From: Phyllobacterium myrsinacearum
Lineage (GTDB): Bacteria > Pseudomonadota > Alphaproteobacteria > Rhizobiales > Rhizobiaceae
Assembly (NCBI RefSeq): GCF_002980555.1
Contig: NZ_PVBT01000002.1
Coordinates: forward strand, 682,001-746,000
Reading direction: 5' to 3'
DNA length: 64,000 bases
Part shown: in pieces, positions 1 to 64,000 of the stretch
Position numbering within the stretch: the first letter of the stretch is position 1
Layout: each line of letters starts with the position of its first letter
Notes under the pieces: generated by a model
What the model saw: the letters and a program-made list of their open reading frames with translations, nothing else
Told to the model about the DNA's origin: nothing
The model's database searches: none
Translations under genes and position numbers: made by a program

Positions 1-331
1 CCTTGATGAAATAATCCATCTCCCCGGTCAGCGCATGGGCTTCCATCACTTCCGGCAGCTTGGAAATGAGATCGGAAAAGCGGCGGGCATTGTCCCTGTT
101 ATGGGTCGCAAGCGTGACCGAGATGATGTTGACGATGCCAAGCCCCAGCTTTTCGCGATCGATTTCCGCCCTGTAGCCGCGAATGAATCCCTCCTCCTCC
201 AGCCGCGACCGGCGGCGCGAGCATTGCGAGGCGGACAGATTGATCCGCTCGGAAAGTTCATTGTTCGTGAGTCGCCCGTCCTCCTGCAGGGAAGACAGTA
301 TTTTGCGGTCAAACGCGTCAAGTTGCTCCAT
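1..331 (-). CDS. Lrp/AsnC family transcriptional regulator (3' end outside window)
   Basis: This is the first ~110 residues of a one-component regulator; the rest lies beyond base 1. The N-terminus (MEQLDAFDRKILSSLQEDGR) followed by LTNNELSERINLS is the winged helix-turn-helix typical of Lrp/AsnC proteins, and the ligand-sensing domain begins near residue 55. The gene diverges from hppD with a 120-bp shared control region holding three palindromes, so it most likely controls hppD and itself. An amino or keto acid effector such as tyrosine or hydroxyphenylpyruvate is inferred, not shown. The start is the ATG at 331; the ATG four bases upstream is in another frame. Confidence 0.88.
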   Translation of the reverse strand, partial: MEQLDAFDRKILSSLQEDGRLTNNELSERINLSASQCSRRRSRLEEEGFIRGYRAEIDREKLGLGIVNIISVTLATHNRDNARRFSDLISKLPEVMEAHALTGEMDYFIK

Positions 332-366
332 TCATGCTTTCCTTGATAATGATGTGCACGAAACAT

Positions 367-435
367 GCATATTATGCCTCTGGGGAGCGTTGAAATGCAA
401 ACACTTTGCATGGTGTTTGCGCGATAATGCGCAAA
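367..435. promoter_or_regulatory. Cluster of three palindromes between Lrp regulator and hppD
   Basis: Three inverted repeats lie in the divergent control region: GCAT-att-ATGC (367-377), ATGCAA-acact-TTGCAT (395-411) and TTTGCGC-gataat-GCGCAAA (416-435). The last ends 16 bases before the hppD start codon. Multiple spaced palindromes are usual for Lrp/AsnC oligomers, so binding by the adjacent regulator is the natural reading. No footprint evidence exists here. Confidence 0.5.
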
Positions 436-451
436 GCCAGAGGAGGATGCC

Positions 452-1564
452 ATGGGCCCATTTCCGCACGACGCACCGGTCGCCACGATCAGCAAGGACA
501 ATCCTGCCGGAACGGATGGTTTTGAGTTTGTCGAGTTCTCGCATCCGGAGCCGGAAAAGCTGGAAGAACTCTTCACCCGGATGGGCTACATGCCCGTTGC
601 GCGGCACCGCTCCAAGAATGTGACGCTTTGGCGTCAGGGCGACATCAACTACATCCTCAACGCCGAACCCAATTCCCATGCAACGAAATTTGTCGGCGAG
701 CATGGTCCGTGTGCGCCGTCCATGGCCTGGCGCGTAGTCGATGCCAAGCATGCCTTCGAGCATGCGGTTGCCAAGGGCGCGACACCCTACACCGGCGATG
801 ACAAGACAATCGATGTTCCCGCCATCGTCGGTATCGGTGGGTCGATGCTGTATTTCATCGAAAAATATGGTGAGAAGGGCTCGGTCTACGACGACGAATT
901 TGAGTGGTTGGGCGAACGCGACCCGAAGCCGGAAGGTGTCGGGTTCTATTATCTCGACCACCTCACCCATAATGTCTATCGCGGCAATATGGACAAGTGG
1001 TGGGCATTCTACCGGGAACTCTTCGGCTTCAAGCAGATTCACTTCTTCGACATTGCCGGCAAGCTGACGGGCCTGGTGTCGCGCGCCATCACCTCCCCTT
1101 GCGGAAAGATCCGCATTCCGCTGAATGAATCAACGGACAACAAGAGCCAGATCGAGGAATATCTGCGCAAGTACAAGGGCGAAGGCATCCAGCACATCGC
1201 CGTTGGGACGGAAGCCATTTACGACGCAACGGACAAACTCGCGGACAATGGCCTCAAATTCATGCCCGGCCCGCCCGAGACCTATTACGACATGTCGCAT
1301 GAGCGCGTGCATGGTCATGACGAGCCGATCGAGCGGATGAAGAAGCACGGCATTCTCATCGATGGCGAAGGCGTGATCGACGGCGGCATGACAAAAATCC
1401 TGCTGCAGATTTTCTCCAAGACCGTTATCGGCCCGATCTTCTTCGAGTTCATCCAGCGCAAGGGCGATGAAGGCTTTGGTGAAGGCAATTTCCGCGCCCT
1501 GTTCGAGTCGATCGAAGAAGATCAGATCCGCCGCGGCGTGATCAAGGTCGCTGCCGCGGAATAA
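452..1564 (+). CDS. hppD: 4-hydroxyphenylpyruvate dioxygenase
   Basis: This enzyme converts 4-hydroxyphenylpyruvate to homogentisate, with decarboxylation, ring hydroxylation and side-chain migration, in tyrosine and phenylalanine breakdown. The 370-residue length is normal for the family and the protein has two vicinal-oxygen-chelate halves. The three Fe(II) ligands are recognisable: His170 in LDHLTHNV, His248 in GIQHIAV and Glu332 in FFEFIQR. An AGGAGG ribosome site at 441-446 fixes the ATG at 452. It stands alone on the plus strand, facing the hmgA-fah-maiA operon with mazEF between them, and diverges from an Lrp-type regulator. Confidence 0.97.
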   Translation: MGPFPHDAPVATISKDNPAGTDGFEFVEFSHPEPEKLEELFTRMGYMPVARHRSKNVTLWRQGDINYILNAEPNSHATKFVGEHGPCAPSMAWRVVDAKHAFEHAVAKGATPYTGDDKTIDVPAIVGIGGSMLYFIEKYGEKGSVYDDEFEWLGERDPKPEGVGFYYLDHLTHNVYRGNMDKWWAFYRELFGFKQIHFFDIAGKLTGLVSRAITSPCGKIRIPLNESTDNKSQIEEYLRKYKGEGIQHIAVGTEAIYDATDKLADNGLKFMPGPPETYYDMSHERVHGHDEPIERMKKHGILIDGEGVIDGGMTKILLQIFSKTVIGPIFFEFIQRKGDEGFGEGNFRALFESIEEDQIRRGVIKVAAAE

Positions 1565-1566
1565 AA

Positions 1567-1887
1567 TCAGCGCTTGCCGATGAGCGCGGCGGCCTTGCTG
1601 CGGATTTCGGCAAGCTCTGTTGCCGAAACCTTGCCCTTTTGCGATGCGCGGCGAACGCGCCAATCGAGGCTCTTGACCTGATCGGCAAGAACGGCGCCCG
1701 GCCGGTCACCTGCGATCAGCACTTCGAACGGATACCCCTTGATCTGTGTGGTCATGGGGCAGCAGAGCATCAGACCGGTCTTGCCATTATAACTGGCGGG
1801 GCTGAGTACAACGGCGGGACGATGGCCGGCCTGAGGATTGAAGTGCAGCCACACGATGTCACCGGCATCAGGTACATAGGCCGGCAT
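1567..1887 (-). CDS. mazF: MazF/PemK-family mRNA interferase toxin
   Basis: The 106-residue protein has the MazF/PemK barrel signature: an N-terminal GDIVWLHFNPQAGHRPAVVLS stretch (GDIVW, then G-HRP), the CCPMTT strand, and a C-terminal VLADQVKSLDWRVR segment. Family members cleave single-stranded RNA at short sequences; the cut site cannot be read from sequence. Its ATG overlaps the stop of the antitoxin gene by one base (TGATG), so the two are translationally coupled with the antitoxin first. The 3' end is only two bases from the hppD stop, so the pair is packed between two convergent catabolic units. Confidence 0.9.
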   Translation of the reverse strand: MPAYVPDAGDIVWLHFNPQAGHRPAVVLSPASYNGKTGLMLCCPMTTQIKGYPFEVLIAGDRPGAVLADQVKSLDWRVRRASQKGKVSATELAEIRSKAAALIGKR

Positions 1888-2129
1888 CAGAAGGATTCCT
1901 TGCCGACAGCAGCGCCAAAGTCGGCCTCGGAGTGCATGTTTTCGGATGTGACGCCCTCGATCAGCTGATCCAGGTCATACTCGGTTTGGCGGACTGGCTC
2001 GATGATGATCAGGCCGTCTTCCTCACGCACATCAACCACCGTATCGAGTTGCAGCCGGGCCGCGGTCATGACAGCGGCCGGGATACGCACCGAAGCGCTG
2101 TTCCCCCATTTCTTCACGGTTACACGCAT
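1887..2129 (-). CDS. mazE: MazE/PemI-like AbrB-fold antitoxin
   Basis: This 80-residue protein begins MRVTVKKWGNSASVRIP, the swapped-hairpin AbrB/MazE DNA-binding fold. The acidic, probably disordered C-terminal half should wrap the toxin. I chose the ATG at 2129 because GGAG lies 5-8 bases upstream; an in-frame ATG at 2141 would add four residues but has no such site. It precedes mazF and presumably represses the shared promoter through the palindrome at 2141-2161. It binds and neutralises the co-encoded MazF. Confidence 0.9.
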   Translation of the reverse strand: MRVTVKKWGNSASVRIPAAVMTAARLQLDTVVDVREEDGLIIIEPVRQTEYDLDQLIEGVTSENMHSEADFGAAVGKESF

Positions 2130-2140
2130 GATCAACTCCA

Positions 2141-2187
2141 TGTATCATCATTGTTGATACAGTAGTTTGTGCAGTTCGATGTGTCAA
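2141..2187 (-). promoter_or_regulatory. mazEF promoter with autoregulatory palindrome
   Basis: On the minus strand a perfect TTGACA -35 (2182-2187), a 17-base spacer and TACTGT (2159-2164) form a good sigma70-type promoter. Immediately downstream, and overlapping the -10, is the inverted repeat TGTATCA-N7-TGATACA (2141-2161), placed where a MazE or MazEF complex would block transcription. The promoter elements are read directly; the binding role is inferred from how such modules are normally controlled. Confidence 0.65.
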
Positions 2188-2193
2188 CAATGT

Positions 2194-2838
2194 CTATACG
2201 TCAGGCCTTGCCTTATCCGGATGGGCCGCTGCAAAAGCCTTGAGTTTTTCGCAGCGCCTGGAGATGGCATTCACCCGTTTCAGCCCTGCGATATCGGCCC
2301 CCCAGCGGTGTGCATTGTAAACCTGCGGAACCAGGCAGAAATCGGCCATGCCCGGCTTGTCGCCATGGCAGAACTTGCCGGTATCGGGAGAGTCGAGGAG
2401 CCGTTCGAAGGCCCCCAGTCCTTCTGCGATGAACTTCTGCATCCAGGTGTTGCGCGCTGCATCGCCATCTCCGGTGATATCCATGACATGCGCAACAACA
2501 TTCATGTTGCAGACCGGGTGAATATCCATCGCGATGGCATAGGACAGCGCCCGCACACGCTGCCTGCCTGCAGGATCAGGAGGCAGAAATCCCGCATCCG
2601 GGTAAATCTCGTCGAGATATTCGATAATGGCCAGGGATTGAGTCATCATCCGGCCGTCCATGGCCAATGTCGGAACGAGGCCTTGCGGGTTGCGGCTCAG
2701 ATTATCCGGCTGTTTGTGCTCGCCCTTCAGCAGATTGACGGGAACGGTGGCGTATTCCAGCTTGAGGCTTTGCAGCGCTATCCGCACCCGGTAGCTTGCC
2801 GACGAGCGCCAATAATCGAAGAGGATGAGCCCGCTCAT
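2194..2838 (-). CDS. maiA: Maleylacetoacetate isomerase (zeta-class glutathione transferase)
   Basis: This enzyme isomerises maleylacetoacetate to fumarylacetoacetate using glutathione. The 214-residue protein carries the zeta-class active-site motif SSASYRVRIAL at about residues 12-22, then NPQGLVPTL and the QSLAIIEYLDE glutathione-binding segment typical of thioredoxin-fold GST domains, and a helical C-terminal domain. Its ATG (2838) shares one base with the stop codon of fah (TGATG), giving tight coupling as the last gene of hmgA-fah-maiA. A GTG directly upstream is a less likely start. A mazEF module follows downstream on the same strand. Confidence 0.95.
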   Translation of the reverse strand: MSGLILFDYWRSSASYRVRIALQSLKLEYATVPVNLLKGEHKQPDNLSRNPQGLVPTLAMDGRMMTQSLAIIEYLDEIYPDAGFLPPDPAGRQRVRALSYAIAMDIHPVCNMNVVAHVMDITGDGDAARNTWMQKFIAEGLGAFERLLDSPDTGKFCHGDKPGMADFCLVPQVYNAHRWGADIAGLKRVNAISRRCEKLKAFAAAHPDKARPDV

Positions 2839-3860
2839 CACGCAGTGTCCGTTTGATAACGCGTCACCTGCTGCTCGATCGCACCGAAGACGGAATGACC
2901 GTCCTTGTCTTTCATTTCAATGCGCACGGTATCGCCAAACTGCATGAATGCCGTCTTTGGGGCGCCGTGATTGATTGTTTCGATCATGCGGATTTCCGCA
3001 ATGCAGGAATAACCCGCTCCTCCCTCCGCGACAGGTTTGCCCGGTCCGCCATCCAGTTTGTTGGAGACGGTGCCGGAGCCAATGATCGTTCCCGCCGACA
3101 GCGGGCGGGTTTTGGCGGCATGGGCGATGAGAACGGGGAAATCAAAGGTCATGTCGACGCCGGCATTGGCGCGGCCGAATGGCTTGCCGTTATAGTCGAC
3201 ACTCAGCGGCAGATGCACCTTGCCGCCGTCCCAGGCCTCGCCCAGTTCATCCGGCGTGACTGCAACCGGCGAGAAAGCCGAAGACGGTTTCGACTGGAAG
3301 AAACCGAAACCCTTGGCGAGTTCCGCCGGGATCAGACCGCGCAGGCTGACATCGTTGACCAGCATGACGAGACGGATGGCGCTGCGTGCCTGATCGGTTG
3401 TTGCGCCCATGGGCACATCGCCGACGACGACGGCCACTTCGCCTTCCATGTCGATGCCATAGGCTTCGTCCGCCATGACGATCGGCGCGCGGGGGCTGAG
3501 AAAACTGTCGGAGCCGCCCTGATACATCAGCGGATCGGTCCAGAAGCTCTCCGGCATCTCCGCTCCGCGGGCCTTGCGCACCAGTTCGACATGGTTGACG
3601 TAGGCCGATCCATCGGCCCACTGAAAGGCGCGCGGCAATGGCGACAACGCCTCATGTTCGTGAAAGCGCTCGGAGGGGACAGCTCCATGGTCGAGACTTT
3701 CGGCCAGCGCTTCCAGATGCGGGGCAATGCGCGCCCAGTTGTCGAGCGCGGATTGCAGGGTGGGCGTGAGAAACGACGCATCGGTGAAACGGGTCAAATC
3801 CCTGGACACGATGACGAGCTTGCCGTCCCGCGTTCCGTTGTTCAAAGATGCAAGCTTCAT
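2838..3860 (-). CDS. fah: Fumarylacetoacetate hydrolase family protein (fumarylacetoacetase)
   Basis: This is predicted to hydrolyse fumarylacetoacetate to fumarate and acetoacetate, the last step of the homogentisate pathway. The 340-residue product shows the FAH-fold metal site: an acidic E-x-E pair in [12 protein letters not shown], then an Asp in [11 protein letters not shown], followed by a [12 protein letters not shown] segment. The true start is the ATG at 3860, which overlaps the hmgA stop by four bases (ATGA); an upstream extension would lie wholly inside hmgA. FAH-fold enzymes vary in substrate, but the position between hmgA and maiA makes this assignment strong. Confidence 0.93.
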
Positions 3861-5173
3861 TCGGACCAGTCTCCTTCGGGTGTGCCGTTGAACCGCTTCT
3901 TCAGGTCCGTCCAGCAATCGGCATAATTGTCCTGCAGCGAGTCGAGTTCCGCTGCAAACCGGGTGAGATGCTGCGGGAAACGGGTTTCGAACATGAAGGC
4001 CAGGGTATTCTCCAGCTTGTGCGGTTTCAGTTCCACGGTCGATGCCTTGTTGAAGCCCATTGTATCCGGTCCGTGCGGCAGCATCATGTTGTGCAGGCTC
4101 ATGCCGCCTGGAACAAAGCCCTCCTCCTTGGCGTCGTACTGACCATAAACCAATCCCATGAATTCCGACATGATGTTGCGATGGTACCAGGGCGGGCGGA
4201 AACTGTGCTCGGCCACGAGCCAGCGCGGCGGGAAGATGACGAAATCGACGTTGGCGGTGCCCTCCTCGCCCGATGGCGCGGTCAGTACCGTGAAGATCGA
4301 CGGATCGGGATGGTCGAAGAGGATGGCGCCTACCGGCGAAAAGGTGCGCAGGTCGTACTTATACGGCGCGTAATTGCCATGCCATGCCACCACATCAAGC
4401 GGGGAATGGCCGAGATCCGTCCGATAGAACTTGCCGCACCATTTCACATGCAGGCGGCACGGGGTTTCCTTGTCCTCATAGGCGGCGACCGGCGTCTTGA
4501 AATCGCGCGGGTTGGCGAGGCAATTGGCGCCGATTGGTCCGCGATCCGGCAGCGCGAATTTCGCGCCATAATTTTCGCAGATATAGCCGCGGGCCTCACC
4601 GTCAAGCGTTGCAACCTTGAACACCATACCGCGCGGGATGATGCAGATTTCCGAGGGCTCGATCTCGATGATGCCCATCTCGGTGAATACCCGCAGACGG
4701 CCCTTTTCCGGCACCAGCAGCATTTCACCGTCGGCGTTGAAGAAATAGTCGTCCTCCATGTCGCGGTTGAACGCATAGACATGGGCGGCCATACCGGCCT
4801 GGCCGTGCACATCGCCGGCCGTGGTCATGGTGCGGATGCCGTCGATGAAATTCACCGGTTCCTTCGGCATGGGTGTCGGGTTCCAGCGCAGCTGACCGAT
4901 GGGGAGCTGATGATCGTCGAGATTGGGCGCGGTCTTCCAATCCTTGCGCGACGCGGGCGTGAAACGTCCGGAATGTTTGACCGACGGCCGGATGCGGTAA
5001 AGCCAGGACCGTTCGTTGATCCCGCGCGGTGCGGTGAAGGGGGAGCCGGACAGTTGCTCCGCATAAAGCCCATAGGCGCAGCGCTGCGGCGAATTCTGAC
5101 CCTGCGGCAGCGCGCCGGGAAGCGATTCTGTTTCGAAATCATTGCCGAAGCCCGGCATGTAGTGAAGGGTCAT
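3857..5173 (-). CDS. hmgA: Homogentisate 1,2-dioxygenase
   Basis: This cytosolic non-haem iron enzyme opens the homogentisate ring to maleylacetoacetate. The 438-residue length is standard. The iron ligands known from the human enzyme can be placed at His331 (WYHRN), Glu337 (MSEFMG) and His367 (LPHGPD). The start at ATG 5173 is preceded by GGGAGGA. It is the first gene of hmgA-fah-maiA and diverges from a MarR-type regulator across a 107-bp region with an imperfect inverted repeat, so induction by relief of MarR repression is likely. Confidence 0.97.
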
Positions 5174-5227
5174 GATCAATCCTCCCGATCATTCGAACAT
5201 ACCGGCGGAGAACGCCGCCGATCTATT

Positions 5228-5260
5228 TAGTTGCATTTGTGACGATCTTTTTTGTAACTA
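5228..5260. promoter_or_regulatory. Imperfect inverted repeat in hmgA / marR control region
   Basis: TAGTTGCA (5228-5235) faces TGTAACTA (5253-5260), with one mismatch in eight and a 17-base AT-rich centre. It sits between the two divergent start codons. Adjacent MarR proteins usually bind such repeats and repress both genes, with a pathway intermediate as inducer. The role is inferred. Confidence 0.4.
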
Positions 5261-5280
5261 TCAACGGCAAAGGAGATCAA

Positions 5281-5748
5281 ATGACCGGGAAACAGAGCGA
5301 GGCGGCAATGCCGCCGCTGGTGCTGGAGGATTTCATTCCCTACCGGCTGAACAAGGCGGCGGAGGCGATCAGTCAGCGCTTTGCCAGCCAATATCGCGAT
5401 GAATATGGCCTGACGCGGCCGGAATGGCGCACGCTGGCAACGCTTGGCCAGTTCGGTGCGCTGTCGGCGACGGCCATCGGCGCGCATTCATCCATGCACA
5501 AGACGAAGGTCAGCCGGGCGGTGTTTTCACTGGAGCAGCGCCATTGGCTCAAGCGCAAGCGCGACGAAGCCGACCGGCGGACCGAACATCTGGAACTGAC
5601 ACCGGCCGGGCGCAAGGCGTATCAGCATCTGGCGACGATGGCGCATGGCTATGAGACGGAACTGTTTGCCCGGCTCGGCGAACGCGGCGCTGCAGAGCTG
5701 AAGGCGGGGTTGTCGGCGCTGGAAGCCTACTACCGGCAGGGCCGGTAG
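5281..5748 (+). CDS. MarR family transcriptional regulator of the homogentisate operon
   Basis: The 155-residue protein fits the MarR fold: N-terminal dimerisation helix, a winged helix-turn-helix around LSATAIGAHSSMHKTKVSRAV, the wing RKRDEADRRTEHLELTPAGR, and a C-terminal dimerisation helix. An AGGAG site at about 5270-5274 supports the ATG at 5281. It diverges from hmgA, so it probably represses hmgA-fah-maiA and responds to homogentisate or a downstream acid. Bacterial homologues next to hmg genes behave this way, but the ligand cannot be read from sequence. Confidence 0.88.
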   Translation: MTGKQSEAAMPPLVLEDFIPYRLNKAAEAISQRFASQYRDEYGLTRPEWRTLATLGQFGALSATAIGAHSSMHKTKVSRAVFSLEQRHWLKRKRDEADRRTEHLELTPAGRKAYQHLATMAHGYETELFARLGERGAAELKAGLSALEAYYRQGR

Positions 5749-5766
5749 CGGCAGGTTGCGTGCTGG

Positions 5767-7236
5767 TCAGAACGGCATTTCGACCCGTGGCCAGATTTCG
5801 CGCGACAATTTCCGGTAGTCGGTTTTCTTCGGGTTGGACGGATAGGGCGCGCCGGCATCGATATAGATGATCTCTGCCGCGACCGGCTCGAAGCCTGCAT
5901 GAAAATGGTTGGTCGACTTGACCAGCAGGATGTTCTTGGACGCGGGTTCGATGCCGAGATTGGAAAAAATGTCGGGCTCGAACGTCTGGGTCCGGTTTGT
6001 ATTGAGGATGACCTCGATATCCGTGCCTTCAAGGCGGATGACCGCAGCCGGTCCGAGTGTGACCCGGCTCTTGCCGAAACTCTGCCAGCCTTCCTGCACG
6101 GCCCTCACGACGTCCACCCGGGCATCGATCGGTGCGCCGCCATCGGGACCTGCCTTGCCGCCGAAGCGCAGCTGGATTCGTGCGCCCTCACCGGCTGCGA
6201 GACAGAAGGTGACGGCAACCGGATCCCAGATCGTTGCCACGGCTACATTATCGATGCCGCGCTCGATGATGCGGCGCAGGATCAGCGTGCCGTCACCGGC
6301 AACGCCGCCGCCCGGATTATCCCAGACATCGGCGACAACCACCGGCTTTCCCGTCTTCTTTGCGGCGAGGGCGGCGGCCTTGTCGAGGCCTGTCTCGGTC
6401 CCCAGCATCGGCATGGCGGTGCGCCCGCGCATGCCAAAGATTTCCATGCCGAGGGATTCGGCCAGCGCCGCGCCGCGCGCTGCATCATTGTCGGTGACGA
6501 CCATGACCTGCGTGCCGAGTTCCGGCACATCGCCCGCCATGAAACCGTGGATCAGCGAGATGGAGAGAATGTTGTTCTTGCCCTGCATGGAATGAATCCG
6601 GTCGACGAAGGAACGCATCGGTTCGCGGCTGGTCGGGAAAACCCCGATCATGCGGCAATCGAAGGTAGAGATGACCGGCTTGATTTCACCCCGCAGCGTG
6701 CGCAGCGCGAGATCGACGACGTGTTCGCCGCGCTCGTAAAAATCCGTATGCGGGAATTCAAGGAAGGCAGCGAGAATATTCGAATTTTCGACGCGTTTGC
6801 GTGTCAGATGGCTGTGCGGATCAAGCTCCGACGCAATGAGCACGTCAGGGCCGACAATCGCGCGGATGCGCTCGAGCAGATCGCCTTCGCAATCATCATA
6901 GCCCTGGGCGACCATCGCCCCGTGCAGGCCAAGAATGACGGCGTCGACAGGCATGGCCGCCTGCAGCTGGCCGAGAATTTCGTCGCGCAGTTCCTCGTAA
7001 GCCCGCTGCTGCAAAAGCCCGCCGGGTTCGGCCCAGGTCGCGGTGCCCTCGATGAGTTCAAAACCCTCTTCGCGCGCGCGGCGGCGCAGAACCACCATGG
7101 GGGCCGAGCACAGCGTCGGTGTTTCCGGATGTTCGCCGGGGGCCGCATAGAAGGCCATTTCAAAACTGGCACGGTCGGTTGGTACAGGCGAAAACGTATT
7201 GGTTTCCGTCGCAAGGGATGCGGTGAAGATGCGCAT
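5767..7236 (-). CDS. M81 family metallohydrolase (MlrC-like)
   Basis: The 489-residue protein matches the M81/MlrC architecture: an N-terminal domain (about 1-290, starting MRIFTASLATETNTFSPVPT) and a C-terminal MlrC domain (about 300-475, with DNPGGGVAGDGT). Candidate zinc ligands lie in GLHGAMVAQGYDD, ELDPHSHLT and FPHTDFYERG. MlrC is known from microcystin degradation, where it cleaves linear peptides, but most members are uncharacterised amide-bond hydrolases. It is the last gene of a minus-strand unit with RidA and an importer, so the substrate is probably whatever that importer brings in. Confidence 0.88.
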   Translation of the reverse strand: MRIFTASLATETNTFSPVPTDRASFEMAFYAAPGEHPETPTLCSAPMVVLRRRAREEGFELIEGTATWAEPGGLLQQRAYEELRDEILGQLQAAMPVDAVILGLHGAMVAQGYDDCEGDLLERIRAIVGPDVLIASELDPHSHLTRKRVENSNILAAFLEFPHTDFYERGEHVVDLALRTLRGEIKPVISTFDCRMIGVFPTSREPMRSFVDRIHSMQGKNNILSISLIHGFMAGDVPELGTQVMVVTDNDAARGAALAESLGMEIFGMRGRTAMPMLGTETGLDKAAALAAKKTGKPVVVADVWDNPGGGVAGDGTLILRRIIERGIDNVAVATIWDPVAVTFCLAAGEGARIQLRFGGKAGPDGGAPIDARVDVVRAVQEGWQSFGKSRVTLGPAAVIRLEGTDIEVILNTNRTQTFEPDIFSNLGIEPASKNILLVKSTNHFHAGFEPVAAEIIYIDAGAPYPSNPKKTDYRKLSREIWPRVEMPF

Positions 7237-7258
7237 GAAAATGCCTGTTCTTTATATA

Positions 7259-7624
7259 TCAGAGGGGCTTGTAGGCAATGGCTTCGATTTCGATCTTGAT
7301 ATCGATCATCAGACGCGATTCAATCGTTGTGCGTGCTGGCGGGTTCTGCGGAAAATAGGCCGCGTAGGTCTTGTTGAAGGCGGCGAACTCGCGCGCATCT
7401 TCGAGAATGACAAAGGTCTTCACCACATCGGACAGATCCGCGCCGGCCAGTGCCAACGCTGCCTTGATGTTCTCCATCACCTGCCTTGTCTGCGCCTCGA
7501 TGCCGCCTGTGATGACCGTGCCATCGCCGCCGACCGGGACCTGGCCGGAAATGTAGATGAAATCTCCGGCGCGGACGGCCGGTGACAGCGGCACATGTGA
7601 TGATCCGAAATGCTGTTTTGTCAT
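7259..7624 (-). CDS. RidA family enamine/imine deaminase
   Basis: The 121-residue protein is a standard RidA (YjgF/UK114) subunit, which forms trimers and hydrolyses reactive 2-enamines and imines released by PLP enzymes. The catalytic arginine is present (Arg98 in PPARTTIE), as is the C-terminal KIEIEAIA strand with its conserved Glu, so this is the deaminating type and not an orphan Rid variant. The ATG at 7624 is 22 bases downstream of the permease stop. A PLP enzyme that should release just such intermediates lies in the same island at 13697-14755. Confidence 0.93.
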   Translation of the reverse strand: MTKQHFGSSHVPLSPAVRAGDFIYISGQVPVGGDGTVITGGIEAQTRQVMENIKAALALAGADLSDVVKTFVILEDAREFAAFNKTYAAYFPQNPPARTTIESRLMIDIKIEIEAIAYKPL

Positions 7625-7646
7625 GATGTTCAATTCCTGTGCTTGA

Positions 7647-8474
7647 TTATTTGACGGCGCCGATGGAAAGCCCGCGCACGAGATAGCGCTGCAACCACGC
7701 AAAGAGAATGGCGACCGGGACGGATGCCACAAATGCCGCAGCCATGACGTAGTGCCAGTCGACCGTGTAACGGCCGGCGACAAGCGACAGCACGCGGATC
7801 GGCAGGGTATAATTCTCCTCCTTGCGCAGCATGGTGAGCGCGATGACGAACTCGTTCCAGGCATTGATGAAGGTGAAGATGGCGGTGACGACCATTGCGG
7901 GGACGGCAAGCGGCAGGAAGACGCTGCGCAGCGTGCGCCAGCGATTTGCCCCTTCCATCCACGCGGCCTCTTCAAGATCGCGCGGGATGGTGGAGAAATA
8001 GCTTTGCAGCATCCATACGCAGAAGGCGATGTTGAAGCCGGTGTAGATGATGACAAGCACGTTCAAGTTGTCGATCATCCCGGCATTGGCGACGAGCCGG
8101 AACAGGCCGATGACCAGCACAATGGGCGACAGCATCTGCGAGACAAGGAGGAACTGCCGGTAGGCGTTGCGGCCGGCAAACTGGTAGCGGCTGAGGGCAT
8201 AGGCGGCAGGAATGGAGACGATGATTGTCAGCAGGGTCGACAGCGTCGACACATAGAGCGAATTGGCAAGCGCCGAGGCAATGCCCGAGGTCTGCCACAT
8301 CTCCGAAAAGTTCTGCCAGTGCAGCTCTTCCGGCCACCAGGTGGGGTTGAGCACTTCGGTTGCCGATTTGAGTGACGTGATCGTCATGACGACATAGGGA
8401 AAGAGAATCACCACCACGATGGGCGACAGGAACAGCCAGAACAGGATCGAGCGCTTGAGCTTGGCGTTCATCAT
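7647..8474 (-). CDS. ABC importer permease, MalG-like (CUT1 family)
   Basis: The 275-residue inner-membrane protein has six predicted transmembrane segments, starting with [20 protein letters not shown]. It carries the cytoplasmic EAA loop ([19 protein letters not shown]) that docks with the ATPase. It is the second permease of a carbohydrate-uptake-1 type importer; its start overlaps the stop of the preceding permease by four bases. GGAG five bases before the ATG at 8474 supports that start, though the adjacent ATG at 8471 is possible. Confidence 0.92.
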
Positions 8475-9340
8475 GGCTTCTCCTCGCGCATGGCCAGCCG
8501 CACATAGATGAGCGTGAAGACCAGAAGGATGGCGAACATGATCAGCGAGATCGCCGCCGCCTCGCCGAGGCGTCCCAGGCGGAAGCCGAGCTCGTAGAGA
8601 TAGGTCACGAGAATATGGGTCGAATTGGCAGGCCCGCCCTGCGTGGTTACCCAGATGATCGGGAAGGAGTTGAAGACGTAGATCGTGTTGAGCACGAACG
8701 CGATGTTGATGAAGGGCCGTAACAGGGGAAGCGTGATCAGGCGGAACTGATCCCAGCGCCCTGCCCCTTCCGTTGCGGCCGCCTCATAGAGATCATCGGG
8801 AACCGACGACAGGCCGCCGAGGAAAATGGTGACGGTAAACGGCACCGAGACGAGAATGCCAATCAGGATCTGCATCGGAAAGGCCGTGGATGCCTCGGCC
8901 AGCCACTGGATATTGCTGCCGATCAGGCCAAGGTCACGCAGCGCCGAGTTCAGCATGCCGCTTTCACCATTGAGCGCCCAGCGCCAGACCACGGCGGTCA
9001 TGGTCAGCGAGATCGCCCAGGGCAGCATGATGAGGATGCGGGCAATGCCGCGGCCATAGAAATCCTCGTTGAGGATCAGCGCGATGGGGACCGACACGAT
9101 CAGCGTGCCGAGCACGACGCAGGCGGTCCAGATCAGGGTGCGCCAGGTGGCGGCGATGAAATCCGGATCGGCGAACAGCACGCGGAAATGCTCAAGCCCG
9201 ACGAATTCGCGCAGCATGCCGAAGCGGTTCACGTCATGCAGCGACAGCGAAACGATCTCCTTCAGCGGCCAGAGAATGATGGCGGCTGCCAGGATGAAGC
9301 TTGGCAGAATGAGGAAATAGGGGGCCGTTGCCCGTTGCAT
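8471..9340 (-). CDS. ABC importer permease, MalF-like (CUT1 family)
   Basis: This 289-residue protein has six transmembrane segments and an EAA loop ([20 protein letters not shown]). It pairs with the MalG-like protein encoded immediately downstream, with overlapping stop and start codons. Upstream is the cognate binding-protein gene, separated by 97 bases. The ATPase for the system is encoded on the other strand at 11743-12810, next to the regulator and catabolic enzymes. Confidence 0.92.
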
Positions 9341-9437
9341 AAGCGTGCGTTCCTTGACCGGAGAATTTGGGACCGGAGAATATGGCGTCTGAAGGACGGG
9401 TGGGGAGAGCGGCGGATGCTGCTCTCCCGTGCCCGGC

Positions 9438-10667
9438 TTATTTCAGCGTCGCGTTGATCTTGGCGGCCGCTTCCTTCAGTGTCGCCTCGGCCTCGCCCTG
9501 GCCGAGATAGATCTTCTGCACGGCATTGGAGGTTGTCTTGGCGATGTCCTCCCAGCCCGGAATGACCGGCGCAAATCGGGCGTTTGGCAGCAGCGAGGTG
9601 AAGACCTTCAGATCGGCATCATCCGCAAAATAGGGATCCTTTGCTTCTTCCGCATTGACCGGCAGGAAGTGTTCGACTTTGTCGAACTTGGTGCGCTGTT
9701 CCGTGGTGAAGATGAAGTCGAGGAACTTCCAGGCCGCTTCCTTGTTCTTGGAATTCTCGAACAGAACAATGGAATCGGTCACGCCATAGGTGCCCTTGTC
9801 GCCGCCCGGACCGGCGGGAATGGGCGCCACGCCATAATTGAGCTTCGGCGCTTCGGTCTTGATCTGGCCGGACAGGAACGGTGCGGTGATGACCGTTGCC
9901 ACCTTGCCCTGCTTGAACAGGTTCTGCACGTCTTCACGCGAATAGGAGGTCACGCCCGGCTGGGTCAGGCCCTCGTCGATGAAGCTCTTGTAAAGCTTGG
10001 CGGTATCGATGGCCGCTTTTGAATCCAGGCCGGATTTACCGTCCTTGACGATCTCGCCGCCGTTCGACCACATGCCGTAGTAGAAATAGACGTCTGTCTC
10101 GATTTCCTTGCCCTGCAGGCCGAAACCATAGGTTTCTCCGCCGAGCTTCTTGATCTTCTCCGCATCGGTCTTGAAGTCAGCCCATGTCGCTGGCGGCGCG
10201 CTGATGCCGGCCTTGGCGAAAATGTCCTTGTTGTAGTACATCGCGCGGGCCGAAGCGGCGACCGGCAGACCGTAGACCTTGCCGTTCATGACCGACGGTG
10301 TCAGGAACGTGTCGATGAAGCGGGCCTTGAATTCCGGTTTGATGTGCTCATCGAGTGGTGCAACGATGCCTTCCGACACATAGTCGAGCAGCCAGCGGGT
10401 GCCGATGATGGAAAGATCGGCATTGGCACCGGCCGAAATATCGGTGGTCAGCTTCTGCTGCAGGCTGTCCCATGGCACGACTTCGATCTGGATTTTGACA
10501 TCGGGATTGGCGGCTTCAAACGCCTTGGCCGCTTCCTGGAAATACGGGCCCGTGCCCTTGCTGTATTCGGCGATGGTGACGCGCACCGTGCTTGCGGCAA
10601 AGGCGCTGCTGCTGAAGGCAACAATGCTTGCTCCGGCAAGAAGGCATAGTTTCTGTTTGAACGTCAT
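9438..10667 (-). CDS. Extracellular solute-binding protein (CUT1-type importer)
   Basis: The 409-residue periplasmic protein has a clear signal peptide ([20 protein letters not shown], cleaved after AFA) and a family 1 solute-binding fold. It delivers a small solute to the two permeases downstream. I start it at ATG 10667 because AAGGGG lies seven bases upstream; an in-frame ATG at 10673 would overlap that site. CUT1 systems usually carry sugars or glycosides, but the neighbouring M81, RidA and PLP genes point to an amino-containing substrate. It is the promoter-proximal gene of its operon. Confidence 0.93.
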
Positions 10668-10791
10668 TGTCATTCCCCTTGTTATCGCCGCAGTCACACG
10701 GCGTTTGTTTGTGTCCGCGAACCGTCTTCGGCGGGTAGGCTCCTTCGCCTCCCGCAAGCCGCTTCTTCCAACCAGCCTCTCTATCTTCAAA

Positions 10792-10824
10792 TGTAATTTA
10801 ATTTCATGCAAGCGAATTTTGCAT
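10792..10824. promoter_or_regulatory. Candidate RpiR operator between divergent operons
   Basis: The 15-mer TGTAATTTAATTTCA (10792-10806) is a near-palindrome with one arm mismatch. It differs at only two positions from TGTAATTAAATTACA, the site I recall for HexR, an RpiR-family protein. It is followed by ATGCAA-N7-TTGCAT (10806-10824). Both lie in the control region between the binding-protein gene and the SDR gene, and an RpiR regulator is encoded in the same island, which suggests control of both operons. Confidence 0.45.
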
Positions 10825-10949
10825 CGGTTTCGCGTATTTTTATGTTGCTTTTTTTCACGCATCGCCATTAGCTGGGCGAAAGGCGGGCAGAATCCGCTGG
10901 AGATTGTCCGCAGAAGCGGGCCAATGATACGGGAACAGATGAACGCGCA

Positions 10950-11741
10950 ATGACCTCACCCAATTTGCATGATTTCTATGGACTAAAAGGCAGGCAGGTG
11001 CTGATCACCGGTGCCGGAGGCGGCATCGGCCAGGCATTGATTGCAGCCTTCACCGCCGCGGGGGCCGTCGTCTCGGGTGCCGACAGGACGGACGCGGCAT
11101 TGGAAAACCTGCCCCTCGCCCATCGTCTTGTTTTTGAACTCACGGACCGCGCCGGCATCGCAAAGGCCGTCGGTGATTTCATCGGCGAAAACGGTGCGCC
11201 TGACGTACTGGTCAACAATGCCGGCTTCACCCGCGGCGAAACACTCAATCAGGTGGACGGCGATGTCTGGGATCGCGAGATTGCGATCAACCTGAATGGA
11301 GCCTTTCATGTGACGGCGCCGGTCGTCGATGCCATGGCAAAACGCGGCAGCGGCAATATCGTGTTCATATCCTCGGTCAACGGCCTCTCGCATTTCGGCA
11401 ACCCGGCCTATTCGGCTGCCAAGGCCGGGTTGATCTCCTATGTGAAGGCGCTGGCCGTCGAGCGCGGACGGCATGGCATCCGCGCCAATGCCGTCTGCCC
11501 CGGCTCGGTGCGCACGCCCGCATGGGATCATCGCCTGGCCAGTCAGCCGGAACTCCTGGCGAAAGTCTTGCCGCATTATCCGCTCGGGCGCATGGTGACG
11601 CCGGAAGAAGTGGCACATGCTGCCCTGTTTCTGGCGTCCTCGGCAGCATCTGGAATAACAGGCACGGCACTGGCCGTGGATGCCGGGTTGACGTCAGGCA
11701 ATCTGCGCTTCATCAACGACGTTCTTGCGGGAGAAGACTGA
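10950..11741 (+). CDS. Short-chain dehydrogenase/reductase (SDR)
   Basis: The 263-residue protein is a classical SDR. It has the cofactor motif TGAGGGIG (residues 20-27), NNAG (89-92), catalytic Ser141/Ser142 region, and Tyr154-x-x-x-Lys158 in YSAAK. Asp45 after the second strand favours NAD(H) over NADP(H). It probably oxidises a hydroxyl group of the imported compound or an intermediate. It is the first gene of a plus-strand operon with the transport ATPase, RpiR regulator and PLP enzyme, all spaced by one to three bases. Confidence 0.9.
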   Translation: MTSPNLHDFYGLKGRQVLITGAGGGIGQALIAAFTAAGAVVSGADRTDAALENLPLAHRLVFELTDRAGIAKAVGDFIGENGAPDVLVNNAGFTRGETLNQVDGDVWDREIAINLNGAFHVTAPVVDAMAKRGSGNIVFISSVNGLSHFGNPAYSAAKAGLISYVKALAVERGRHGIRANAVCPGSVRTPAWDHRLASQPELLAKVLPHYPLGRMVTPEEVAHAALFLASSAASGITGTALAVDAGLTSGNLRFINDVLAGED

Positions 11742-11742
11742 C

Positions 11743-12810
11743 ATGGCCGGACTTCAGATCAAACAGCTCGTCAAATCCTATGGAGCCATGAGCGTTCTGC
11801 ATGGCATCGATCTTGAGGTGCGGGACGGTGAGTTCCTCGTTCTCATCGGTCCTTCCGGCTGCGGCAAGTCCACGCTTTTGCGCATGATTGCCGGTCTCGA
11901 CGATATTTCCTCGGGAGAATTGTGGATCGGCGATCGCCTGACCAATGGCCTCGCGCCGCAGCAGCGCAATATTTCGATGGTCTTCCAGAGCTATGCGCTG
12001 TTCCCGCATATGACGACGCGCAAGAATATCGGTTTTGGCCCGAAAATCCGGCGCGAGGCGGGAAGCGTTATCGATGCCAAGGTGAACAAGGCAGCGGAAA
12101 CGCTCAACCTGCATAACTATCTCGACCGCCTGCCGCGCCAGCTTTCTGGCGGTCAGCGCCAGCGGGTTGCCATGGGCCGGACCATCGTGCGGGAACCCGA
12201 CCTTTTCCTGTTCGACGAGCCGCTGTCCAATCTGGATGCCAAGCTGCGCGTGCAGATGCGCACGGAAATCAAGGCGCTGCACCAGCAGCTGAAGACAACC
12301 ATCGTCTATGTGACCCATGACCAGATCGAGGCCATGACCATGGCGGACCGGATCGTGGTGATGAATGGCGGGCGCATCGAACAGATCGGCTCGCCGCTGG
12401 AACTGTATGACCGGCCTGCCAACAAATTCGTTGCCGGTTTCCTTGGCTCGCCCGCCATGAGCTTTATTCCAGGAACGCTGGAGCGCGGTGACGGGGTGGT
12501 ACGCATGCGGACATCGGATGGCTTTACGATTCCGGTTGGCGATACGACGGCCGCCTCCGGTCAGCCGGTTGAAGTGGGCATTCGCCCGGAACATTACCGC
12601 CTGGCCGCAAGCGGTCAGGGTTTCCCCTACAAGGTGGCCGTGGTGGAGCCGACGGGCTCGGAAACGCATCTTTTCGGCACGATTGCCGGCGTGGATGTGC
12701 ATGCCGTTTTCCGTGATCGCATTGCGCCGGAACCGGGCAGCCAGATGATGCTGACGGTCGATTCCGGCAAGGTTCACGTCTTTGACGGGAAAACCGGAAA
12801 CCGGATCTGA
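11743..12810 (+). CDS. ABC importer ATPase, MalK/UgpC type
   Basis: The 355-residue protein contains Walker A (GPSGCGKST, residues 36-44), the Q-loop VFQSYALFP, signature LSGGQRQRV, Walker B FLFDEPLSNLDA and switch VTHDQ, then a C-terminal regulatory domain of the OB type (about 240-355). This is the energy subunit for the importer whose permeases and binding protein are on the opposite strand. The ATG at 11743 is one base after the SDR stop; an upstream in-frame start would overlap the SDR gene. Confidence 0.94.
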   Translation: MAGLQIKQLVKSYGAMSVLHGIDLEVRDGEFLVLIGPSGCGKSTLLRMIAGLDDISSGELWIGDRLTNGLAPQQRNISMVFQSYALFPHMTTRKNIGFGPKIRREAGSVIDAKVNKAAETLNLHNYLDRLPRQLSGGQRQRVAMGRTIVREPDLFLFDEPLSNLDAKLRVQMRTEIKALHQQLKTTIVYVTHDQIEAMTMADRIVVMNGGRIEQIGSPLELYDRPANKFVAGFLGSPAMSFIPGTLERGDGVVRMRTSDGFTIPVGDTTAASGQPVEVGIRPEHYRLAASGQGFPYKVAVVEPTGSETHLFGTIAGVDVHAVFRDRIAPEPGSQMMLTVDSGKVHVFDGKTGNRI

Positions 12811-12811
12811 C

Positions 12812-13693
12812 ATGGCTTCACCGCTTTTTGACATCGTTGCCCGCTTGCGTGACATCGCCGAGAACGGCCAGCGTTCCGATCAAAAGGTGGCGGCTGCAGT
12901 TCTGGCGGATGCGGATTTTGCCACCCATGCTTCCATCGAAAAACTGGCGGAAAAGGCCGGGGTCAGCGAACCGACGATCACCCGTTTCTGCCGCACGCTC
13001 GGTTTCGAAGGCACCCGTGATTTCAAGGTGGGGCTTGCCCAATCCCTGGCGATTGCCGGGCGGTTCATTTCGGTCAGCACCGCCGACGGTTCGGCTAGCA
13101 ATGGTGTTCCCTCCATCATAGCCAGCAGCGCTGTCAGCGCGATTGAGACGGTGACCAATCTCATCGACCGGGCCAGTCTTGACCGCGCCGCCGCTATCGT
13201 TGCGGCAGCCGGCATGGTCCGTGCCTACGGATCAGGCGGCGCCTCGTCAATGGCCGCGACCGAGCTTGAAAACCGGCTGTTCCGGCTGGGTCTTCCGGCC
13301 TCCTCGCATATTGATGGCGAAATGCAGCAGATGACTGCGGCAACCAGCAGCAAGGATACGGTCATCGTCGCCTATTCCCTGTCCGGCGAGGTCAGGCCGG
13401 TCATCGATGCCGTGACCATTGCCGGGCGCTACGGCGCGAAAACAATTGCCTTCACGGCGGCCAATTCCTCCCTGGCGGCGGCCGCGCAACTGGTCTTGCC
13501 TTTTCACATCGAGGAGGGCACGAATGTCTACCGGCCCTCGCCCGCCCGTTATGCCCTGCTTGCCCTCACCGACATGCTGGCCATGAGCGTGGCGGAGAAA
13601 ATCGGTGCGCCGGCGGTGGAGCGCATGCGCCGCATCAAGAACCTTCAGGGCATGCAAAAGAGCGATGCACCCAACCTTCCGCTTGGAGACTGA
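12812..13693 (+). CDS. MurR/RpiR family transcriptional regulator
   Basis: The 293-residue protein has an N-terminal RpiR helix-turn-helix (about 1-77, with ASIEKLAEKAGVSEPTITRF) and a SIS sugar-phosphate-binding domain (about 125-260, with VIVAYSLSGEVRPVIDA). It should sense a phosphorylated or related metabolite and control the island. Its ATG is one base after the ATPase stop, so it is coexpressed with the transporter. The near-HexR-type palindrome at 10792-10806 is the obvious target. Confidence 0.92.
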   Translation: MASPLFDIVARLRDIAENGQRSDQKVAAAVLADADFATHASIEKLAEKAGVSEPTITRFCRTLGFEGTRDFKVGLAQSLAIAGRFISVSTADGSASNGVPSIIASSAVSAIETVTNLIDRASLDRAAAIVAAAGMVRAYGSGGASSMAATELENRLFRLGLPASSHIDGEMQQMTAATSSKDTVIVAYSLSGEVRPVIDAVTIAGRYGAKTIAFTAANSSLAAAAQLVLPFHIEEGTNVYRPSPARYALLALTDMLAMSVAEKIGAPAVERMRRIKNLQGMQKSDAPNLPLGD

Positions 13694-13696
13694 AAA

Positions 13697-14755
13697 TTGA
13701 AACTGTCCGATCTTGATACGCCTGCCGTCCTTATCGATGTGGACCGGGCCGATGCCAACCTGCAGCGCTTTCAGGCCTATGCCGACGCGCATGGGCTGCG
13801 CGTGCGACCGCATATCAAGACGCACAAGCTGCCGCGCTTTGCCAAACGGCAGGTGGAACTTGGCGCCGTCGGTATCACCTGCCAGAAACTGGGCGAGGCC
13901 GAAGTCATGGCCGATGCCGGTTTGACCGACATTTTCATTCCCTACAATATTATCGGCAAAGCCAAGCTTGACCGGCTCGTTGCCCTGCACAACCGTATCA
14001 AGATTGCGGTGACGGCGGACAGCGCTGCAACCGTCAGCGGTCTTGCCGCAGCTTTTGCCGGCTCGGCAAAGCCGCTTGACGTTCTGGTGGAATGCGATAC
14101 GGGGATGGGCCGCTGCGGCGTGCAGACACCCGACGCGGCGGTTGCGCTGGCAAAGGTGATCGATGCCGCCGGAGATCTCCGCTTTGCGGGCTTCATGACC
14201 TATCCGAAGGCGGGTGGCGTGCCGCAGAATCAGGCGTGGCTGGCAGCGGCAAAGCAGAAAGCCGCCGACGCGGGACTTGATCCGCGCATCATCTCCAATG
14301 GCGGTTCGCCCGATATGTGGCGCGCTCACGAGGTGACGGCGGCCACCGAACACCGGCCGGGCACCTACATCTACATGGACCGGTTTCAGGTGGCAAAGAA
14401 TGCGGGCACGTGGGATGATTGCGCCCTCACCGTTCTGGCAACGGTGGTCAGCCGCCCCACCGACAATCGTGCGGTCATCGATGCCGGGTCAAAATCGCTG
14501 TCGAGCGATACGTTCGGCATGGAGGGGTTCGGGCGGATTGTCGAATTTCCCGATGCGGTGATCACCTCGCTCAGCGAGGAGCACGGGACGATCGACCTGT
14601 CGGCCTGCACATTGAAGCCGCAGATCGGCGACCGGGTCCGCATCATTCCCAATCATGCCTGCGTGGTCTCCAACCTGTTCGACAGCGTGGTGCTGATATC
14701 AGGCGACGAGGTTGTCGATATTGCCCCCGTCGCCGCGCGTGGCCGGGTCGGTTAA
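13697..14755 (+). CDS. D-serine dehydratase-like PLP enzyme (DSD1 / D-threonine aldolase family)
   Basis: The 352-residue protein has an alanine-racemase-type PLP barrel with the Schiff-base lysine Lys41 in RPHIKTHK, and a C-terminal domain with a metal pair His320-Ala-Cys322 (NHACVVSNLFD). In this family, as I recall, His-x-Cys binds zinc in D-serine and 3-hydroxy-D-aspartate dehydratases, while D-threonine aldolases have His-x-Asp. I therefore favour beta-elimination from a D-3-hydroxyamino acid, giving an enamine for the RidA of this island. It starts at TTG 13697, preceded by GGAGAC; no nearby ATG fits. It ends the operon. Confidence 0.85.
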   Translation: MKLSDLDTPAVLIDVDRADANLQRFQAYADAHGLRVRPHIKTHKLPRFAKRQVELGAVGITCQKLGEAEVMADAGLTDIFIPYNIIGKAKLDRLVALHNRIKIAVTADSAATVSGLAAAFAGSAKPLDVLVECDTGMGRCGVQTPDAAVALAKVIDAAGDLRFAGFMTYPKAGGVPQNQAWLAAAKQKAADAGLDPRIISNGGSPDMWRAHEVTAATEHRPGTYIYMDRFQVAKNAGTWDDCALTVLATVVSRPTDNRAVIDAGSKSLSSDTFGMEGFGRIVEFPDAVITSLSEEHGTIDLSACTLKPQIGDRVRIIPNHACVVSNLFDSVVLISGDEVVDIAPVAARGRVG

Positions 14756-15459
14756 TTGCCGTAGATGGCCGTGCGCATTTTCCGCTGCGCGTCGGACATC
14801 GCCTGTCCCTTGGCATTGACCTGCTCGAGCAGGGTGTTCAATTGCGCCTGCACCGTAGGATCCGACACCTCGAACATCGAGCCGGAGATGGTGATCTTGT
14901 CCTTGTGCTGATCGACGAAATCGACAACTTTCAGGAGGATGTCGAAGGTTTCGCTCGTGGCGGGAAAGATTTCCTTGTAGGTGTTGGCAAGATTACTCAC
15001 GGTCTTTTCATAGGCCTTGTCAAAGACGGGCTTGAGATCTTCCGGCTGCTTCAGCGCCGCATGAGCCTTGTCGGCGACGCCCTGTTCTTCATCCATGGTC
15101 GTGCGCAGCGTGCTGAGCCCGGCATAGGCGGCCTTGATGTCATCCTTGCGGTTCATGGCATCATCGATGGAGGTGATTGCGCCTTTGGCGGCAAGGGCTT
15201 CCATGGGTTTGCTGATCTTTTCGTTCATCGCCGCGTGAAAATCGGTGATGATCTTGTACTGTGCTGCATAGCTGCCAAGAGACTTGGTTTCTTCCGTGGT
15301 CAATTGCGGGACGCTCACGCCCTTCTTGTCGACAATGCGCGTCTGCAGAAAGTCGATGAATGCCTTGCGCTGGGTGGCCTCGTTGTCCGAACAGGCCGAG
15401 ATCGAGAGGGCCATGAACATGGTCATCGCAGCCGCAATGGCAAAACGGAATCCTAGCAT
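14752..15459 (-). CDS. DUF3053 (YiaF-like) lipoprotein
   Basis: The 235-residue protein has a lipoprotein signal peptide ending LSISAC, with Cys23 as the probable lipidated residue, then QRKAFIDFLQTR and the AHAALKQPEDLKPVFD segment that resembles E. coli YiaF. The family has no established function. The mature part is alpha-helical and charged, and should sit at the periplasmic face of a membrane. Its 3' end overlaps the stop of the convergent PLP-enzyme gene by four bases. It appears to be a single-gene unit. Confidence 0.82.
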   Translation of the reverse strand: MLGFRFAIAAAMTMFMALSISACSDNEATQRKAFIDFLQTRIVDKKGVSVPQLTTEETKSLGSYAAQYKIITDFHAAMNEKISKPMEALAAKGAITSIDDAMNRKDDIKAAYAGLSTLRTTMDEEQGVADKAHAALKQPEDLKPVFDKAYEKTVSNLANTYKEIFPATSETFDILLKVVDFVDQHKDKITISGSMFEVSDPTVQAQLNTLLEQVNAKGQAMSDAQRKMRTAIYGN

Positions 15460-15492
15460 TTTGTAATTTTCCTTTTCTTCTTCTTAAAGTCT

Positions 15493-15532
15493 GCTCAGGC
15501 GAGCAGCCTGAGCGATAAGGCCTGTCGGCCTT
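15493..15532. repeat. Two adjacent hairpins upstream of the DUF3053 gene
   Basis: GCTCAGGC-gagca-GCCTGAGC (15493-15513) and AAGGCC-tgtc-GGCCTT (15517-15532) are perfect stem-loops back to back, 34 bases before the lipoprotein start. Neither is followed by a U-run in either direction, so a standard terminator is unlikely. They may be a structured 5' leader or protein-binding sites. Confidence 0.5.
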
Positions 15533-15699
15533 GTTGGGTCCCGTGGTGCTGTAAAAATTGGGCACCAGCATGGGAAGAATGTCATTTCCCTTAAAATTGA
15601 TCGTATCGCTGGGTAGGACCTAGTGGAGAAAGACGGCGCGTACAACCGCAGTGGTTGTCACAGCCGATGTTTTCCAGAAGCTATGGAATGCACGAAAGG

Positions 15700-16626
15700 C
15701 TAGGGCCGCGCCATCTTGCCGTGCTGGACCTGATCGATCAGCGCGCGGCGGAACAGTCTTGACGCTGGCCCGAGCGGTTCGTCGGAACGATGCGCTATGT
15801 AGGCGCGCAGCACTGTTTCACCATGCTCGCCATATTCAGCCGTAGGCACACGCACCAGCCGCTCCTCCTGCAGATCCCGCTCAACCAGCCAGATCGGCAG
15901 GTTGCCCCAGCCGATTCCGCTCAAGATCAGCACACGCTTGGTGTCATTGTCGCTGACCCGCCAGGTTCGGGGGGAAAGCACATGGAAGTCACGCCCTTCG
16001 GTCAGGCGCGAGGGGTCTTCGCCGACGATCTGGACGTGATCGGCAAGCTCCACCGCTGTCACGGCCGGGCCCTCTACAGCCCGGCTCGCCAGGGGATGAT
16101 GCCGTGCAACGACAGCGACCCGCCAGAGAAAGGCGAGTTCTTCCAGTTCGATCATCGGGTCGGGCATGTCGAGGGCCATGATCGCCATGGTGCAACGGCG
16201 TTCGCGCAAGGCCGCGATGGGTGCTCCCATGGGCGCGATTGTCAGCCGCACACCGACCGAGGGATAGGCATCCTGCATTGTTTTCAGCGCCTGCGCGGCG
16301 ATTTCAATGGGAAATTGCGGGTCAAGCGCAATTGAAATACCGAGTTCGAGCCCTTCACCCAATCCGCGTGCCCTGGCCCGCATCGTGTCGACCTTCAACA
16401 GGATGGCCCTGATATCGGCAAGAAGGGCCTGGCCTTCCGAGGTCAGAACCGGGCGATGGCCGGAGCGGTCAAACAGCGTGACACCGAGTTGCGCTTCCAT
16501 GCTGCCGATGGAGTGACTGACCGCCGATTGCACCCGCGCCAGCTGCACGGATGCGGCGCGAAAGCTGCCGGCTTCGGTAACGGCAACAAACATCCGCATC
16601 TGGTCAAGGGTCAGCGCATCCAACAT
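15700..16626 (-). CDS. LysR family transcriptional regulator
   Basis: The 308-residue protein has a LysR helix-turn-helix (MFVAVTEAGSFRAASVQLAR, then VQSAVSHSIGSMEAQLG) followed by an effector-binding domain of the periplasmic-protein type (about 90-300). It diverges from an MFS transporter with only 98 bases between start codons, so it most likely controls that transporter. A perfect 10-bp inverted repeat overlaps its own start codon, a good autoregulatory site. Confidence 0.92.
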   Translation of the reverse strand: MLDALTLDQMRMFVAVTEAGSFRAASVQLARVQSAVSHSIGSMEAQLGVTLFDRSGHRPVLTSEGQALLADIRAILLKVDTMRARARGLGEGLELGISIALDPQFPIEIAAQALKTMQDAYPSVGVRLTIAPMGAPIAALRERRCTMAIMALDMPDPMIELEELAFLWRVAVVARHHPLASRAVEGPAVTAVELADHVQIVGEDPSRLTEGRDFHVLSPRTWRVSDNDTKRVLILSGIGWGNLPIWLVERDLQEERLVRVPTAEYGEHGETVLRAYIAHRSDEPLGPASRLFRRALIDQVQHGKMARP

Positions 16627-16649
16627 GATCTACTCAATCGATCATGTTG
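16621..16649. promoter_or_regulatory. Perfect palindrome over the LysR start codon
   Basis: CAACATGATC (16621-16630) is the exact inverse of GATCATGTTG (16640-16649), with a nine-base centre. The left arm contains the LysR gene's start codon on the minus strand. Placement suggests autorepression plus control of the divergent MFS gene. Confidence 0.5.
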
Positions 16650-16724
16650 AGGCATATTTTGTCAATATCATCGATGACACTGCCGTGTCATCCTGGGGTC
16701 CTGCCAACCCGCCGGATATCCGAG

Positions 16725-17927
16725 ATGACTGAAATCAATACCTTGCCCGTGACCAGAACCGATTATATCTCCGCCAGTCTCGTTATTGCCAGCGGCGTGG
16801 TGGCAGCGCTGCAGGTGGGCAAGGCGGCCATTGCCATTCCTGCTCTGCGCAGTGATTTTCACCTCAATCTGGAGCAGGCGGGATGGGTGATGTCGATCTT
16901 TGCCCTGCTGGCGGTGATCGGCGGCATTCCTGTCGGGGCGGCCATCACGCGTTTTGGCGACAGAAATCTCATTGTTGCCGGTCTCGTCGCCATCGCGGCG
17001 GGAAGCGCGACCGGAGCGTCGACGGACACTTTCCATGTCCTGCTGGCGGCCCGGGTCCTCGAGGGAACGGGCCTTCTCTTCGTGGTGATTGCCGGATCGG
17101 CGATTCTCAATCGCGTTGCCGCACGAGAGGACCGCGATCTGATCTTTGCTTTCTGGAGCTGCTACATGCCTGCCGGGATCGCCTTGGCAATTCTGCTCGG
17201 TCTTGCCGTTGACGGCTGGCGCCTGTTCTGGTTTGCCAATGCGGCGGTGGCATGCCTCTTTGCCATTCTGCTGCAGTTTTTGGTTCCGGGCGAGGCACCG
17301 GACAGGGCACGACTGTCCCCCGGAACCCTCATGAACAATGCGGGCCGGACAATCACGTCGGCGGGCCCGCTGCTGCTCGCGCTGATGTTCGCCATGTACG
17401 GCCTGCAGTTCTTTGCCCTGTTCAGCTTTCTGCCGGTCCTGCTGGTTGAACGCATCGGGGTGCCGCATACGGCAGCTGGCGTGATGACGGCGCTTGCCGT
17501 TGCCGCCAATATTGCCGGCAATATCGGCGCAGGCATCGCCTTGCGGCGCGGAATGCCGCGATGGCTGCTTCTTGCCGCGGCAAGTGCGGTCATGACCGTC
17601 ACCGGGATCGCCGTGTTCCTCCTGCCCCTGCCCGCGGGACTGCTCTTTGGTCTTTGCGTTGTCTTTTCCGGCGTTGGCGGCTGTCTGCCTTCGGCGATGA
17701 TGGGGGCCGCACCGCGGGCCGTGCCGGAGCCGCAGCTTGGCGCCATGTCCGTTGGTCTCGTGATGCAGGGCAGCAACCTTGGCCAGATGATCGGGCCGGT
17801 GGTTGTGGGCAGCCTGGTCGATGCGGGCGGATGGCAGGCCGCCGCTATGCCGGTGGCGATTGCAGGGATGGTTGCAATCGGTAATGCGCTTTTCCTGCGG
17901 AACGTCTTCCGCCGCTTTCAGCTGTGA
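16725..17927 (+). CDS. MFS transporter
   Basis: The 400-residue inner-membrane protein has about twelve hydrophobic segments and the loop 2-3 motif-A relic PVGAAITRFGDRN. The overall look (YISASLVIASGVVAALQVGK at the N-terminus) resembles CynX/NimT-like or drug-proton families, but substrate cannot be assigned. The start at 16725 follows CGAG and avoids overlap with the palindrome. It diverges from a LysR regulator that probably controls it. Confidence 0.85.
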   Translation: MTEINTLPVTRTDYISASLVIASGVVAALQVGKAAIAIPALRSDFHLNLEQAGWVMSIFALLAVIGGIPVGAAITRFGDRNLIVAGLVAIAAGSATGASTDTFHVLLAARVLEGTGLLFVVIAGSAILNRVAAREDRDLIFAFWSCYMPAGIALAILLGLAVDGWRLFWFANAAVACLFAILLQFLVPGEAPDRARLSPGTLMNNAGRTITSAGPLLLALMFAMYGLQFFALFSFLPVLLVERIGVPHTAAGVMTALAVAANIAGNIGAGIALRRGMPRWLLLAAASAVMTVTGIAVFLLPLPAGLLFGLCVVFSGVGGCLPSAMMGAAPRAVPEPQLGAMSVGLVMQGSNLGQMIGPVVVGSLVDAGGWQAAAMPVAIAGMVAIGNALFLRNVFRRFQL

Positions 17928-18003
17928 GATCAAGGCGCCGATTGTGGCCGGTCGGGAATAGCCATAGAATGCGGTGCATTCGGGGCTGACGGAAGGGACC
18001 GCC

Positions 18004-18426
18004 ATGGAGGAAGACGCTGCTGAATTTGCCCATCGTCTGAGGCATCGCGCGGTGACCTATGGCGTTCTGACCTGCGTCCTGATGGTGGCAACATCACTCG
18101 TCGCCGACAAGGGCGGCGCGGTGCTTGCCGGATTGTGGCCCCTGATGATGATGGGCGGCCTGATTACCCTCGCGCTGACCGGCTACCTCCTGTTTGATGC
18201 CGCACTGTTTCGTTTCATCGCCTCGCATGAGGATGAGCTTGACGGGTGCAAGGCCCTCGACGATATGCTGGCGCGGATGCGGCTGCGGTCCCGTCCCGAA
18301 AAGACCCGGCCGCTGCGCGCCAGAATATCGGGGACCAAGAGCGTCCTGGTGAAACTGCATATCGCCTTTGCCGCCTTCGTCACCCTGTTCGTGGCACTCA
18401 TTGTCTACGGATTCTGGGGCCACTGA
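18004..18426 (+). CDS. Hypothetical membrane protein, three transmembrane segments
   Basis: This 140-residue protein was not recognised. It has hydrophobic segments at about residues 19-36, 44-66 and 115-138, with a charged, Arg-rich loop between the second and third (MLARMRLRSRPEKTRPLRAR). The GGAAGG site at 17991-17996 supports the ATG at 18004; an in-frame GTG at 17974 would extend it. It follows the MFS gene after 76 bases and may be cotranscribed. Confidence 0.6.
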   Translation: MEEDAAEFAHRLRHRAVTYGVLTCVLMVATSLVADKGGAVLAGLWPLMMMGGLITLALTGYLLFDAALFRFIASHEDELDGCKALDDMLARMRLRSRPEKTRPLRARISGTKSVLVKLHIAFAAFVTLFVALIVYGFWGH

Positions 18427-18508
18427 TGGGACTCGACTCCCGGCCGGTCTTTCCTGCATCATGCAGGCCTTCGCCAGAACTTGTGCGTGCGGGACACGGG
18501 AAATGCGT

Positions 18509-18697
18509 ATGGGGCCGACTGTCAAAGTGTTGTTCGAGCGGCCAGCGCCGGCAAGTGGCCCGGCCCCTCTCGTCGAGCCGGATCCGGCCGGCCTTGCCGT
18601 GCTGACAACGGAGGAAATCCCGGCTGGCTTCCTCTGTGCCTTGGAGCGCAATCATACCACTGACGATCGCGATCCCTTCCAGCGCTGGGAAGAATAG
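18509..18697 (+). CDS. Possible small hypothetical protein
   Basis: A 62-codon reading frame starts MGPTVKVLFERPAPASGPAP and ends NHTTDDRDPFQRWEE. It fills much of a 273-base space between the membrane protein and the ABC exporter. The ribosome site is weak and no family is recognised, so it may not be expressed. An in-frame ATG at 18503 is an alternative. Apart from this the space holds nothing I can identify. Confidence 0.25.
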   Translation: MGPTVKVLFERPAPASGPAPLVEPDPAGLAVLTTEEIPAGFLCALERNHTTDDRDPFQRWEE

Positions 18698-18699
18698 GC

Positions 18700-19461
18700 C
18701 TAGCTTTTCAGCCTGTACCCCGTCTTGAACATCCAGCGCACAATCAGGATGCAGACGATGAGGAACACCGATGTCATGGCAAGACTGGTTCCGATGTGCA
18801 CGTCGGACAAGCCGTAAAAACTCCAGCGAAAGCCACTGATGAGATAAACGACCGGATTGAACAAGGTGACCGTGCGCCAGAACGGCGGCAGCATGTCGAT
18901 GGAATAGAAGCTGCCGCCCAGGAACGTCAGCGGCGTGACGATCATCAGCGGCACCAGCTGCAGCTTTTCAAAACCGTCGGCCCAGATGCCGATGATGAAG
19001 CCGAACAGGCTGAAGGTTACCGCGGTGAGCACGAGAAACAGCACCATGACAAAGGGATGCTCGATCCGCATCGGCACGAACAGGGCCGCCGTCGCCAGAA
19101 TGATCACGCCGAGAATGATCGATTTCGACGCCGCCGCGCCGACATAGGCGATGACGATTTCAAAATAGGACACCGGCGCCGACAGCAATTCGTAGATCGT
19201 CCCGGTAAATTTCGGAAAATAAATGCCGAAGGAGGCGTTGGAAATGCTCTGGGTCAGCAGCGACAGCATGACCAGCCCCGGCACGATGAACGCCCCGTAG
19301 CTGACGCCGTTGATTTCGGGAATACGCCCGCCAATGGCCGAACCGAAGACGACAAAGTACAGGCTGGTGGAAATGACCGGCGAGATGATGCTCTGCATGA
19401 TCGTGCGCCAAGTGCGATGCATTTCAAAGAGATAGATCGCGCGGATCGCGTAAAGGTTCAT
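18700..19461 (-). CDS. ABC-2 type exporter permease (YadH/NodJ-like)
   Basis: The 253-residue inner-membrane protein has six transmembrane segments and the ABC-2 signature region near [20 protein letters not shown] and [14 protein letters not shown]. It forms an exporter with the ATPase encoded just upstream, whose stop overlaps this start by four bases. The length and sequence resemble E. coli YadH and the Nod-factor exporter NodJ; substrates of the YadGH type are unknown. No nod genes are nearby, so Nod-factor export is not supported. Confidence 0.9.
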
Positions 19462-20384
19462 TTGCGTTCCCTCACCAGATTGACGAAGATTTCCTCGAGA
19501 GAACTTTGCTTCGTCTGAATGTCGTTGAACCCGATGCCTGCCTTGTCCAGATCCTTGAGCAGCGAGGCAATGCCGGTCTTGTCTTCATGTGCATCGTAGC
19601 TGTAGATCAGCTCGCTGCCGCTGGCGGCCAGTTCGAGCCCGTACTTGGCCAGAGTGTCCGGTACGGCTGAATGCTCCTCCTGCAAATGCAGGCGAAGCTG
19701 TTTCTTGCCCAGCGAGCGCATCAGTTCGTGCTTTTCTTCGACCAGAATGATCTCGCCCTTGCTGATGACGCCGATGCGGTCCGCCATCTGTTCGGCTTCC
19801 TCGATGTAATGGGTTGTCAGGATGATGGTCACGCCGGACTCGCGCAGCGCGCGGACCACATTCCACATGTCCCGGCGCAGCTCGACATCGACACCGGCTG
19901 TCGGCTCGTCGAGGAACAGGATTTCAGGTTCATGCGACAGAGCCTTGGCAATCATGACGCGGCGTTTCATGCCGCCGGACAAGGTGATGATCCTGTTGTC
20001 TTTTTTATCCCAGAGCGAGAGATCTTTCAGAATCTTCTCGATGTGGCTGGGTTTGGACGGTTTGCCGAACAGGCCGCGGCTGAAACTCACCGTGTTCCAC
20101 ACCGTTTCGAAGGCATCCGTCGTCAATTCCTGCGGGACGAGGCCGATCTTGGTGCGCGCTGCACGATAATCCTTCTGGATGTCGTGCCCATCGGCAAGGA
20201 TCGTCCCGGATGTTGGATTGACGATGCCGCAGATGGTGCTGATCAGCGTTGTCTTGCCGGCACCGTTGGGGCCGAGCAGGGCAAAGATCTCGCCATGATG
20301 AATGTCGAGATTGATGTTCTTGAGTGCTTCAAACCCGGAATCATAGGTTTTATGTAGATTGGAAACCGATATGGCTGAGGACAT
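19458..20384 (-). CDS. ABC exporter ATPase (YadG-like)
   Basis: The 308-residue protein has Walker [12 protein letters not shown], signature [16 protein letters not shown], Walker [13 protein letters not shown] and the switch [11 protein letters not shown], followed by the C-terminal domain of DrrA/YadG-type exporters. It powers the ABC-2 permease translated from the overlapping downstream gene. I start it at ATG 20384 ([14 protein letters not shown]), where homology begins; the ribosome site is weak. The length equals that of E. coli YadG. Confidence 0.92.
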
Positions 20385-20504
20385 GAGGTCTATCCGGACG
20401 GAATTTTCGGTTGCGACGCCTCCGAAAGAATAAATGAGGAGGCATGAACCGTCGTTGGAAGAATGGTTTTCCTTATATGGTGATCCAAACGGGTTTTCAA
20501 ACCA

Positions 20505-20572
20505 CCTCCTGACAAAACAAGTCAGGAGGCCTCTTAAAGCGAACACCCGCCATGCGGGGGCATGGCGGGTGT
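20505..20572 (-). terminator. Tandem hairpins downstream of the TonB receptor gene
   Basis: Two perfect stem-loops follow the receptor stop on the minus strand: a 12-bp stem, ACACCCGCCATG (20543-20554) with CATGGCGGGTGT (20561-20572), then a 9-bp stem, CCTCCTGAC (20505-20513) with GTCAGGAGG (20521-20529). Only short T-rich runs follow. They are well placed to end receptor transcription before the exporter genes. Confidence 0.6.
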
Positions 20573-20605
20573 CCGGTTTGGCGGTATTTTATGCGCGTCG
20601 CGCCG

Positions 20606-22795
20606 TCACCACTTGGTGTGGGCCGAGAGCGTGATTGTCCGGCCATCGCCATAGCCGCAGACCGCCTCGCCGTCGCAGCCCTTGACGTAGGCCTTGTCGA
20701 AAAGGTTGGTGACATTGAGGGCAACGCCCCAGCTATCCTTCTCGTAGCGGATGGCCGCGTCGAACAGGGTGGCGCCGGGAACCTTCAGCGTGTTGGACTT
20801 GTTGGCATAGGACTCGCCCTGATAGCGGACCCCCGCCCCGAGATTGACCCCTTGCAGCGGCCCCTGGCCGACCGTGTAGTCCAACCAGAACGATGCCGAC
20901 ACTTTCGGGACGATTGTCGGCCAGTTGCCGATCAATGCCGGGTCCTCATCCCTAGTGATCTCCATATCGAGCACGGTCAGCGATGCCAGGGCCTTCCAGT
21001 TCTGGTCGATGTTGACTTTGCCTTCCAGTTCCAGCCCGGTCGATTTGACCTCGCCCAGCTGCGTGTCGATGAAGGTACCTGGAATGCGCGACAGCGCGTT
21101 CTGCTTGGTGATCTGGAACACGGACGCAGTCAGCAATCCGTCGATGAAATCGGGCGCATATTTGACACCCGCCTCGATCTGATAGCCCTCTTCCGGCTTC
21201 AGCGGTTCGCCAAGGGTGACGCCAATCACCGGATTGAAGAAGGTTGCCGCGCTGACATAGGGCGTCACGCCGTTGGAGAATTCATAGCCGAGCCCGACGC
21301 GGCCGCTGACGGCGCTCTTGTTGTCGTCATAGGTGGGACCAAGCGGGAAGAACGGGCCGTTGGCAGACTCCGATTTGATGTTGACGTAGTCATAGCGGCC
21401 GTTGAGGGTTACCAGCCAGCCATCGCCGAACCGCACCTGATCCTGCGTGTAGACACCGATCTGGTTCATCTTCAGAACCTGATCGAGGTAGACGCTGGTT
21501 GCACCCTGCGGGACGCCGTAGACCGGATTGCTGGCGCTGATCGGCGTTGCGCCGCCGGATGCCTGCACCTGATCGATCTTGTAATATTTGTAGTCGACGC
21601 CAAACAGGAAATTGTGCTCAAGCGCGCCGGTGGTGAATTGTTTTTCGGCCCGGTTGTCCATCAGGAACGTATCGACCTTCGTATCGTGGTTGAAGCCGAT
21701 GCGGTACAGGAGATTATCCGGCGTTGTCGGGTTCGGGCCGCCGCCATAGGGATAGGCCGGATCGACATAGCCATAGGGGTAGGGGTTGGTTTCCTGCTTG
21801 GTCAAGTGGCCGTAGCGGACATTCTGACTGAGCTTCCAGCCGCTGTCGAAGCTGTGCTCGACGCTGTAGCCGATCATTGCCTGCTTGTATTTTCCATTGT
21901 CGGTGCCGGGCTCGGTGAAATTCGCATCCCGGCTGATCTTGCCGAATGGCGCGTCGACCACCGTGCCCACATAGGGAAGGAACGCCCCGCCCGCATGGGT
22001 CTGGTCAAGGGCGGAGAAATAGCCATGCAGGGTGATCTTGGTATCCGCCGACGGTTCATAGGTCAGCTGCGGCGCAATGATGCCGCGCAGGTCCTCGGCA
22101 AAGTCCGTCTGCTGGTCGCCGCCGGCAACCCGTCCGGTAAAGCGGTAGGTCCAGACGCCGTTTTCGTCGATCCTGTCGCCGACATCGACGCCGAGATAGG
22201 CATTGCCGTACTGGTTGATTCCGGTCTCGATGCGGCCGAAACGATCCTTTTCCGGCCGTTTGCTCACCATGTTGACGATGCCGCCGGGATTGGCGCCGCC
22301 ATAGAGAACCGAAGCGGGGCCCTTGAGGACCTCTACCCGCTCGAGCATGAAGGGATCGATCTGGAACCCGCCAAAGCCATAGCCGAAGAGCGGCAGGCCA
22401 TCGAGAAAAATACCGGTCTGGGTGGCCTGGAAACCGCGAATGAAAATCCAGTCCGTGTCGGGATCTTCGCCGAAGGGCGCTGCGGTAATGCCTGGGGTAT
22501 ACCGCAATGCCTCATCGACTTTCCTGACGCCGCGATCCTGCAATTCCTGCTGGCCGATCACGGAAACGGACTGCGGAATGGCGGTGATTGGCAGGGCGGA
22601 TTTCGACCCGGCGGTTGTCTTCTTGGCAACGTAGCCGTTGACAGGTCCGGTTGCCGTGCCGTTGCCGCCATCGATGACGATTTCCTTCAGGACGATGGAT
22701 TCTTCCGCCGTGGCTGTGATTGGCAGAAGCGCAATGCTGAGGGTTGTCCCGGCAAGCAGAAGCCTTGCCCAGCGCGTCCGGTTATGTCTTGTCAT
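20606..22795 (-). CDS. TonB-dependent siderophore receptor (FhuA-like)
   Basis: The 729-residue outer-membrane protein has a signal peptide (ARLLLAGTTLSIALLPITAT, cut near ATA-EES), a plug domain (about 45-165, with PQSVSVIGQQELQDRG and VEVLKGPASVLYGGANPGG), and a 22-strand barrel ending in LSAHTKW with the terminal aromatic residue that outer-membrane proteins need. It should import a ferric siderophore with TonB energy; the FhuA/FoxA look suggests a hydroxamate but does not prove it. An AraC-type regulator lies just upstream on the same strand, which fits siderophore-activated expression. Confidence 0.93.
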   Translation of the reverse strand: MTRHNRTRWARLLLAGTTLSIALLPITATAEESIVLKEIVIDGGNGTATGPVNGYVAKKTTAGSKSALPITAIPQSVSVIGQQELQDRGVRKVDEALRYTPGITAAPFGEDPDTDWIFIRGFQATQTGIFLDGLPLFGYGFGGFQIDPFMLERVEVLKGPASVLYGGANPGGIVNMVSKRPEKDRFGRIETGINQYGNAYLGVDVGDRIDENGVWTYRFTGRVAGGDQQTDFAEDLRGIIAPQLTYEPSADTKITLHGYFSALDQTHAGGAFLPYVGTVVDAPFGKISRDANFTEPGTDNGKYKQAMIGYSVEHSFDSGWKLSQNVRYGHLTKQETNPYPYGYVDPAYPYGGGPNPTTPDNLLYRIGFNHDTKVDTFLMDNRAEKQFTTGALEHNFLFGVDYKYYKIDQVQASGGATPISASNPVYGVPQGATSVYLDQVLKMNQIGVYTQDQVRFGDGWLVTLNGRYDYVNIKSESANGPFFPLGPTYDDNKSAVSGRVGLGYEFSNGVTPYVSAATFFNPVIGVTLGEPLKPEEGYQIEAGVKYAPDFIDGLLTASVFQITKQNALSRIPGTFIDTQLGEVKSTGLELEGKVNIDQNWKALASLTVLDMEITRDEDPALIGNWPTIVPKVSASFWLDYTVGQGPLQGVNLGAGVRYQGESYANKSNTLKVPGATLFDAAIRYEKDSWGVALNVTNLFDKAYVKGCDGEAVCGYGDGRTITLSAHTKW

Positions 22796-22971
22796 GTGTC
22801 GCCCCAAAAGACCCCAAGGATAATGACACCGTACGCCGCTGCACCCGCGCCGGTATCATCATGTGCTTAAAATATTATGACTATTTAACTCAACTATAAG
22901 CACGGGTCTTGTCCGATAACACGGCCTTTGAATGTTTTTGGGCCAAAATTGCCGCCGGCGGGGCTGCCGGC

Positions 22972-23853
22972 TTATTTGCGGCTGCGTTGCCAAGCGGCCG
23001 GCGTGAGGCCGGTGTGCTGGCGGAACACGCGGGTGAAATGCGCCTGGTCGGCAAATCCCGCAAGTTCCGCGATATGGTTGAGACTGTGACCGGTCCGCAG
23101 CAGCATCTCTTCGATGCGGCGGATGCGCAGGCTCATCTGCCACTGGTGCGGCGGCATGCCGGTCGAAGCCTTGAAGGCATGGCTGAAATGCGATTGCGAC
23201 AATCCGGTCAGATCAGCCAGTTCCTGCAGGCGGACCGCGTGCATCCAGTTGTCATTGAGATAGCCGGTGACACGGCGCAACTGCCAGGGGGCGAGCTTGC
23301 TGCGCTTGCGCTCTGTTTTCGCCTTGATATCAAACAGCAGCGCGAAAACCGAGATTGCCAGGCTCTCACCGTAAAGCGGATGCAATGGATCGGGATTGGT
23401 GCACTCCCCGGCCATGAGATTGGCCAGCGCCAGAATGCGCGGATCGGAAAACATCAGCCGCGGCCGTGTGATCGCGCCAAGATCAACCTCGCCGCCAAAG
23501 CGTTTGACCAATGTTTTGACATTGAAGTGCAGATCGATGTGGCGGATATGTTTGACCTCGCGCAGGCGGGACCAAAGCGGCATTCCCGCCGGGACATAGC
23601 ACATCGGATTGGCAACGCCGTCGCTGCCGAGATCCTTGCTCTGCGGATCCAGCCGCACGTTGAATGTGCCGGTGTTCAGACCGTCGAGAACGATGAAAAG
23701 CCGGGGATCCCTCGCCTCATATTGTCCGCTGGCATCGGAAGCGCAATTCACGCTGAAAAGATCGGCAACCACCCCGTCCCAGGCGCGCTGCTGCAAGCCC
23801 CCGACGACGGAAAAGCCGTTGATCTTGGTATTCATCTGCGGTTGAAACGTCAT
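22972..23853 (-). CDS. AraC family regulator, probably of the siderophore receptor
   Basis: The 293-residue protein has an N-terminal sensor domain and a C-terminal AraC DNA-binding domain with two helix-turn-helices (RLQELADLTGLSQSHFSHAF and NHIAELAGFADQAHFTRVFR). It lies 176 bases upstream of the TonB receptor on the same strand. AraC proteins next to such receptors often need the cognate siderophore to activate it. The receptor promoter has TAATAT as -10 but only a poor -35, as expected for an activator-dependent promoter. Confidence 0.9.
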   Translation of the reverse strand: MTFQPQMNTKINGFSVVGGLQQRAWDGVVADLFSVNCASDASGQYEARDPRLFIVLDGLNTGTFNVRLDPQSKDLGSDGVANPMCYVPAGMPLWSRLREVKHIRHIDLHFNVKTLVKRFGGEVDLGAITRPRLMFSDPRILALANLMAGECTNPDPLHPLYGESLAISVFALLFDIKAKTERKRSKLAPWQLRRVTGYLNDNWMHAVRLQELADLTGLSQSHFSHAFKASTGMPPHQWQMSLRIRRIEEMLLRTGHSLNHIAELAGFADQAHFTRVFRQHTGLTPAAWQRSRK

Positions 23854-23989
23854 TCAATTCGCATAGAACCATTGGGAATATCAGGCAACACCAATGATTT
23901 GGAACGCTTCCAGAAGATTTTGGATCAGCGCATATAATATGAGTAAAGAAATCATCTTTAACTATTGGAATTGTTGGGCCAATTGAAAC

Positions 23990-24019
23990 CGGGTCCGGAA
24001 CGCGCGCGTTCCGGACCCG
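23990..24019 (-). terminator. Rho-independent terminator of the Fsr-like gene
   Basis: A perfect 30-base palindrome, whose arms are CGGGTCCGGAACGCG and its exact inverse, lies 60 bases after the MFS stop on the minus strand and is followed there by GTTTCAATT. The strong stem and T-rich tail make termination likely. The rest of the gap up to the AraC start (23854-23989) shows no gene. Confidence 0.75.
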
Positions 24020-24079
24020 TTGCGACGGAGGTCTGTTATTTCAGCCACTGTCGCCGGATGGCAACATTGGCGTTGCCTG

Positions 24080-25306
24080 TTATGCGGGGGCTGCCACTGG
24101 CTCGCCCTTCACCTCACGCATGCTTGGCAGGAAGATGGTCAACAGGCCAAGGAACGGCAGGTAGGAACAGACCATATAGACAAAGTCGATCCCCTTGTTA
24201 TCAGCAACGACCCCCAGAACCGCGGCTGCAATTCCGGCCATGCCGAAGGCGAAGCCGAAGAAGATGCCGGCGATCATTCCGACCCGTCCCGGCACCAGCT
24301 CCTGCGCGAACACCACGATGGCCGGGAATGCCGAGGACAGGATGAGGCCGATGAACACGGTCAGCACGCCGGTCCAGAACAGGTTCGCATAGGGCATCAG
24401 CAGGGTGAACGGCAGGACGCCAAGGATCGAGAACCAGATGACGGTCTTGACGCCGATCTTGTCGCCGACCAGTCCGCCGCCGATGATGCCGACAGCGGCA
24501 GCGCCGAGGAACAGGAAGAGCATCAGCTGCGACTGCTGCACCGTGATGCCGAATTTGTGGATCACGTAGAAGGTGTAGTAGCTGGAGATGCTGGCGAGAT
24601 AGATGTTCTTGCTGAACACCAGCAGCGTGAGAATGATCAGCGACATCGTCACCTTGCGGCGGGGCAGCTTCAACGTGCGGCTGACCGGCGGCTTTTTCGC
24701 ATTGGCGGCGCGGTAGCGCTGGTACCAGTTGCCGACCTGATAGAGCACGATCATGCCGATCAGTGCGGCTGCCGAGAACCAGGCGATGCTCTGCTGGCCA
24801 TGCGGCAGGATGATGAATGCTGCAAGCAGGGGCCCGAGCGCCGTACCGAAATTGCCGCCGACCTGGAACAGGGATTGGGCAAGGCCATGGCGTCCGCCGG
24901 ATGCCAGACGCGCGACGCGCGACGACTCCGGATGGAAGATGGACGAGCCGATGCCGATGAAGGCAGCACCGATCAGCAGCATCGAATAGTGTGTGGCGAT
25001 CGACAAGAGGCCGAGGCCGACGAGCGAAAAGCCCATGCCGACAGGCAGGGAATAGGGCATCGGGCGTTTGTCGGTATAGGTGCCGACCACGGGCTGCAGC
25101 AGGGACGCTGTGACCTGAAAGGTGAGCGTCAGCAGGCCGATCTGCTTGAAGTCGAGGCCGTAGTTGGTCTTGAGCATGGGATAGATAGCCGAGAGCATGG
25201 ACTGCATCATGTCATTGAGCAGATGGCAGAAGCTCACGGCAAAGATGATGCCGAAGGCGGTCATTTCAGCGGAAGAGCGCTGTGCAGGCAAGGAAGTATC
25301 GGTCAT
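24080..25306 (-). CDS. MFS transporter, fosmidomycin-resistance (Fsr) family
   Basis: The 408-residue protein has twelve predicted transmembrane segments and matches Fsr in length and in early motifs (FCHLLNDMMQSMLSAIYPML, then FHPESSRVAR). Fsr exports fosmidomycin in E. coli; the natural substrate here is unknown. I start at ATG 25306 (MTDTSLPAQRSS), since homology begins soon after and an upstream extension would run into the divergent AraC gene's promoter. A strong terminator follows. It diverges from an AraC regulator that likely controls it. Confidence 0.88.
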   Translation of the reverse strand: MTDTSLPAQRSSAEMTAFGIIFAVSFCHLLNDMMQSMLSAIYPMLKTNYGLDFKQIGLLTLTFQVTASLLQPVVGTYTDKRPMPYSLPVGMGFSLVGLGLLSIATHYSMLLIGAAFIGIGSSIFHPESSRVARLASGGRHGLAQSLFQVGGNFGTALGPLLAAFIILPHGQQSIAWFSAAALIGMIVLYQVGNWYQRYRAANAKKPPVSRTLKLPRRKVTMSLIILTLLVFSKNIYLASISSYYTFYVIHKFGITVQQSQLMLFLFLGAAAVGIIGGGLVGDKIGVKTVIWFSILGVLPFTLLMPYANLFWTGVLTVFIGLILSSAFPAIVVFAQELVPGRVGMIAGIFFGFAFGMAGIAAAVLGVVADNKGIDFVYMVCSYLPFLGLLTIFLPSMREVKGEPVAAPA

Positions 25307-25400
25307 ATCGGGCGTTCCATCGGAGAATGAGGGCGTTGATTGCGCGTGTCGCGTCACCCTTCTTCCCTCTGATATACCTGTTGCACAAAACCTGCCTTCG

Positions 25401-25437
25401 TGGTTTGGTCTATTTCTTTCGCAAGTGGGCCAAACCA
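25401..25437. promoter_or_regulatory. Inverted repeat in the fsr-like / araC control region
   Basis: TGGTTTGG (25401-25408) is exactly inverted as CCAAACCA (25430-25437), two helical turns apart centre to centre. The right arm reaches the first base of the AraC start codon at 25437. This fits autoregulation by the adjacent AraC protein. Confidence 0.45.
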
Positions 25438-26264
25438 TGCTGTATTTGAAATTTCCCGAGATGAGTTTTCACGGCACTGATCTGGGGCGTGTGCACCTGC
25501 AGCGGCTGGAGTGGCTTGAACAGTCGAAAGGCGATGTGGTTGCCGGATTGGCGCATTATCCCACGGGATGCCATGTTCCAGAGCATCGTCACAGCCTGTC
25601 GCAACTGCTGCATGCGATGACGGGTGTTGTCATGGTCACGACCAAATTCGGCCGTTGGATGGTGCCGCCGCATCATGCCTTGTGGCTTCCTGCCGGAATC
25701 GGGCATGCGGTTGACATGCTGGGTGATGTCGCGATGCACTCCATCTATGTGCGCCCCGCTGCGGTTGCCGGATTGAAAAGCCATTTGCATGTGGTGGCGC
25801 TGACGCCGCTGATGGACACGCTGATCCGGGAGGTTGTGGCTTCGCCTGCCGCCGAGCAGGCAAGCCCGCGCACGACATTCATGATGGGGCTGCTGCTGCA
25901 CGAGATTCCCAATCTGGAAGAGCGTCCGCTCGGTCTGCCCTTTCCCGACGATACCAGGCTGGCAACGCTTTGCCGGGGCTTTCTGAAAGATCCCTCCCCG
26001 CGCACCAATATCGATAACTGGGCCGATCGCCTCGGCATGAGCCGCCGCACGTTTACGCGGTTCTTCCGGCGCGAGACGGGTTTGAGCCTGTCGACCTGGC
26101 GCCAGCAGGCATGCCTGCTATCCGCGCTGCCGCGGCTGACGGAAGGCGAAGCGGTGACGAGCGTTGCGCTTGATCTTGGCTACAACAGCGTTCCCGCCTT
26201 TACCACCATGTTCAAACGCATGCTGGGCGCCCCGCCCCGCAATTATCTTCATTCTGCCGCCTGA
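25437..26264 (+). CDS. AraC family regulator with cupin-type sensor domain
   Basis: The 275-residue protein has an N-terminal cupin-like domain (YPTGCHVPEHRHSLSQLLHA, then VPPHHALWLPAGIGHAV) and a C-terminal AraC domain (NWADRLGMSRRTFTRFFRRE and VALDLGYNSVPAFTTMFKR). It belongs to the group usually found beside MFS pumps, and here diverges from an Fsr-like gene, which it probably regulates. The ATG at 25437 has a poor ribosome site; the ATG at 25461 (MSFHGTD) is an alternative. Confidence 0.88.
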   Translation: MLYLKFPEMSFHGTDLGRVHLQRLEWLEQSKGDVVAGLAHYPTGCHVPEHRHSLSQLLHAMTGVVMVTTKFGRWMVPPHHALWLPAGIGHAVDMLGDVAMHSIYVRPAAVAGLKSHLHVVALTPLMDTLIREVVASPAAEQASPRTTFMMGLLLHEIPNLEERPLGLPFPDDTRLATLCRGFLKDPSPRTNIDNWADRLGMSRRTFTRFFRRETGLSLSTWRQQACLLSALPRLTEGEAVTSVALDLGYNSVPAFTTMFKRMLGAPPRNYLHSAA

Positions 26265-26322
26265 TGTGCTGATCAGAATTTCTTGGTCTTCACTTTTCCA
26301 ATAACGACTAAGGCGAAATAGA

Positions 26323-28479
26323 CTATCCTGGAGCGCCCGGCGCTGACCAGATTTGGTTGACGCGATTTTCCGATCCCGCACACCCATACGTAGCGACGGC
26401 AGTATTGTTGGCGAACTCCTTCCCACCGCCGTGAATGTCCAAACATCTTTTTGTAGTATCTGGGTTATGCACAGGTGCTCGAGACGGCTCCAACACCTCG
26501 TTGGCAATGGAACCGTTCAAATAGTATGAGAAGTCCTGTATGTCGGTATGATAGTAAATGTTGTCCTCTTCACTAAGCTTACATTCTGCAAGGCCAAGAT
26601 TCTCATCAGCTGCCATGAATAAACATAGATTCGGATGTGCCGCTAGTTTGACGCGGTGGGTGGCAATATCACGCGACCAGATTTGCTGATCGGATCCATT
26701 GCATGCGCTGACCGTAAATTTGGCAGTGGTGATATCAATGGAAGACGCCGTTAGACACAATCCTGGTTTGCCGCCACCGGCCACAGAATAGATCTGGCCG
26801 GTGGGTATGACTTTGACCGCTTTACCATCGCATTTTGCCTCAAGCCGGAGCATGGCGTTACCGTGTGCAGGAATGGGTGCCGTCCACAGCTCATTATTGG
26901 GAAGGGGGCCTTCCGGTTTATTATCCCAGAGATCTTTTGCAGAAACCGTGCAACTGGATCCAGAGAGGAAAAGGCCAATATATTGCAGATTTATCTTCTG
27001 CGGCTGAAGTTCCGTATTGCTTTTATTCAAAATGACAACAGCAAGCTGGTCGTGACTGAGCGGTTTCACGACAACGTCCATCCCCTTGTCTGCTGCGGGA
27101 TTCGTTTGATATGCGATATAGCCGCCGATGCCGAGCTCGTCCTGATCGACAGCGATGATATCCTTGTTTGTCAAAATTTTTAACGAATCCTGAAGGTGCA
27201 CTAGTGTCACGCCAGAGTCATCCCTTCCTTTCTGCTGATAATAATCGGTCAATCGCCGTATATCGGTACTAAGGAGTAGGGGAGCTCCCATGATCGACCA
27301 TAATGCAAACTGGCTCTTTTCCTCATCCGTGTTCATGCCGTTGTCACCAATAAGCAGTTGATCTGGGTCGTTCCAGCTGCCCGGCGCGACATACCGGGAA
27401 AGTGCAGCAGCAATATAGAAGCTGGAGTAGACACCCTTGTCGTTGTCATCCTCTCCAGCGCGGGATGACCAAGGATTGCTGAGCTTCTTGGAGACTGCGT
27501 CATATTTGTAATTCTTAATGTCTCCCCCGACCCGCCATGCCTGACCAAGGGGACGCACCCATTCCATCTTTGTATATTTGTCGCTGGAGTCACTGCTGTT
27601 TGCTGCTGGCGCAGATTCCAGAAAGAGTATTTTTCGCTTGCTGTCCTTTGTAGCAGTCGCCAAAGCCGCCGCCATCGTCTCGAATAGTTGTTTTTTTGAC
27701 GACCTGATTACGGTAGCGGGCCGTTCCTTTTCCGGCCAATAGCCATAATCTTTTGGTTTATCCTTAGACTCGTAATCACAGTTATCGTACTTGAGAAGAT
27801 CAATACCCCACTTGGCAAAAGCGGTCGCGTCCTGCGTTTCACGAGTTGCCGAAGCCGGGAAATATTGACAAGTCCGTAAACCGGAACTGCTGTAGAGGCC
27901 CGCTTTAAGGCCCAAGGCGTGAACATAGCTCACATAGTTTGTTAGATCCGCGTCGAAACCTTTATGGGAGTTGGGGCCGCTAGCAGCATAATTCCAGCTT
28001 TCCGCGCCTTGCAGGGCGCCATTTTTGTCACGTGCTGTATTCATCCAGCAATCATCGGCATTCAGATAATTATACCCTGCATCCAGCAGGCCGGAATCCT
28101 TCATCGCGCGTGCTTGATCCAGCGTGAAGTGCTGGAATGAATATTGATCTCTGCTGCCATCGTCATTCAACGGAGCATTGATGCCATTGATTGTTTCCAG
28201 TTTCGGCCAATTCTTGAACGGATCCTGGGCGTGGCACTCAAAACGGGACCACGTTGTAAAGCCCATCGGTGGCCTTGCGCCGAATTTCTCCACAACAGGC
28301 ATATCCGGCTGCGTCTTCACGGGATCTATCGCTACTGCTGGTTCTATAGTCGCAGGTTCCGGTCGGGCCACATCCGGTGCAAACGTGCTGTCCGATGTCA
28401 CTTGCGGTGAATCATTGTTGCATCCGGATAAACCTGCGCAAAGCAAAAGTGGCAACACGCAAAGCGAAATGTCTTTCAT
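26323..28479 (-). CDS. GH27 alpha-galactosidase-like lipoprotein with ricin-type lectin domain
   Basis: The 718-residue protein has a lipoprotein signal peptide (LPLLLCAGLSGC, lipidated Cys20), a linker rich in Pro and Asp (21-68), a GH27 barrel (about 69-395), a beta-sandwich (about 400-560) and a ricin-type beta-trefoil with CLDIHGGG and QIW motifs (about 575-718). By comparison with human alpha-galactosidase A, Asp232 in LLKYDNC is the nucleophile and Asp320 in WRVGGDI the acid/base. It should release terminal alpha-galactosyl groups outside the cytoplasm. Base composition is clearly more AT-rich than its neighbours, and no sugar genes adjoin it, which suggests acquisition. The start follows GGAAATATA. 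Confidence 0.88.
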   Translation of the reverse strand: MKDISLCVLPLLLCAGLSGCNNDSPQVTSDSTFAPDVARPEPATIEPAVAIDPVKTQPDMPVVEKFGARPPMGFTTWSRFECHAQDPFKNWPKLETINGINAPLNDDGSRDQYSFQHFTLDQARAMKDSGLLDAGYNYLNADDCWMNTARDKNGALQGAESWNYAASGPNSHKGFDADLTNYVSYVHALGLKAGLYSSSGLRTCQYFPASATRETQDATAFAKWGIDLLKYDNCDYESKDKPKDYGYWPEKERPATVIRSSKKQLFETMAAALATATKDSKRKILFLESAPAANSSDSSDKYTKMEWVRPLGQAWRVGGDIKNYKYDAVSKKLSNPWSSRAGEDDNDKGVYSSFYIAAALSRYVAPGSWNDPDQLLIGDNGMNTDEEKSQFALWSIMGAPLLLSTDIRRLTDYYQQKGRDDSGVTLVHLQDSLKILTNKDIIAVDQDELGIGGYIAYQTNPAADKGMDVVVKPLSHDQLAVVILNKSNTELQPQKINLQYIGLFLSGSSCTVSAKDLWDNKPEGPLPNNELWTAPIPAHGNAMLRLEAKCDGKAVKVIPTGQIYSVAGGGKPGLCLTASSIDITTAKFTVSACNGSDQQIWSRDIATHRVKLAAHPNLCLFMAADENLGLAECKLSEEDNIYYHTDIQDFSYYLNGSIANEVLEPSRAPVHNPDTTKRCLDIHGGGKEFANNTAVATYGCAGSENRVNQIWSAPGAPG

Positions 28480-28725
28480 TATATTTCCGTTCTTCAATTG
28501 GATCAGATGCAATAAGCTCGAGTGAAGATCGTTTGGCGCGCGAAAATGAAATCATGAAATCGATAGCAATGGTCGATGGGTGTCGCTAATTTTCAAGAAC
28601 ACAGGAAAACTAGCTCAGAAATGTAATTTTGCAACATATACCAATGTCGTAGAACACGCCGTTCGGGGACGATGGCGAACAGCCGTATAAGACCACAATG
28701 ATCGTGGTGAGAGGGCGTCGTAGAG

Positions 28726-32502
<3,777 letters not shown>

Positions 32503-32547
32503 GACTCAAACGCCTCTTGGCCATCTTGGGATGGGAGACGTAAACTC

Positions 32548-32567
32548 ACATAAAGATATCTTTATGT
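32548..32567. promoter_or_regulatory. Perfect 20-bp palindrome upstream of metH (candidate SahR site)
   Basis: ACATAAAGATATCTTTATGT is an exact palindrome, 46 bases before the metH start. On the minus strand it overlaps a TTGACA -35 (32565-32570). It looks like the operator of ArsR-type regulators of the methionine cycle, known as SahR, which sense S-adenosylhomocysteine. I recall that similarity and did not test it. No ArsR gene is in the window. Confidence 0.55.
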
Positions 32568-32648
32568 CAACAAATCAATTCCATTGACGGCAAATTCTGT
32601 CGCAGCTGCGGCGTCCTGTCCGGCCGCTGCCGTGACGGCCGCAAAACG

Positions 32649-33413
32649 CTATTTTTCTCCCGTTCGTTTCAGAAGATAGGTATCCATGATCCAGCCTTTT
32701 TGCTGCCGCGCGACCATGCGCAGGCGTTCGATCTCATCGACAACATCGCGCAGCCGCCCGGACAGAAGAATTTCGTCCTGCGTGCCGACATAGGCGCCCC
32801 AATAGATATCGACATCTTCCTTGACGGTCTTGAATGCGCCCTCGCCGTCAAGCATCACGACGATGCTTTCCGAATTGTTGGGAAACCCCTCCTCCAGCTT
32901 GCGGCCGGTGGTGATGGTGATCGATTCGCCGATGCGATTGAGGACCACCTTGTGTTTCGCGGTGAGCGCCTGAATGGCGGTGATGCCCGGTATCACGTCA
33001 TATTCCAGCTCGAAGCCACCCTTGGCATTAAGGCGATCGAGAATCCGCAGCGTGCTGTCATAAAGCGAGGGGTCGCCCCAGACGAGAAACGCCCCGCACT
33101 CGTCGTCACCAAGCTCCTCGAGCAGCAGATGCTCATAGGCCGCTTCGACCCTGTCGTGCCATTCCTCGACACTGGCGCGGTAGGTTGAAGAGGGCTTGTG
33201 ACGGACGGGCGTTTCAAAATCGACCATGCGGTAGTCGTGGCCGGTGATGAAGCGCTCGCAGATTTCGCGGCGGATGCGCGCAAGCTGTTCCTTCTCGGCA
33301 CCCTTGTCGGGGATGAAGAAGACATCGACCTGATTGAGCGCGTTCACCGCCTGAATGGTGACGTAATCGGGGTTTCCAGCCCCGATGCCGATGATGAGAA
33401 CCTTGCGTTTCAT
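32649..33413 (-). CDS. cobF: Precorrin-6A synthase (deacetylating)
   Basis: CobF methylates C-1 of precorrin-5 and removes the acetyl group in the aerobic cobalamin pathway. The 254-residue protein is a tetrapyrrole methylase with the SAM-site start [20 protein letters not shown], then FLVWGDPSLYDSTLRI and DVIPGITAIQALTAKH. It is the last gene of the apparent nrdA-nrdB-orf-cobF operon: its ATG overlaps the small upstream ORF by four bases. No other cobalamin synthesis genes are in the window, so it is separated from the main cob cluster. Through the operon it would come under the cobalamin riboswitch at 37817-38002. Confidence 0.95.
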   Translation of the reverse strand: MKRKVLIIGIGAGNPDYVTIQAVNALNQVDVFFIPDKGAEKEQLARIRREICERFITGHDYRMVDFETPVRHKPSSTYRASVEEWHDRVEAAYEHLLLEELGDDECGAFLVWGDPSLYDSTLRILDRLNAKGGFELEYDVIPGITAIQALTAKHKVVLNRIGESITITTGRKLEEGFPNNSESIVVMLDGEGAFKTVKEDVDIYWGAYVGTQDEILLSGRLRDVVDEIERLRMVARQQKGWIMDTYLLKRTGEK

Positions 33414-33634
33414 TGTGCCGTCCGCACACTCTGCGGCCGTATCGCTGCTCTCTTCTCGCTGATCAGGGCGCAGAAGAGATCATGCAGCCGTTTGGCGCCC
33501 GGATGGCTTGCATAGCGGCGCAGCCGTGCCACTTCGGCACTGGCCGCAGCGACGAGATCGCCATTCCTGGGTTGCCGCATCAGCCAGGCAACGAATACAT
33601 CCTCGGGAGCAGGCATCCTGTTGATCAATCCCAT
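33410..33634 (-). CDS. Small hypothetical protein between nrdB and cobF
   Basis: This 74-residue product starts [20 protein letters not shown] and is predicted helical, basic at its C-terminus, with no signal peptide or membrane segment. It overlaps nrdB by ten bases and cobF by four, so translation of all three is coupled. I do not recognise a family. The tight double overlap is the main evidence that it is a real gene. It could serve either reductase assembly or corrin synthesis; nothing in the sequence decides between them. Confidence 0.7.
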
Positions 33635-34764
33635 GCCAGCGCTCCGCCGTTCTGATATTCGATGACGCGGGTTTCGAAAAAATTCTTTTCCTTCTTCAGG
33701 TCCATCGCTTCCGACATCCACGGGAACGGATTGTCGGTATCGGGGAAGACCTGGGCAAGGCCGAGCTGGGCGCAGCGGCGGTTGGCGATGAAGTGCATAT
33801 AGCTTTCGCACAGGGCCGCGTTCAATCCGAGGAAACCGCGCGGCATCGTATCGCGGCCATAGGACGCCTCGAGTTCCGCCGCATCCCTGATCATCCCGCG
33901 CAGTTCTTCGGTAAAGGCTTTCGTCCACAGATGCGGGTTCTCGTGACGGATCTGGTTGATCACGTCGATACCGAAATTCATGTGAATGCTCTCGTCGCGC
34001 AGGATGTACTGATATTGCTCGGCAATGCCGACCATCTTGTTGCGGCGGCCGAGCGACAGGATCTGGGCAAAGCCGGTATAGAACCACATGCCCTCGAAAA
34101 TGACATAGAAGGCGACGAGATCGCGCAGGAAAGCCTGGTCCATCTCCGGTGTGCCGGTCTTGAAATCGGGGTTGTCGAGATTTTGCGTGTGCTTGAGTGC
34201 CCATGCCGCCTTGTCGGTGATCGACGGCACTTCGCGGTACATGTTGAAGAGTTCGCCCTCGTCCAGCCCAAGGCTTTCGACAATATACTGGAACGTGTGG
34301 GTATGAACGGCTTCCTCGAAGGCCTGACGCAAGAGATACTGGCGGCATTCCGGATTGGTCAGGTGCCGGTAGATGGCGAGCACGATGTTGTTGGCGACCA
34401 GTGACTCGGATGCCGCGAAGAAACCGAGATTGCGCTTGATCATGCGCCGTTCGTCGTCGGTCAGCCCGTCCCTGGATTTCCACAGGGCAATATCCGCCTG
34501 CATCGACACCTCTGTCGGCATCCAGTGATTGTTGCAGCCATTGAGATATTTTTCCCAAGCCCAGTGATATTTGAGCGGCAGCAACTGATTGACGTCGGCA
34601 CGTGAATTGATCATCGCCTTGTCATCGACGCGCACACGGCCGCCGCCGCGCACGATATCGCCAAGGCCTGTCGCATCGGCGGCGGGTGCCTGATCCGGTG
34701 CGAGGGCGGGATGGATGGCGCGCGCCGCATTGGCGGCAGCTTCGGTGTTGGTCCAGTCAAGCAT
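33625..34764 (-). CDS. nrdB: Class Ic ribonucleotide reductase small subunit (R2)
   Basis: This is the metal-cofactor subunit that starts radical chemistry for ribonucleotide reduction. The six ligands can be placed at Glu120, Glu151, His154, Glu224, Glu258 and His261 in 379 residues. The residue four after His154, where a radical Tyr normally sits, is Phe158 ([10 protein letters not shown]), as in Chlamydia trachomatis R2, and the first ligand is Glu instead of Asp. Both mark subclass Ic, which uses an Mn/Fe cofactor in place of a Tyr radical. The start at 34764 is 52 bases after nrdA; its 3' end overlaps a small ORF. Confidence 0.95.
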
Positions 34765-34816
34765 GGTCTTTTCCTTCAATTCATTGCAAAGCGTGGGGGC
34801 AGGCGTGGTTGCGCGC

Positions 34817-37696
34817 TTACTGGCAGGCTTCGCAGTCCGGATCGTTGATCGAGCAGGCATTGCCGGCCGGCTCCGACAGGATGATCGGTTCGGCAACCGG
34901 CTTGGCGGCGACGGCATTGAGCTTGCCGTCCGTGCCTTTCAGCGTGGACTTTTCCACGTGCGAGGCCGAGCGCGAGCGCAGGTAATAGGTCGTCTTCAGG
35001 CCGCTGTTCCAGGCGAGGCGATAGAGCTCATCGAGCTTCTTGCCGCTCGGGTTGGCAATATAGAGATTGAGCGACTGGGCCTGATCGATCCATTTCTGCC
35101 GGCGCGAAGCCGCTGCAATCAGCCATGCGCTGTCGATTTCGAATGCCGTGGCATAGAGGGCTTTGAGGTCGGCGGGAATACGGCCGATTTCACCCACCGA
35201 GCCATCGAAATATTTCAGGTCCGAAATCATCACTTCGTCCCACAGCCCGCGCTGCTTCAGGTCATGCACCAGCGCGGCATTCACGACGGTGAAGTCGCCC
35301 GACATGTTGGATTTGACGAAGAGGTTCTGATAGGCGGGCTCGATAGACTGGGCGACGCCGCAAATGTTGGAAATCGTTGCGGTGGGGGCAATCGCCATGG
35401 TGTTGGAATTGCGCATTCCGGTTATCGTCACCCGCTTGCGCAGGGCTTCCCAGTCAAGGGTGGTGCTGCGGTCCATCGAAAGACTGGCGCCGGCCGCCGT
35501 GCGGGCCTGATCGAGCAGTTCGATGGAATCGATGGGGAGAATGCCCTTCGACCAGAGCGAGCCGTTGAAGCTTGGATAGCTGCCGCGTTCGCTGGCGAGG
35601 TCAACCGATGCCGAAATGGCATGGTAGGAAATGGCTTCCATGCTGAGATCGGCAAAAGCCACGGCCTCATCGGACGCGTAGGGAATGCGCAGAGCCTGCA
35701 ATGCATCCTGGAACCCCATCAGCCCGAGGCCGACCGGACGGTGACGCAGGTTGGAAGAGCGCGCTTCGGGGATGGTGTAGAAGTTGATGTCGATGACATT
35801 GTCGAGCATGCGCATGGCCGTCGCCACAGTGCGGCCGAGACGCTCAAGGTCGAGGCCCTCGGCTGCAATGTGATTGGCAAGATTGATCGAGCCAAGATTG
35901 CACACCGCAACTTCATCCTTCGATGTGTTGAGGGTAATCTCGGTGCACAGGTTCGAGGAATGCACGACGCCGGCGTGACCCTGCGGCGAGCGGATATTGC
36001 AGGGGTCCTTGAATGTGACCCAGGGATGGCCGGTCTCGAACAGCATGGTGAGAATCCGGCGCCAGAGGTCCAGGGCGCGAACGGTGCGGAAGACGCGGAT
36101 TTCACCACGCGCAGCCTTGGCTTCATAAGCCTCGTAGGCGGATTTGAATGCTGCGCCATAGAGGTCGTGCAGATCCGGCGTCTCGTCGGGTGAGAACAGG
36201 GTCCATGGCTCGTCCTTTTCCACGCGGCTCATGAACAGATCGGGCACCCAGTTGGCCGTGTTCATGTCATGGGTGCGGCGGCGGTCGTCACCGGTATTCT
36301 TGCGCAGATCAAGGAATTCCTCGATGTCGACATGCCAGGTCTCGAGATAGGCGCAGACCGCGCCTTTGCGCTTGCCGCCCTGGTTGACCGCGATGGCCGT
36401 ATCATTGGCCACTTTCAGAAACGGTACGACACCCTGGCTTTCGCCGTTGGTTCCCTTGATATGGGCGCCAAGACCGCGCACCGGCGTCCAGTCATTGCCG
36501 AGGCCGCCGGAATATTTCGCCAGGAGCGCATTGTCCTTCACCGCCTTGAAGATGCCGTCGAGATCGTCGGCAACGGTGGTCAGGAAGCAGGACGACAGCT
36601 GCGGCCGCAATGTGCCGGAATTGAACAGCGTCGGGGTGGATGCCATGAAATCAAAGGATGACAGAAGGTTGTAGAATTCGATGGCGCGCGCTTCCCGGTC
36701 GATCTCGCGGGTGGCAAGGCCCATAGCGACGCGCATCAGGAAAGCCTGCGGCAGCTCGAAGCGGATGCCGCGCGTCTGCTGGAGATAGCGGTCATACAGC
36801 GTCTGCAGGCCGAGATACTGGAACTGCAGGTCGCGTTCCGGCTTCAGGGCAGCTGCGATTTTACGCAGGTCGAAGCGGGCGAGTTCCGGATCGAGCAGTT
36901 CGGCTTCAATACCAGCCTTCACATAGGCCGGGAAGTAATCGGCATAGCGTTCCGCCATTTCATGCTGGGTTGCCTGTTCGGGGCGGCCGAAGACAAAGCT
37001 CAAGGCTTCGCGGCGCAGCTTGTCGAGAAGCAGCCGCGCGGTGACAAAGGCGTAGTTCGGTTCGGTTTCAACCAGCGTGCGCGCCGCCAGAATGGGTGCA
37101 AGCGATAACTCGTCAAGGGTAATGCCATCGTAGAGATTGCGCTGGGTTTCGCTGAGGATTGGCGCGGCGCTGACCCCCTCAAGTCCTTCGCAGGCTTCAT
37201 CGATGATGCGGGCAAGACGCACCGTATCGAGCGGTGCCCTGGTGCCACCCGGCAGGGTCACGCTCAGCGACGGGCCGGTTTCAGCCACCGGTTCAACCAG
37301 CTTCGCCCGTTCTCGCGCGCGTTCTTCCCGGTAGAGAACATAGGCGCGCGCAACCTTGTGGTTTTCGCCGCGCATGAGGGCAAGTTCAACCTGGTCCTGC
37401 ACGTCTTCAATGTGAAACAGACGCCCTTCGCTGCTGCGGCGCTTCAACGTTGTCACGATGTCGGTGGTCAGGCCTTCGACGACATCATGCACGCGGCGTG
37501 AACCGGCGGCGACATTGCCTTCAACGGCGAGGAAGGCTTTGGTCAGGGCAACGGTGATTTTCAACGGGTCGAAGAGGGTAACCGAACCATTGCGGCGAAT
37601 GACGCGATAGCCGGGCTCGGCGGACGTAGATTGTGTTTCGCCGTGACGAATGGGTGCAAGTCCATCGGTGCGAGTGGTTTCAAGAGAAAGAGACAT
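34817..37696 (-). CDS. nrdA: Class I ribonucleotide reductase large subunit (R1) with ATP-cone region
   Basis: The 959-residue catalytic subunit reduces ribonucleotides to deoxyribonucleotides with NrdB. An ATP-cone begins near residue 30 ([18 protein letters not shown]), and a second cone-like segment spans about 145-240 ([19 protein letters not shown]). Catalytic parts include the SSCFLTT and [11 protein letters not shown] cysteine segments, [11 protein letters not shown], and a C-terminal Cys-x6-Cys-x2-Cys tail for re-reduction. The start is ATG 37696; its only ribosome site, GGGG, lies in the arm of a hairpin at 37706-37720. A cobalamin riboswitch precedes the gene. Confidence 0.95.
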
Positions 37697-37705
37697 GTGC
37701 TTATA

Positions 37706-37720
37706 CCCCAAATGTTGGGG
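37706..37720 (-). promoter_or_regulatory. Hairpin holding the nrdA ribosome-binding site
   Basis: On the minus strand CCCCAA-cat-TTGGGG forms a stem-loop ending nine bases before the nrdA ATG. The GGGG of its 3' arm is the only Shine-Dalgarno-like sequence there. It may be the output element of the upstream riboswitch, acting on translation. No U-run follows, so it is not a terminator. Confidence 0.45.
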
Positions 37721-37816
37721 GCAAAGGTCGAGCGCACGCGTGCAAGAATCCGGTCAGCTTGCGGCCGACCATTGCAAGCGACACACCGGGACACCCCGCC
37801 CGTGGACGTTCATCAT

Positions 37817-38002
37817 GTCATGGCAGGTCTCCTGGCTCACAGGTCGGCGCTGGTGTCGGCCTTCCCGAAGCGGGGCTCCAGTGGCATTGTCGACAACAAC
37901 TCGCTGTTTACAGTTGCGGGGGCAGCGCCGGCATCAATGTCCAGGACATCTCACCGGCTTCCCTCTTAGCTCCCGGTCTTGCGACTCGGGGAGAACCATA
38001 AC
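37817..38002 (-). ncRNA. Adenosylcobalamin (B12) riboswitch upstream of nrdA
   Basis: Read on the minus strand, this region holds the conserved elements of cobalamin riboswitches in the right order: GGGAAGCCGGTGAGA, GCTGCCCCCGCAACTGTA, the B12 box GCCACTGG (core at 37879-37885), TTCGGGAAGGC, and GTGAGCCAGGAGACCTGCC. The ends pair as a P1 stem, GTTATGG (38002-37996) with CCATGAC (37823-37817). It begins just below a promoter and ends 120 bases before nrdA. High cobalamin should reduce expression of the nrdA-nrdB-orf-cobF unit. A SD-sequestering hairpin downstream suggests control of translation. Confidence 0.95.
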
Positions 38003-38048
38003 ATCTATATTTAGTATCAAATTGCCATCTACAGTCAATAGGTAGATA
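38002..38048 (-). promoter_or_regulatory. nrdA promoter with two NrdR-box-like elements
   Basis: On the minus strand TTGACT (38033-38038), a 16-base spacer and TACTAA (38011-38016) form a plausible promoter whose start point would fall at the riboswitch's first bases. Two 16-mers, at 38033-38048 and 38002-38017, resemble the NrdR box (consensus ACACWATATATWGTGT, 9 and 11 matches) and lie 31 bp apart, the three-turn spacing usual for NrdR. The promoter is fairly clear; the boxes are tentative. Confidence 0.4.
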
Positions 38049-38065
38049 GCGACATCTTCGCTTGC

Positions 38066-38857
38066 TCAGAACGTTGCGGATTGCGGCAACACGAACGGCA
38101 CGGATTTTCCGGGCAGACCGCCGACCTTGAGCGCACATTCATAAACACGCAGAATGCGGTCATCCGTCAAGACCTCCATGGGCGTACCCACAGAATCGGC
38201 CCTTCCCTTGTGCATAACCACGACGCGGTCGGCAAACATGGAGGTCAGGTTGAGATCGTGCAGGATCGCGATAACCCCGCCACCGCGATCGGCGAAGTCG
38301 CGGGCAATCTGCATGATGATCAACTGATGCTTGATATCGAGGCTCGACACCGGCTCATCGAGAAAAAGAAAGCGGGGCTGGCCGTCCAGCACCGGCTGCC
38401 AGACCTGGCAGAGGACGCGCGCCAGTTGCACCCGCTGCTGCTCGCCGCCGGAAAGTTCCTGATAGAACCGCCCGCCAAAACCCGCGAGGTCGACCCGTTC
38501 GAGCGCTTCGTCCGGCAACGTTTCCACGTTGTGCCGCGCGGCGCCGGAGCGGCCGCTGGTCATGCCCAGCTTGACAATCTCGCGCACGGTAAACGGAAAG
38601 GACAGCGAGGTGGATTGCGGCAGGATCGCCCGCATGCTTGCCATCTGCCAGAGCTTCAGCCGGTTGATCGGCACACCGTTGATGCTGATGACACCCTCAT
38701 GCGGCAGGTCGCCGGAGAGTGCGCGCATCAGCGTTGTCTTGCCTGATCCGTTGGGGCCGACGATGACGCAGAATGCGCCCGCCTCCGCATCGAAGGATAC
38801 ATGCTCGACAATCCTGCTTCGACCGAGAGAGACAGAGACATTGGAAACACGGATCAT
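38066..38857 (-). CDS. hmuV: Hemin ABC importer ATPase
   Basis: The 263-residue protein has Walker A VGPNGSGKTTL, signature LSGGEQQRVQLARVL, Walker B FLFLDEPVSSLD and switch ILHDLN, the pattern of FecE/BtuD-type ATPases. It energises heme uptake with HmuU. Its ATG is two bases after the hmuU stop. It is the last gene of hmuPSTUV and ends 64 bases before the first base of the downstream riboswitch. A BtuD role was considered because of that neighbour, but the linked hmuS and hemP genes settle on heme. Confidence 0.94.
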   Translation of the reverse strand: MIRVSNVSVSLGRSRIVEHVSFDAEAGAFCVIVGPNGSGKTTLMRALSGDLPHEGVISINGVPINRLKLWQMASMRAILPQSTSLSFPFTVREIVKLGMTSGRSGAARHNVETLPDEALERVDLAGFGGRFYQELSGGEQQRVQLARVLCQVWQPVLDGQPRFLFLDEPVSSLDIKHQLIIMQIARDFADRGGGVIAILHDLNLTSMFADRVVVMHKGRADSVGTPMEVLTDDRILRVYECALKVGGLPGKSVPFVLPQSATF

Positions 38858-38859
38858 GA

Positions 38860-39981
38860 TCAGAGGTCCAGAATGCCGCGGCGGCGCAGCAATATCCACA
38901 GGAAGAACGGTGCGCCGACGGCCGCCGTGACGATGCCGATGGGCAGTTCGGACGGCGCAACGATGGTCCGGCTGACCGCATCGGCAATCAGCAGCAGGCT
39001 GGCGCCAAGGAGAGCGGCGGCCGGCAGGAGATAGCGGTGATCGGGACCGATCACGAGGCGCAGAAGATGCGGAACAACCACGCCGACAAAGCCGATGCCG
39101 CCGCTGACCGCAACCGATGCGCCGGTCGCTGCTGCAACCGTGACAATGGCGATGCGTTTGAAGCGCTGCACCGGGATGCCGAGATGACTGGCCGATGCTT
39201 CCCCGAGGGCGAGCCCGTTGAGGCCGCGCGCGAGGAATGGCGAAATGACAAGGGCCAGCGCAATGAGCGGGCCGGACGCTGCGATCTTGACCCAGTTGGC
39301 TCCCGCCAGCGATCCCAGTCCCCAGAATGTCAGGTCGCGCAACTGTTTGTCGTCGGCGATATAGACCAGGACCCCGATATAGGCGGCGGCCATGGCGCCA
39401 AGCGCTATGCCGGCAAGCAGCATGGTGGCGATGGATGTCTGTCCGCGCCGGGTTGCGACCCGGTAGAGGACGAGCGTGAAGATGAGTGCGCCGAAAAAAG
39501 CGGCAAGCGGCAAGGCGTAGAGACTGAACAGGGCGATCATCGGGGCGAGGAAGGTTCCGCCGAGAACGATGATGCTGACAGCGCCAAGCCCGGCGCCCGC
39601 CGAGACGCCGACGATGCCGGGGTCGGCCAGCGGATTGCGGAACAATCCCTGCATGACCGCACCCGATACGGCAAGGGACGCGCCGATCAGCGCGCCGAGA
39701 ATGACGCGCGGCAGGCGGATATCGTAGATGATGATGCGGTCGCGGACGGAAAGCCCATTGTCCGCCGCATCGGTTCCGGCAATCAATGTCTTGACGACGG
39801 AGAGGACCGACGCATCGGATGCACCAAAGGCAAGGCTGAAGACGATGGTGGCGGCAAGCACCAAGCACAGGCAGGCAATGACCATGCGCGCCAATGCCGA
39901 CCGGTCGCCCTCCGGGCGCAGCCTTCTGCCGCCCCGTGCGGAAGCAAGGACGGCAGGCTTTCTCAAGACGGTCTCACTCAT
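38860..39981 (-). CDS. hmuU: Hemin ABC importer permease (FecCD family)
   Basis: The 373-residue inner-membrane protein has about ten transmembrane segments and FecCD landmarks (RLPRVILGALIGASLAVSGA, GIALGAMAAAYIG, and GFVGVVVPHLLRL). It carries heme across the inner membrane from HmuT. The ATG overlaps the hmuT stop by four bases. The first 30 residues are basic and cytoplasmic. Confidence 0.94.
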   Translation of the reverse strand: MSETVLRKPAVLASARGGRRLRPEGDRSALARMVIACLCLVLAATIVFSLAFGASDASVLSVVKTLIAGTDAADNGLSVRDRIIIYDIRLPRVILGALIGASLAVSGAVMQGLFRNPLADPGIVGVSAGAGLGAVSIIVLGGTFLAPMIALFSLYALPLAAFFGALIFTLVLYRVATRRGQTSIATMLLAGIALGAMAAAYIGVLVYIADDKQLRDLTFWGLGSLAGANWVKIAASGPLIALALVISPFLARGLNGLALGEASASHLGIPVQRFKRIAIVTVAAATGASVAVSGGIGFVGVVVPHLLRLVIGPDHRYLLPAAALLGASLLLIADAVSRTIVAPSELPIGIVTAAVGAPFFLWILLRRRGILDL

Positions 39982-40889
39982 TTGCCGAGTTCGTTGCCGT
40001 ACATGGCCTGTGCCAGTTCGTGAATTGCCTTCGGCGCGCGCGGCCCGAAGCCCAGCAGATACTGGCCGCCCATGCGGATGATCTTCTTGTCCTTGCCTGC
40101 GGGCGTTGCGGCGATCGCCGCATTGGCAAGAAGATCGGCATTGTTGGACGAATGGTCACCGCCGCGGTCCATGACCAGAATGACGTCGGGTTTGGCCGTG
40201 ATGATCGCCTCGTCCGTCAATGGCTTGTATCCGGGATATTCCGTGATCGCATTGTCGGCACCGGCCAGCGCAATGATGCCATTGGCGGCTGTCCTGGTGC
40301 CGGAGGCCATGATCTTGCCGCCCTGAGCGCTGAGGACGAATAGGACGCGCTTGCGGTTCTTGATGTTTTTCGTCGCGTCCTCGGCCGCCTGCAAATCCTT
40401 CTCGATTTGCGATGCCAGCTTTTCGGCTTTTTCATCAACACCGAGGGCTGTGCCCACGGCCCGTATTTTTGCCGGGATGCTTTTCCCCGTATAGTCCTCC
40501 GGTACGAAGACAAAGGGGATGCTGGCCTTCTTCAGGACATCAATCGTCTCCTTCGGACCGCTGCCTTCCACGGCAATGATGGCTGTCGGGTTGATCGAAA
40601 GAACACCTTCCGGCGACAGCGCACGCATGTAGCCGACATCGGGCAGCTTTTGCGCCGCCTGCGGATAGGTGCTCGTCTGGTCGCGGCCGACAAGGTGCCC
40701 CTCCTCTCCCAGCGCATAGATGATCTCCGTGATGGAGTCGCCGATGGACACCACCCGGCTGGCATCGGGAAGACGGCCGGTGACTTCTTCGGCGGATGCC
40801 ATGCCGTTCGGGGTCAGCAATGCCATCAGCCCGGCGAGTGAAACGGCGAGATACAGCCTTGCCGGCTTGCTCTGGCGTTTAGCGAACAT
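39978..40889 (-). CDS. hmuT: Periplasmic hemin-binding protein
   Basis: The 303-residue protein has a signal peptide ending NGMASA and a cobalamin/heme-type binding fold with DASRVVSIGDSITEIIYALG and the VGYMRALSPEGVLSINPT segment typical of HmuT. It hands heme to HmuUV. I start at ATG 40889 with AAGGA seven bases upstream; the in-frame ATG at 40895 abuts that site. It follows hmuS by ten bases. Confidence 0.93.
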   Translation of the reverse strand: MFAKRQSKPARLYLAVSLAGLMALLTPNGMASAEEVTGRLPDASRVVSIGDSITEIIYALGEEGHLVGRDQTSTYPQAAQKLPDVGYMRALSPEGVLSINPTAIIAVEGSGPKETIDVLKKASIPFVFVPEDYTGKSIPAKIRAVGTALGVDEKAEKLASQIEKDLQAAEDATKNIKNRKRVLFVLSAQGGKIMASGTRTAANGIIALAGADNAITEYPGYKPLTDEAIITAKPDVILVMDRGGDHSSNNADLLANAAIAATPAGKDKKIIRMGGQYLLGFGPRAPKAIHELAQAMYGNELGK

Positions 40890-40899
40890 GGTCATTTCC

Positions 40900-41958
40900 T
40901 TACGCGGCCGAACGCAGGATGCGGGGCAGGTTTTCAACAAGCTGGCGCCAGTCGCCCCGTTCGCCCGAACCCTCGTGGCGTTTGCCGAAGAACTGGATGA
41001 TCATCTCGCCGTCGGCGCCGTAGGCTTCGAGCGATGTCACATGCCCATCCTTGGTCGGCTTGCGCACGGCCCACAACTCGGCAATGTGGTCGAGACGCAG
41101 ATGCATATGAAACGTTTCATCAAGGATATTGAGCCATGGCCCCATCGTCTTGATATTCGAAATCGGACCCGAATGAATCTGGATGCAGCCGCGATTGCCG
41201 ACAAAGCACATGATCGGTATCTGTTCCTGCACCGCATGCTGCATCATGGCGCTCAAGGCGTCACGATCCAATGCCCAGGCATAATCCTGCCCGATCACCT
41301 GCACCGCCTGATGGCGCGTCATCTTTAGCGAGCGCAGAATGCCGAAGAATTCATGCACATCCTTCATCTGCGTCCAGCGATCGCGCAGGCCGTCCGCATC
41401 AAGTTCATGAATTTCCGCGGTCTTCTCCTCGGGCTTCGGCAGCGCGGTCAATTCAATGCTTTGCGACTGGTCGTCGAGACGCAGCTTGGTGACAAGGGCA
41501 TGGTAGGCGTCGAGATCCGAAGCGGGCCGCAGATGGATTTTGTGGATTGCCTCACCGGCGGCATCGAAGAACTGGAGACTGCGGCGGGTGAATTCGCCGT
41601 CCTGCTTTTCCACCGCAAAGCCGTGCGCCCAGCTGTCGGGAAACAGCCGCAGATCAATCTGTTCGCCCAGCAGCATGGAGGCGTGCTTGCCGACGATGGG
41701 CTTGTCGTAGACGCCGATCTTTTCGTGCACGGCGCTTTCGTTGCGCGTCAGCGCCATCACCTCGCCGAGGGTCTGTATCTCGGTCAGGAAGGTTTCGATG
41801 CGCGGTGTAATGCGAACAACATTGAGGCCGCAAAAGGCTGCAACCAGATCGGCCTCGGTAATGCCAAGCTGCTGGGCGAGGTCACGCTCGCGCATTTTGG
41901 GATTGTCTTCCCGAGCTTGCCGGATGTCCTGGGGGGCTGGCTTGTGCGTATCAGTCAT
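40900..41958 (-). CDS. hmuS: Hemin-degrading / heme-handling factor HmuS
   Basis: The 352-residue cytoplasmic protein matches HmuS/HemS in length and has the two tandem repeats of that family (first starting RERDLAQQLGITEADLVAA, second around DGLRDRWTQMKDVHEFFGIL). Family members bind incoming heme and either traffic it or break it to release iron. It lies between hmuP and hmuT in one operon. Confidence 0.94.
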   Translation of the reverse strand: MTDTHKPAPQDIRQAREDNPKMRERDLAQQLGITEADLVAAFCGLNVVRITPRIETFLTEIQTLGEVMALTRNESAVHEKIGVYDKPIVGKHASMLLGEQIDLRLFPDSWAHGFAVEKQDGEFTRRSLQFFDAAGEAIHKIHLRPASDLDAYHALVTKLRLDDQSQSIELTALPKPEEKTAEIHELDADGLRDRWTQMKDVHEFFGILRSLKMTRHQAVQVIGQDYAWALDRDALSAMMQHAVQEQIPIMCFVGNRGCIQIHSGPISNIKTMGPWLNILDETFHMHLRLDHIAELWAVRKPTKDGHVTSLEAYGADGEMIIQFFGKRHEGSGERGDWRQLVENLPRILRSAA

Positions 41959-41982
41959 TGTCTTCGGGTGCCTATCGATGCG

Positions 41983-42192
41983 TTACTTGTTGAGAATGAG
42001 TTTGCCCTGTCGGGTGATTTTGAGACGGTAGAGCGAGCCGGCATGTTCGATCCCTACTTCGTTGGAACCGTCGAACAGGATCTCGCTGCCATAGACGCGC
42101 ATATCCGTTTGCCGGACCGGCATGATTTCGCGTGCGAGCGGTGCCAGCCTCGGAAGCCGGACTTGAAGATCGATGATTTGGCGTCGTGACAT
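41983..42192 (-). CDS. hmuP: Hemin uptake protein HemP/HmuP
   Basis: This 69-residue product ends EVGIEHAGSLYRLKITRQGKLILNK, the recognisable HemP/HmuP tail. In rhizobia HmuP is needed for expression of heme uptake genes. I chose ATG 42192 (MSRRQIIDLQVRL), which gives a usual family length; an in-frame TTG at 42249 would add 19 residues. It is the first gene of hmuPSTUV and lies behind a promoter flanked by an 11-bp inverted repeat. Confidence 0.88.
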   Translation of the reverse strand: MSRRQIIDLQVRLPRLAPLAREIMPVRQTDMRVYGSEILFDGSNEVGIEHAGSLYRLKITRQGKLILNK

Positions 42193-42248
42193 TGCGGCCA
42201 GCCTTTTCGTGCTGTCGCTGCCGGAATGCTTCGGCAACGGATAGTTCA

Positions 42249-42308
42249 AACTTGACTCGTATGATCATATTTATTACTCAACATAAAGAGGAGTCAACGA
42301 GTCAAGTT
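42249..42308 (-). promoter_or_regulatory. hmuP promoter flanked by an 11-bp inverted repeat
   Basis: AACTTGACTCG (42249-42259) and its exact inverse CGAGTCAAGTT (42298-42308) enclose 38 AT-rich bases. On the minus strand TTGACT (42292-42297) and TAAATA (42268-42273) can serve as -35 and -10 with an 18-base spacer. A partial copy, GAGTCAA at 42291-42297, abuts the right arm as a direct repeat. The site is probably where an iron or heme regulator acts; I could not match it to the Irr or RirA consensus. Confidence 0.5.
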
Positions 42309-42541
42309 AGTTGGTGCTTGAAAAACATCACAAAATTGCAATCAAGCTGACCGCTAGCCCGCAAAATATCCCGGAATTCCGGCTATCCCTCCGCAAGCAC
42401 CGGCCGGAAATTTCAGGGCGCGATGCGCAATTTGCTGCAGGAGCTGGTTTGAGCATGACCGCTGCTCCAGCCACGATGAAGCCTGCGGCAACAGGGGGGC
42501 GTCGGGGCATGAGTCCTCCCCGGCGCCAACCCTGACAAAGA
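42309..42541. other. Intergenic stretch between the hmu promoter and the ribose-type ABC operon
   Basis: No convincing gene is present. One minus-strand frame (42328-42510, 60 codons, starting MPRRPPVAAGF) has a good GGAGGA site six bases before its ATG, but it lies beyond the terminator at 42542-42563 and has no recognisable family. It could be a small protein or chance. Confidence 0.3.
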
Positions 42542-42563
42542 AAAAGGCCCTTGCGGGCCTTTT
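42542..42563 (-). terminator. Terminator of the ribose-type ABC operon
   Basis: AAAAGGCCC-ttgc-GGGCCTTTT is a perfect stem-loop 35 bases after the binding-protein stop. Read on the minus strand it is followed by TTTTTCTTTG, a good U-run, so it ends that operon. The stem's own A/T ends would let it act weakly in the other direction too. Confidence 0.85.
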
Positions 42564-42597
42564 CCATGGACGGATTGATTGTGTTCGGGTCCGCAAA

Positions 42598-43542
42598 TTA
42601 GAACGGCGAATCCGGGAAGTAGAATTCCTTGGCATTGTCCTTGGTGACCAAAGTCGCATCCAGGATGTATTTGCCGCGCACCGGAACCTGATCGTAGAAA
42701 TTGGCAACCGTCAGTTCAAGCGCCGTTGCGATCATGGATGGCGGATAAAGGACGTTGATCGGTGTCATGGCATCGCCATCGCTGACGCGCTTGATCATGT
42801 CCTTCATGCCGGCACCGCCGATAACCATCTTGATATCGGTGCGCTTGGCCTGGCTGATCGCCTCGAGCACGCCGACTGCCATGTCGTCATCCTGGCACCA
42901 GACGGCATCGATCTTCGGGAACTTGGTCAGATAGTCCTGCATGACCTTGAAGGCGTCATCGCGTGACCAGTTGCCGAACTGCTTGTCGAGCACCTTGATA
43001 CCGCTTCCGGCGATGGCTTCGTCAAAACCCTTCTGGCGTTCTTCGTCAATGACGATCGGCAGGCCGCGAATGACCACGACGTCACCGGTGCCAAGCTTGT
43101 CCTTCAGATATTTGCCGGCGACACGGCCGAGCTCCGGGTTGTTGCCCGCGACATAGAGATCCTGGATCGTCGGATCGGACAGCGCACGGTCGACAACCGT
43201 GACGAACACGCCCTTTGCCTTGACCTGACGGATCGGGTCGGTCAGCTCGTCGGAGTTGTGCGGCAGGGTGACGAGGGCATCGATCCCCTGCGTCGTTAGG
43301 TCTTCCAGTGCATTGGCCTGGGACGCGCCATCGGGTGATGTCTTGATGGTGATCTTGAGGCCGGGATGGTTGGCCTCAAGAATCTTGGCTGCCCGTTCGG
43401 CGTGATAGACGACGCCGCCGGTCCAGCCATGATCGGCAGCCGGAATGGAAACGGCAATGTTGACTTTCTTGTCCGCGGCGTGAGCCAGGACCATGCTTGA
43501 CGCGAGCAGCGCGCCGGCAAGTCCCACGATGAGTTTACGCAT
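42598..43542 (-). CDS. Sugar ABC importer periplasmic binding protein (RbsB-like)
   Basis: The 314-residue protein has a signal peptide ([20 protein letters not shown]) and a type I periplasmic-binding fold with [38 protein letters not shown] and [15 protein letters not shown]. It binds a monosaccharide or polyol for the RbsC/RbsA-like partners. It is the last gene of the operon, whereas ribose operons usually place it before or beside the permease, and it is followed by a strong terminator. Confidence 0.92.
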
Positions 43543-43625
43543 ATCTCTCTCCCAAATATTCTACGGGCCTTTGTGTCGAGGTCGGCGGGTGGCCCATTCT
43601 CCCCCTCCCAAACTTCAATCGCCGT

Positions 43626-44636
43626 TTATCCCTTCCGCTGCAGTGTCCGCTGCACCAGCATGGCGATGATGATGATGACGCCCTGAACCGCACCGATCAG
43701 ATATTCACTGACGAAGTTGGACAGGACCATGATGTTGCCGACGATCTCCAGCATGAAGGCACCGCAGATCGTGCCCCAGATGCGCCCGACCCCGCCTTTG
43801 AGTGCCGTGCCGCCGATGACAACCGCCGTAATGGCCTGCAACTCCCACAGCATGCCGGTCGTGGTGGTGGCCGCACCCAGCCTCGGGACGTAAACCACAA
43901 CAGCAATGGCGACACAGATGCCCTGAATGACATAGGTCATGGCGCGGACACGGTTGACGTGGATGCCGGAATAGCGCGCGACGTCTTCGTTGGAGCCGAC
44001 CGCGATGACGTGACGGCCGAAGGAGGTCTTGTAGAGGATGAAGGCACCGAGCAGACCGACCGCAAGAATGATCCAGACCGGTATCGGCAAGCCGAGAAAC
44101 GTGCCCGTATAGACCGGCCGGAACAGATTGCGCATCTCGCTGGATTTCATCGCAATCGATCCGCCATTGGCCAGCCAGACCGTGACGGAGCGGTAGATGG
44201 CCATTGTTCCAAGCGTCACGATAAACGGTTCGATCCGTCCGAGCGTCGTAACGGCGCCGTTCACCAGCCCTGCGCCTGCCCCGACGCCGATGGCGATGAC
44301 GACACCGGCGGCCAGCATGGCGAAATTGCCATCGATGGCCGCCGAGTTCAGGAACAGGATCATGATGCCGGCGACAAGCGCGGCCATCGATCCCACCGAC
44401 AGATCAAGCCCGCCGGCCGAAATCACGAAGGTCGCACCAACGGCGATGATGGCAATGAAGGAGGAGCGGGTCAGCACGTTCAATATATTGTCGATGCCGA
44501 TGAAGCTCGGATTGACCAGGGCGCCCAGAACGAAAAGCGCGGCAAGCGCCAGAAACGGCGCAACCGCCGTCTTGTCGATATCCGCCAGCTTGCGGCCCAG
44601 GCCGCGCGTATCGGTATTTGCTTGCGTGTCGCTCAT
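43626..44636 (-). CDS. Sugar ABC importer permease (RbsC-like)
   Basis: The 336-residue inner-membrane protein has eight to ten transmembrane segments and the CUT2 landmarks GATFVISAGGLDLSVGSMAAL and ITAVVIGGTALKGGVGRIWG. Its start overlaps the ATPase stop by four bases, so the two are coupled. The binding-protein gene follows after 83 bases. Confidence 0.93.
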   Translation of the reverse strand: MSDTQANTDTRGLGRKLADIDKTAVAPFLALAALFVLGALVNPSFIGIDNILNVLTRSSFIAIIAVGATFVISAGGLDLSVGSMAALVAGIMILFLNSAAIDGNFAMLAAGVVIAIGVGAGAGLVNGAVTTLGRIEPFIVTLGTMAIYRSVTVWLANGGSIAMKSSEMRNLFRPVYTGTFLGLPIPVWIILAVGLLGAFILYKTSFGRHVIAVGSNEDVARYSGIHVNRVRAMTYVIQGICVAIAVVVYVPRLGAATTTTGMLWELQAITAVVIGGTALKGGVGRIWGTICGAFMLEIVGNIMVLSNFVSEYLIGAVQGVIIIIAMLVQRTLQRKG

Positions 44637-46183
44637 GCGGACCCCGTTGCGTAAAGTTCTGCTTCGTTTGTTTTGACGCCGGTGGCGTAGACGACGATCT
44701 CATCTTCCGTCATCGCGTCTCCCGAAACCTCGCCGACAATGCGCGAAGAGCGCATGACAAGGATGCGGTGACAGATGCCGATCAGTTCCTGCATCTCGGA
44801 GGAAATGACGATGACCGATTTTCCTGACTTGGCGAGATCGGCGATGAATTTGTAGATTTGTTCCTTGGTGCCGATATCAATGCCGCGGGTCGGCTCATCA
44901 ATGATGACGATGCTTGGATCGAGCAGCATCATCTTGGCGAGCAGGAGTTTTTGCTGATTGCCGCCGGACAGCTGGCCCGCGAGCAGATCGCGCCGCCGGG
45001 CCCGGATGTCGAATTCAGCAATTGCCTTGTCCAGCCCCTGTTCTTCCTGTTTGCGCTCGATGAGCGGTCCCCTGGTGAATTTTTCCAGCGAGGCCAGCGT
45101 GAGGTTCGTCCGCAGGTTTTGCGCCAGAAGCAGTCCCTTGCCCTTGCGGTCTTCGCTGAGGTAGACGATCCCGGCGGCCATGCTGTCGCGCACGCTGTGA
45201 AACCGCACCGGCTTGCCGTTCAGCTTGACCTGCCCGTGCCCGGCACGCAGCCCCACAATGCCTTCAAACAGCTCGGTGCGTCCCGCGCCGATCAGCCCGG
45301 CAAAGCCGAGAATTTCACCCTTGCGCAGGACGAACGACGCGCCGCGGGCATAGCCCGGAACGTCGAAATTGCTCACATCAAGGATCGTCTCGCGCGTCGC
45401 GGTCTCTTCCCTTTCGGGATAGAGTTTCGACATGTCCCGCCCGACCATCAGCTTGGCCATGTCGACAGGCTGCAAGTCCGAGGCATTGCGGGTCGCGATG
45501 AGCTTGCCGTCGCGCAGCACGGTGATGCGGTCGGCGATGGCGGCAACCTCCGGCAGGCGATGGGAAATATAGAGAACCGCCACGTTCTGATCGCGCAGGT
45601 TGCGGATCACCTTGAGCAGCGCTTCCGTCTCATAGGGCGTGAGGGATGCCGTGGGTTCATCAAAGATCACCACCCGGTGCGGTACCTGCAGCGCGCGGGC
45701 AATCTGGACGAGCTGGCGCCGGGCAATGGAAAGGCGCGACACGGGCGTTGCCGGATCGATGTCGGCACCAAGCTTGCGCACGGCTTCGGCAGCCAGCCGG
45801 TTCATCTCCCGGTCGTTGACCATGAGACCGCGTTTCAGTTCGCGCCCCATGAAAATGTTCTGAGCGACCGTCAAATGCGGCGCAAGCAGGATTTCCTGGT
45901 GCACAAGCACAAGACCGCGATGCTCCGCATCGACGGGACCGGCGAGGGTCACGTCTTTCCCGTCCATCGCAACCGAGCCGCGGGTCGGTTGCAGATGGCC
46001 GCTCAGCAGTTTCATCAGCGTCGACTTGCCCGCGCCGTTCTCGCCGATGATCGCGTGCACCTCGCCGGGCTGGATGGTGAGGCTGATATCGGTCAGCACT
46101 TCCACCGGCCCGAACGCCTTGGCGATGCCCCGGGCTTCAAGCACGGGCAGCAGAGTTGATTGTGTGGCGGGGTCTGAACTCAT
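44633..46183 (-). CDS. Sugar ABC importer ATPase, double domain (RbsA/MglA-like)
   Basis: The 516-residue protein has two ATP-binding halves. The first has Walker A IIGENGAGKSTLMKLLSG and Walker B VVIFDEPTASL; the second lacks a standard Walker A but keeps LSGGNQQKLLLAKMM and IIDEPTRGIDIG, as usual for CUT2 ATPases. AGGA before the ATG at 46183 supports the start. A perfect-arm palindromic repeat separates it from the oxidoreductase gene upstream. Confidence 0.94.
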   Translation of the reverse strand: MSSDPATQSTLLPVLEARGIAKAFGPVEVLTDISLTIQPGEVHAIIGENGAGKSTLMKLLSGHLQPTRGSVAMDGKDVTLAGPVDAEHRGLVLVHQEILLAPHLTVAQNIFMGRELKRGLMVNDREMNRLAAEAVRKLGADIDPATPVSRLSIARRQLVQIARALQVPHRVVIFDEPTASLTPYETEALLKVIRNLRDQNVAVLYISHRLPEVAAIADRITVLRDGKLIATRNASDLQPVDMAKLMVGRDMSKLYPEREETATRETILDVSNFDVPGYARGASFVLRKGEILGFAGLIGAGRTELFEGIVGLRAGHGQVKLNGKPVRFHSVRDSMAAGIVYLSEDRKGKGLLLAQNLRTNLTLASLEKFTRGPLIERKQEEQGLDKAIAEFDIRARRRDLLAGQLSGGNQQKLLLAKMMLLDPSIVIIDEPTRGIDIGTKEQIYKFIADLAKSGKSVIVISSEMQELIGICHRILVMRSSRIVGEVSGDAMTEDEIVVYATGVKTNEAELYATGSA

Positions 46184-46214
46184 CTTTCCTGGTACCCACC
46201 TCTGCCCTGCCGGG

Positions 46215-46330
46215 CATCTCCCCCACAAGGGGGGAGATCAGCCTCCATTATCGTGCCAACCATTTTACGGCGTTGCCCCATGGATAGAGGTATCAATGCC
46301 AATGTGATCTCCCCCCTTGTGGGGGAGATG
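46215..46330. repeat. Intergenic palindromic repeat with perfect 26-bp arms
   Basis: Arm one (46215-46240, beginning CATCTCCCCCACAAGG) is the exact inverse of arm two (46305-46330), with 64 bases between. Each arm is itself nearly self-complementary (CTCCCCC-acaa-GGGGGGAG). Weaker pairing extends outward to about 46198-46352. Elements of this look are common between genes in Rhizobiales and resemble the RIME class. It fills the gap between the dehydrogenase and transport genes of one operon. Confidence 0.85.
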
Positions 46331-46367
46331 GCTGGCAAGCCAGAGGGGGATGATATCCGCTTTTCCA

Positions 46368-47540
46368 TCACACCTTCGTCCAGACACCGCCAGCCTTGGA
46401 TGATTTGACCGCAGCCTCAATAAACTCCATGCCGGCAAGACCATCCTCGACCGTGGGATAAATCACATCCTTTGGTGTCTTCTTGCCTGTCCGCGCAGCG
46501 ATGATCGCCTGTGCGGCTTCGGTATAGATATTGGCAAAGCCTTCGAGATAGCCTTCCGGATGACCGCCAGGGATACGGGTGACACGGGCGGCTTCCGGCG
46601 ACGCGCCAGCCCCGCCGCGGGTCAGCAATTGCTTGGGCTTGCCGAACGGCGTGTACCAGAGATAGTTCGGATCGGCCTGGGTCCATTCCAGTCCGCCCTT
46701 GGTGCCGTAGACGCGCAGTTTCAGGCCGTTCTCGTGTCCGGGCGCCACCTGGCTTGCCCAGAGCATGCCCTTGGCGCCGCCATCGAAGCGCATCAGGATC
46801 TGCACGTCGTCATCGAGCTTGCGGCCTTCGACGAAGCTGGTGAGTTCGGCGCAGAGCTGCTTCAGGGTCAGACCGGAAACAAAACAGGCAAGGTTATAGG
46901 CATGGGTGCCGATATCGCCGATGGCACCGCCCGCGCCGGAACGCGCCGGATCGGTGCGCCATTCCGCCTGCTTTGACCCGCTGTCCTCGGCTTTTTCAGT
47001 CAGCCAGTCCTGCGGGTATTCGGCCTGCACCAGCCGGATCGTGCCGAGCACGCCCTTTCCGACCATGGCGCGCGCCTGCCGGATCATGGGGTATCCGGTG
47101 TAATTGTGAGTCACGGCAAAAATCTTACCGGTCTTCTTCACCAGTGCCACGAGTTCCTTGGCATCCTTGACAGTGGTGGTGAGCGGCTTGTCGCAGATCA
47201 CATGGATACCGGCTTTCAGAAAAGCCTTCGCGGCAGGTGCATGCATATGGTTTGGCGTGACAATAGCCACCGCCTCAATCCCATCCGGACGCTTGGCTTC
47301 TGCTTTCGCCATGTCTTCGAAAGAGCCGTAGGCACGGTCTTCCGCGATCCCGAGCTCCTTCGCCGAAGCCTTGGCGCGTGCCGGATCGGAGGAGAGCGCT
47401 CCGGCGACGAGTTCGTACTGGTCGTCGATGCGCATGGCGATGCGATGAACGGCACCGATGAAGGCCCCCTGCCCGCCGCCGACCATGCCGATGCGGATGC
47501 GCCGGGTTGCCGCCTTTTGTTTGCTTGCTTCAATAGCCAT
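46368..47540 (-). CDS. Gfo/Idh/MocA family oxidoreductase
   Basis: The 390-residue protein has an N-terminal Rossmann domain (RIGMVGGGQGAFIGAVH), the CDKPLTTTVKDA motif with the conserved Lys of E-K-P type dehydrogenases, and a C-terminal domain with GGAIGDIGTHAYNLACFVSG containing the catalytic-type Asp and His. It should oxidise or epimerise a sugar or cyclitol with NAD(P). With the adjacent TIM-barrel isomerase and LacI regulator it forms a typical inositol- or sugar-catabolic set; the substrate is unknown. Confidence 0.92.
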   Translation of the reverse strand: MAIEASKQKAATRRIRIGMVGGGQGAFIGAVHRIAMRIDDQYELVAGALSSDPARAKASAKELGIAEDRAYGSFEDMAKAEAKRPDGIEAVAIVTPNHMHAPAAKAFLKAGIHVICDKPLTTTVKDAKELVALVKKTGKIFAVTHNYTGYPMIRQARAMVGKGVLGTIRLVQAEYPQDWLTEKAEDSGSKQAEWRTDPARSGAGGAIGDIGTHAYNLACFVSGLTLKQLCAELTSFVEGRKLDDDVQILMRFDGGAKGMLWASQVAPGHENGLKLRVYGTKGGLEWTQADPNYLWYTPFGKPKQLLTRGGAGASPEAARVTRIPGGHPEGYLEGFANIYTEAAQAIIAARTGKKTPKDVIYPTVEDGLAGMEFIEAAVKSSKAGGVWTKV

Positions 47541-47558
47541 TGCCGCTTCCTTCCGTTC

Positions 47559-48614
47559 CTATACCAGACCAAGGATACGGCGATTGGCCGCGTCGTCGGT
47601 TCCTGCGCCAGCGAAGTCATCGAATGCCCTTTCGGTCACACGGATCAGATGTGCGTTGATGAATTCCGCGCCTTCACGTGCACCATCTTCCGGATGCTTG
47701 AGGGCGCATTCCCATTCCAGCACGGCCCAGCCGTCGAAATCACAGGCCGTCAGCTTTGAAAAGACGGCGCCAAAATCCACCTGCCCGTCGCCGAGCGAGC
47801 GGAAGCGGCCGGCACGGTTCACCCAGGACTGGAAACCGCCATAAACGCCCTGACGGCCGGTCGGATTGAATTCGGCGTCCTTGACGTGAAAAGCCTTGAT
47901 GCGCTCGTGATAGATGTCGATGTAGTCGAGATAGTCGAGCTGCTGCAGCACGAAGTGCGAGGGATCGTAGAGCAGGTTGGCGCGCGGGTGATTGTTCACG
48001 CGCTCCAGGAACATTTCGTAAGTGATGCCGTCATGCAGGTCTTCCCCCGGATGGATTTCATAGGCGGCATCGACACCCTGTTCGTCGAGGTAGTTGAGGA
48101 TCGGCGTCCAGCGCTTGGCCAGTTCGTCGAATGCCGCTTCGACGAGACCGGCAGGCCGCTGCGGAAAGGGATAGAGGAATGGCCAGGCCAAGGCGCCGGA
48201 GAATGTCGGCATGACTGTCAGGCCAAGATGGTTGGAGGCGCGCGCGGCGCGCTTGACCTGATCCACGGCCCATTCCTGCCGCGCCTTGGGATTGCCATGC
48301 ACCTCGGGCACGGCAAAACCGTCCATCAATTCGTCATAGACCGGGTGAACCGCGACGAGCTGGCCCTGCAGATGGGTTGAAAGCTCCGTAATGGTGAGGC
48401 CGTGCGCATGGGCAATGCCCGCCACTTCATCGCAATAGGTCTTTGAGTCCGAGGCCTTCTTGAGATCGAACAGGCGTGCATCCCAGGTGGGAATCTGGAT
48501 GCCCTTGTAGCCGAGGGATGCTGCCCACTGGCAGATCGCGTCGAAAGAGTTGAACGGTGCTGCATCGCCCGCAAACTGCGCGAGGAAAATGGCTGGTCCC
48601 TTGATCGTCTTCAT
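47559..48614 (-). CDS. Sugar phosphate isomerase/epimerase (AP endonuclease 2-like TIM barrel)
   Basis: The 351-residue protein has the xylose-isomerase-like barrel of IolE/IolH relatives, with acidic and histidine metal ligands in YEIHPGEDLHDG, LLYDPSHFVLQQLDY, KAFHVKDAEFN and WAVLEWECA. It likely isomerises or dehydrates the sugar handled by the neighbouring dehydrogenase. GGAGGAG lies 8-14 bases upstream of ATG 48614. Spacing to the dehydrogenase is 18 bases. Confidence 0.9.
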   Translation of the reverse strand: MKTIKGPAIFLAQFAGDAAPFNSFDAICQWAASLGYKGIQIPTWDARLFDLKKASDSKTYCDEVAGIAHAHGLTITELSTHLQGQLVAVHPVYDELMDGFAVPEVHGNPKARQEWAVDQVKRAARASNHLGLTVMPTFSGALAWPFLYPFPQRPAGLVEAAFDELAKRWTPILNYLDEQGVDAAYEIHPGEDLHDGITYEMFLERVNNHPRANLLYDPSHFVLQQLDYLDYIDIYHERIKAFHVKDAEFNPTGRQGVYGGFQSWVNRAGRFRSLGDGQVDFGAVFSKLTACDFDGWAVLEWECALKHPEDGAREGAEFINAHLIRVTERAFDDFAGAGTDDAANRRILGLV

Positions 48615-48673
48615 GTCTCGTCTCCTCCAATTCATGCGGGGCGCCTCGGGCAGGCACCCCGTCCAGTCTCTGT

Positions 48674-49699
48674 TCAGGGCATGTTGTCCCTGAGAAAAAT
48701 ATCGATGCGGATATGTTCCTGCCCCGGCACAATGGGACGGCCTTCGCGCAGGGCGGTGAGAATGCGCGCGGTGCTGCGCGCCATATGCCCGACATCCTGG
48801 TTGATGAGCGCGTCCACGGTGCCGCGCACCAGATGGCGGCGGGTCGAAGCGGTGAGTTCATGCGCCACGAAAATCACGTCGGATACACGGCCGGTTGCTT
48901 CGAGCGCGGCGACAACGCCCGCCTGACCGCCGCCGGCATTATAGATGGCGACCAGATCGGGGTGATCGCGCAGCAGCGAGCGGGCGACCGTCTCAACCCG
49001 CGCATTCTCGTCCCGTGCTTCCCGCACGGGCAGTACTTCAAGATTGGCGTATTCGCGGGATATGACCTGTTCGAAACCGAATTGCCGCTCCACGTGGTCA
49101 CGCAGGGCCAGCGAGCCGGCAATCATACCGACCTTGCCCTTGCGCGCTCCGACGAACCGGCCAATCAGCGATGCGGCGGTGCGCCCGGCGGCATAATTGT
49201 CGATGCCGACAAAATGGGCACGGCGCGAATTCGGCACATCGGAAACCAGCGTCAGGACAACCACCCCCCTGTCGGCCAGCGCGTTGATGGCTTCCGTCAC
49301 GGCAGGATGATCAAGCGCGACGACAGCGACGCCGTCGATGCTGGAGGGCAGCCGTTCAAGCGCGGCCGCAAGGGCCTCGCCGTCGAAAGTATCGACATAC
49401 TGAATGGAGAGGCGCACGCGTTCCTGCAGCTGACGTTCGCGGGTTACGCGAAACTCCGCATCCAGCGCCTGCATGAATTCGTTTTCGCCGGTCGGCAGGA
49501 TAATCCGGAAATCATAGTCGCGTCCGCGTGCAAGCCGCGATGCATGCTGATCCGGGTGAAATCCAAGCAGCTTGATAGCCGCATTGACGCGTTCGATGGT
49601 GCGCGCATGCACACCATTCCGCCCGTTCACAACTCGATCAACCGTTGCAAGACTGACACCGGCTTCTCGGGCGACGTCTTCAAGCGTCATCTTTACCAC
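48674..49699 (-). CDS. LacI family transcriptional regulator
   Basis: The 341-residue protein starts with a LacI helix-turn-helix (TLEDVAREAGVSLATVDRVV) and hinge (AIKLLGFHPDQHASRLARG), followed by a periplasmic-binding-type sensor domain. It heads the operon with isomerase, dehydrogenase and ribose-type importer and should respond to the imported sugar. I take GTG 49699 as start because GGAGGAG lies seven bases upstream; the ATG at 49690 (MTLEDV) is nearly as good. Confidence 0.92.
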   Translation of the reverse strand: MVKMTLEDVAREAGVSLATVDRVVNGRNGVHARTIERVNAAIKLLGFHPDQHASRLARGRDYDFRIILPTGENEFMQALDAEFRVTRERQLQERVRLSIQYVDTFDGEALAAALERLPSSIDGVAVVALDHPAVTEAINALADRGVVVLTLVSDVPNSRRAHFVGIDNYAAGRTAASLIGRFVGARKGKVGMIAGSLALRDHVERQFGFEQVISREYANLEVLPVREARDENARVETVARSLLRDHPDLVAIYNAGGGQAGVVAALEATGRVSDVIFVAHELTASTRRHLVRGTVDALINQDVGHMARSTARILTALREGRPIVPGQEHIRIDIFLRDNMP

Positions 49700-49811
49700 G
49701 AGAAATCTCCTCCACCTGATATACTAGATTGGAGAAATGAGGTGTGCAACTCTTTTTGACGGGTTTTGATGGGAATTTTGAGGCATGGAATGATGCGGCC
49801 TATGGATGGCT

Positions 49812-49837
49812 CGGTTCTCCGCCCGGGCGGAGAACCG
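49812..49837. terminator. Strong palindrome after the MFS gene
   Basis: CGGTTCTCCGCCC and its exact inverse form a 26-base palindrome just past the MFS stop. On the minus strand no U-run follows; on the plus strand TTT follows. It may be an imperfect terminator, or a transcript-end stabiliser, between the MFS gene and the LacI gene downstream. Confidence 0.5.
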
Positions 49838-49844
49838 TTTGCTG

Positions 49845-51032
49845 TCATTGGAATGCGGTTCTTTCTGCACGCCGCAGCAAGAGCGCAATGAGGAAACCGG
49901 CCCCGGCCGCGATGCCGCCGATCAGGAAGACGCTGCCATACCCGGCCCTGTCCGCGAGGAGGCCTGCCAAAGGTCCCGTCAGGCCGTAAGCCAGATCCTG
50001 AAATGCCGAGAAGCCGCCCAAAGCCGTACCGCGCAGATGCGGATCGACAAGATGCACGACCTCGCGGCCCATGGCTGGAAAAATCAGCGAGCATCCGAGG
50101 CCTGTCAGAAAGGCCCCGGCAAGCGCAAGGAGCGGATCCCCGGCGCCCCAGATCAGGAACTGGCCGATTGTTTCAAGAGCAAGCGAGCCAGCGGCGACCG
50201 TCAGCCCGCCGACACGGTCCGGAAGGTGCGAGAACAGCACGCGCACAAGAACGAATCCGCTGCCGAAAGCCGTCAGGCCAAGCGCCGAATAGCTCCAGCT
50301 CAGGTCACGGAAGTAGAGCGTGAAGAATGCGCCTATCCCGGCAAAACCGATCCCCTGCAGGCAGACAATCAGTCCGTGCCACCAGATGCGGCCCATCACG
50401 CTCAGGAATGGCGGACGCTCGGCATCGGGGTGCGGCGCCACCCCGGGAATGAGCCAGATTGCCAGCAGCCCGAGGCAGGGCAGAATCCCGCCGATTGCCA
50501 TCACGGCTGTAAAGCCGACATTATCCAGCAATGCCAGGCCGATCGGACCACCGATGGCCAGCGCCCCGTAAATCGCCGCGCCGACGAGGGCCAGCACCTT
50601 GCCCGAACGGGCGGGGCCGACGAGACCGATTCCCCAGCCAATCACGCCGACGGCGACAAGGCTCTCGCCGAGCCCGAGGAGAAGACGGCCTGCAAGCAGG
50701 ACGAGAAATGCGATGAAGGGCGTATGGAATGTCAAGCCAGCAAGGAGAGATGTGACCGCTCCCGCGACGTAGAACATAAGCCCTCGTGCCACAGCGAACT
50801 TTACCCCCAGGCGATCGGACAAGCTGCCGGCGTGGCCGCGCGTGACGATCGTGGCCAGAAATGCACTGCCGACGCCCAGCCCGGCCCATACGTTGCTCAG
50901 CCCCAGGTCCTTGGAGATGTAGATCGGTATGACTGGCAGAGACATGCCAATGCAGAGATAGGAAATGAAAAGAATTGCGGTCAGCAGCAATAAGCGGCCC
51001 TGCTGCGGATCGCGTGTCGATTGGGAAGCCAT
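49845..51032 (-). CDS. MFS transporter
   Basis: The 395-residue inner-membrane protein has twelve predicted transmembrane segments and motif A as HAGSLSDRLGVKFAVARG, with ARLLLGLGESL-like and GPARSGKVLAL elements of drug or arabinose efflux families. No substrate can be assigned. GGAG eight bases before ATG 51032 supports that start; ATG 51047 is an alternative. It diverges from an ABC ATPase gene, with several inverted repeats in the shared 255-base gap. Confidence 0.87.
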   Translation of the reverse strand: MASQSTRDPQQGRLLLLTAILFISYLCIGMSLPVIPIYISKDLGLSNVWAGLGVGSAFLATIVTRGHAGSLSDRLGVKFAVARGLMFYVAGAVTSLLAGLTFHTPFIAFLVLLAGRLLLGLGESLVAVGVIGWGIGLVGPARSGKVLALVGAAIYGALAIGGPIGLALLDNVGFTAVMAIGGILPCLGLLAIWLIPGVAPHPDAERPPFLSVMGRIWWHGLIVCLQGIGFAGIGAFFTLYFRDLSWSYSALGLTAFGSGFVLVRVLFSHLPDRVGGLTVAAGSLALETIGQFLIWGAGDPLLALAGAFLTGLGCSLIFPAMGREVVHLVDPHLRGTALGGFSAFQDLAYGLTGPLAGLLADRAGYGSVFLIGGIAAGAGFLIALLLRRAERTAFQ

Positions 51033-51073
51033 ACTATTCTCCGGCATTTCCCGATCGGCGGAGCGCAACAAAA

Positions 51074-51143
51074 AACGCACTCCGACCGACAGGGATCGTT
51101 GAGTGCGTTGGTTAACGTTGAACGCTTACGGCCAATAATTGGC
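51074..51143. promoter_or_regulatory. Inverted repeats between MFS gene and ABC ATPase gene
   Basis: A 9-bp perfect inverted repeat, AACGCACTC (51074-51082) with GAGTGCGTT (51101-51109), is followed by the perfect 13-base palindrome GCCAATAATTGGC (51131-51143). Both lie upstream of the MFS start in a 255-base gap without genes. The first could also fold as a leader hairpin of the MFS transcript. Confidence 0.4.
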
Positions 51144-51287
51144 AGGCATTTTGCTTTAATCCGCCCCGATACATGTGTCAATGGCAGGAGCCTGCGGCAA
51201 CCTTGGGCATCTCTGGCCGTCACATGATTGTAACGCGATTGGCGCATAGGCGGTGCCAAAGATCGAAAAGCATTGTAAAAGCGGCGC

Positions 51288-52325
51288 ATGACCGACATTC
51301 ACATCCAGAATCTGACGAAGCGCTTCGGCGAGGCGGTTGCTCTCAGAGATATCTCCATCGATTTCCCCGCAGGGTCATTTACCTCGCTGCTGGGACCCTC
51401 CGGTTGCGGCAAGACCACTCTCCTGCGTCTGATTGCCGGGTTCGAGGCACCCGACGATGGCATCATCGATTTTGGCGAAGAGCGGATCGCCGATGCGCGC
51501 CGCCAGAAAACGCCGGAAGAACGCGGCGTCGGTGTTGTCTTCCAGTCCTATGCCCTGTGGCCGCATATGAATGTGGCCGAGAATGTCGCCTATCCGCTGA
51601 AGACCAGGAAGGTGGCCAAGGCCGAGATCGTGCAGCGTGTCAAAGCGGTGCTGGAAAGCGTCAGCCTCGGCGCTTTCGCCGATCGGCGGATCGAGGAGCT
51701 TTCGGGCGGCCAACGGCAGCGCGTCGCCCTCGCCCGCTGTCTGGTTGCCGATGCGAAAATCATCCTTTTCGATGAACCACTTGCCAATCTCGACATGCAT
51801 TTGCGTGCGTCGATGATCGAGGCTTTTCGGGATATTCACCGGCGCACCCGCGCGACGATCGTTTATGTCACGCATGATCAGTCGGAAGCGCTGGCGCTCT
51901 CCGACCGTATCGCGGTGATGAATGCCGGGAACATCCTGCAGATCGCTGCCCCGGCGGAGGTGTATCATTCCCCGGCAGATCAGCGCGTGGCCGGGTTTAT
52001 CGGCCGCGGCACACCGGTTTCCGGCACGGTTGTCGAAAGGCAGGCATCATCGGCGCTGGTTGAGGTGGCAGGCTATCGCATGGCTGCGCGGGGTGTTGTC
52101 AACGGCTCCGATACCATCAAACTGCTGCTGCGCCCCGAAGCTCTCCGTCTCGCCGATGACGGGCTTGCTGCCACAGTACAGGAAAGCACCTATCGCGGCG
52201 CCGTCTATGAGACCCGGCTTGAATTGGCCAACGGCGAGCGCCTGACGCTCGACAGTCCTTTGGCGCTGCGCATTGGGGAAACCGTGCATCTCGCCGTTGC
52301 CGACGCCTGGATTATTCCCGGCTGA
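51288..52325 (+). CDS. ABC importer ATPase (iron(III)/phosphonate/polyamine type)
   Basis: The 345-residue protein has Walker A GPSGCGKTT, Q-loop VFQSYALWPHM, signature LSGGQRQRVALARCL, Walker B ILFDEPLANLD, switch VTHDQ and a C-terminal TOBE domain (about 235-345). FbpC- and PotA-type ATPases look like this. Its gene runs head-on into the permease gene, with one base between the stop codons, and is the evident partner of the permease and binding protein on the opposite strand. Confidence 0.92.
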   Translation: MTDIHIQNLTKRFGEAVALRDISIDFPAGSFTSLLGPSGCGKTTLLRLIAGFEAPDDGIIDFGEERIADARRQKTPEERGVGVVFQSYALWPHMNVAENVAYPLKTRKVAKAEIVQRVKAVLESVSLGAFADRRIEELSGGQRQRVALARCLVADAKIILFDEPLANLDMHLRASMIEAFRDIHRRTRATIVYVTHDQSEALALSDRIAVMNAGNILQIAAPAEVYHSPADQRVAGFIGRGTPVSGTVVERQASSALVEVAGYRMAARGVVNGSDTIKLLLRPEALRLADDGLAATVQESTYRGAVYETRLELANGERLTLDSPLALRIGETVHLAVADAWIIPG

Positions 52326-52326
52326 T

Positions 52327-54036
52327 CTATCGCCAGGGCAGAACGCCCGGCGGGAGCTTTCTGCCGAGACGGTCGAGAATGGCCAGAAGCACGACGACGA
52401 TGACAATCGTCGTCACGGCAATGGCTGCCGCATGCGTGCCAAGTCCGGCCTCTTCCAGACTGAACAGCACGACGCCGAGTGTTTCATGCCCGCTTGACCA
52501 AAGCAGTGCCGAGACCGTCAATTCGTTGAATGCGCTCATGAAGACAAGCAAAGCGCCTGCAACCGCCGCGGGTGCCGTCAATGGACCGGTGATGGTCATG
52601 AGACGGCGCAGCGGACCTGCACCGGACACGGCGGCTGCTTCATTGAGATCGCGCGACAGCTGCCCGATTGCCGTTGTGACCGGTTTCATGGCCAGGGCGA
52701 AAAACCGCATGAGATAGGCAACAAGGATGATCCAGGCCGTGCCGTAGAGGCTGCCGATCAATGGCAGCGGCCGCAGGAACAACAGGATGCAGGCGATGGC
52801 GAGCACGATACCCGGCAAGGCATAGGGCAGTTCGATTGCGCCATGCAGGATGCGTTGCGACAGGCGCGAGAAGCGCTCCAGACCCACGGCGACTGGAATG
52901 GAGCCGATGGCGAGAATGAGTGCGGCGCCGCCAGCAAGGGTCGCCGAGTTCCAGAAAGCGCGGCTGGTCGAAGCCTGCCGCAACAGGACCTCCTCGAAAT
53001 TGGCGAATGTCAGGGTGGTCCAGCTGAGCGGAACGCCGAAAGACGGGATCAAAGCCGTGGTGATCAGGGCAAGCACCGGCAGGATCAGCATGAACAGGAT
53101 GGCGACCCAGCCAAGGGCGGCGAACAGCCAGCGATAGCGGCCAAGAGCAAAGCGTGCGGGTGTTCCCGCCGTGAAGCGGTGGCTGACCTTCTTGAGCGCC
53201 AAGGCCTGCAATAGGACGCCGAGCAGGGCAAGCACGGCAATGAGGACGGAGAGCGCTGCAACCTGCGGCAGCACGCTCGGGCCAAAGCTGGCGATGCGCT
53301 GGTAGATCATCGTTGTCAGGGTGAGGTAGTTGACCGGCATGCCAAGCAGGGCGGGAATGCCGAAATTGCCGACGCCGGACACGAAGGCAAGCGCCGTGGC
53401 CGCTACGAGATAAGGCCGTACCATCGGCAGGATGATCGTCGCGAGCACGCGCAGCGGCGATGACCCCGAAGAACGCGCCGCCTCGACCAGATCGCGGGGA
53501 ACGCGGGTGAGCCCTGCCCGCAATGTGATGAAAACAATGGGCGCATGCTGGATGGCGTAGAGCAGGATGATGCCGTTGCGGCCGAGCAGCGGATTGGATG
53601 TGCCTGGCGGAGGCGCCATGCCGAAAGCACCAAGCAGGGTGCTGGATGGTCCGAACAGATGCAGCCACGACAGAGCCATCACCTGCGGTGCAATCATCAA
53701 GGGCAGCAGCAGCAGGAAGCCGAGTGTCTTGCGCCCCGGCAGGTCGGTCATGGCGATAGCGATGGCGAAGGGTGCGCCAATGACGAGGGCGAGCAGCGCG
53801 CCGAAGAAGGCCGTATCCAGCGTGTTGAGCGTGGCCCGCATGACCGAGGCGCTGGAAAGCCGCCCCGCCATGGCGGTGAGATCGATCTCGCCACCCGGTG
53901 CGACGGCTGTCACCAGCAGCCGCAGCATCGGCAAAAAGCTTAAGGCAAAGATGATGGCGAGAACCAGCACAGCGGACAATCCGCCGTCCCGCCGGAAATA
54001 ACGCCACACTCTATATGCCGGGGAACCCGCATGCAT
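52327..54036 (-). CDS. ABC importer permease, fused double domain (FbpB-like)
   Basis: The 569-residue inner-membrane protein has two permease halves of about six transmembrane segments each, each with an EAA-type loop (LVEAARSSGSSPLRVLATI and DLNEAAAVSGAGPLRRLMTI). Such fused permeases occur in FbpB/AfuB iron(III) and 2-aminoethylphosphonate systems. I use ATG 54036 (MHAGSPAYRVW); an in-frame TTG at 54078, six bases after the binding-protein gene, would add 14 residues but lacks a ribosome site. Confidence 0.9.
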   Translation of the reverse strand: MHAGSPAYRVWRYFRRDGGLSAVLVLAIIFALSFLPMLRLLVTAVAPGGEIDLTAMAGRLSSASVMRATLNTLDTAFFGALLALVIGAPFAIAIAMTDLPGRKTLGFLLLLPLMIAPQVMALSWLHLFGPSSTLLGAFGMAPPPGTSNPLLGRNGIILLYAIQHAPIVFITLRAGLTRVPRDLVEAARSSGSSPLRVLATIILPMVRPYLVAATALAFVSGVGNFGIPALLGMPVNYLTLTTMIYQRIASFGPSVLPQVAALSVLIAVLALLGVLLQALALKKVSHRFTAGTPARFALGRYRWLFAALGWVAILFMLILPVLALITTALIPSFGVPLSWTTLTFANFEEVLLRQASTSRAFWNSATLAGGAALILAIGSIPVAVGLERFSRLSQRILHGAIELPYALPGIVLAIACILLFLRPLPLIGSLYGTAWIILVAYLMRFFALAMKPVTTAIGQLSRDLNEAAAVSGAGPLRRLMTITGPLTAPAAVAGALLVFMSAFNELTVSALLWSSGHETLGVVLFSLEEAGLGTHAAAIAVTTIVIVVVLLAILDRLGRKLPPGVLPWR

Positions 54037-54084
54037 GGATGCGGGTCCGGTGTTGTCTATGGAATGCACAACGGCCAAAGGCGT

Positions 54085-55059
54085 TTACTGCCCCATTACT
54101 TCGCTGAATTTTTCCTTGTTCTTGGTCTCGTTTGCGAGCGCTCCGGCAGCGTCGAACGTCATGACCTTGATCGAAGCGCGGTCGGGGTAACCTGCGGGAA
54201 GAGCGACATCGGCGCTCGCCGGAATATAGCCCATCTTGGCTGCGAGTTCCTGACCGTCCTTCGACAGGAGGAAGTTGATGAAGGCTTTTGCCGCTTCCGG
54301 ATTTTTCGCCGTCGACAGGATGCCGGCCGGTTCGGTGACAGCCGAGACGCCTTCCTTCGGGAAGACGAATTCGACCGGGGCGCCCTTGGCCTTCTCGCGA
54401 ATCGGCATGTAGTCGACGATCATGCCATAGAGCTTGTCACCGCCGCTGACGGCTTTGAGGATATCGCCATTGCCGCCCGCAGCTTGCGCGCCATTCTTGG
54501 CGAGCTGCGCGTAGTAGTCCCAACCCTGCTTGAGATTTTCGGTGAGTGTAACGGTGTGGATGAGCGCTGCGCCCGATGTCAGCGGGCTTGGCATGGTGAC
54601 AAGACCTTTTGCTTCCGGCTTGGTGAGATCGGCCCAGCTTGCCGGCACAAAGGGTGCCTTGGTGTTGTAGACAATGCCTGTCGTGATCAGCTTGGTGGAG
54701 AAATAGGTGCCGTCCTTGTCAACGAGCGCGGCGTCGATACCCGAAGTCTTTGCGTCCTTGAAGGGCAGCAGGCGGCCTTCCTTCTTCAAGCCTTCCATCG
54801 TCACCACATCGGCAATCAGCAACACGTCGGGCTGCGGCTGGCCGGCTTCGATTTCGGCGCGCAGCTTGGCCATGATCTTGGGCGTTCCGTCGCGTACCCA
54901 TTCAACCTTGATACCAGGGTTCTTCGCCATGAATGCGTCGGCAGTTTGCTGTGCATCGGTGTTGGGCTGGCTGGTATAAAGGACAAGTTTGCCGTCTGCG
55001 GCAAACACCGGCTGAAGACCGGCGGCAAGCAAAGCGGAAGCGATGAGAATGCGGCGCAT
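54085..55059 (-). CDS. ABC importer binding protein (iron(III)/2-aminoethylphosphonate type)
   Basis: The 324-residue periplasmic protein has a signal peptide (MRRILIASALLAAGLQPVFA) and the FbpA-like start LVLYTSQPNTDAQQTADAF. Iron(III)-binding members use paired tyrosines near residues 195-196 of the mature form; a Gly-Met-Ile-Val-Asp-Tyr-Met-Pro stretch lies in that area, with only one Tyr, so ferric binding is doubtful and an organic solute such as a phosphonate is possible. It heads the minus-strand unit with the fused permease. Confidence 0.9.
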   Translation of the reverse strand: MRRILIASALLAAGLQPVFAADGKLVLYTSQPNTDAQQTADAFMAKNPGIKVEWVRDGTPKIMAKLRAEIEAGQPQPDVLLIADVVTMEGLKKEGRLLPFKDAKTSGIDAALVDKDGTYFSTKLITTGIVYNTKAPFVPASWADLTKPEAKGLVTMPSPLTSGAALIHTVTLTENLKQGWDYYAQLAKNGAQAAGGNGDILKAVSGGDKLYGMIVDYMPIREKAKGAPVEFVFPKEGVSAVTEPAGILSTAKNPEAAKAFINFLLSKDGQELAAKMGYIPASADVALPAGYPDRASIKVMTFDAAGALANETKNKEKFSEVMGQ

Positions 55060-55129
55060 GATAACCCCTTTTTGTCTGGACGAGACGAACCCGCTTTGAT
55101 TTTTGCAGGCTCATAATGATCGGTCACCC

Positions 55130-55175
55130 CTATACAAGCCGGATAACGGTTCTATGACATCTATACAAAAGTTGT
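55130..55175. promoter_or_regulatory. Direct repeats in the control region between two ABC systems
   Basis: CTATACAA occurs at 55130-55137 and 55161-55168, 31 bp apart. The second overlaps a small palindrome, TACAA-aag-TTGTA (55163-55175). The 236-base gap lies between a binding-protein gene (minus) and an ATPase gene (plus). Equal phasing on the helix suggests a shared regulator site; which protein binds is unknown. Confidence 0.4.
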
Positions 55176-55295
55176 AAGGTTTTCATCGGGCGAATTGGCC
55201 CGGAAAAACCCGTCAAAATTTTTTACTTGTCATCCCGCTGTTATAAACAGACAGTACAACGAAAAAAATTGCACAGCTGCGCAATGGGATGGAAA

Positions 55296-56405
55296 ATGAC
55301 TGAACCTGCTTTCCTCAAAGTCGAGAGAATGAGCGTGGGCTATGGCCCGACGACAGTACTCGACAATCTAGACCTCGACATTCACAAGGGTGAATTCGTG
55401 GCGCTTCTCGGCTCGTCCGGTTGCGGCAAGACCACACTTCTGCGGACGATTGCCGGTTTTTCCAAACCATTCAGCGGCTCCATCCAGGTTGCAAGCCGTG
55501 ATGTGACGCAGATGCCTCCGGATAAGCGCGGCATGGCGCTGGTGTTCCAGTCCTATGCGCTGTGGCCGCACATGACCGTTGCGCAGAATATCGGCTATGG
55601 GCTGAAGCTGCAGAAGCGCTCCAAGGATGTCATCGAGGCGCGCGTCAACGAGATGCAGAGCCTGCTGGGCCTTGGCGGTCTCGGCGCGCGCAAGCCGGCT
55701 CAGCTTTCCGGCGGGCAGCGCCAGCGCGTGGCGCTCGGCCGGGCGCTGGCCATCGATCCAGAAATCCTGCTGCTGGACGAGCCGCTTTCCAATCTCGACG
55801 CCCGTATCCGCCTGACAGTACGCCATGAAATCCGCTCGCTGCAAAAGCGGCTTGGCATCACGGCCATTCATGTCACCCATGATCGCGAGGAAGCCATGGT
55901 GATGGCCGACCGTATCGTCATCATGAATGCCGGACGCATCGAGCAGCAGGGAACGCCGGAGGACGTCTACAACAAGCCCGCATCGCTGTTCGTTGCCGCG
56001 TTCATGGGTGCGGAAAATGTTCTGTCCATGCAGGCGCGCGTCAGTGGCGAGCAAATCGAGTTGGCGGAAGGCGCCTTCAATCCCTCGACGGTCACGGCAT
56101 TGTCGGGCCGCGCGCTGGCAAGCGGGCCGGTGCAGCTGCGCTTTCGGGCGGAAGCCGCGCGCCTTGCCGGCAGCCGCGATGCGGTTGCCGCCGAGCCGGG
56201 TGCACTCGAATTGCGCGGCCGGATTGCCAGCGTCAGCTATCCCGGCGGTCATTGGCGCCATGCCGTGCGGCTGGGCAATGATGAAATCCTTGTCGATGCG
56301 GATTCGGCCTTTGCCGAGGGAGAAACCGTCAAGGTGCATATCCCCGCGCATTCGCTTTTCATTTTCAACGCGCCGCAGCTTGCTGCGGCAGCGCCTGCCC
56401 ATTGA
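55296..56405 (+). CDS. ABC importer ATPase
   Basis: The 369-residue protein has Walker A GSSGCGKTT, Q-loop VFQSYALWPHM, signature LSGGQRQRVALGRAL, Walker B LLLDEPLSNLD, switch VTHDREEAM, and a C-terminal TOBE region. It opens a plus-strand operon with binding protein, two permeases, LacI regulator and phosphodiesterase. The start ATG 55296 follows GGGATGGAAA; reading upstream adds no homologous sequence. Confidence 0.92.
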   Translation: MTEPAFLKVERMSVGYGPTTVLDNLDLDIHKGEFVALLGSSGCGKTTLLRTIAGFSKPFSGSIQVASRDVTQMPPDKRGMALVFQSYALWPHMTVAQNIGYGLKLQKRSKDVIEARVNEMQSLLGLGGLGARKPAQLSGGQRQRVALGRALAIDPEILLLDEPLSNLDARIRLTVRHEIRSLQKRLGITAIHVTHDREEAMVMADRIVIMNAGRIEQQGTPEDVYNKPASLFVAAFMGAENVLSMQARVSGEQIELAEGAFNPSTVTALSGRALASGPVQLRFRAEAARLAGSRDAVAAEPGALELRGRIASVSYPGGHWRHAVRLGNDEILVDADSAFAEGETVKVHIPAHSLFIFNAPQLAAAAPAH

Positions 56406-56480
56406 GGACAGATGCCGGTCCGCCGGTCTCTGCCCCATAGACTGCCAAAACAAAACATCCATGCTCAACGGGAGTTCACG

Positions 56481-57617
56481 ATGAAAACGTTACTACAGGC
56501 TTCTCTTATCCTTGGACTGGCGGCAACACCTGCTGCTGCCGGTGACCTTACCGTATTGACGGCGGGCGACCAGAACATGGTCGATTACGTCAATGATTAC
56601 CTCGCCCCGATCTTCGAAAAGGAAAATCCCGGCACCAAGGTGCGTGTTGTCGGCACGGGCCCCGGCGATGCCGGTTCGCAGAAGATTCTTGAACGGTTCG
56701 ATGCCCAGTCTAAGGCCAATTCAGATAAGTGGGACGTTGATGTGGCTGTTGTCCATGAAAAGTTCGCAGGTCCGATGGTTAAGGAGGGTTATCTTGAGTC
56801 CTATCGCTCCAAGATTCCATCTGACAAAATGGTCACAACGGAGAAGGCTAAAATTGCCCTCGGTGCAAATGTCGATGGCTATGTCATGCCGATGTATTCC
56901 AGCCAGACGGCTATCGCCTACAACCCTGCGCTGATTCCCAATCCGCCGAAGAGCTATGAAGAGCTGGTTGCCTGGGCCAAGAAGAACCCGAAGCAGTTCG
57001 GTTACAACGGCATCAAGGGCGGTGCCTCGGGCGTCAGCTTCGTCATGGGCTGGATTTATGCCTTCGGCGATGGCGATGCCAAGAAGCTGATGAATGGCCC
57101 GTTCGAAGAAGCGGAAACCAAGAAATGGGACAAGGCATTTGCCGGTCTGAAAGATTTCACCACCAATGCCACCCTGACGCCGGGCAATGCTGGAACACTC
57201 GACATGCTGAGCCGCGGCGAAATCGCCATGGGTCCGGTCTGGGTTGATATGTTCTATTCCTGGAAGGCTGACGGCAAGCTGCCGCCGGAAATGAAGTTGT
57301 TCCTGCCTGCTCCCGGCATGCCTGGTCAGCCGATGCATTATGTCATTCCTGCCAAGAGCCCGAACACGGCGCTGGCCGAGAAGTTCGTTGCCCTTGCCAC
57401 CAGCCCGAAGGTTCAGGCTGAAGGCATCGTCAAGCGCTTCAATTGGTACCCTGGCATCGATGCGAAATATGTGCAGCCGGAACTCGACAAGGCCAGCTGG
57501 GACAAGCTCTTTGTTGACATTTCCCCGGACGATCTTGCCACCAAGGCAAAGCCCTTCCCGATTGCCAAGTATAATTCGGCAATTCTCGAAGCATATGAGC
57601 GCAATGTAGCCAACTAA
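56481..57617 (+). CDS. Extracellular solute-binding protein
   Basis: The 378-residue periplasmic protein has a signal peptide (KTLLQASLILGLAATPAAAG) and a family 1 or PotD-like binding fold (DVAVVHEKFAGPMVKEGYLE, then YNGIKGGASGVSFVMGWIYA and GEIAMGPVWVDMFYSW). GGGAG at about 56470 supports the ATG. It brings the operon's substrate to the two permeases. A strong stem-loop follows the gene, a common way to keep binding-protein message more abundant than that of the permeases. Confidence 0.92.
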   Translation: MKTLLQASLILGLAATPAAAGDLTVLTAGDQNMVDYVNDYLAPIFEKENPGTKVRVVGTGPGDAGSQKILERFDAQSKANSDKWDVDVAVVHEKFAGPMVKEGYLESYRSKIPSDKMVTTEKAKIALGANVDGYVMPMYSSQTAIAYNPALIPNPPKSYEELVAWAKKNPKQFGYNGIKGGASGVSFVMGWIYAFGDGDAKKLMNGPFEEAETKKWDKAFAGLKDFTTNATLTPGNAGTLDMLSRGEIAMGPVWVDMFYSWKADGKLPPEMKLFLPAPGMPGQPMHYVIPAKSPNTALAEKFVALATSPKVQAEGIVKRFNWYPGIDAKYVQPELDKASWDKLFVDISPDDLATKAKPFPIAKYNSAILEAYERNVAN

Positions 57618-57632
57618 GAGCGCGTGCCCTTC

Positions 57633-57658
57633 GGACCACCGGCCCATGCCGGTGGTCC
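57633..57658 (+). other. Intra-operon stem-loop after the binding-protein gene
   Basis: GGACCACCGGC-ccat-GCCGGTGGTCC is a perfect 11-bp stem 15 bases after the stop, followed by a pyrimidine run CCCTCCCCTTTTC. It may stabilise the upstream message or partly terminate, so that the binding protein is made in excess over the membrane subunits. Confidence 0.7.
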
Positions 57659-57682
57659 CCTCCCCTTTTCTGGAATATGCCG

Positions 57683-58504
57683 ATGCAGAAACGCCTTCTC
57701 GCCATTCTTCTCGTGATCCCGGCACTGGTCATGATCGTGCTGTTTTTCATCGTGCCGCTTGGCGCGTCGATTGTCGGTGCCTTTGTCGTCGGGGATAGCT
57801 ACGGCATCGGGAATTTTTCCAAATCCTTCGAGCTTTATTCCAGCGACATGATCTTCACGCTGCTGATCGTCGGCGTTTCCACTTTGCTGATCGGCTTTTT
57901 CTCGATTGCCATCGGGGGCTATCTCACGCTGGGCGAGAATCCGCGCGCTGTTGCCGTGCTGCGCTGGTTCTACCGCTGGCCCATGTTCATTCCGTTTATC
58001 GTCGTGGGTCAGATCCTGCGCACATTCCTGGCCAAGAACGGCCTGATGAACAATATCCTTGTCAGCCTGGGCGTGCTGACACCGCTTCAAACGGTTGGCT
58101 TTCTTGACTGGCGCGGCATCGTCATTGCCTTCGTCTGGAAACAGACACCATTTGTGACGCTGCTGGTCGCGGGCGCCATGGCCTCGCTCGACCGCAGCAC
58201 CATCGAAGCGGCGCGCAACCTGGGCGCCTCACGGCTGCGTATCCTCATCGAAATCATTGTCCCGCAAATCGCGGGAACCCTGCTGGTCGGCCTTATCCTT
58301 TCCTTCGTCACGATGATGTCGGTGCTTTCGGTCCCGTTGATGATCAATGCACAATCCCCCACCATGCTGACTGCCGATATTGCGTTCCGCATCAATGCCC
58401 ATGGCGACTATGGCGTTGCCAATGCGCTTGGCATGATATCGCTGCTGCTGACGGCCGGCGTCGCCCTGGTCTATCTGCGCCAGTCGGTTAAGGAGCGTTC
58501 GTGA
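57683..58504 (+). CDS. ABC importer permease
   Basis: The 273-residue inner-membrane protein has six transmembrane segments, beginning LLAILLVIPALVMIVLFFIV, and the EAA loop STIEAARNLGASRLRILIEI. It pairs with the next gene product. I use ATG 57683 since GGA lies at 57672-57674; the ATG at 57677 is too close to it. The stop shares one base with the next start (TGATG). Confidence 0.92.
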   Translation: MQKRLLAILLVIPALVMIVLFFIVPLGASIVGAFVVGDSYGIGNFSKSFELYSSDMIFTLLIVGVSTLLIGFFSIAIGGYLTLGENPRAVAVLRWFYRWPMFIPFIVVGQILRTFLAKNGLMNNILVSLGVLTPLQTVGFLDWRGIVIAFVWKQTPFVTLLVAGAMASLDRSTIEAARNLGASRLRILIEIIVPQIAGTLLVGLILSFVTMMSVLSVPLMINAQSPTMLTADIAFRINAHGDYGVANALGMISLLLTAGVALVYLRQSVKERS

Positions 58505-59313
58505 TGACCCGTATCGATCTTTGGTGGGTTCCCCGCGCGCTCGTCCTCGGCCTGCTTGCCTTCGTGATTTTTGGCCCGCTGACCAACCTCCTGCTGTGGA
58601 CCGTTGCGGAGAAATGGTACTTTCCGCATATGCTGCCGCTCGAATATGGTTTCAGCTTCTGGCAGCGGGTGTTCTCGCCGCGCGGCAATGCCATGGAATC
58701 GCTGGTGACAAGCATTGTCGTGGCCAGCCTGACCGTGGTGGTGGCCCTCGCCCTGGCGGTTCCCGCCGGTTATGCCCTGTCGCGGCTGAAACTGCCGTTC
58801 CGCAGCCTGATCCTGCTCGCCTTCCTCATTCCGCAGGCTTTCCCCAATCTGCCTGTCTATGTGAACATCGCGCGGTTCTTCTACCAGATTGGCTTGAACG
58901 GCACGATCATGGGCGTGGTGCTGGTGCACGTCACCCACGGTCTCGTCTATGCGGTGTGGATTGCCACGGCAGCATTCTCGGCCGTACAGATCGATCTGGA
59001 GGAAGCAGCACGCTCCATCGGTGCCGGTCCCCTGCGCGCCTTTCGCGATGTGACCCTGCCTCTTGCGGCGCCCGGGCTTCTCGCCAGTGCTATTTTCGTC
59101 TTCCTGGAGTCGTTGGACGAGTTTACCGGCAGCTATTTCGTCGGTGCGCCCGATGTGAACACGCTGCCGCTATTGCTTTATACGGCAGGGTCCGGCGGCA
59201 ACTATCAGATTGCATCGATCACCGCGCTGCTGCTACTCATCCCATCTATCGGCTTTATGCTGGTGGTGGAGCGATTCTTGCGCGCCGACGTGCTGTCCAA
59301 GGTCGGACACTAG
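58504..59313 (+). CDS. ABC importer permease
   Basis: The 269-residue inner-membrane protein has six transmembrane segments and the EAA loop DLEEAARSIGAGPLRAFRDV. It is the second permease of the system and is coupled to the first through a one-base stop/start overlap; a GTG one codon upstream is less likely. The LacI regulator gene follows after ten bases. Confidence 0.92.
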   Translation: MTRIDLWWVPRALVLGLLAFVIFGPLTNLLLWTVAEKWYFPHMLPLEYGFSFWQRVFSPRGNAMESLVTSIVVASLTVVVALALAVPAGYALSRLKLPFRSLILLAFLIPQAFPNLPVYVNIARFFYQIGLNGTIMGVVLVHVTHGLVYAVWIATAAFSAVQIDLEEAARSIGAGPLRAFRDVTLPLAAPGLLASAIFVFLESLDEFTGSYFVGAPDVNTLPLLLYTAGSGGNYQIASITALLLLIPSIGFMLVVERFLRADVLSKVGH

Positions 59314-59323
59314 AGGAAAAAGC

Positions 59324-60370
59324 ATGGATTCGAACGGCGACGATCTACCGAAGAAGACCCAGCACTATGTCAGTGCCGTCGAGGTGGCAAGAAAGGCTGG
59401 CGTGTCCCGCTCTGCCGTCTCGCGGGCGTTCACACCCGGTGCCAGTGTTTCGGCCAAGAAACGTGAAAAGATCATGGCTGCCGCCGAGGAGCTTGGCTAT
59501 CAGGTCAACGATCTGGCGCGCGGTCTCCTTGCAAGAACAAGCCGGTTGGTCGGCCTTGTCGTTACCAATCCGGAACTGGGCTATCGCTCGCATCTCGTCG
59601 CGGCTTTGACCAAGGCGCTGATTCATCGTGGCAGCGTACCCATCGTCATCAATACGGGGCGCACGGAAGAGGAGCTTGTCGCGGCGCAAAAAACGCTGTT
59701 CGGCTACCGCGCCGAGGCGACGATCATTCTGTCTGGTTCTCCCCCCTCCTCTTTCGTCGAGCTGGCGCGGCGCAATGGCCAGCCGCTCATCGTGCTCGGG
59801 CGATCCGAAACCGGGGCCGATGATGTCAATATCGACAATGAAGGCGCTGGCCGTGAGGCCGCCCGGGTTTTCCTTGCCAATGGGTTCACGGCATTGGGCT
59901 TCGCCGGAACCATTTCGCGCACGCCGACGACCATCGAACGCGAGAACGGGTTCTGCCAGGAAGCTGCTGCGCGTGGCGCGAACGTCATCATGGGGCACGG
60001 CGGCAATTCCGACTATGCGGGCGGACAGGAGGCGGCGCGCCAGCTTTTTGCCGGCAGCGATCACCCGCAGGCCGTATTCTGCGTCAATGATCTGGTTGCC
60101 TTTGGACTTATCGATCATGTGCGGCGGCACACAAGTCTGAGGATTCCGGAGGACCTGTCCGTCATCGGATTTGACGACATACCGGAAGCGGCGTGGGAAA
60201 CCTACAATCTCACGACCTTCCGCCAGGATCCTGCTGTCATGGCTGCCCATGCCGTGGCCCTGCTGGACCAGCGGCAGGCCGAGCCGGATCGGCCGCCCAT
60301 GCATGACCGGCTGAACACACACATTGTTGTGCGTGGCAGTGCCCGCATTCCGGCTTCGTTCAAACTCTGA
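59324..60370 (+). CDS. LacI family transcriptional regulator
   Basis: The 348-residue protein has a LacI helix-turn-helix at about residues 16-36 (SAVEVARKAGVSRSAVSRAF), the hinge NDLARGLLARTS, and a sensor domain with VGLVVTNPELGYRSHLVAAL and SVIGFDDIPEAAWETYNLTT. GAGGAAAA lies just before the ATG. Placed within the transport operon, it should sense the imported compound and control the operon. LacI-type sensors mostly bind sugars, which hints at a sugar or glycerol moiety in the substrate. Confidence 0.92.
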   Translation: MDSNGDDLPKKTQHYVSAVEVARKAGVSRSAVSRAFTPGASVSAKKREKIMAAAEELGYQVNDLARGLLARTSRLVGLVVTNPELGYRSHLVAALTKALIHRGSVPIVINTGRTEEELVAAQKTLFGYRAEATIILSGSPPSSFVELARRNGQPLIVLGRSETGADDVNIDNEGAGREAARVFLANGFTALGFAGTISRTPTTIERENGFCQEAAARGANVIMGHGGNSDYAGGQEAARQLFAGSDHPQAVFCVNDLVAFGLIDHVRRHTSLRIPEDLSVIGFDDIPEAAWETYNLTTFRQDPAVMAAHAVALLDQRQAEPDRPPMHDRLNTHIVVRGSARIPASFKL

Positions 60371-60387
60371 TACACCCGAGACATTCC

Positions 60388-61161
60388 ATGAAAATCATCC
60401 AGGTTACCGATCTGCATCTTGTCACGCCGGGCGATATTCTGTGCGAGCGTGATCCGCTGCAGAACCTTCGCGCCTGCATTGCCGATATCAACGCGAACCA
60501 TGCGGACGCGGAACTGGTGATTTTCACCGGCGATCTCAGCGATACGGGCCACGAAGACAGCTATCGGGCTTTGGCAAGCGAGCTGGAAAAGCTCGTTCCG
60601 CCCTATAGGCTGCTTCTCGGCAATCACGACAATCGCGGCGCGTTTCTGCGGGTTTTCAATCGGGTGGTGCCGGAGGACGGTTTCGTCCAAAGCGTGGTGG
60701 ATACGGCGGAAGGGCGGCTGATACTGCTCGACACCTTATCGGAGGGCTTTGTCGAAGGGCGTCTGGATGAAGCCCGGCAAGCCTGGCTGAAGCAGCGCTT
60801 GGACGAGGCGGCCGGCCGGCCGGTGTTTCTCTTCCTGCATCATCCCCCCTTCCCTATTTTCCTGCCGCTCCTCGACGGCCTTGGACTTGTGGAAGCGGAA
60901 GCGCTTCATGGTTTGCTGCGCGAGCATGGCAATGTCAGGCATATTTTTGTCGGCCATGCGCACAGGCCGGTGGCCGGCAGCTGGCGCGGTATTCCCGTGA
61001 GCGTCATACGCGGCACCAACCATCAGACGGCGCTGGATTTTTCGCCTGACAGGATCATGACGACGCTTGAGCCGCCGGTCTATGCCGTCGTGTTCATCGA
61101 CCGGGATACGGTGATTGCCCATTTTCATGATTTTCTCGATCGGACTGCTGCCTACCGCTAG
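60388..61161 (+). CDS. Metallophosphoesterase, class III phosphodiesterase (GpdQ/CpdA-like)
   Basis: The 257-residue cytoplasmic protein has all five metal-site blocks of the family: TDLHL (residues 7-11), FTGDLSDTGHED, GNHDNRGAF, FLHHPPFP and VGHAHRP. Relatives include glycerophosphodiesterase GpdQ of Enterobacter aerogenes and CpdA-type cyclic nucleotide phosphodiesterases. As the last gene of an import operon under a LacI regulator, a role in hydrolysing an imported phosphodiester is more likely than cyclic AMP turnover. The gene follows the regulator after 17 bases. Confidence 0.9.
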   Translation: MKIIQVTDLHLVTPGDILCERDPLQNLRACIADINANHADAELVIFTGDLSDTGHEDSYRALASELEKLVPPYRLLLGNHDNRGAFLRVFNRVVPEDGFVQSVVDTAEGRLILLDTLSEGFVEGRLDEARQAWLKQRLDEAAGRPVFLFLHHPPFPIFLPLLDGLGLVEAEALHGLLREHGNVRHIFVGHAHRPVAGSWRGIPVSVIRGTNHQTALDFSPDRIMTTLEPPVYAVVFIDRDTVIAHFHDFLDRTAAYR

Positions 61162-61228
61162 CAGGCAGGCGGCAGGTAAGCCGCGTTAGGGCGGCCCGCG
61201 TCCCCCTGGCAGGGAATTGTGTATTATC

Positions 61229-62515
61229 TTATTGTTTTTGTTGACTAAATGGAAAGACATTGCCGGTGTTCTTTCCAGGCACAGTGCGTTCGCCGCCCCT
61301 ATAGCCAAGTTCAATAGCGCGGTGCTCGAGCGTTTTTCTGACCGCGTCGAGGATGGGACCGGAATATATGGGCGGGTAACAGGCGGCAACCTGTTTCGGA
61401 CCGGCTGGGGAAGAGAACATAAGTGTTCCCGGCTCCAGGAACATCGCCCGGTTGCCAAGGTCGAGATAGCTTTCGACATAGGCGCCCTCCGCGATCAGCA
61501 CGTCGTGGCTTTCGAGTTCAATGTGATAGTAGGTGAAAGGCTCGAGCGTTGGTTCCTGCGTTATCGATCTGCCGTTGATGAGAAGTTTTGCCGGGATCAA
61601 CGATCCGCTGTGAAACAGGCAGTGATCGGGCGACACGTAGAGATCGCGGTTCGGGCTGCCTGGATCGAGGGCGCCGGGACGAATGCGGACCGGTACATGC
61701 TCGCGCAACGGACTGACTGTCCTTGGATCGATCCGGCGGCGGCCAATCCAGCGAATGGGCGCGACGTCCCCCTTCATGGTGTAGACTGGGTCGCCCCTTT
61801 TGAGGTTCTCAACGGGAATTTCCCCTGCCGGTGTGGAGATAAGTGTGCCCGCGACAAAGCAGGGCGTGCTGATGGTGATCTGACCACCGTTACCCACGCT
61901 GGCAAATTGGAAAGTGGCCGCAGGATCGATCGTGAACTTTGCACCCGTACCGAGCACATCTTTGACCGTATCGGCGACAACATTGACGGTTTTCGTGAGG
62001 GCCTTTTCGATACCGTGCAGAAGGCCGTGCTTTTCCGGCGGCGGGGGCTCTGTGGCTTTTCCCGTTTTGAAATGAAGTGTGCCGTGGGTTAAGTCCGCGG
62101 AGGTTGCACCATCGACCTTGATCTTGTCGCCTTCGTGCAGGTTGATGATCTTGATGGGGCTGGCAAGCTTGATGTCGAGATTGCCAGGCTGATATTCGAA
62201 CGTACCTGTGCCTTCTGAAGACTCAAAATCGATGATCGTTGGATTTGCAAGTTTAACGCCGAGCGCCGGCGCGCTGAGTGAGAGCGTACAGTCTTTTCCT
62301 ATTCCATAGGTGATGTGTCCAAGCGCTTCTATGTCAAGTCCAGCCGGGTTCACCGTCAGATGGGCGCCATTGAAAAGGTCGATTCTGGCAATGTTGAGTG
62401 CGCCGAGGTCGATTGATTTGCTGTCCAGAACAACGTTGTCGCCAACGATGATATAGTAGCCATCGCCTAGATCCCGTAGTTCGGGGGGCGGGCCTTTGTC
62501 GGGTGCTGTGGCCAT
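61229..62515 (-). CDS. Hint (hedgehog/intein) domain protein
   Basis: The 428-residue protein has a beta-rich N-terminal region (about 20-160), a short helical stretch with a Pro run (154-190), then a Hint domain from Cys219 (TPCFVAGTLISTPAGEIPVE, VENLKRGDPV, YVSPDHCLF with His298, and ESHDVLIAEGAYVESYLDLG). Cys219 and His298 are the residues expected for N-S acyl shift and self-cleavage. There is no signal peptide. The family is common in alphaproteobacteria but poorly understood. AAGGAA precedes ATG 62515. It follows an AraC-type gene after 38 bases and is probably controlled by it. Confidence 0.85.
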   Translation of the reverse strand: MATAPDKGPPPELRDLGDGYYIIVGDNVVLDSKSIDLGALNIARIDLFNGAHLTVNPAGLDIEALGHITYGIGKDCTLSLSAPALGVKLANPTIIDFESSEGTGTFEYQPGNLDIKLASPIKIINLHEGDKIKVDGATSADLTHGTLHFKTGKATEPPPPEKHGLLHGIEKALTKTVNVVADTVKDVLGTGAKFTIDPAATFQFASVGNGGQITISTPCFVAGTLISTPAGEIPVENLKRGDPVYTMKGDVAPIRWIGRRRIDPRTVSPLREHVPVRIRPGALDPGSPNRDLYVSPDHCLFHSGSLIPAKLLINGRSITQEPTLEPFTYYHIELESHDVLIAEGAYVESYLDLGNRAMFLEPGTLMFSSPAGPKQVAACYPPIYSGPILDAVRKTLEHRAIELGYRGGERTVPGKNTGNVFPFSQQKQ

Positions 62516-62553
62516 ATTGCTGTTTCCTTCTGAAAATGAATTGGTGATAAAAA

Positions 62554-63531
62554 TCAAAGGGTTGTGGCTCTTTGCGCTCCTGTGCGCAGATGAGCGCGTA
62601 TATCGATGGATGGTTTTTGCCCGTAAATGTCGCGATAGGTGGCGGCAAAGCGCGCTGGATTTGAAAACTGCAGGCTGCTTGCAAGATCAGTAACGGTTCT
62701 GGCCCTGCCCGCGATGATGAGGTCATGCGCTTCTGCGATCCGGTAATGCGACAGAATTTGGGTTGGGGTTGCATCGCGGAAATGCCGGAATATCCGCTGC
62801 AGTGTTCGCGTGCTGCACCCCGCAGCACCGGCGATGTGATCGACGGTGATGGATGCGTAGAGATTGCTGCGGATGAATTCCTCGGCACGGCGTAGCTGTT
62901 TCGGGCACGGTTGGCGCGCGGAACGGTCGCCAAGGCAGAGATTGTGGGGCGCTGATGCGTAGAGTTGAGCGATCAGCAACTGCTCGTAGCTGTTGGCCAA
63001 AGGTGATCCCTCCCCTTCCCTTTTTCTGAGAAGCAGGAAATTGATCGTGCGGTACAGACTGGATACGGCGTGCCTGCGGAAATCGGCGACCGTCGCAAAC
63101 CGGGGCTCATGAAAGCAAAATTGTCCGGACCACAGACCGAAGTGATTGCGCAGCACGGAGAGTGGAATCTGGAATGCGAGCCAGCGGCACCCCTTGCTTA
63201 GTTTGAGCAAGGTGGCAGGGCCGTTGATGACAGCTCCGGCCCCGCCGTCCGGGATGATCGATGCGAGGTGCAATCTGGTGTTGTGGCGTTCGATGACACC
63301 ATCGAGCACAAAGATGTAAACGACGTGGTCTGCCTTACCGTCCAAAACGATGTCCATCGGATGGGACGTCGAACCCTTCAGGACCTGGGTCTCATTGAGA
63401 CGGTAGATCTCGTTGAGAGACAGATGTGGAAAAATGGCGGCCCGTTCGCCAGTGCGTATTGGCGCTGCGGGCGGTGGTAGCGGAGGACTAGACATGCGGT
63501 CAGGATTGCTATCGCGAATGGTATCGAACAT
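62554..63531 (-). CDS. AraC family regulator upstream of the Hint protein
   Basis: The 325-residue protein has an N-terminal sensor half (about 40-200) of the AraC-binding type and a C-terminal AraC domain with ASITVDHIAGAAGCSTRTLQ and VTDLASSLQFSNPARFAATY. It lies directly before the Hint-domain gene on the same strand, so the pair is probably one operon and the regulator may activate it. I start at ATG 63531; the ribosome site is weak and ATG 63495 (MSSPPLPPP) is possible. Confidence 0.87.
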   Translation of the reverse strand: MFDTIRDSNPDRMSSPPLPPPAAPIRTGERAAIFPHLSLNEIYRLNETQVLKGSTSHPMDIVLDGKADHVVYIFVLDGVIERHNTRLHLASIIPDGGAGAVINGPATLLKLSKGCRWLAFQIPLSVLRNHFGLWSGQFCFHEPRFATVADFRRHAVSSLYRTINFLLLRKREGEGSPLANSYEQLLIAQLYASAPHNLCLGDRSARQPCPKQLRRAEEFIRSNLYASITVDHIAGAAGCSTRTLQRIFRHFRDATPTQILSHYRIAEAHDLIIAGRARTVTDLASSLQFSNPARFAATYRDIYGQKPSIDIRAHLRTGAQRATTL

Positions 63532-63842
63532 TGCTTCAATCCTTGCAAAAAGAGTGGTGATTGAAATCAGTGCGCCGGAAAATACAATTTTAAATAGAAT
63601 ATATTTTACTAGTAATTTTAGGTTGTATTGTTAGCCAGAGATCGCTGCCGCGTAAATGCAACTTTAGTACAAGGGAATTGTTTGCCTGGAATCGCGCTGT
63701 TTCTGGAAAGAAACAGTTGAAGAACAGGTGAATTCAGGAATTGATCGTTCTGCGGGCTCTTCGATTGATGGTAGGTTGGCCACATTTGCAGGAGTCGCCG
63801 AGGCGGCTCAATCCCGTGTGTTCCCTGAGCGAGATTGTTGAC
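63532..63842. other. Divergent control region with AT-rich tract and two hairpins
   Basis: No gene is seen in this stretch. It contains an AT-rich tract at about 63578-63625, suitable for a promoter, and two hairpins: CTGTTTC-tggaaa-GAAACAG (63697-63716), and GAGTCGCC-ga-GGCGGCTC (63792-63809, one G:T pair). The hairpins lie on the side of the symporter gene and could form its leader. Confidence 0.5.
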
Positions 63843-64000
63843 ATGAGCAAGCCATCTTCTGGCCCCGTACCGGCCAGCCCAAAACCCCTTTACCGTTCAT
63901 TTGGTTTTCAGGTTATCGTCGCGATGATCATCGGGCTTTTGCTCGGCCTCATCGCCCGCAACCTTGGCCCGGATGCGGCGGGCAATCCGAACTGGCTGAG
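63843..64000 (+). CDS. Dicarboxylate/amino acid:cation symporter, N-terminal part
   Basis: The first 52 residues are visible; the gene runs out of the window. After a short cytoplasmic start (MSKPSSGPVPASPKPLYRSF) comes a transmembrane segment, FQVIVAMIIGLLLGLI, then LGPDAAGNPNWL. This layout is typical of the DAACS family (GltP, DctA), which carries glutamate, aspartate or C4-dicarboxylates with Na+ or H+. Which one cannot be told from this part. Transcription diverges from the AraC gene. Confidence 0.8.
   Translation, partial: MSKPSSGPVPASPKPLYRSFGFQVIVAMIIGLLLGLIARNLGPDAAGNPNWL

Follow-up and report, generated by a model that had tools for sequence, protein, structure and literature searches.

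A full-length cobalamin riboswitch aptamer ahead of nrdAB-orf-cobF and its association with NrdJ in related genomes

Why would a ribonucleotide reductase that works without B12 be placed behind a B12 sensor? The question is raised by a 64-kb stretch of DNA (here called the window), in which the single match above any Rfam gathering score is a cobalamin aptamer. It lies on the sense strand directly upstream of nrdA, with 108 nt between its 3' end and the nrdA ATG.

Aptamer, gene order and the second reductase

A first-pass annotation of this DNA had described an adenosylcobalamin (AdoCbl) riboswitch on the coding strand of nrdA and had proposed scoring the region with the Rfam cobalamin model. 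This search bears the description out: the match to RF00174 covers positions 1-189 of the 189 model positions and reaches 134.8 bits (E 9.3e-34), where the gathering score is 31.5, and aptamer and nrdA are both on the (-) strand. All conserved motifs that had been named, GGGAA, CUGCCCCCGCAACUGUAA, CGGGAAGGC and GAGCCAGGAGACCUGCC, were found. The closing P1 stem is present as described, but it is imperfect, with several non-standard pairs marked in the RF00174 alignment. The leader of nrdA is thereby confirmed to be a full-length cobalamin riboswitch aptamer, for which binding of AdoCbl is predicted.

The features of the locus are collected in Table 1. NrdA, which starts with an ATG at 37696, has Pfam matches to Ribonuc_red_lgN, Ribonuc_red_lgC and ATP-cone (one matched), and as the NrdA and NrdB equivalogs adjoin, both above their cut-offs, the pair is a class Ia ribonucleotide reductase operon. 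The small orf behind nrdB had no NCBIfam match at E 1e-4, and its best Pfam match, DUF3288 (E 0.21), was under the cut-off. Due to the overlaps between nrdB and the orf and between the orf and cobF, these three genes are likely translated in one transcript. A terminator scan of the interval between cobF and metH found none on the (-) strand, and one promoter-like match (32509-32482, (-) strand; shuffle mean 0.6) lies over the metH start. The identical order occurs on a 612-kb plasmid of Phyllobacterium sp. 628, where the annotation gives the alpha and beta subunits, a hypothetical protein, cobF and metH. In the plasmid collection, the records nearest to the window are from Phyllobacterium, at 82-87% identity; the host fields of the plasmid records show this genus as one known from root nodules.

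Table 1. Coordinates of genes and of known or candidate regulatory features in the window
Feature	Position	Strand	Basis and remarks
metH, B12-dependent methionine synthase	28726..32502	(-)	NF007024 2194 bits; 146 nt past cobF
cobF, precorrin-6A synthase	32649..33413	(-)	TIGR02434 360 bits, cut-off 195.8
small orf, 74 aa	33410..33634	(-)	overlaps nrdB end by 10 nt; ATGA overlap with cobF start
nrdB, class I small subunit, 380 aa	33625..34767	(-)	NF005550 675 bits, cut-off 309; Pfam Ribonuc_red_sm
nrdA, class I ribonucleotide reductase large subunit, 959 aa	34817..37696	(-)	NF005544 1687 bits, cut-off 965
hairpin CCCCAA-CAU-UUGGGG over Shine-Dalgarno GGGG (37706-37709)	37706..37720	(-)	sequence
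P13/L13 hairpin of expression platform, loop CGGGGUGU, putative role	37784..37804	(-)	
cobalamin riboswitch aptamer	37805..38015	(-)	RF00174 134.8 bits, E 9.3e-34
L5 CCCCGC, putative kissing-loop partner of L13	37916..37921	(-)	sequence and Rfam alignment; btuB analogy
candidate NrdR box 2, containing -10-like TACTAA	38002..38017	(-)	
candidate NrdR box 1, containing -35-like TTGACT	38033..38048	(-)	

It had also been predicted that the B12-dependent class II reductase NrdJ is encoded elsewhere in the genome. A genome search found it on contig C1 (819456-823238, (-) strand) as a protein of 1260 aa (NF005736 2354 bits, TIGR02504 567 bits), so that the B12-dependent isozyme is encoded in the same genome as nrdAB. 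Genome searches gave no class III NrdD and, for the NrdF family, no match other than nrdB itself. The whole genome (5.44 Mb), in which the window is contig C2 682001-746000, has seven RF00174 matches, the seventh of them weak (32.3 bits). The genes behind these matches include nrdA, metE, bluB, cobP (followed by frames that by eye read as cobN and cobO), an iron/corrinoid-type ABC ATPase and a gbcAB-like pair. Together with NrdAB, MetE, the B12-independent counterpart of MetH, makes two B12-independent isozymes that lie behind B12 riboswitches in a genome also encoding MetH and NrdJ.

Our main reading, to which we give a probability of about 0.88, is that an AdoCbl riboswitch heading the nrdAB-orf-cobF transcript would hold the B12-independent reductase in the off state as long as coenzyme B12, and hence NrdJ, is available. 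The parts of it that can be read from sequence are the aptamer, nrdAB, NrdJ elsewhere in the genome, a link between riboswitch and NrdJ in the family, and a hairpin that recurs over the nrdA Shine-Dalgarno sequence.

Promoter, NrdR boxes and expression platform

The promoter that had been placed just upstream of the riboswitch is plausible as TTGACT-16-TACTAA at 38038-38011, but a sigma-70 scan returned no match. By eye, 21 of 22 riboswitch leaders show TTGAC at a similar position. In the NrdR regulon, a promoter is expected to have two boxes separated by about three helix turns; here two candidate NrdR boxes, 31 bp apart, overlap the -35 and -10 elements. Candidate sites were scored against what we take to be the NrdR box consensus, and a spacing of 31 bp was the best in both leader sets (37 NrdA and 34 NrdE leaders), from which three duplicate loci had been dropped, while the duplicate genome G003 (L057 and L200) was kept in the NrdE set. 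At this spacing the mean box-pair score was 21.5 for NrdA and 22.3 for NrdE, the next best spacings gave 18.8 and 20.4, and the shuffled maxima were 16.8 and 17.0. The score of box 1 owes part to the promoter TTGAC, and the leaders of non-nrd genes, most of which share TTGAC, thus serve as a control: 12 nrd leaders of the genus score at least 21.5, and 10 other riboswitch leaders at most 17.0. The candidate box pair of nrdJ is stronger (27.0). According to the accessible part of PMC9110341, the conserved G-C pairs of two NrdR boxes are located at 9/18 and 40/49, which is 31 apart, and in Streptomyces coelicolor the reductase promoters of both class I and class II carry NrdR boxes; the candidate boxes described here would be alike. 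NrdR probably represses the transcription of nrdA via the box pair overlapping the promoter, as it would that of nrdJ. Since candidate boxes are present at both genes, NrdR would determine how much reductase there is in total, and the choice between the two enzymes would fall to the riboswitch.

Between aptamer and start codon, the Shine-Dalgarno GGGG, 9 nt before the nrdA ATG, forms one arm of a short hairpin. A helix of at least 4 bp facing the Shine-Dalgarno sequence was found in 52/53 nrdA leaders when the best helix was taken for each (the duplicate L172, from the same genome as L060, was dropped). Of 46 distinct cases, 29 have G-C as the fifth pair of this helix and 9 have A-U. Such a best-helix search favours pairing and sometimes picks a distant helix, and a comparison with shuffled sequences was used as the control. 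The mean helix score of 51 distinct leaders was 9.67, as compared to a dinucleotide-shuffle mean of 7.56 and a score of 8.37 for the top of 200 shuffled sets.

Further upstream, the CCCCGC of one aptamer loop is an exact 6-nt complement of GCGGGG at 37794-37799 in the loop of the P13/L13 hairpin; we take L5 and L13 to be the names of these pairing loops. The CGGGG is found at the L13 place in 52 of 54 nrdA leaders and is missing in L081 and L085. A kissing loop has been described for the btuB riboswitch (PMC7689651, accessible part). By analogy, L5 would hold L13 when AdoCbl is bound, and with L13 held in this way, the CCCC by the start codon would be free to pair with the Shine-Dalgarno GGGG, so that initiation would be blocked. 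When AdoCbl is not bound, the P13/L13 strand GGGCGGGG would pair instead with CUUUGCCC, which overlaps the CCCC, and ribosomes could enter.

An unconstrained fold of the nrdA leader has the P13/L13 strand paired with CUUUGCCC, overlapping the CCCC of the hairpin, which hints at a switch. A thermodynamic on/off switch was sought by folding and was not reproduced, as the Shine-Dalgarno sequence was exposed in neither state of L13: its unpaired fraction in the nrdA leader was 0.04 with L13 free and 0.00 with L13 blocked, and computed access was at most 0.25 in both states across all 19 leaders folded. The stability of a 196-nt fold around the platform was not clearly above that of shuffled sequences (z -1.13). 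Because computed access is low in both states, the alternative pairing and the switching step are what we infer from the complementary segments.

The nrdA leader probably acts on translation. It resembles the leaders of metE and btuB in Caulobacter crescentus, which are likewise alphaproteobacterial B12 riboswitch leaders, with metE and btuB as targets in place of nrdAB, and for which reporters gave a B12-dependent shut-off of translation (PMC6538847, accessible part). The riboswitch could instead act on the transcription of nrdA, by termination or in a Rho-dependent manner, and the title of Borovok 2006 does call the switch of Streptomyces nrdABS transcriptional. However, a scan of 37600-38300 found no intrinsic terminator-like site, and both the recurrence of the hairpin over the nrdA Shine-Dalgarno sequence among relatives and the Caulobacter reporters speak for translation. 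We thus consider control of transcription unlikely, while a Rho-dependent loss that follows blocked translation of nrdA is possible.

Riboswitch and NrdJ in the genus, the family and beyond

NrdJ is encoded in all 21 genomes of the genus sample (our own genome and 20 others). Class I reductases are encoded in 11 of the 21 (8 NrdA, 3 NrdE), and among the matches listed, each of the 11 is closely preceded on its own strand by one to RF00174. The family sample comprised 297 genomes, with NrdA in 36 and NrdE in 48 at E 1e-150. Riboswitches were called there by nhmmer with a profile of 22 aptamers (E < 1e-5, same strand, within 2.5 kb). By this profile, a riboswitch precedes 31/33 NrdA loci in genomes with NrdJ vs 0/3 in genomes without, and the corresponding numbers for NrdE loci are 32/33 and 0/17. 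Per testable genome, the class I reductase is riboswitch-led in 62/64 with NrdJ and in 0/19 without, for which Fisher's test by genome gives a p of 8e-17. This p is inflated by relatedness, since no more than 5 changes of NrdJ state are required on the NrdE tree. A phylogenetically corrected test with pairs taken on supported branches of the NrdE tree had too few of them to reach significance (4 independent pairs, of which 3 agree, 0 oppose and 1 shows no difference; p 0.25). In these counts, G328 was left out of the tested set, as there are just 22 nt upstream of its partial nrdA; G028 was scored NrdJ-positive from below-cut-off pieces on two contigs, and G025 NrdJ-negative despite a sub-cut-off match of 251 bits. 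G017 has an additional weak R1-like match of 146 bits.

Two genomes with NrdJ are exceptions. G203 has nrdHIEF with no riboswitch within 1.5 kb, and G075 has an NrdA locus with no riboswitch; its NrdA is only 64% identical, and the repeats in its contig suggest that this contig is perhaps a contaminant. These two and the 20 loci without NrdJ make up the 22 riboswitch-negative loci that were rechecked with Rfam. A single Cobalamin match resulted, in the NrdJ-less G313 (34.6 bits, above the Rfam threshold), and if it is counted as a riboswitch (1/19 NrdJ-less genomes), the Fisher p becomes 5e-15. The stretch is part of a 727-nt alignment, at 79%, to the riboswitch-bearing locus of G199. As its B12 box is broken, we read this aptamer as a decayed relic at the same place, which suggests a sensor decaying where NrdJ is missing. 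The existence of such a relic also means that a riboswitch can persist as a non-functional leftover, and the one ahead of nrdA might be another. This is extremely improbable, however, for an aptamer of 134.8 bits with an intact B12 box and a conserved platform in a genome that does encode NrdJ. Together with the strong Rfam match and the discovery of nrdJ, the association in the family supports the earlier proposal that nrdAB may serve as a backup beside NrdJ.

Outside this sample, 80 named nrdA loci from public genomes were searched with the aptamer profile, which is alphaproteobacterial; Rfam was added for selected other loci, and the remaining named loci were judged by the profile. A riboswitch is located upstream of nrdA in 16/16 Hyphomicrobiales (L070-L084, L099) and in an Acidobacteria MAG (L085). 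With Rfam, 5/10 actinobacterial loci have one (L096, L097, L100, L102, L105), and none was found upstream of nrdA in the actinobacterial L086, L087, L088, L092 and L095, in the 5 gamma- and betaproteobacterial loci checked (L089, L094, L109, L113, L123), or in the alphaproteobacterium Arboricoccus (L107). A match span of 4300 nt had raised the possibility of an intein in the nrdA of L085; this was rejected, as nrdA occupies 6001-8781 there and the surplus length comes from an ATP-cone-like segment that lies apart from it, after nrdB.

Regulation of B12-independent isozymes by B12 elements was reportedly put forward by Vitreschak and Rodionov in 2003. The arrangement ahead of nrdAB has a close counterpart in Streptomyces, where a class I reductase is under a B12 riboswitch and NrdJ is present as well: in Streptomyces coelicolor nrdABS, a cobalamin riboswitch precedes the class Ia nrdAB and NrdJ is encoded in the genome (PMC4991794, accessible part). 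In Streptomyces the next gene is nrdS, and the switch is described as transcriptional; at the present locus the orf and cobF come next, and the leader appears to act on translation. According to the published isozyme rule, the B12-independent isozyme is repressed by cobalamin where both isozymes are present (PMC2211319, accessible part). Since the Streptomyces case and the rule are already in print, the nrdAB riboswitch described here is a further case of a published switch. As compared to the rule as published, the count given here covers one family sample and both class Ia and class Ib, and adds a relic in an NrdJ-less genome. The rule thus gains a countable test, namely that a class I reductase of either subtype is riboswitch-led with NrdJ and not without it. 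If the sensor decays on loss of NrdJ, the presence of the riboswitch would report the reliance of a lineage on NrdJ, and if this is upheld with more independent losses, the riboswitch would be a genome-readable marker of the reductase that is normally used. In the literature searched, we found no paper joining nrdHIEF, riboswitch and cobalamin.

The linkage to cobF

The cobF linkage, like the candidate NrdR boxes and the likely translational mode, goes beyond the first-pass annotation. Within the genus sample, cobF follows nrdB in 5/8 nrdA genomes, with nrdAB and then orf-cobF ordered as here in G017, G012, G016 and G013; in G004, G007 and G009, the locus lacks cobF, and a genome search did not find the gene elsewhere. 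Outside the genus, G249 and G164 likewise have cobF behind nrdB. CobF was found downstream of nrdB in 2/13 family loci fetched and in 0/80 named loci (flanks up to 6 kb).

Two species of the same genus that have no NrdAB, G003 and G001, carry a leader 76-79% identical to that of nrdA directly before orf-cobF. Before the orf start, the leader has CCCC and GGGG in G003, and UUCCC and GGGG in G001. One explanation considered was that nrdAB had entered between cobF and an older riboswitch of that gene. As other genera (G249, G164, G292) also have cobF or the orf behind nrdB, it is equally likely that G003 and G001 lost nrdAB. A homologous leader directly ahead of orf-cobF, together with the frequency of cobF behind nrdB in the genus and its recurrence in G249 and G164, would also fit a riboswitch that mainly serves B12 synthesis through cobF, with nrdAB merely lying in between. 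We regard this as very unlikely, because nrdAB behind a riboswitch is commoner without a nearby cobF than with one, class Ib nrdHIEF operons are riboswitch-led too (among the matches listed, those of G003, G001 and G019 each lie behind their own riboswitch), and the Shine-Dalgarno hairpin covers nrdA itself.

Under the main reading, in which nrdAB is the principal target, cobF as a coupled downstream gene would go up together with nrdAB under B12 shortage; should the leader act on nrdA translation, coupling or polarity would have to carry the control on to cobF. With the cobF linkage, it can be tested directly whether vitamin synthesis and vitamin bypass are controlled together. We file this linkage and the relic in G313 as the fresh parts of the present analysis, although papers mentioning cobF, riboswitch and nrd together do exist. 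Both enter into a wider picture that we offer tentatively and with some doubt: one B12 sensor on a single transcript would give two answers to B12 shortage (nrdAB and cobF), with a small uncharacterised protein, which recurs beside B12-regulated genes, encoded between them, and the sensor would decay on loss of NrdJ. The metE leader of our own genome is 75% identical to the nrdA leader over most of the aptamer and the platform, so that copying of leaders from one B12-regulated gene to another may have occurred.

A gbcAB-like pair behind a cobalamin riboswitch

The gene pair that follows the cobalamin riboswitch at locus L014 of the P. myrsinacearum genome resembles glycine betaine monooxygenase, with scores of 523 bits for GbcA (cut-off 670) and 379 bits for GbcB (cut-off 500). 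Because cobalamin-dependent betaine demethylation is known in other bacteria, including some Hyphomicrobiales (PMC12478193), this pair could be a third B12-independent isozyme that is controlled by B12.

Features near cobalamin riboswitches and nrd genes, in the coordinates of each locus
Feature	Location	Remarks
Cobalamin riboswitch and gbcAB-like pair	L014:3350-5792	C1 of the P. myrsinacearum genome, about 124349-126791; riboswitch 104 bits
Cobalamin riboswitch, small orf, metH	L067:738-5142	relative G031; in this order
Separate ATP-cone-like segment	L085:10028-10300	Acidobacteria MAG with riboswitch-nrdAB; 3' of nrdB
Heme-uptake-type cluster (ABC ATPase, BtuC/FecD-like permease, binding protein, HemS/ChuX protein)	window 38093-41958	(-)
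Small orf	window 33410-33634	(-)

Ribonucleotide reductase loci

In the relative G313, which is without NrdJ, there are two almost identical copies of nrdE (loci L249 and L210). One is preceded by a decayed cobalamin riboswitch of 34.6 bits (L249:3643-3849), the other by just a short riboswitch remnant (69 nt, 81%). Upstream of nrdJ (L011, upstream of 6239), a strong candidate pair of NrdR boxes was found (score 27.0, 31 bp spacing). The ATP-cone-like segment of the Acidobacteria MAG shares 33% over 99 aa with the ATP-cone region of NrdA, and is perhaps nrdR.

Genes adjoining the riboswitches

Immediately upstream of the nrdA riboswitch, and on the same strand, lies the heme-uptake-type cluster. 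The window and loci L061, L062, L065 and L067 encode a small protein, 74-87 aa long in the copies that were read, which had no family match over the cut-off. Its gene recurs immediately 3' of cobalamin riboswitches and adjoins cobF, metH or a btuB-like receptor gene, the last label being assigned by eye. The arrangement in G031 is surprising for a B12 off-switch, since the product of the metH gene behind the riboswitch needs B12.
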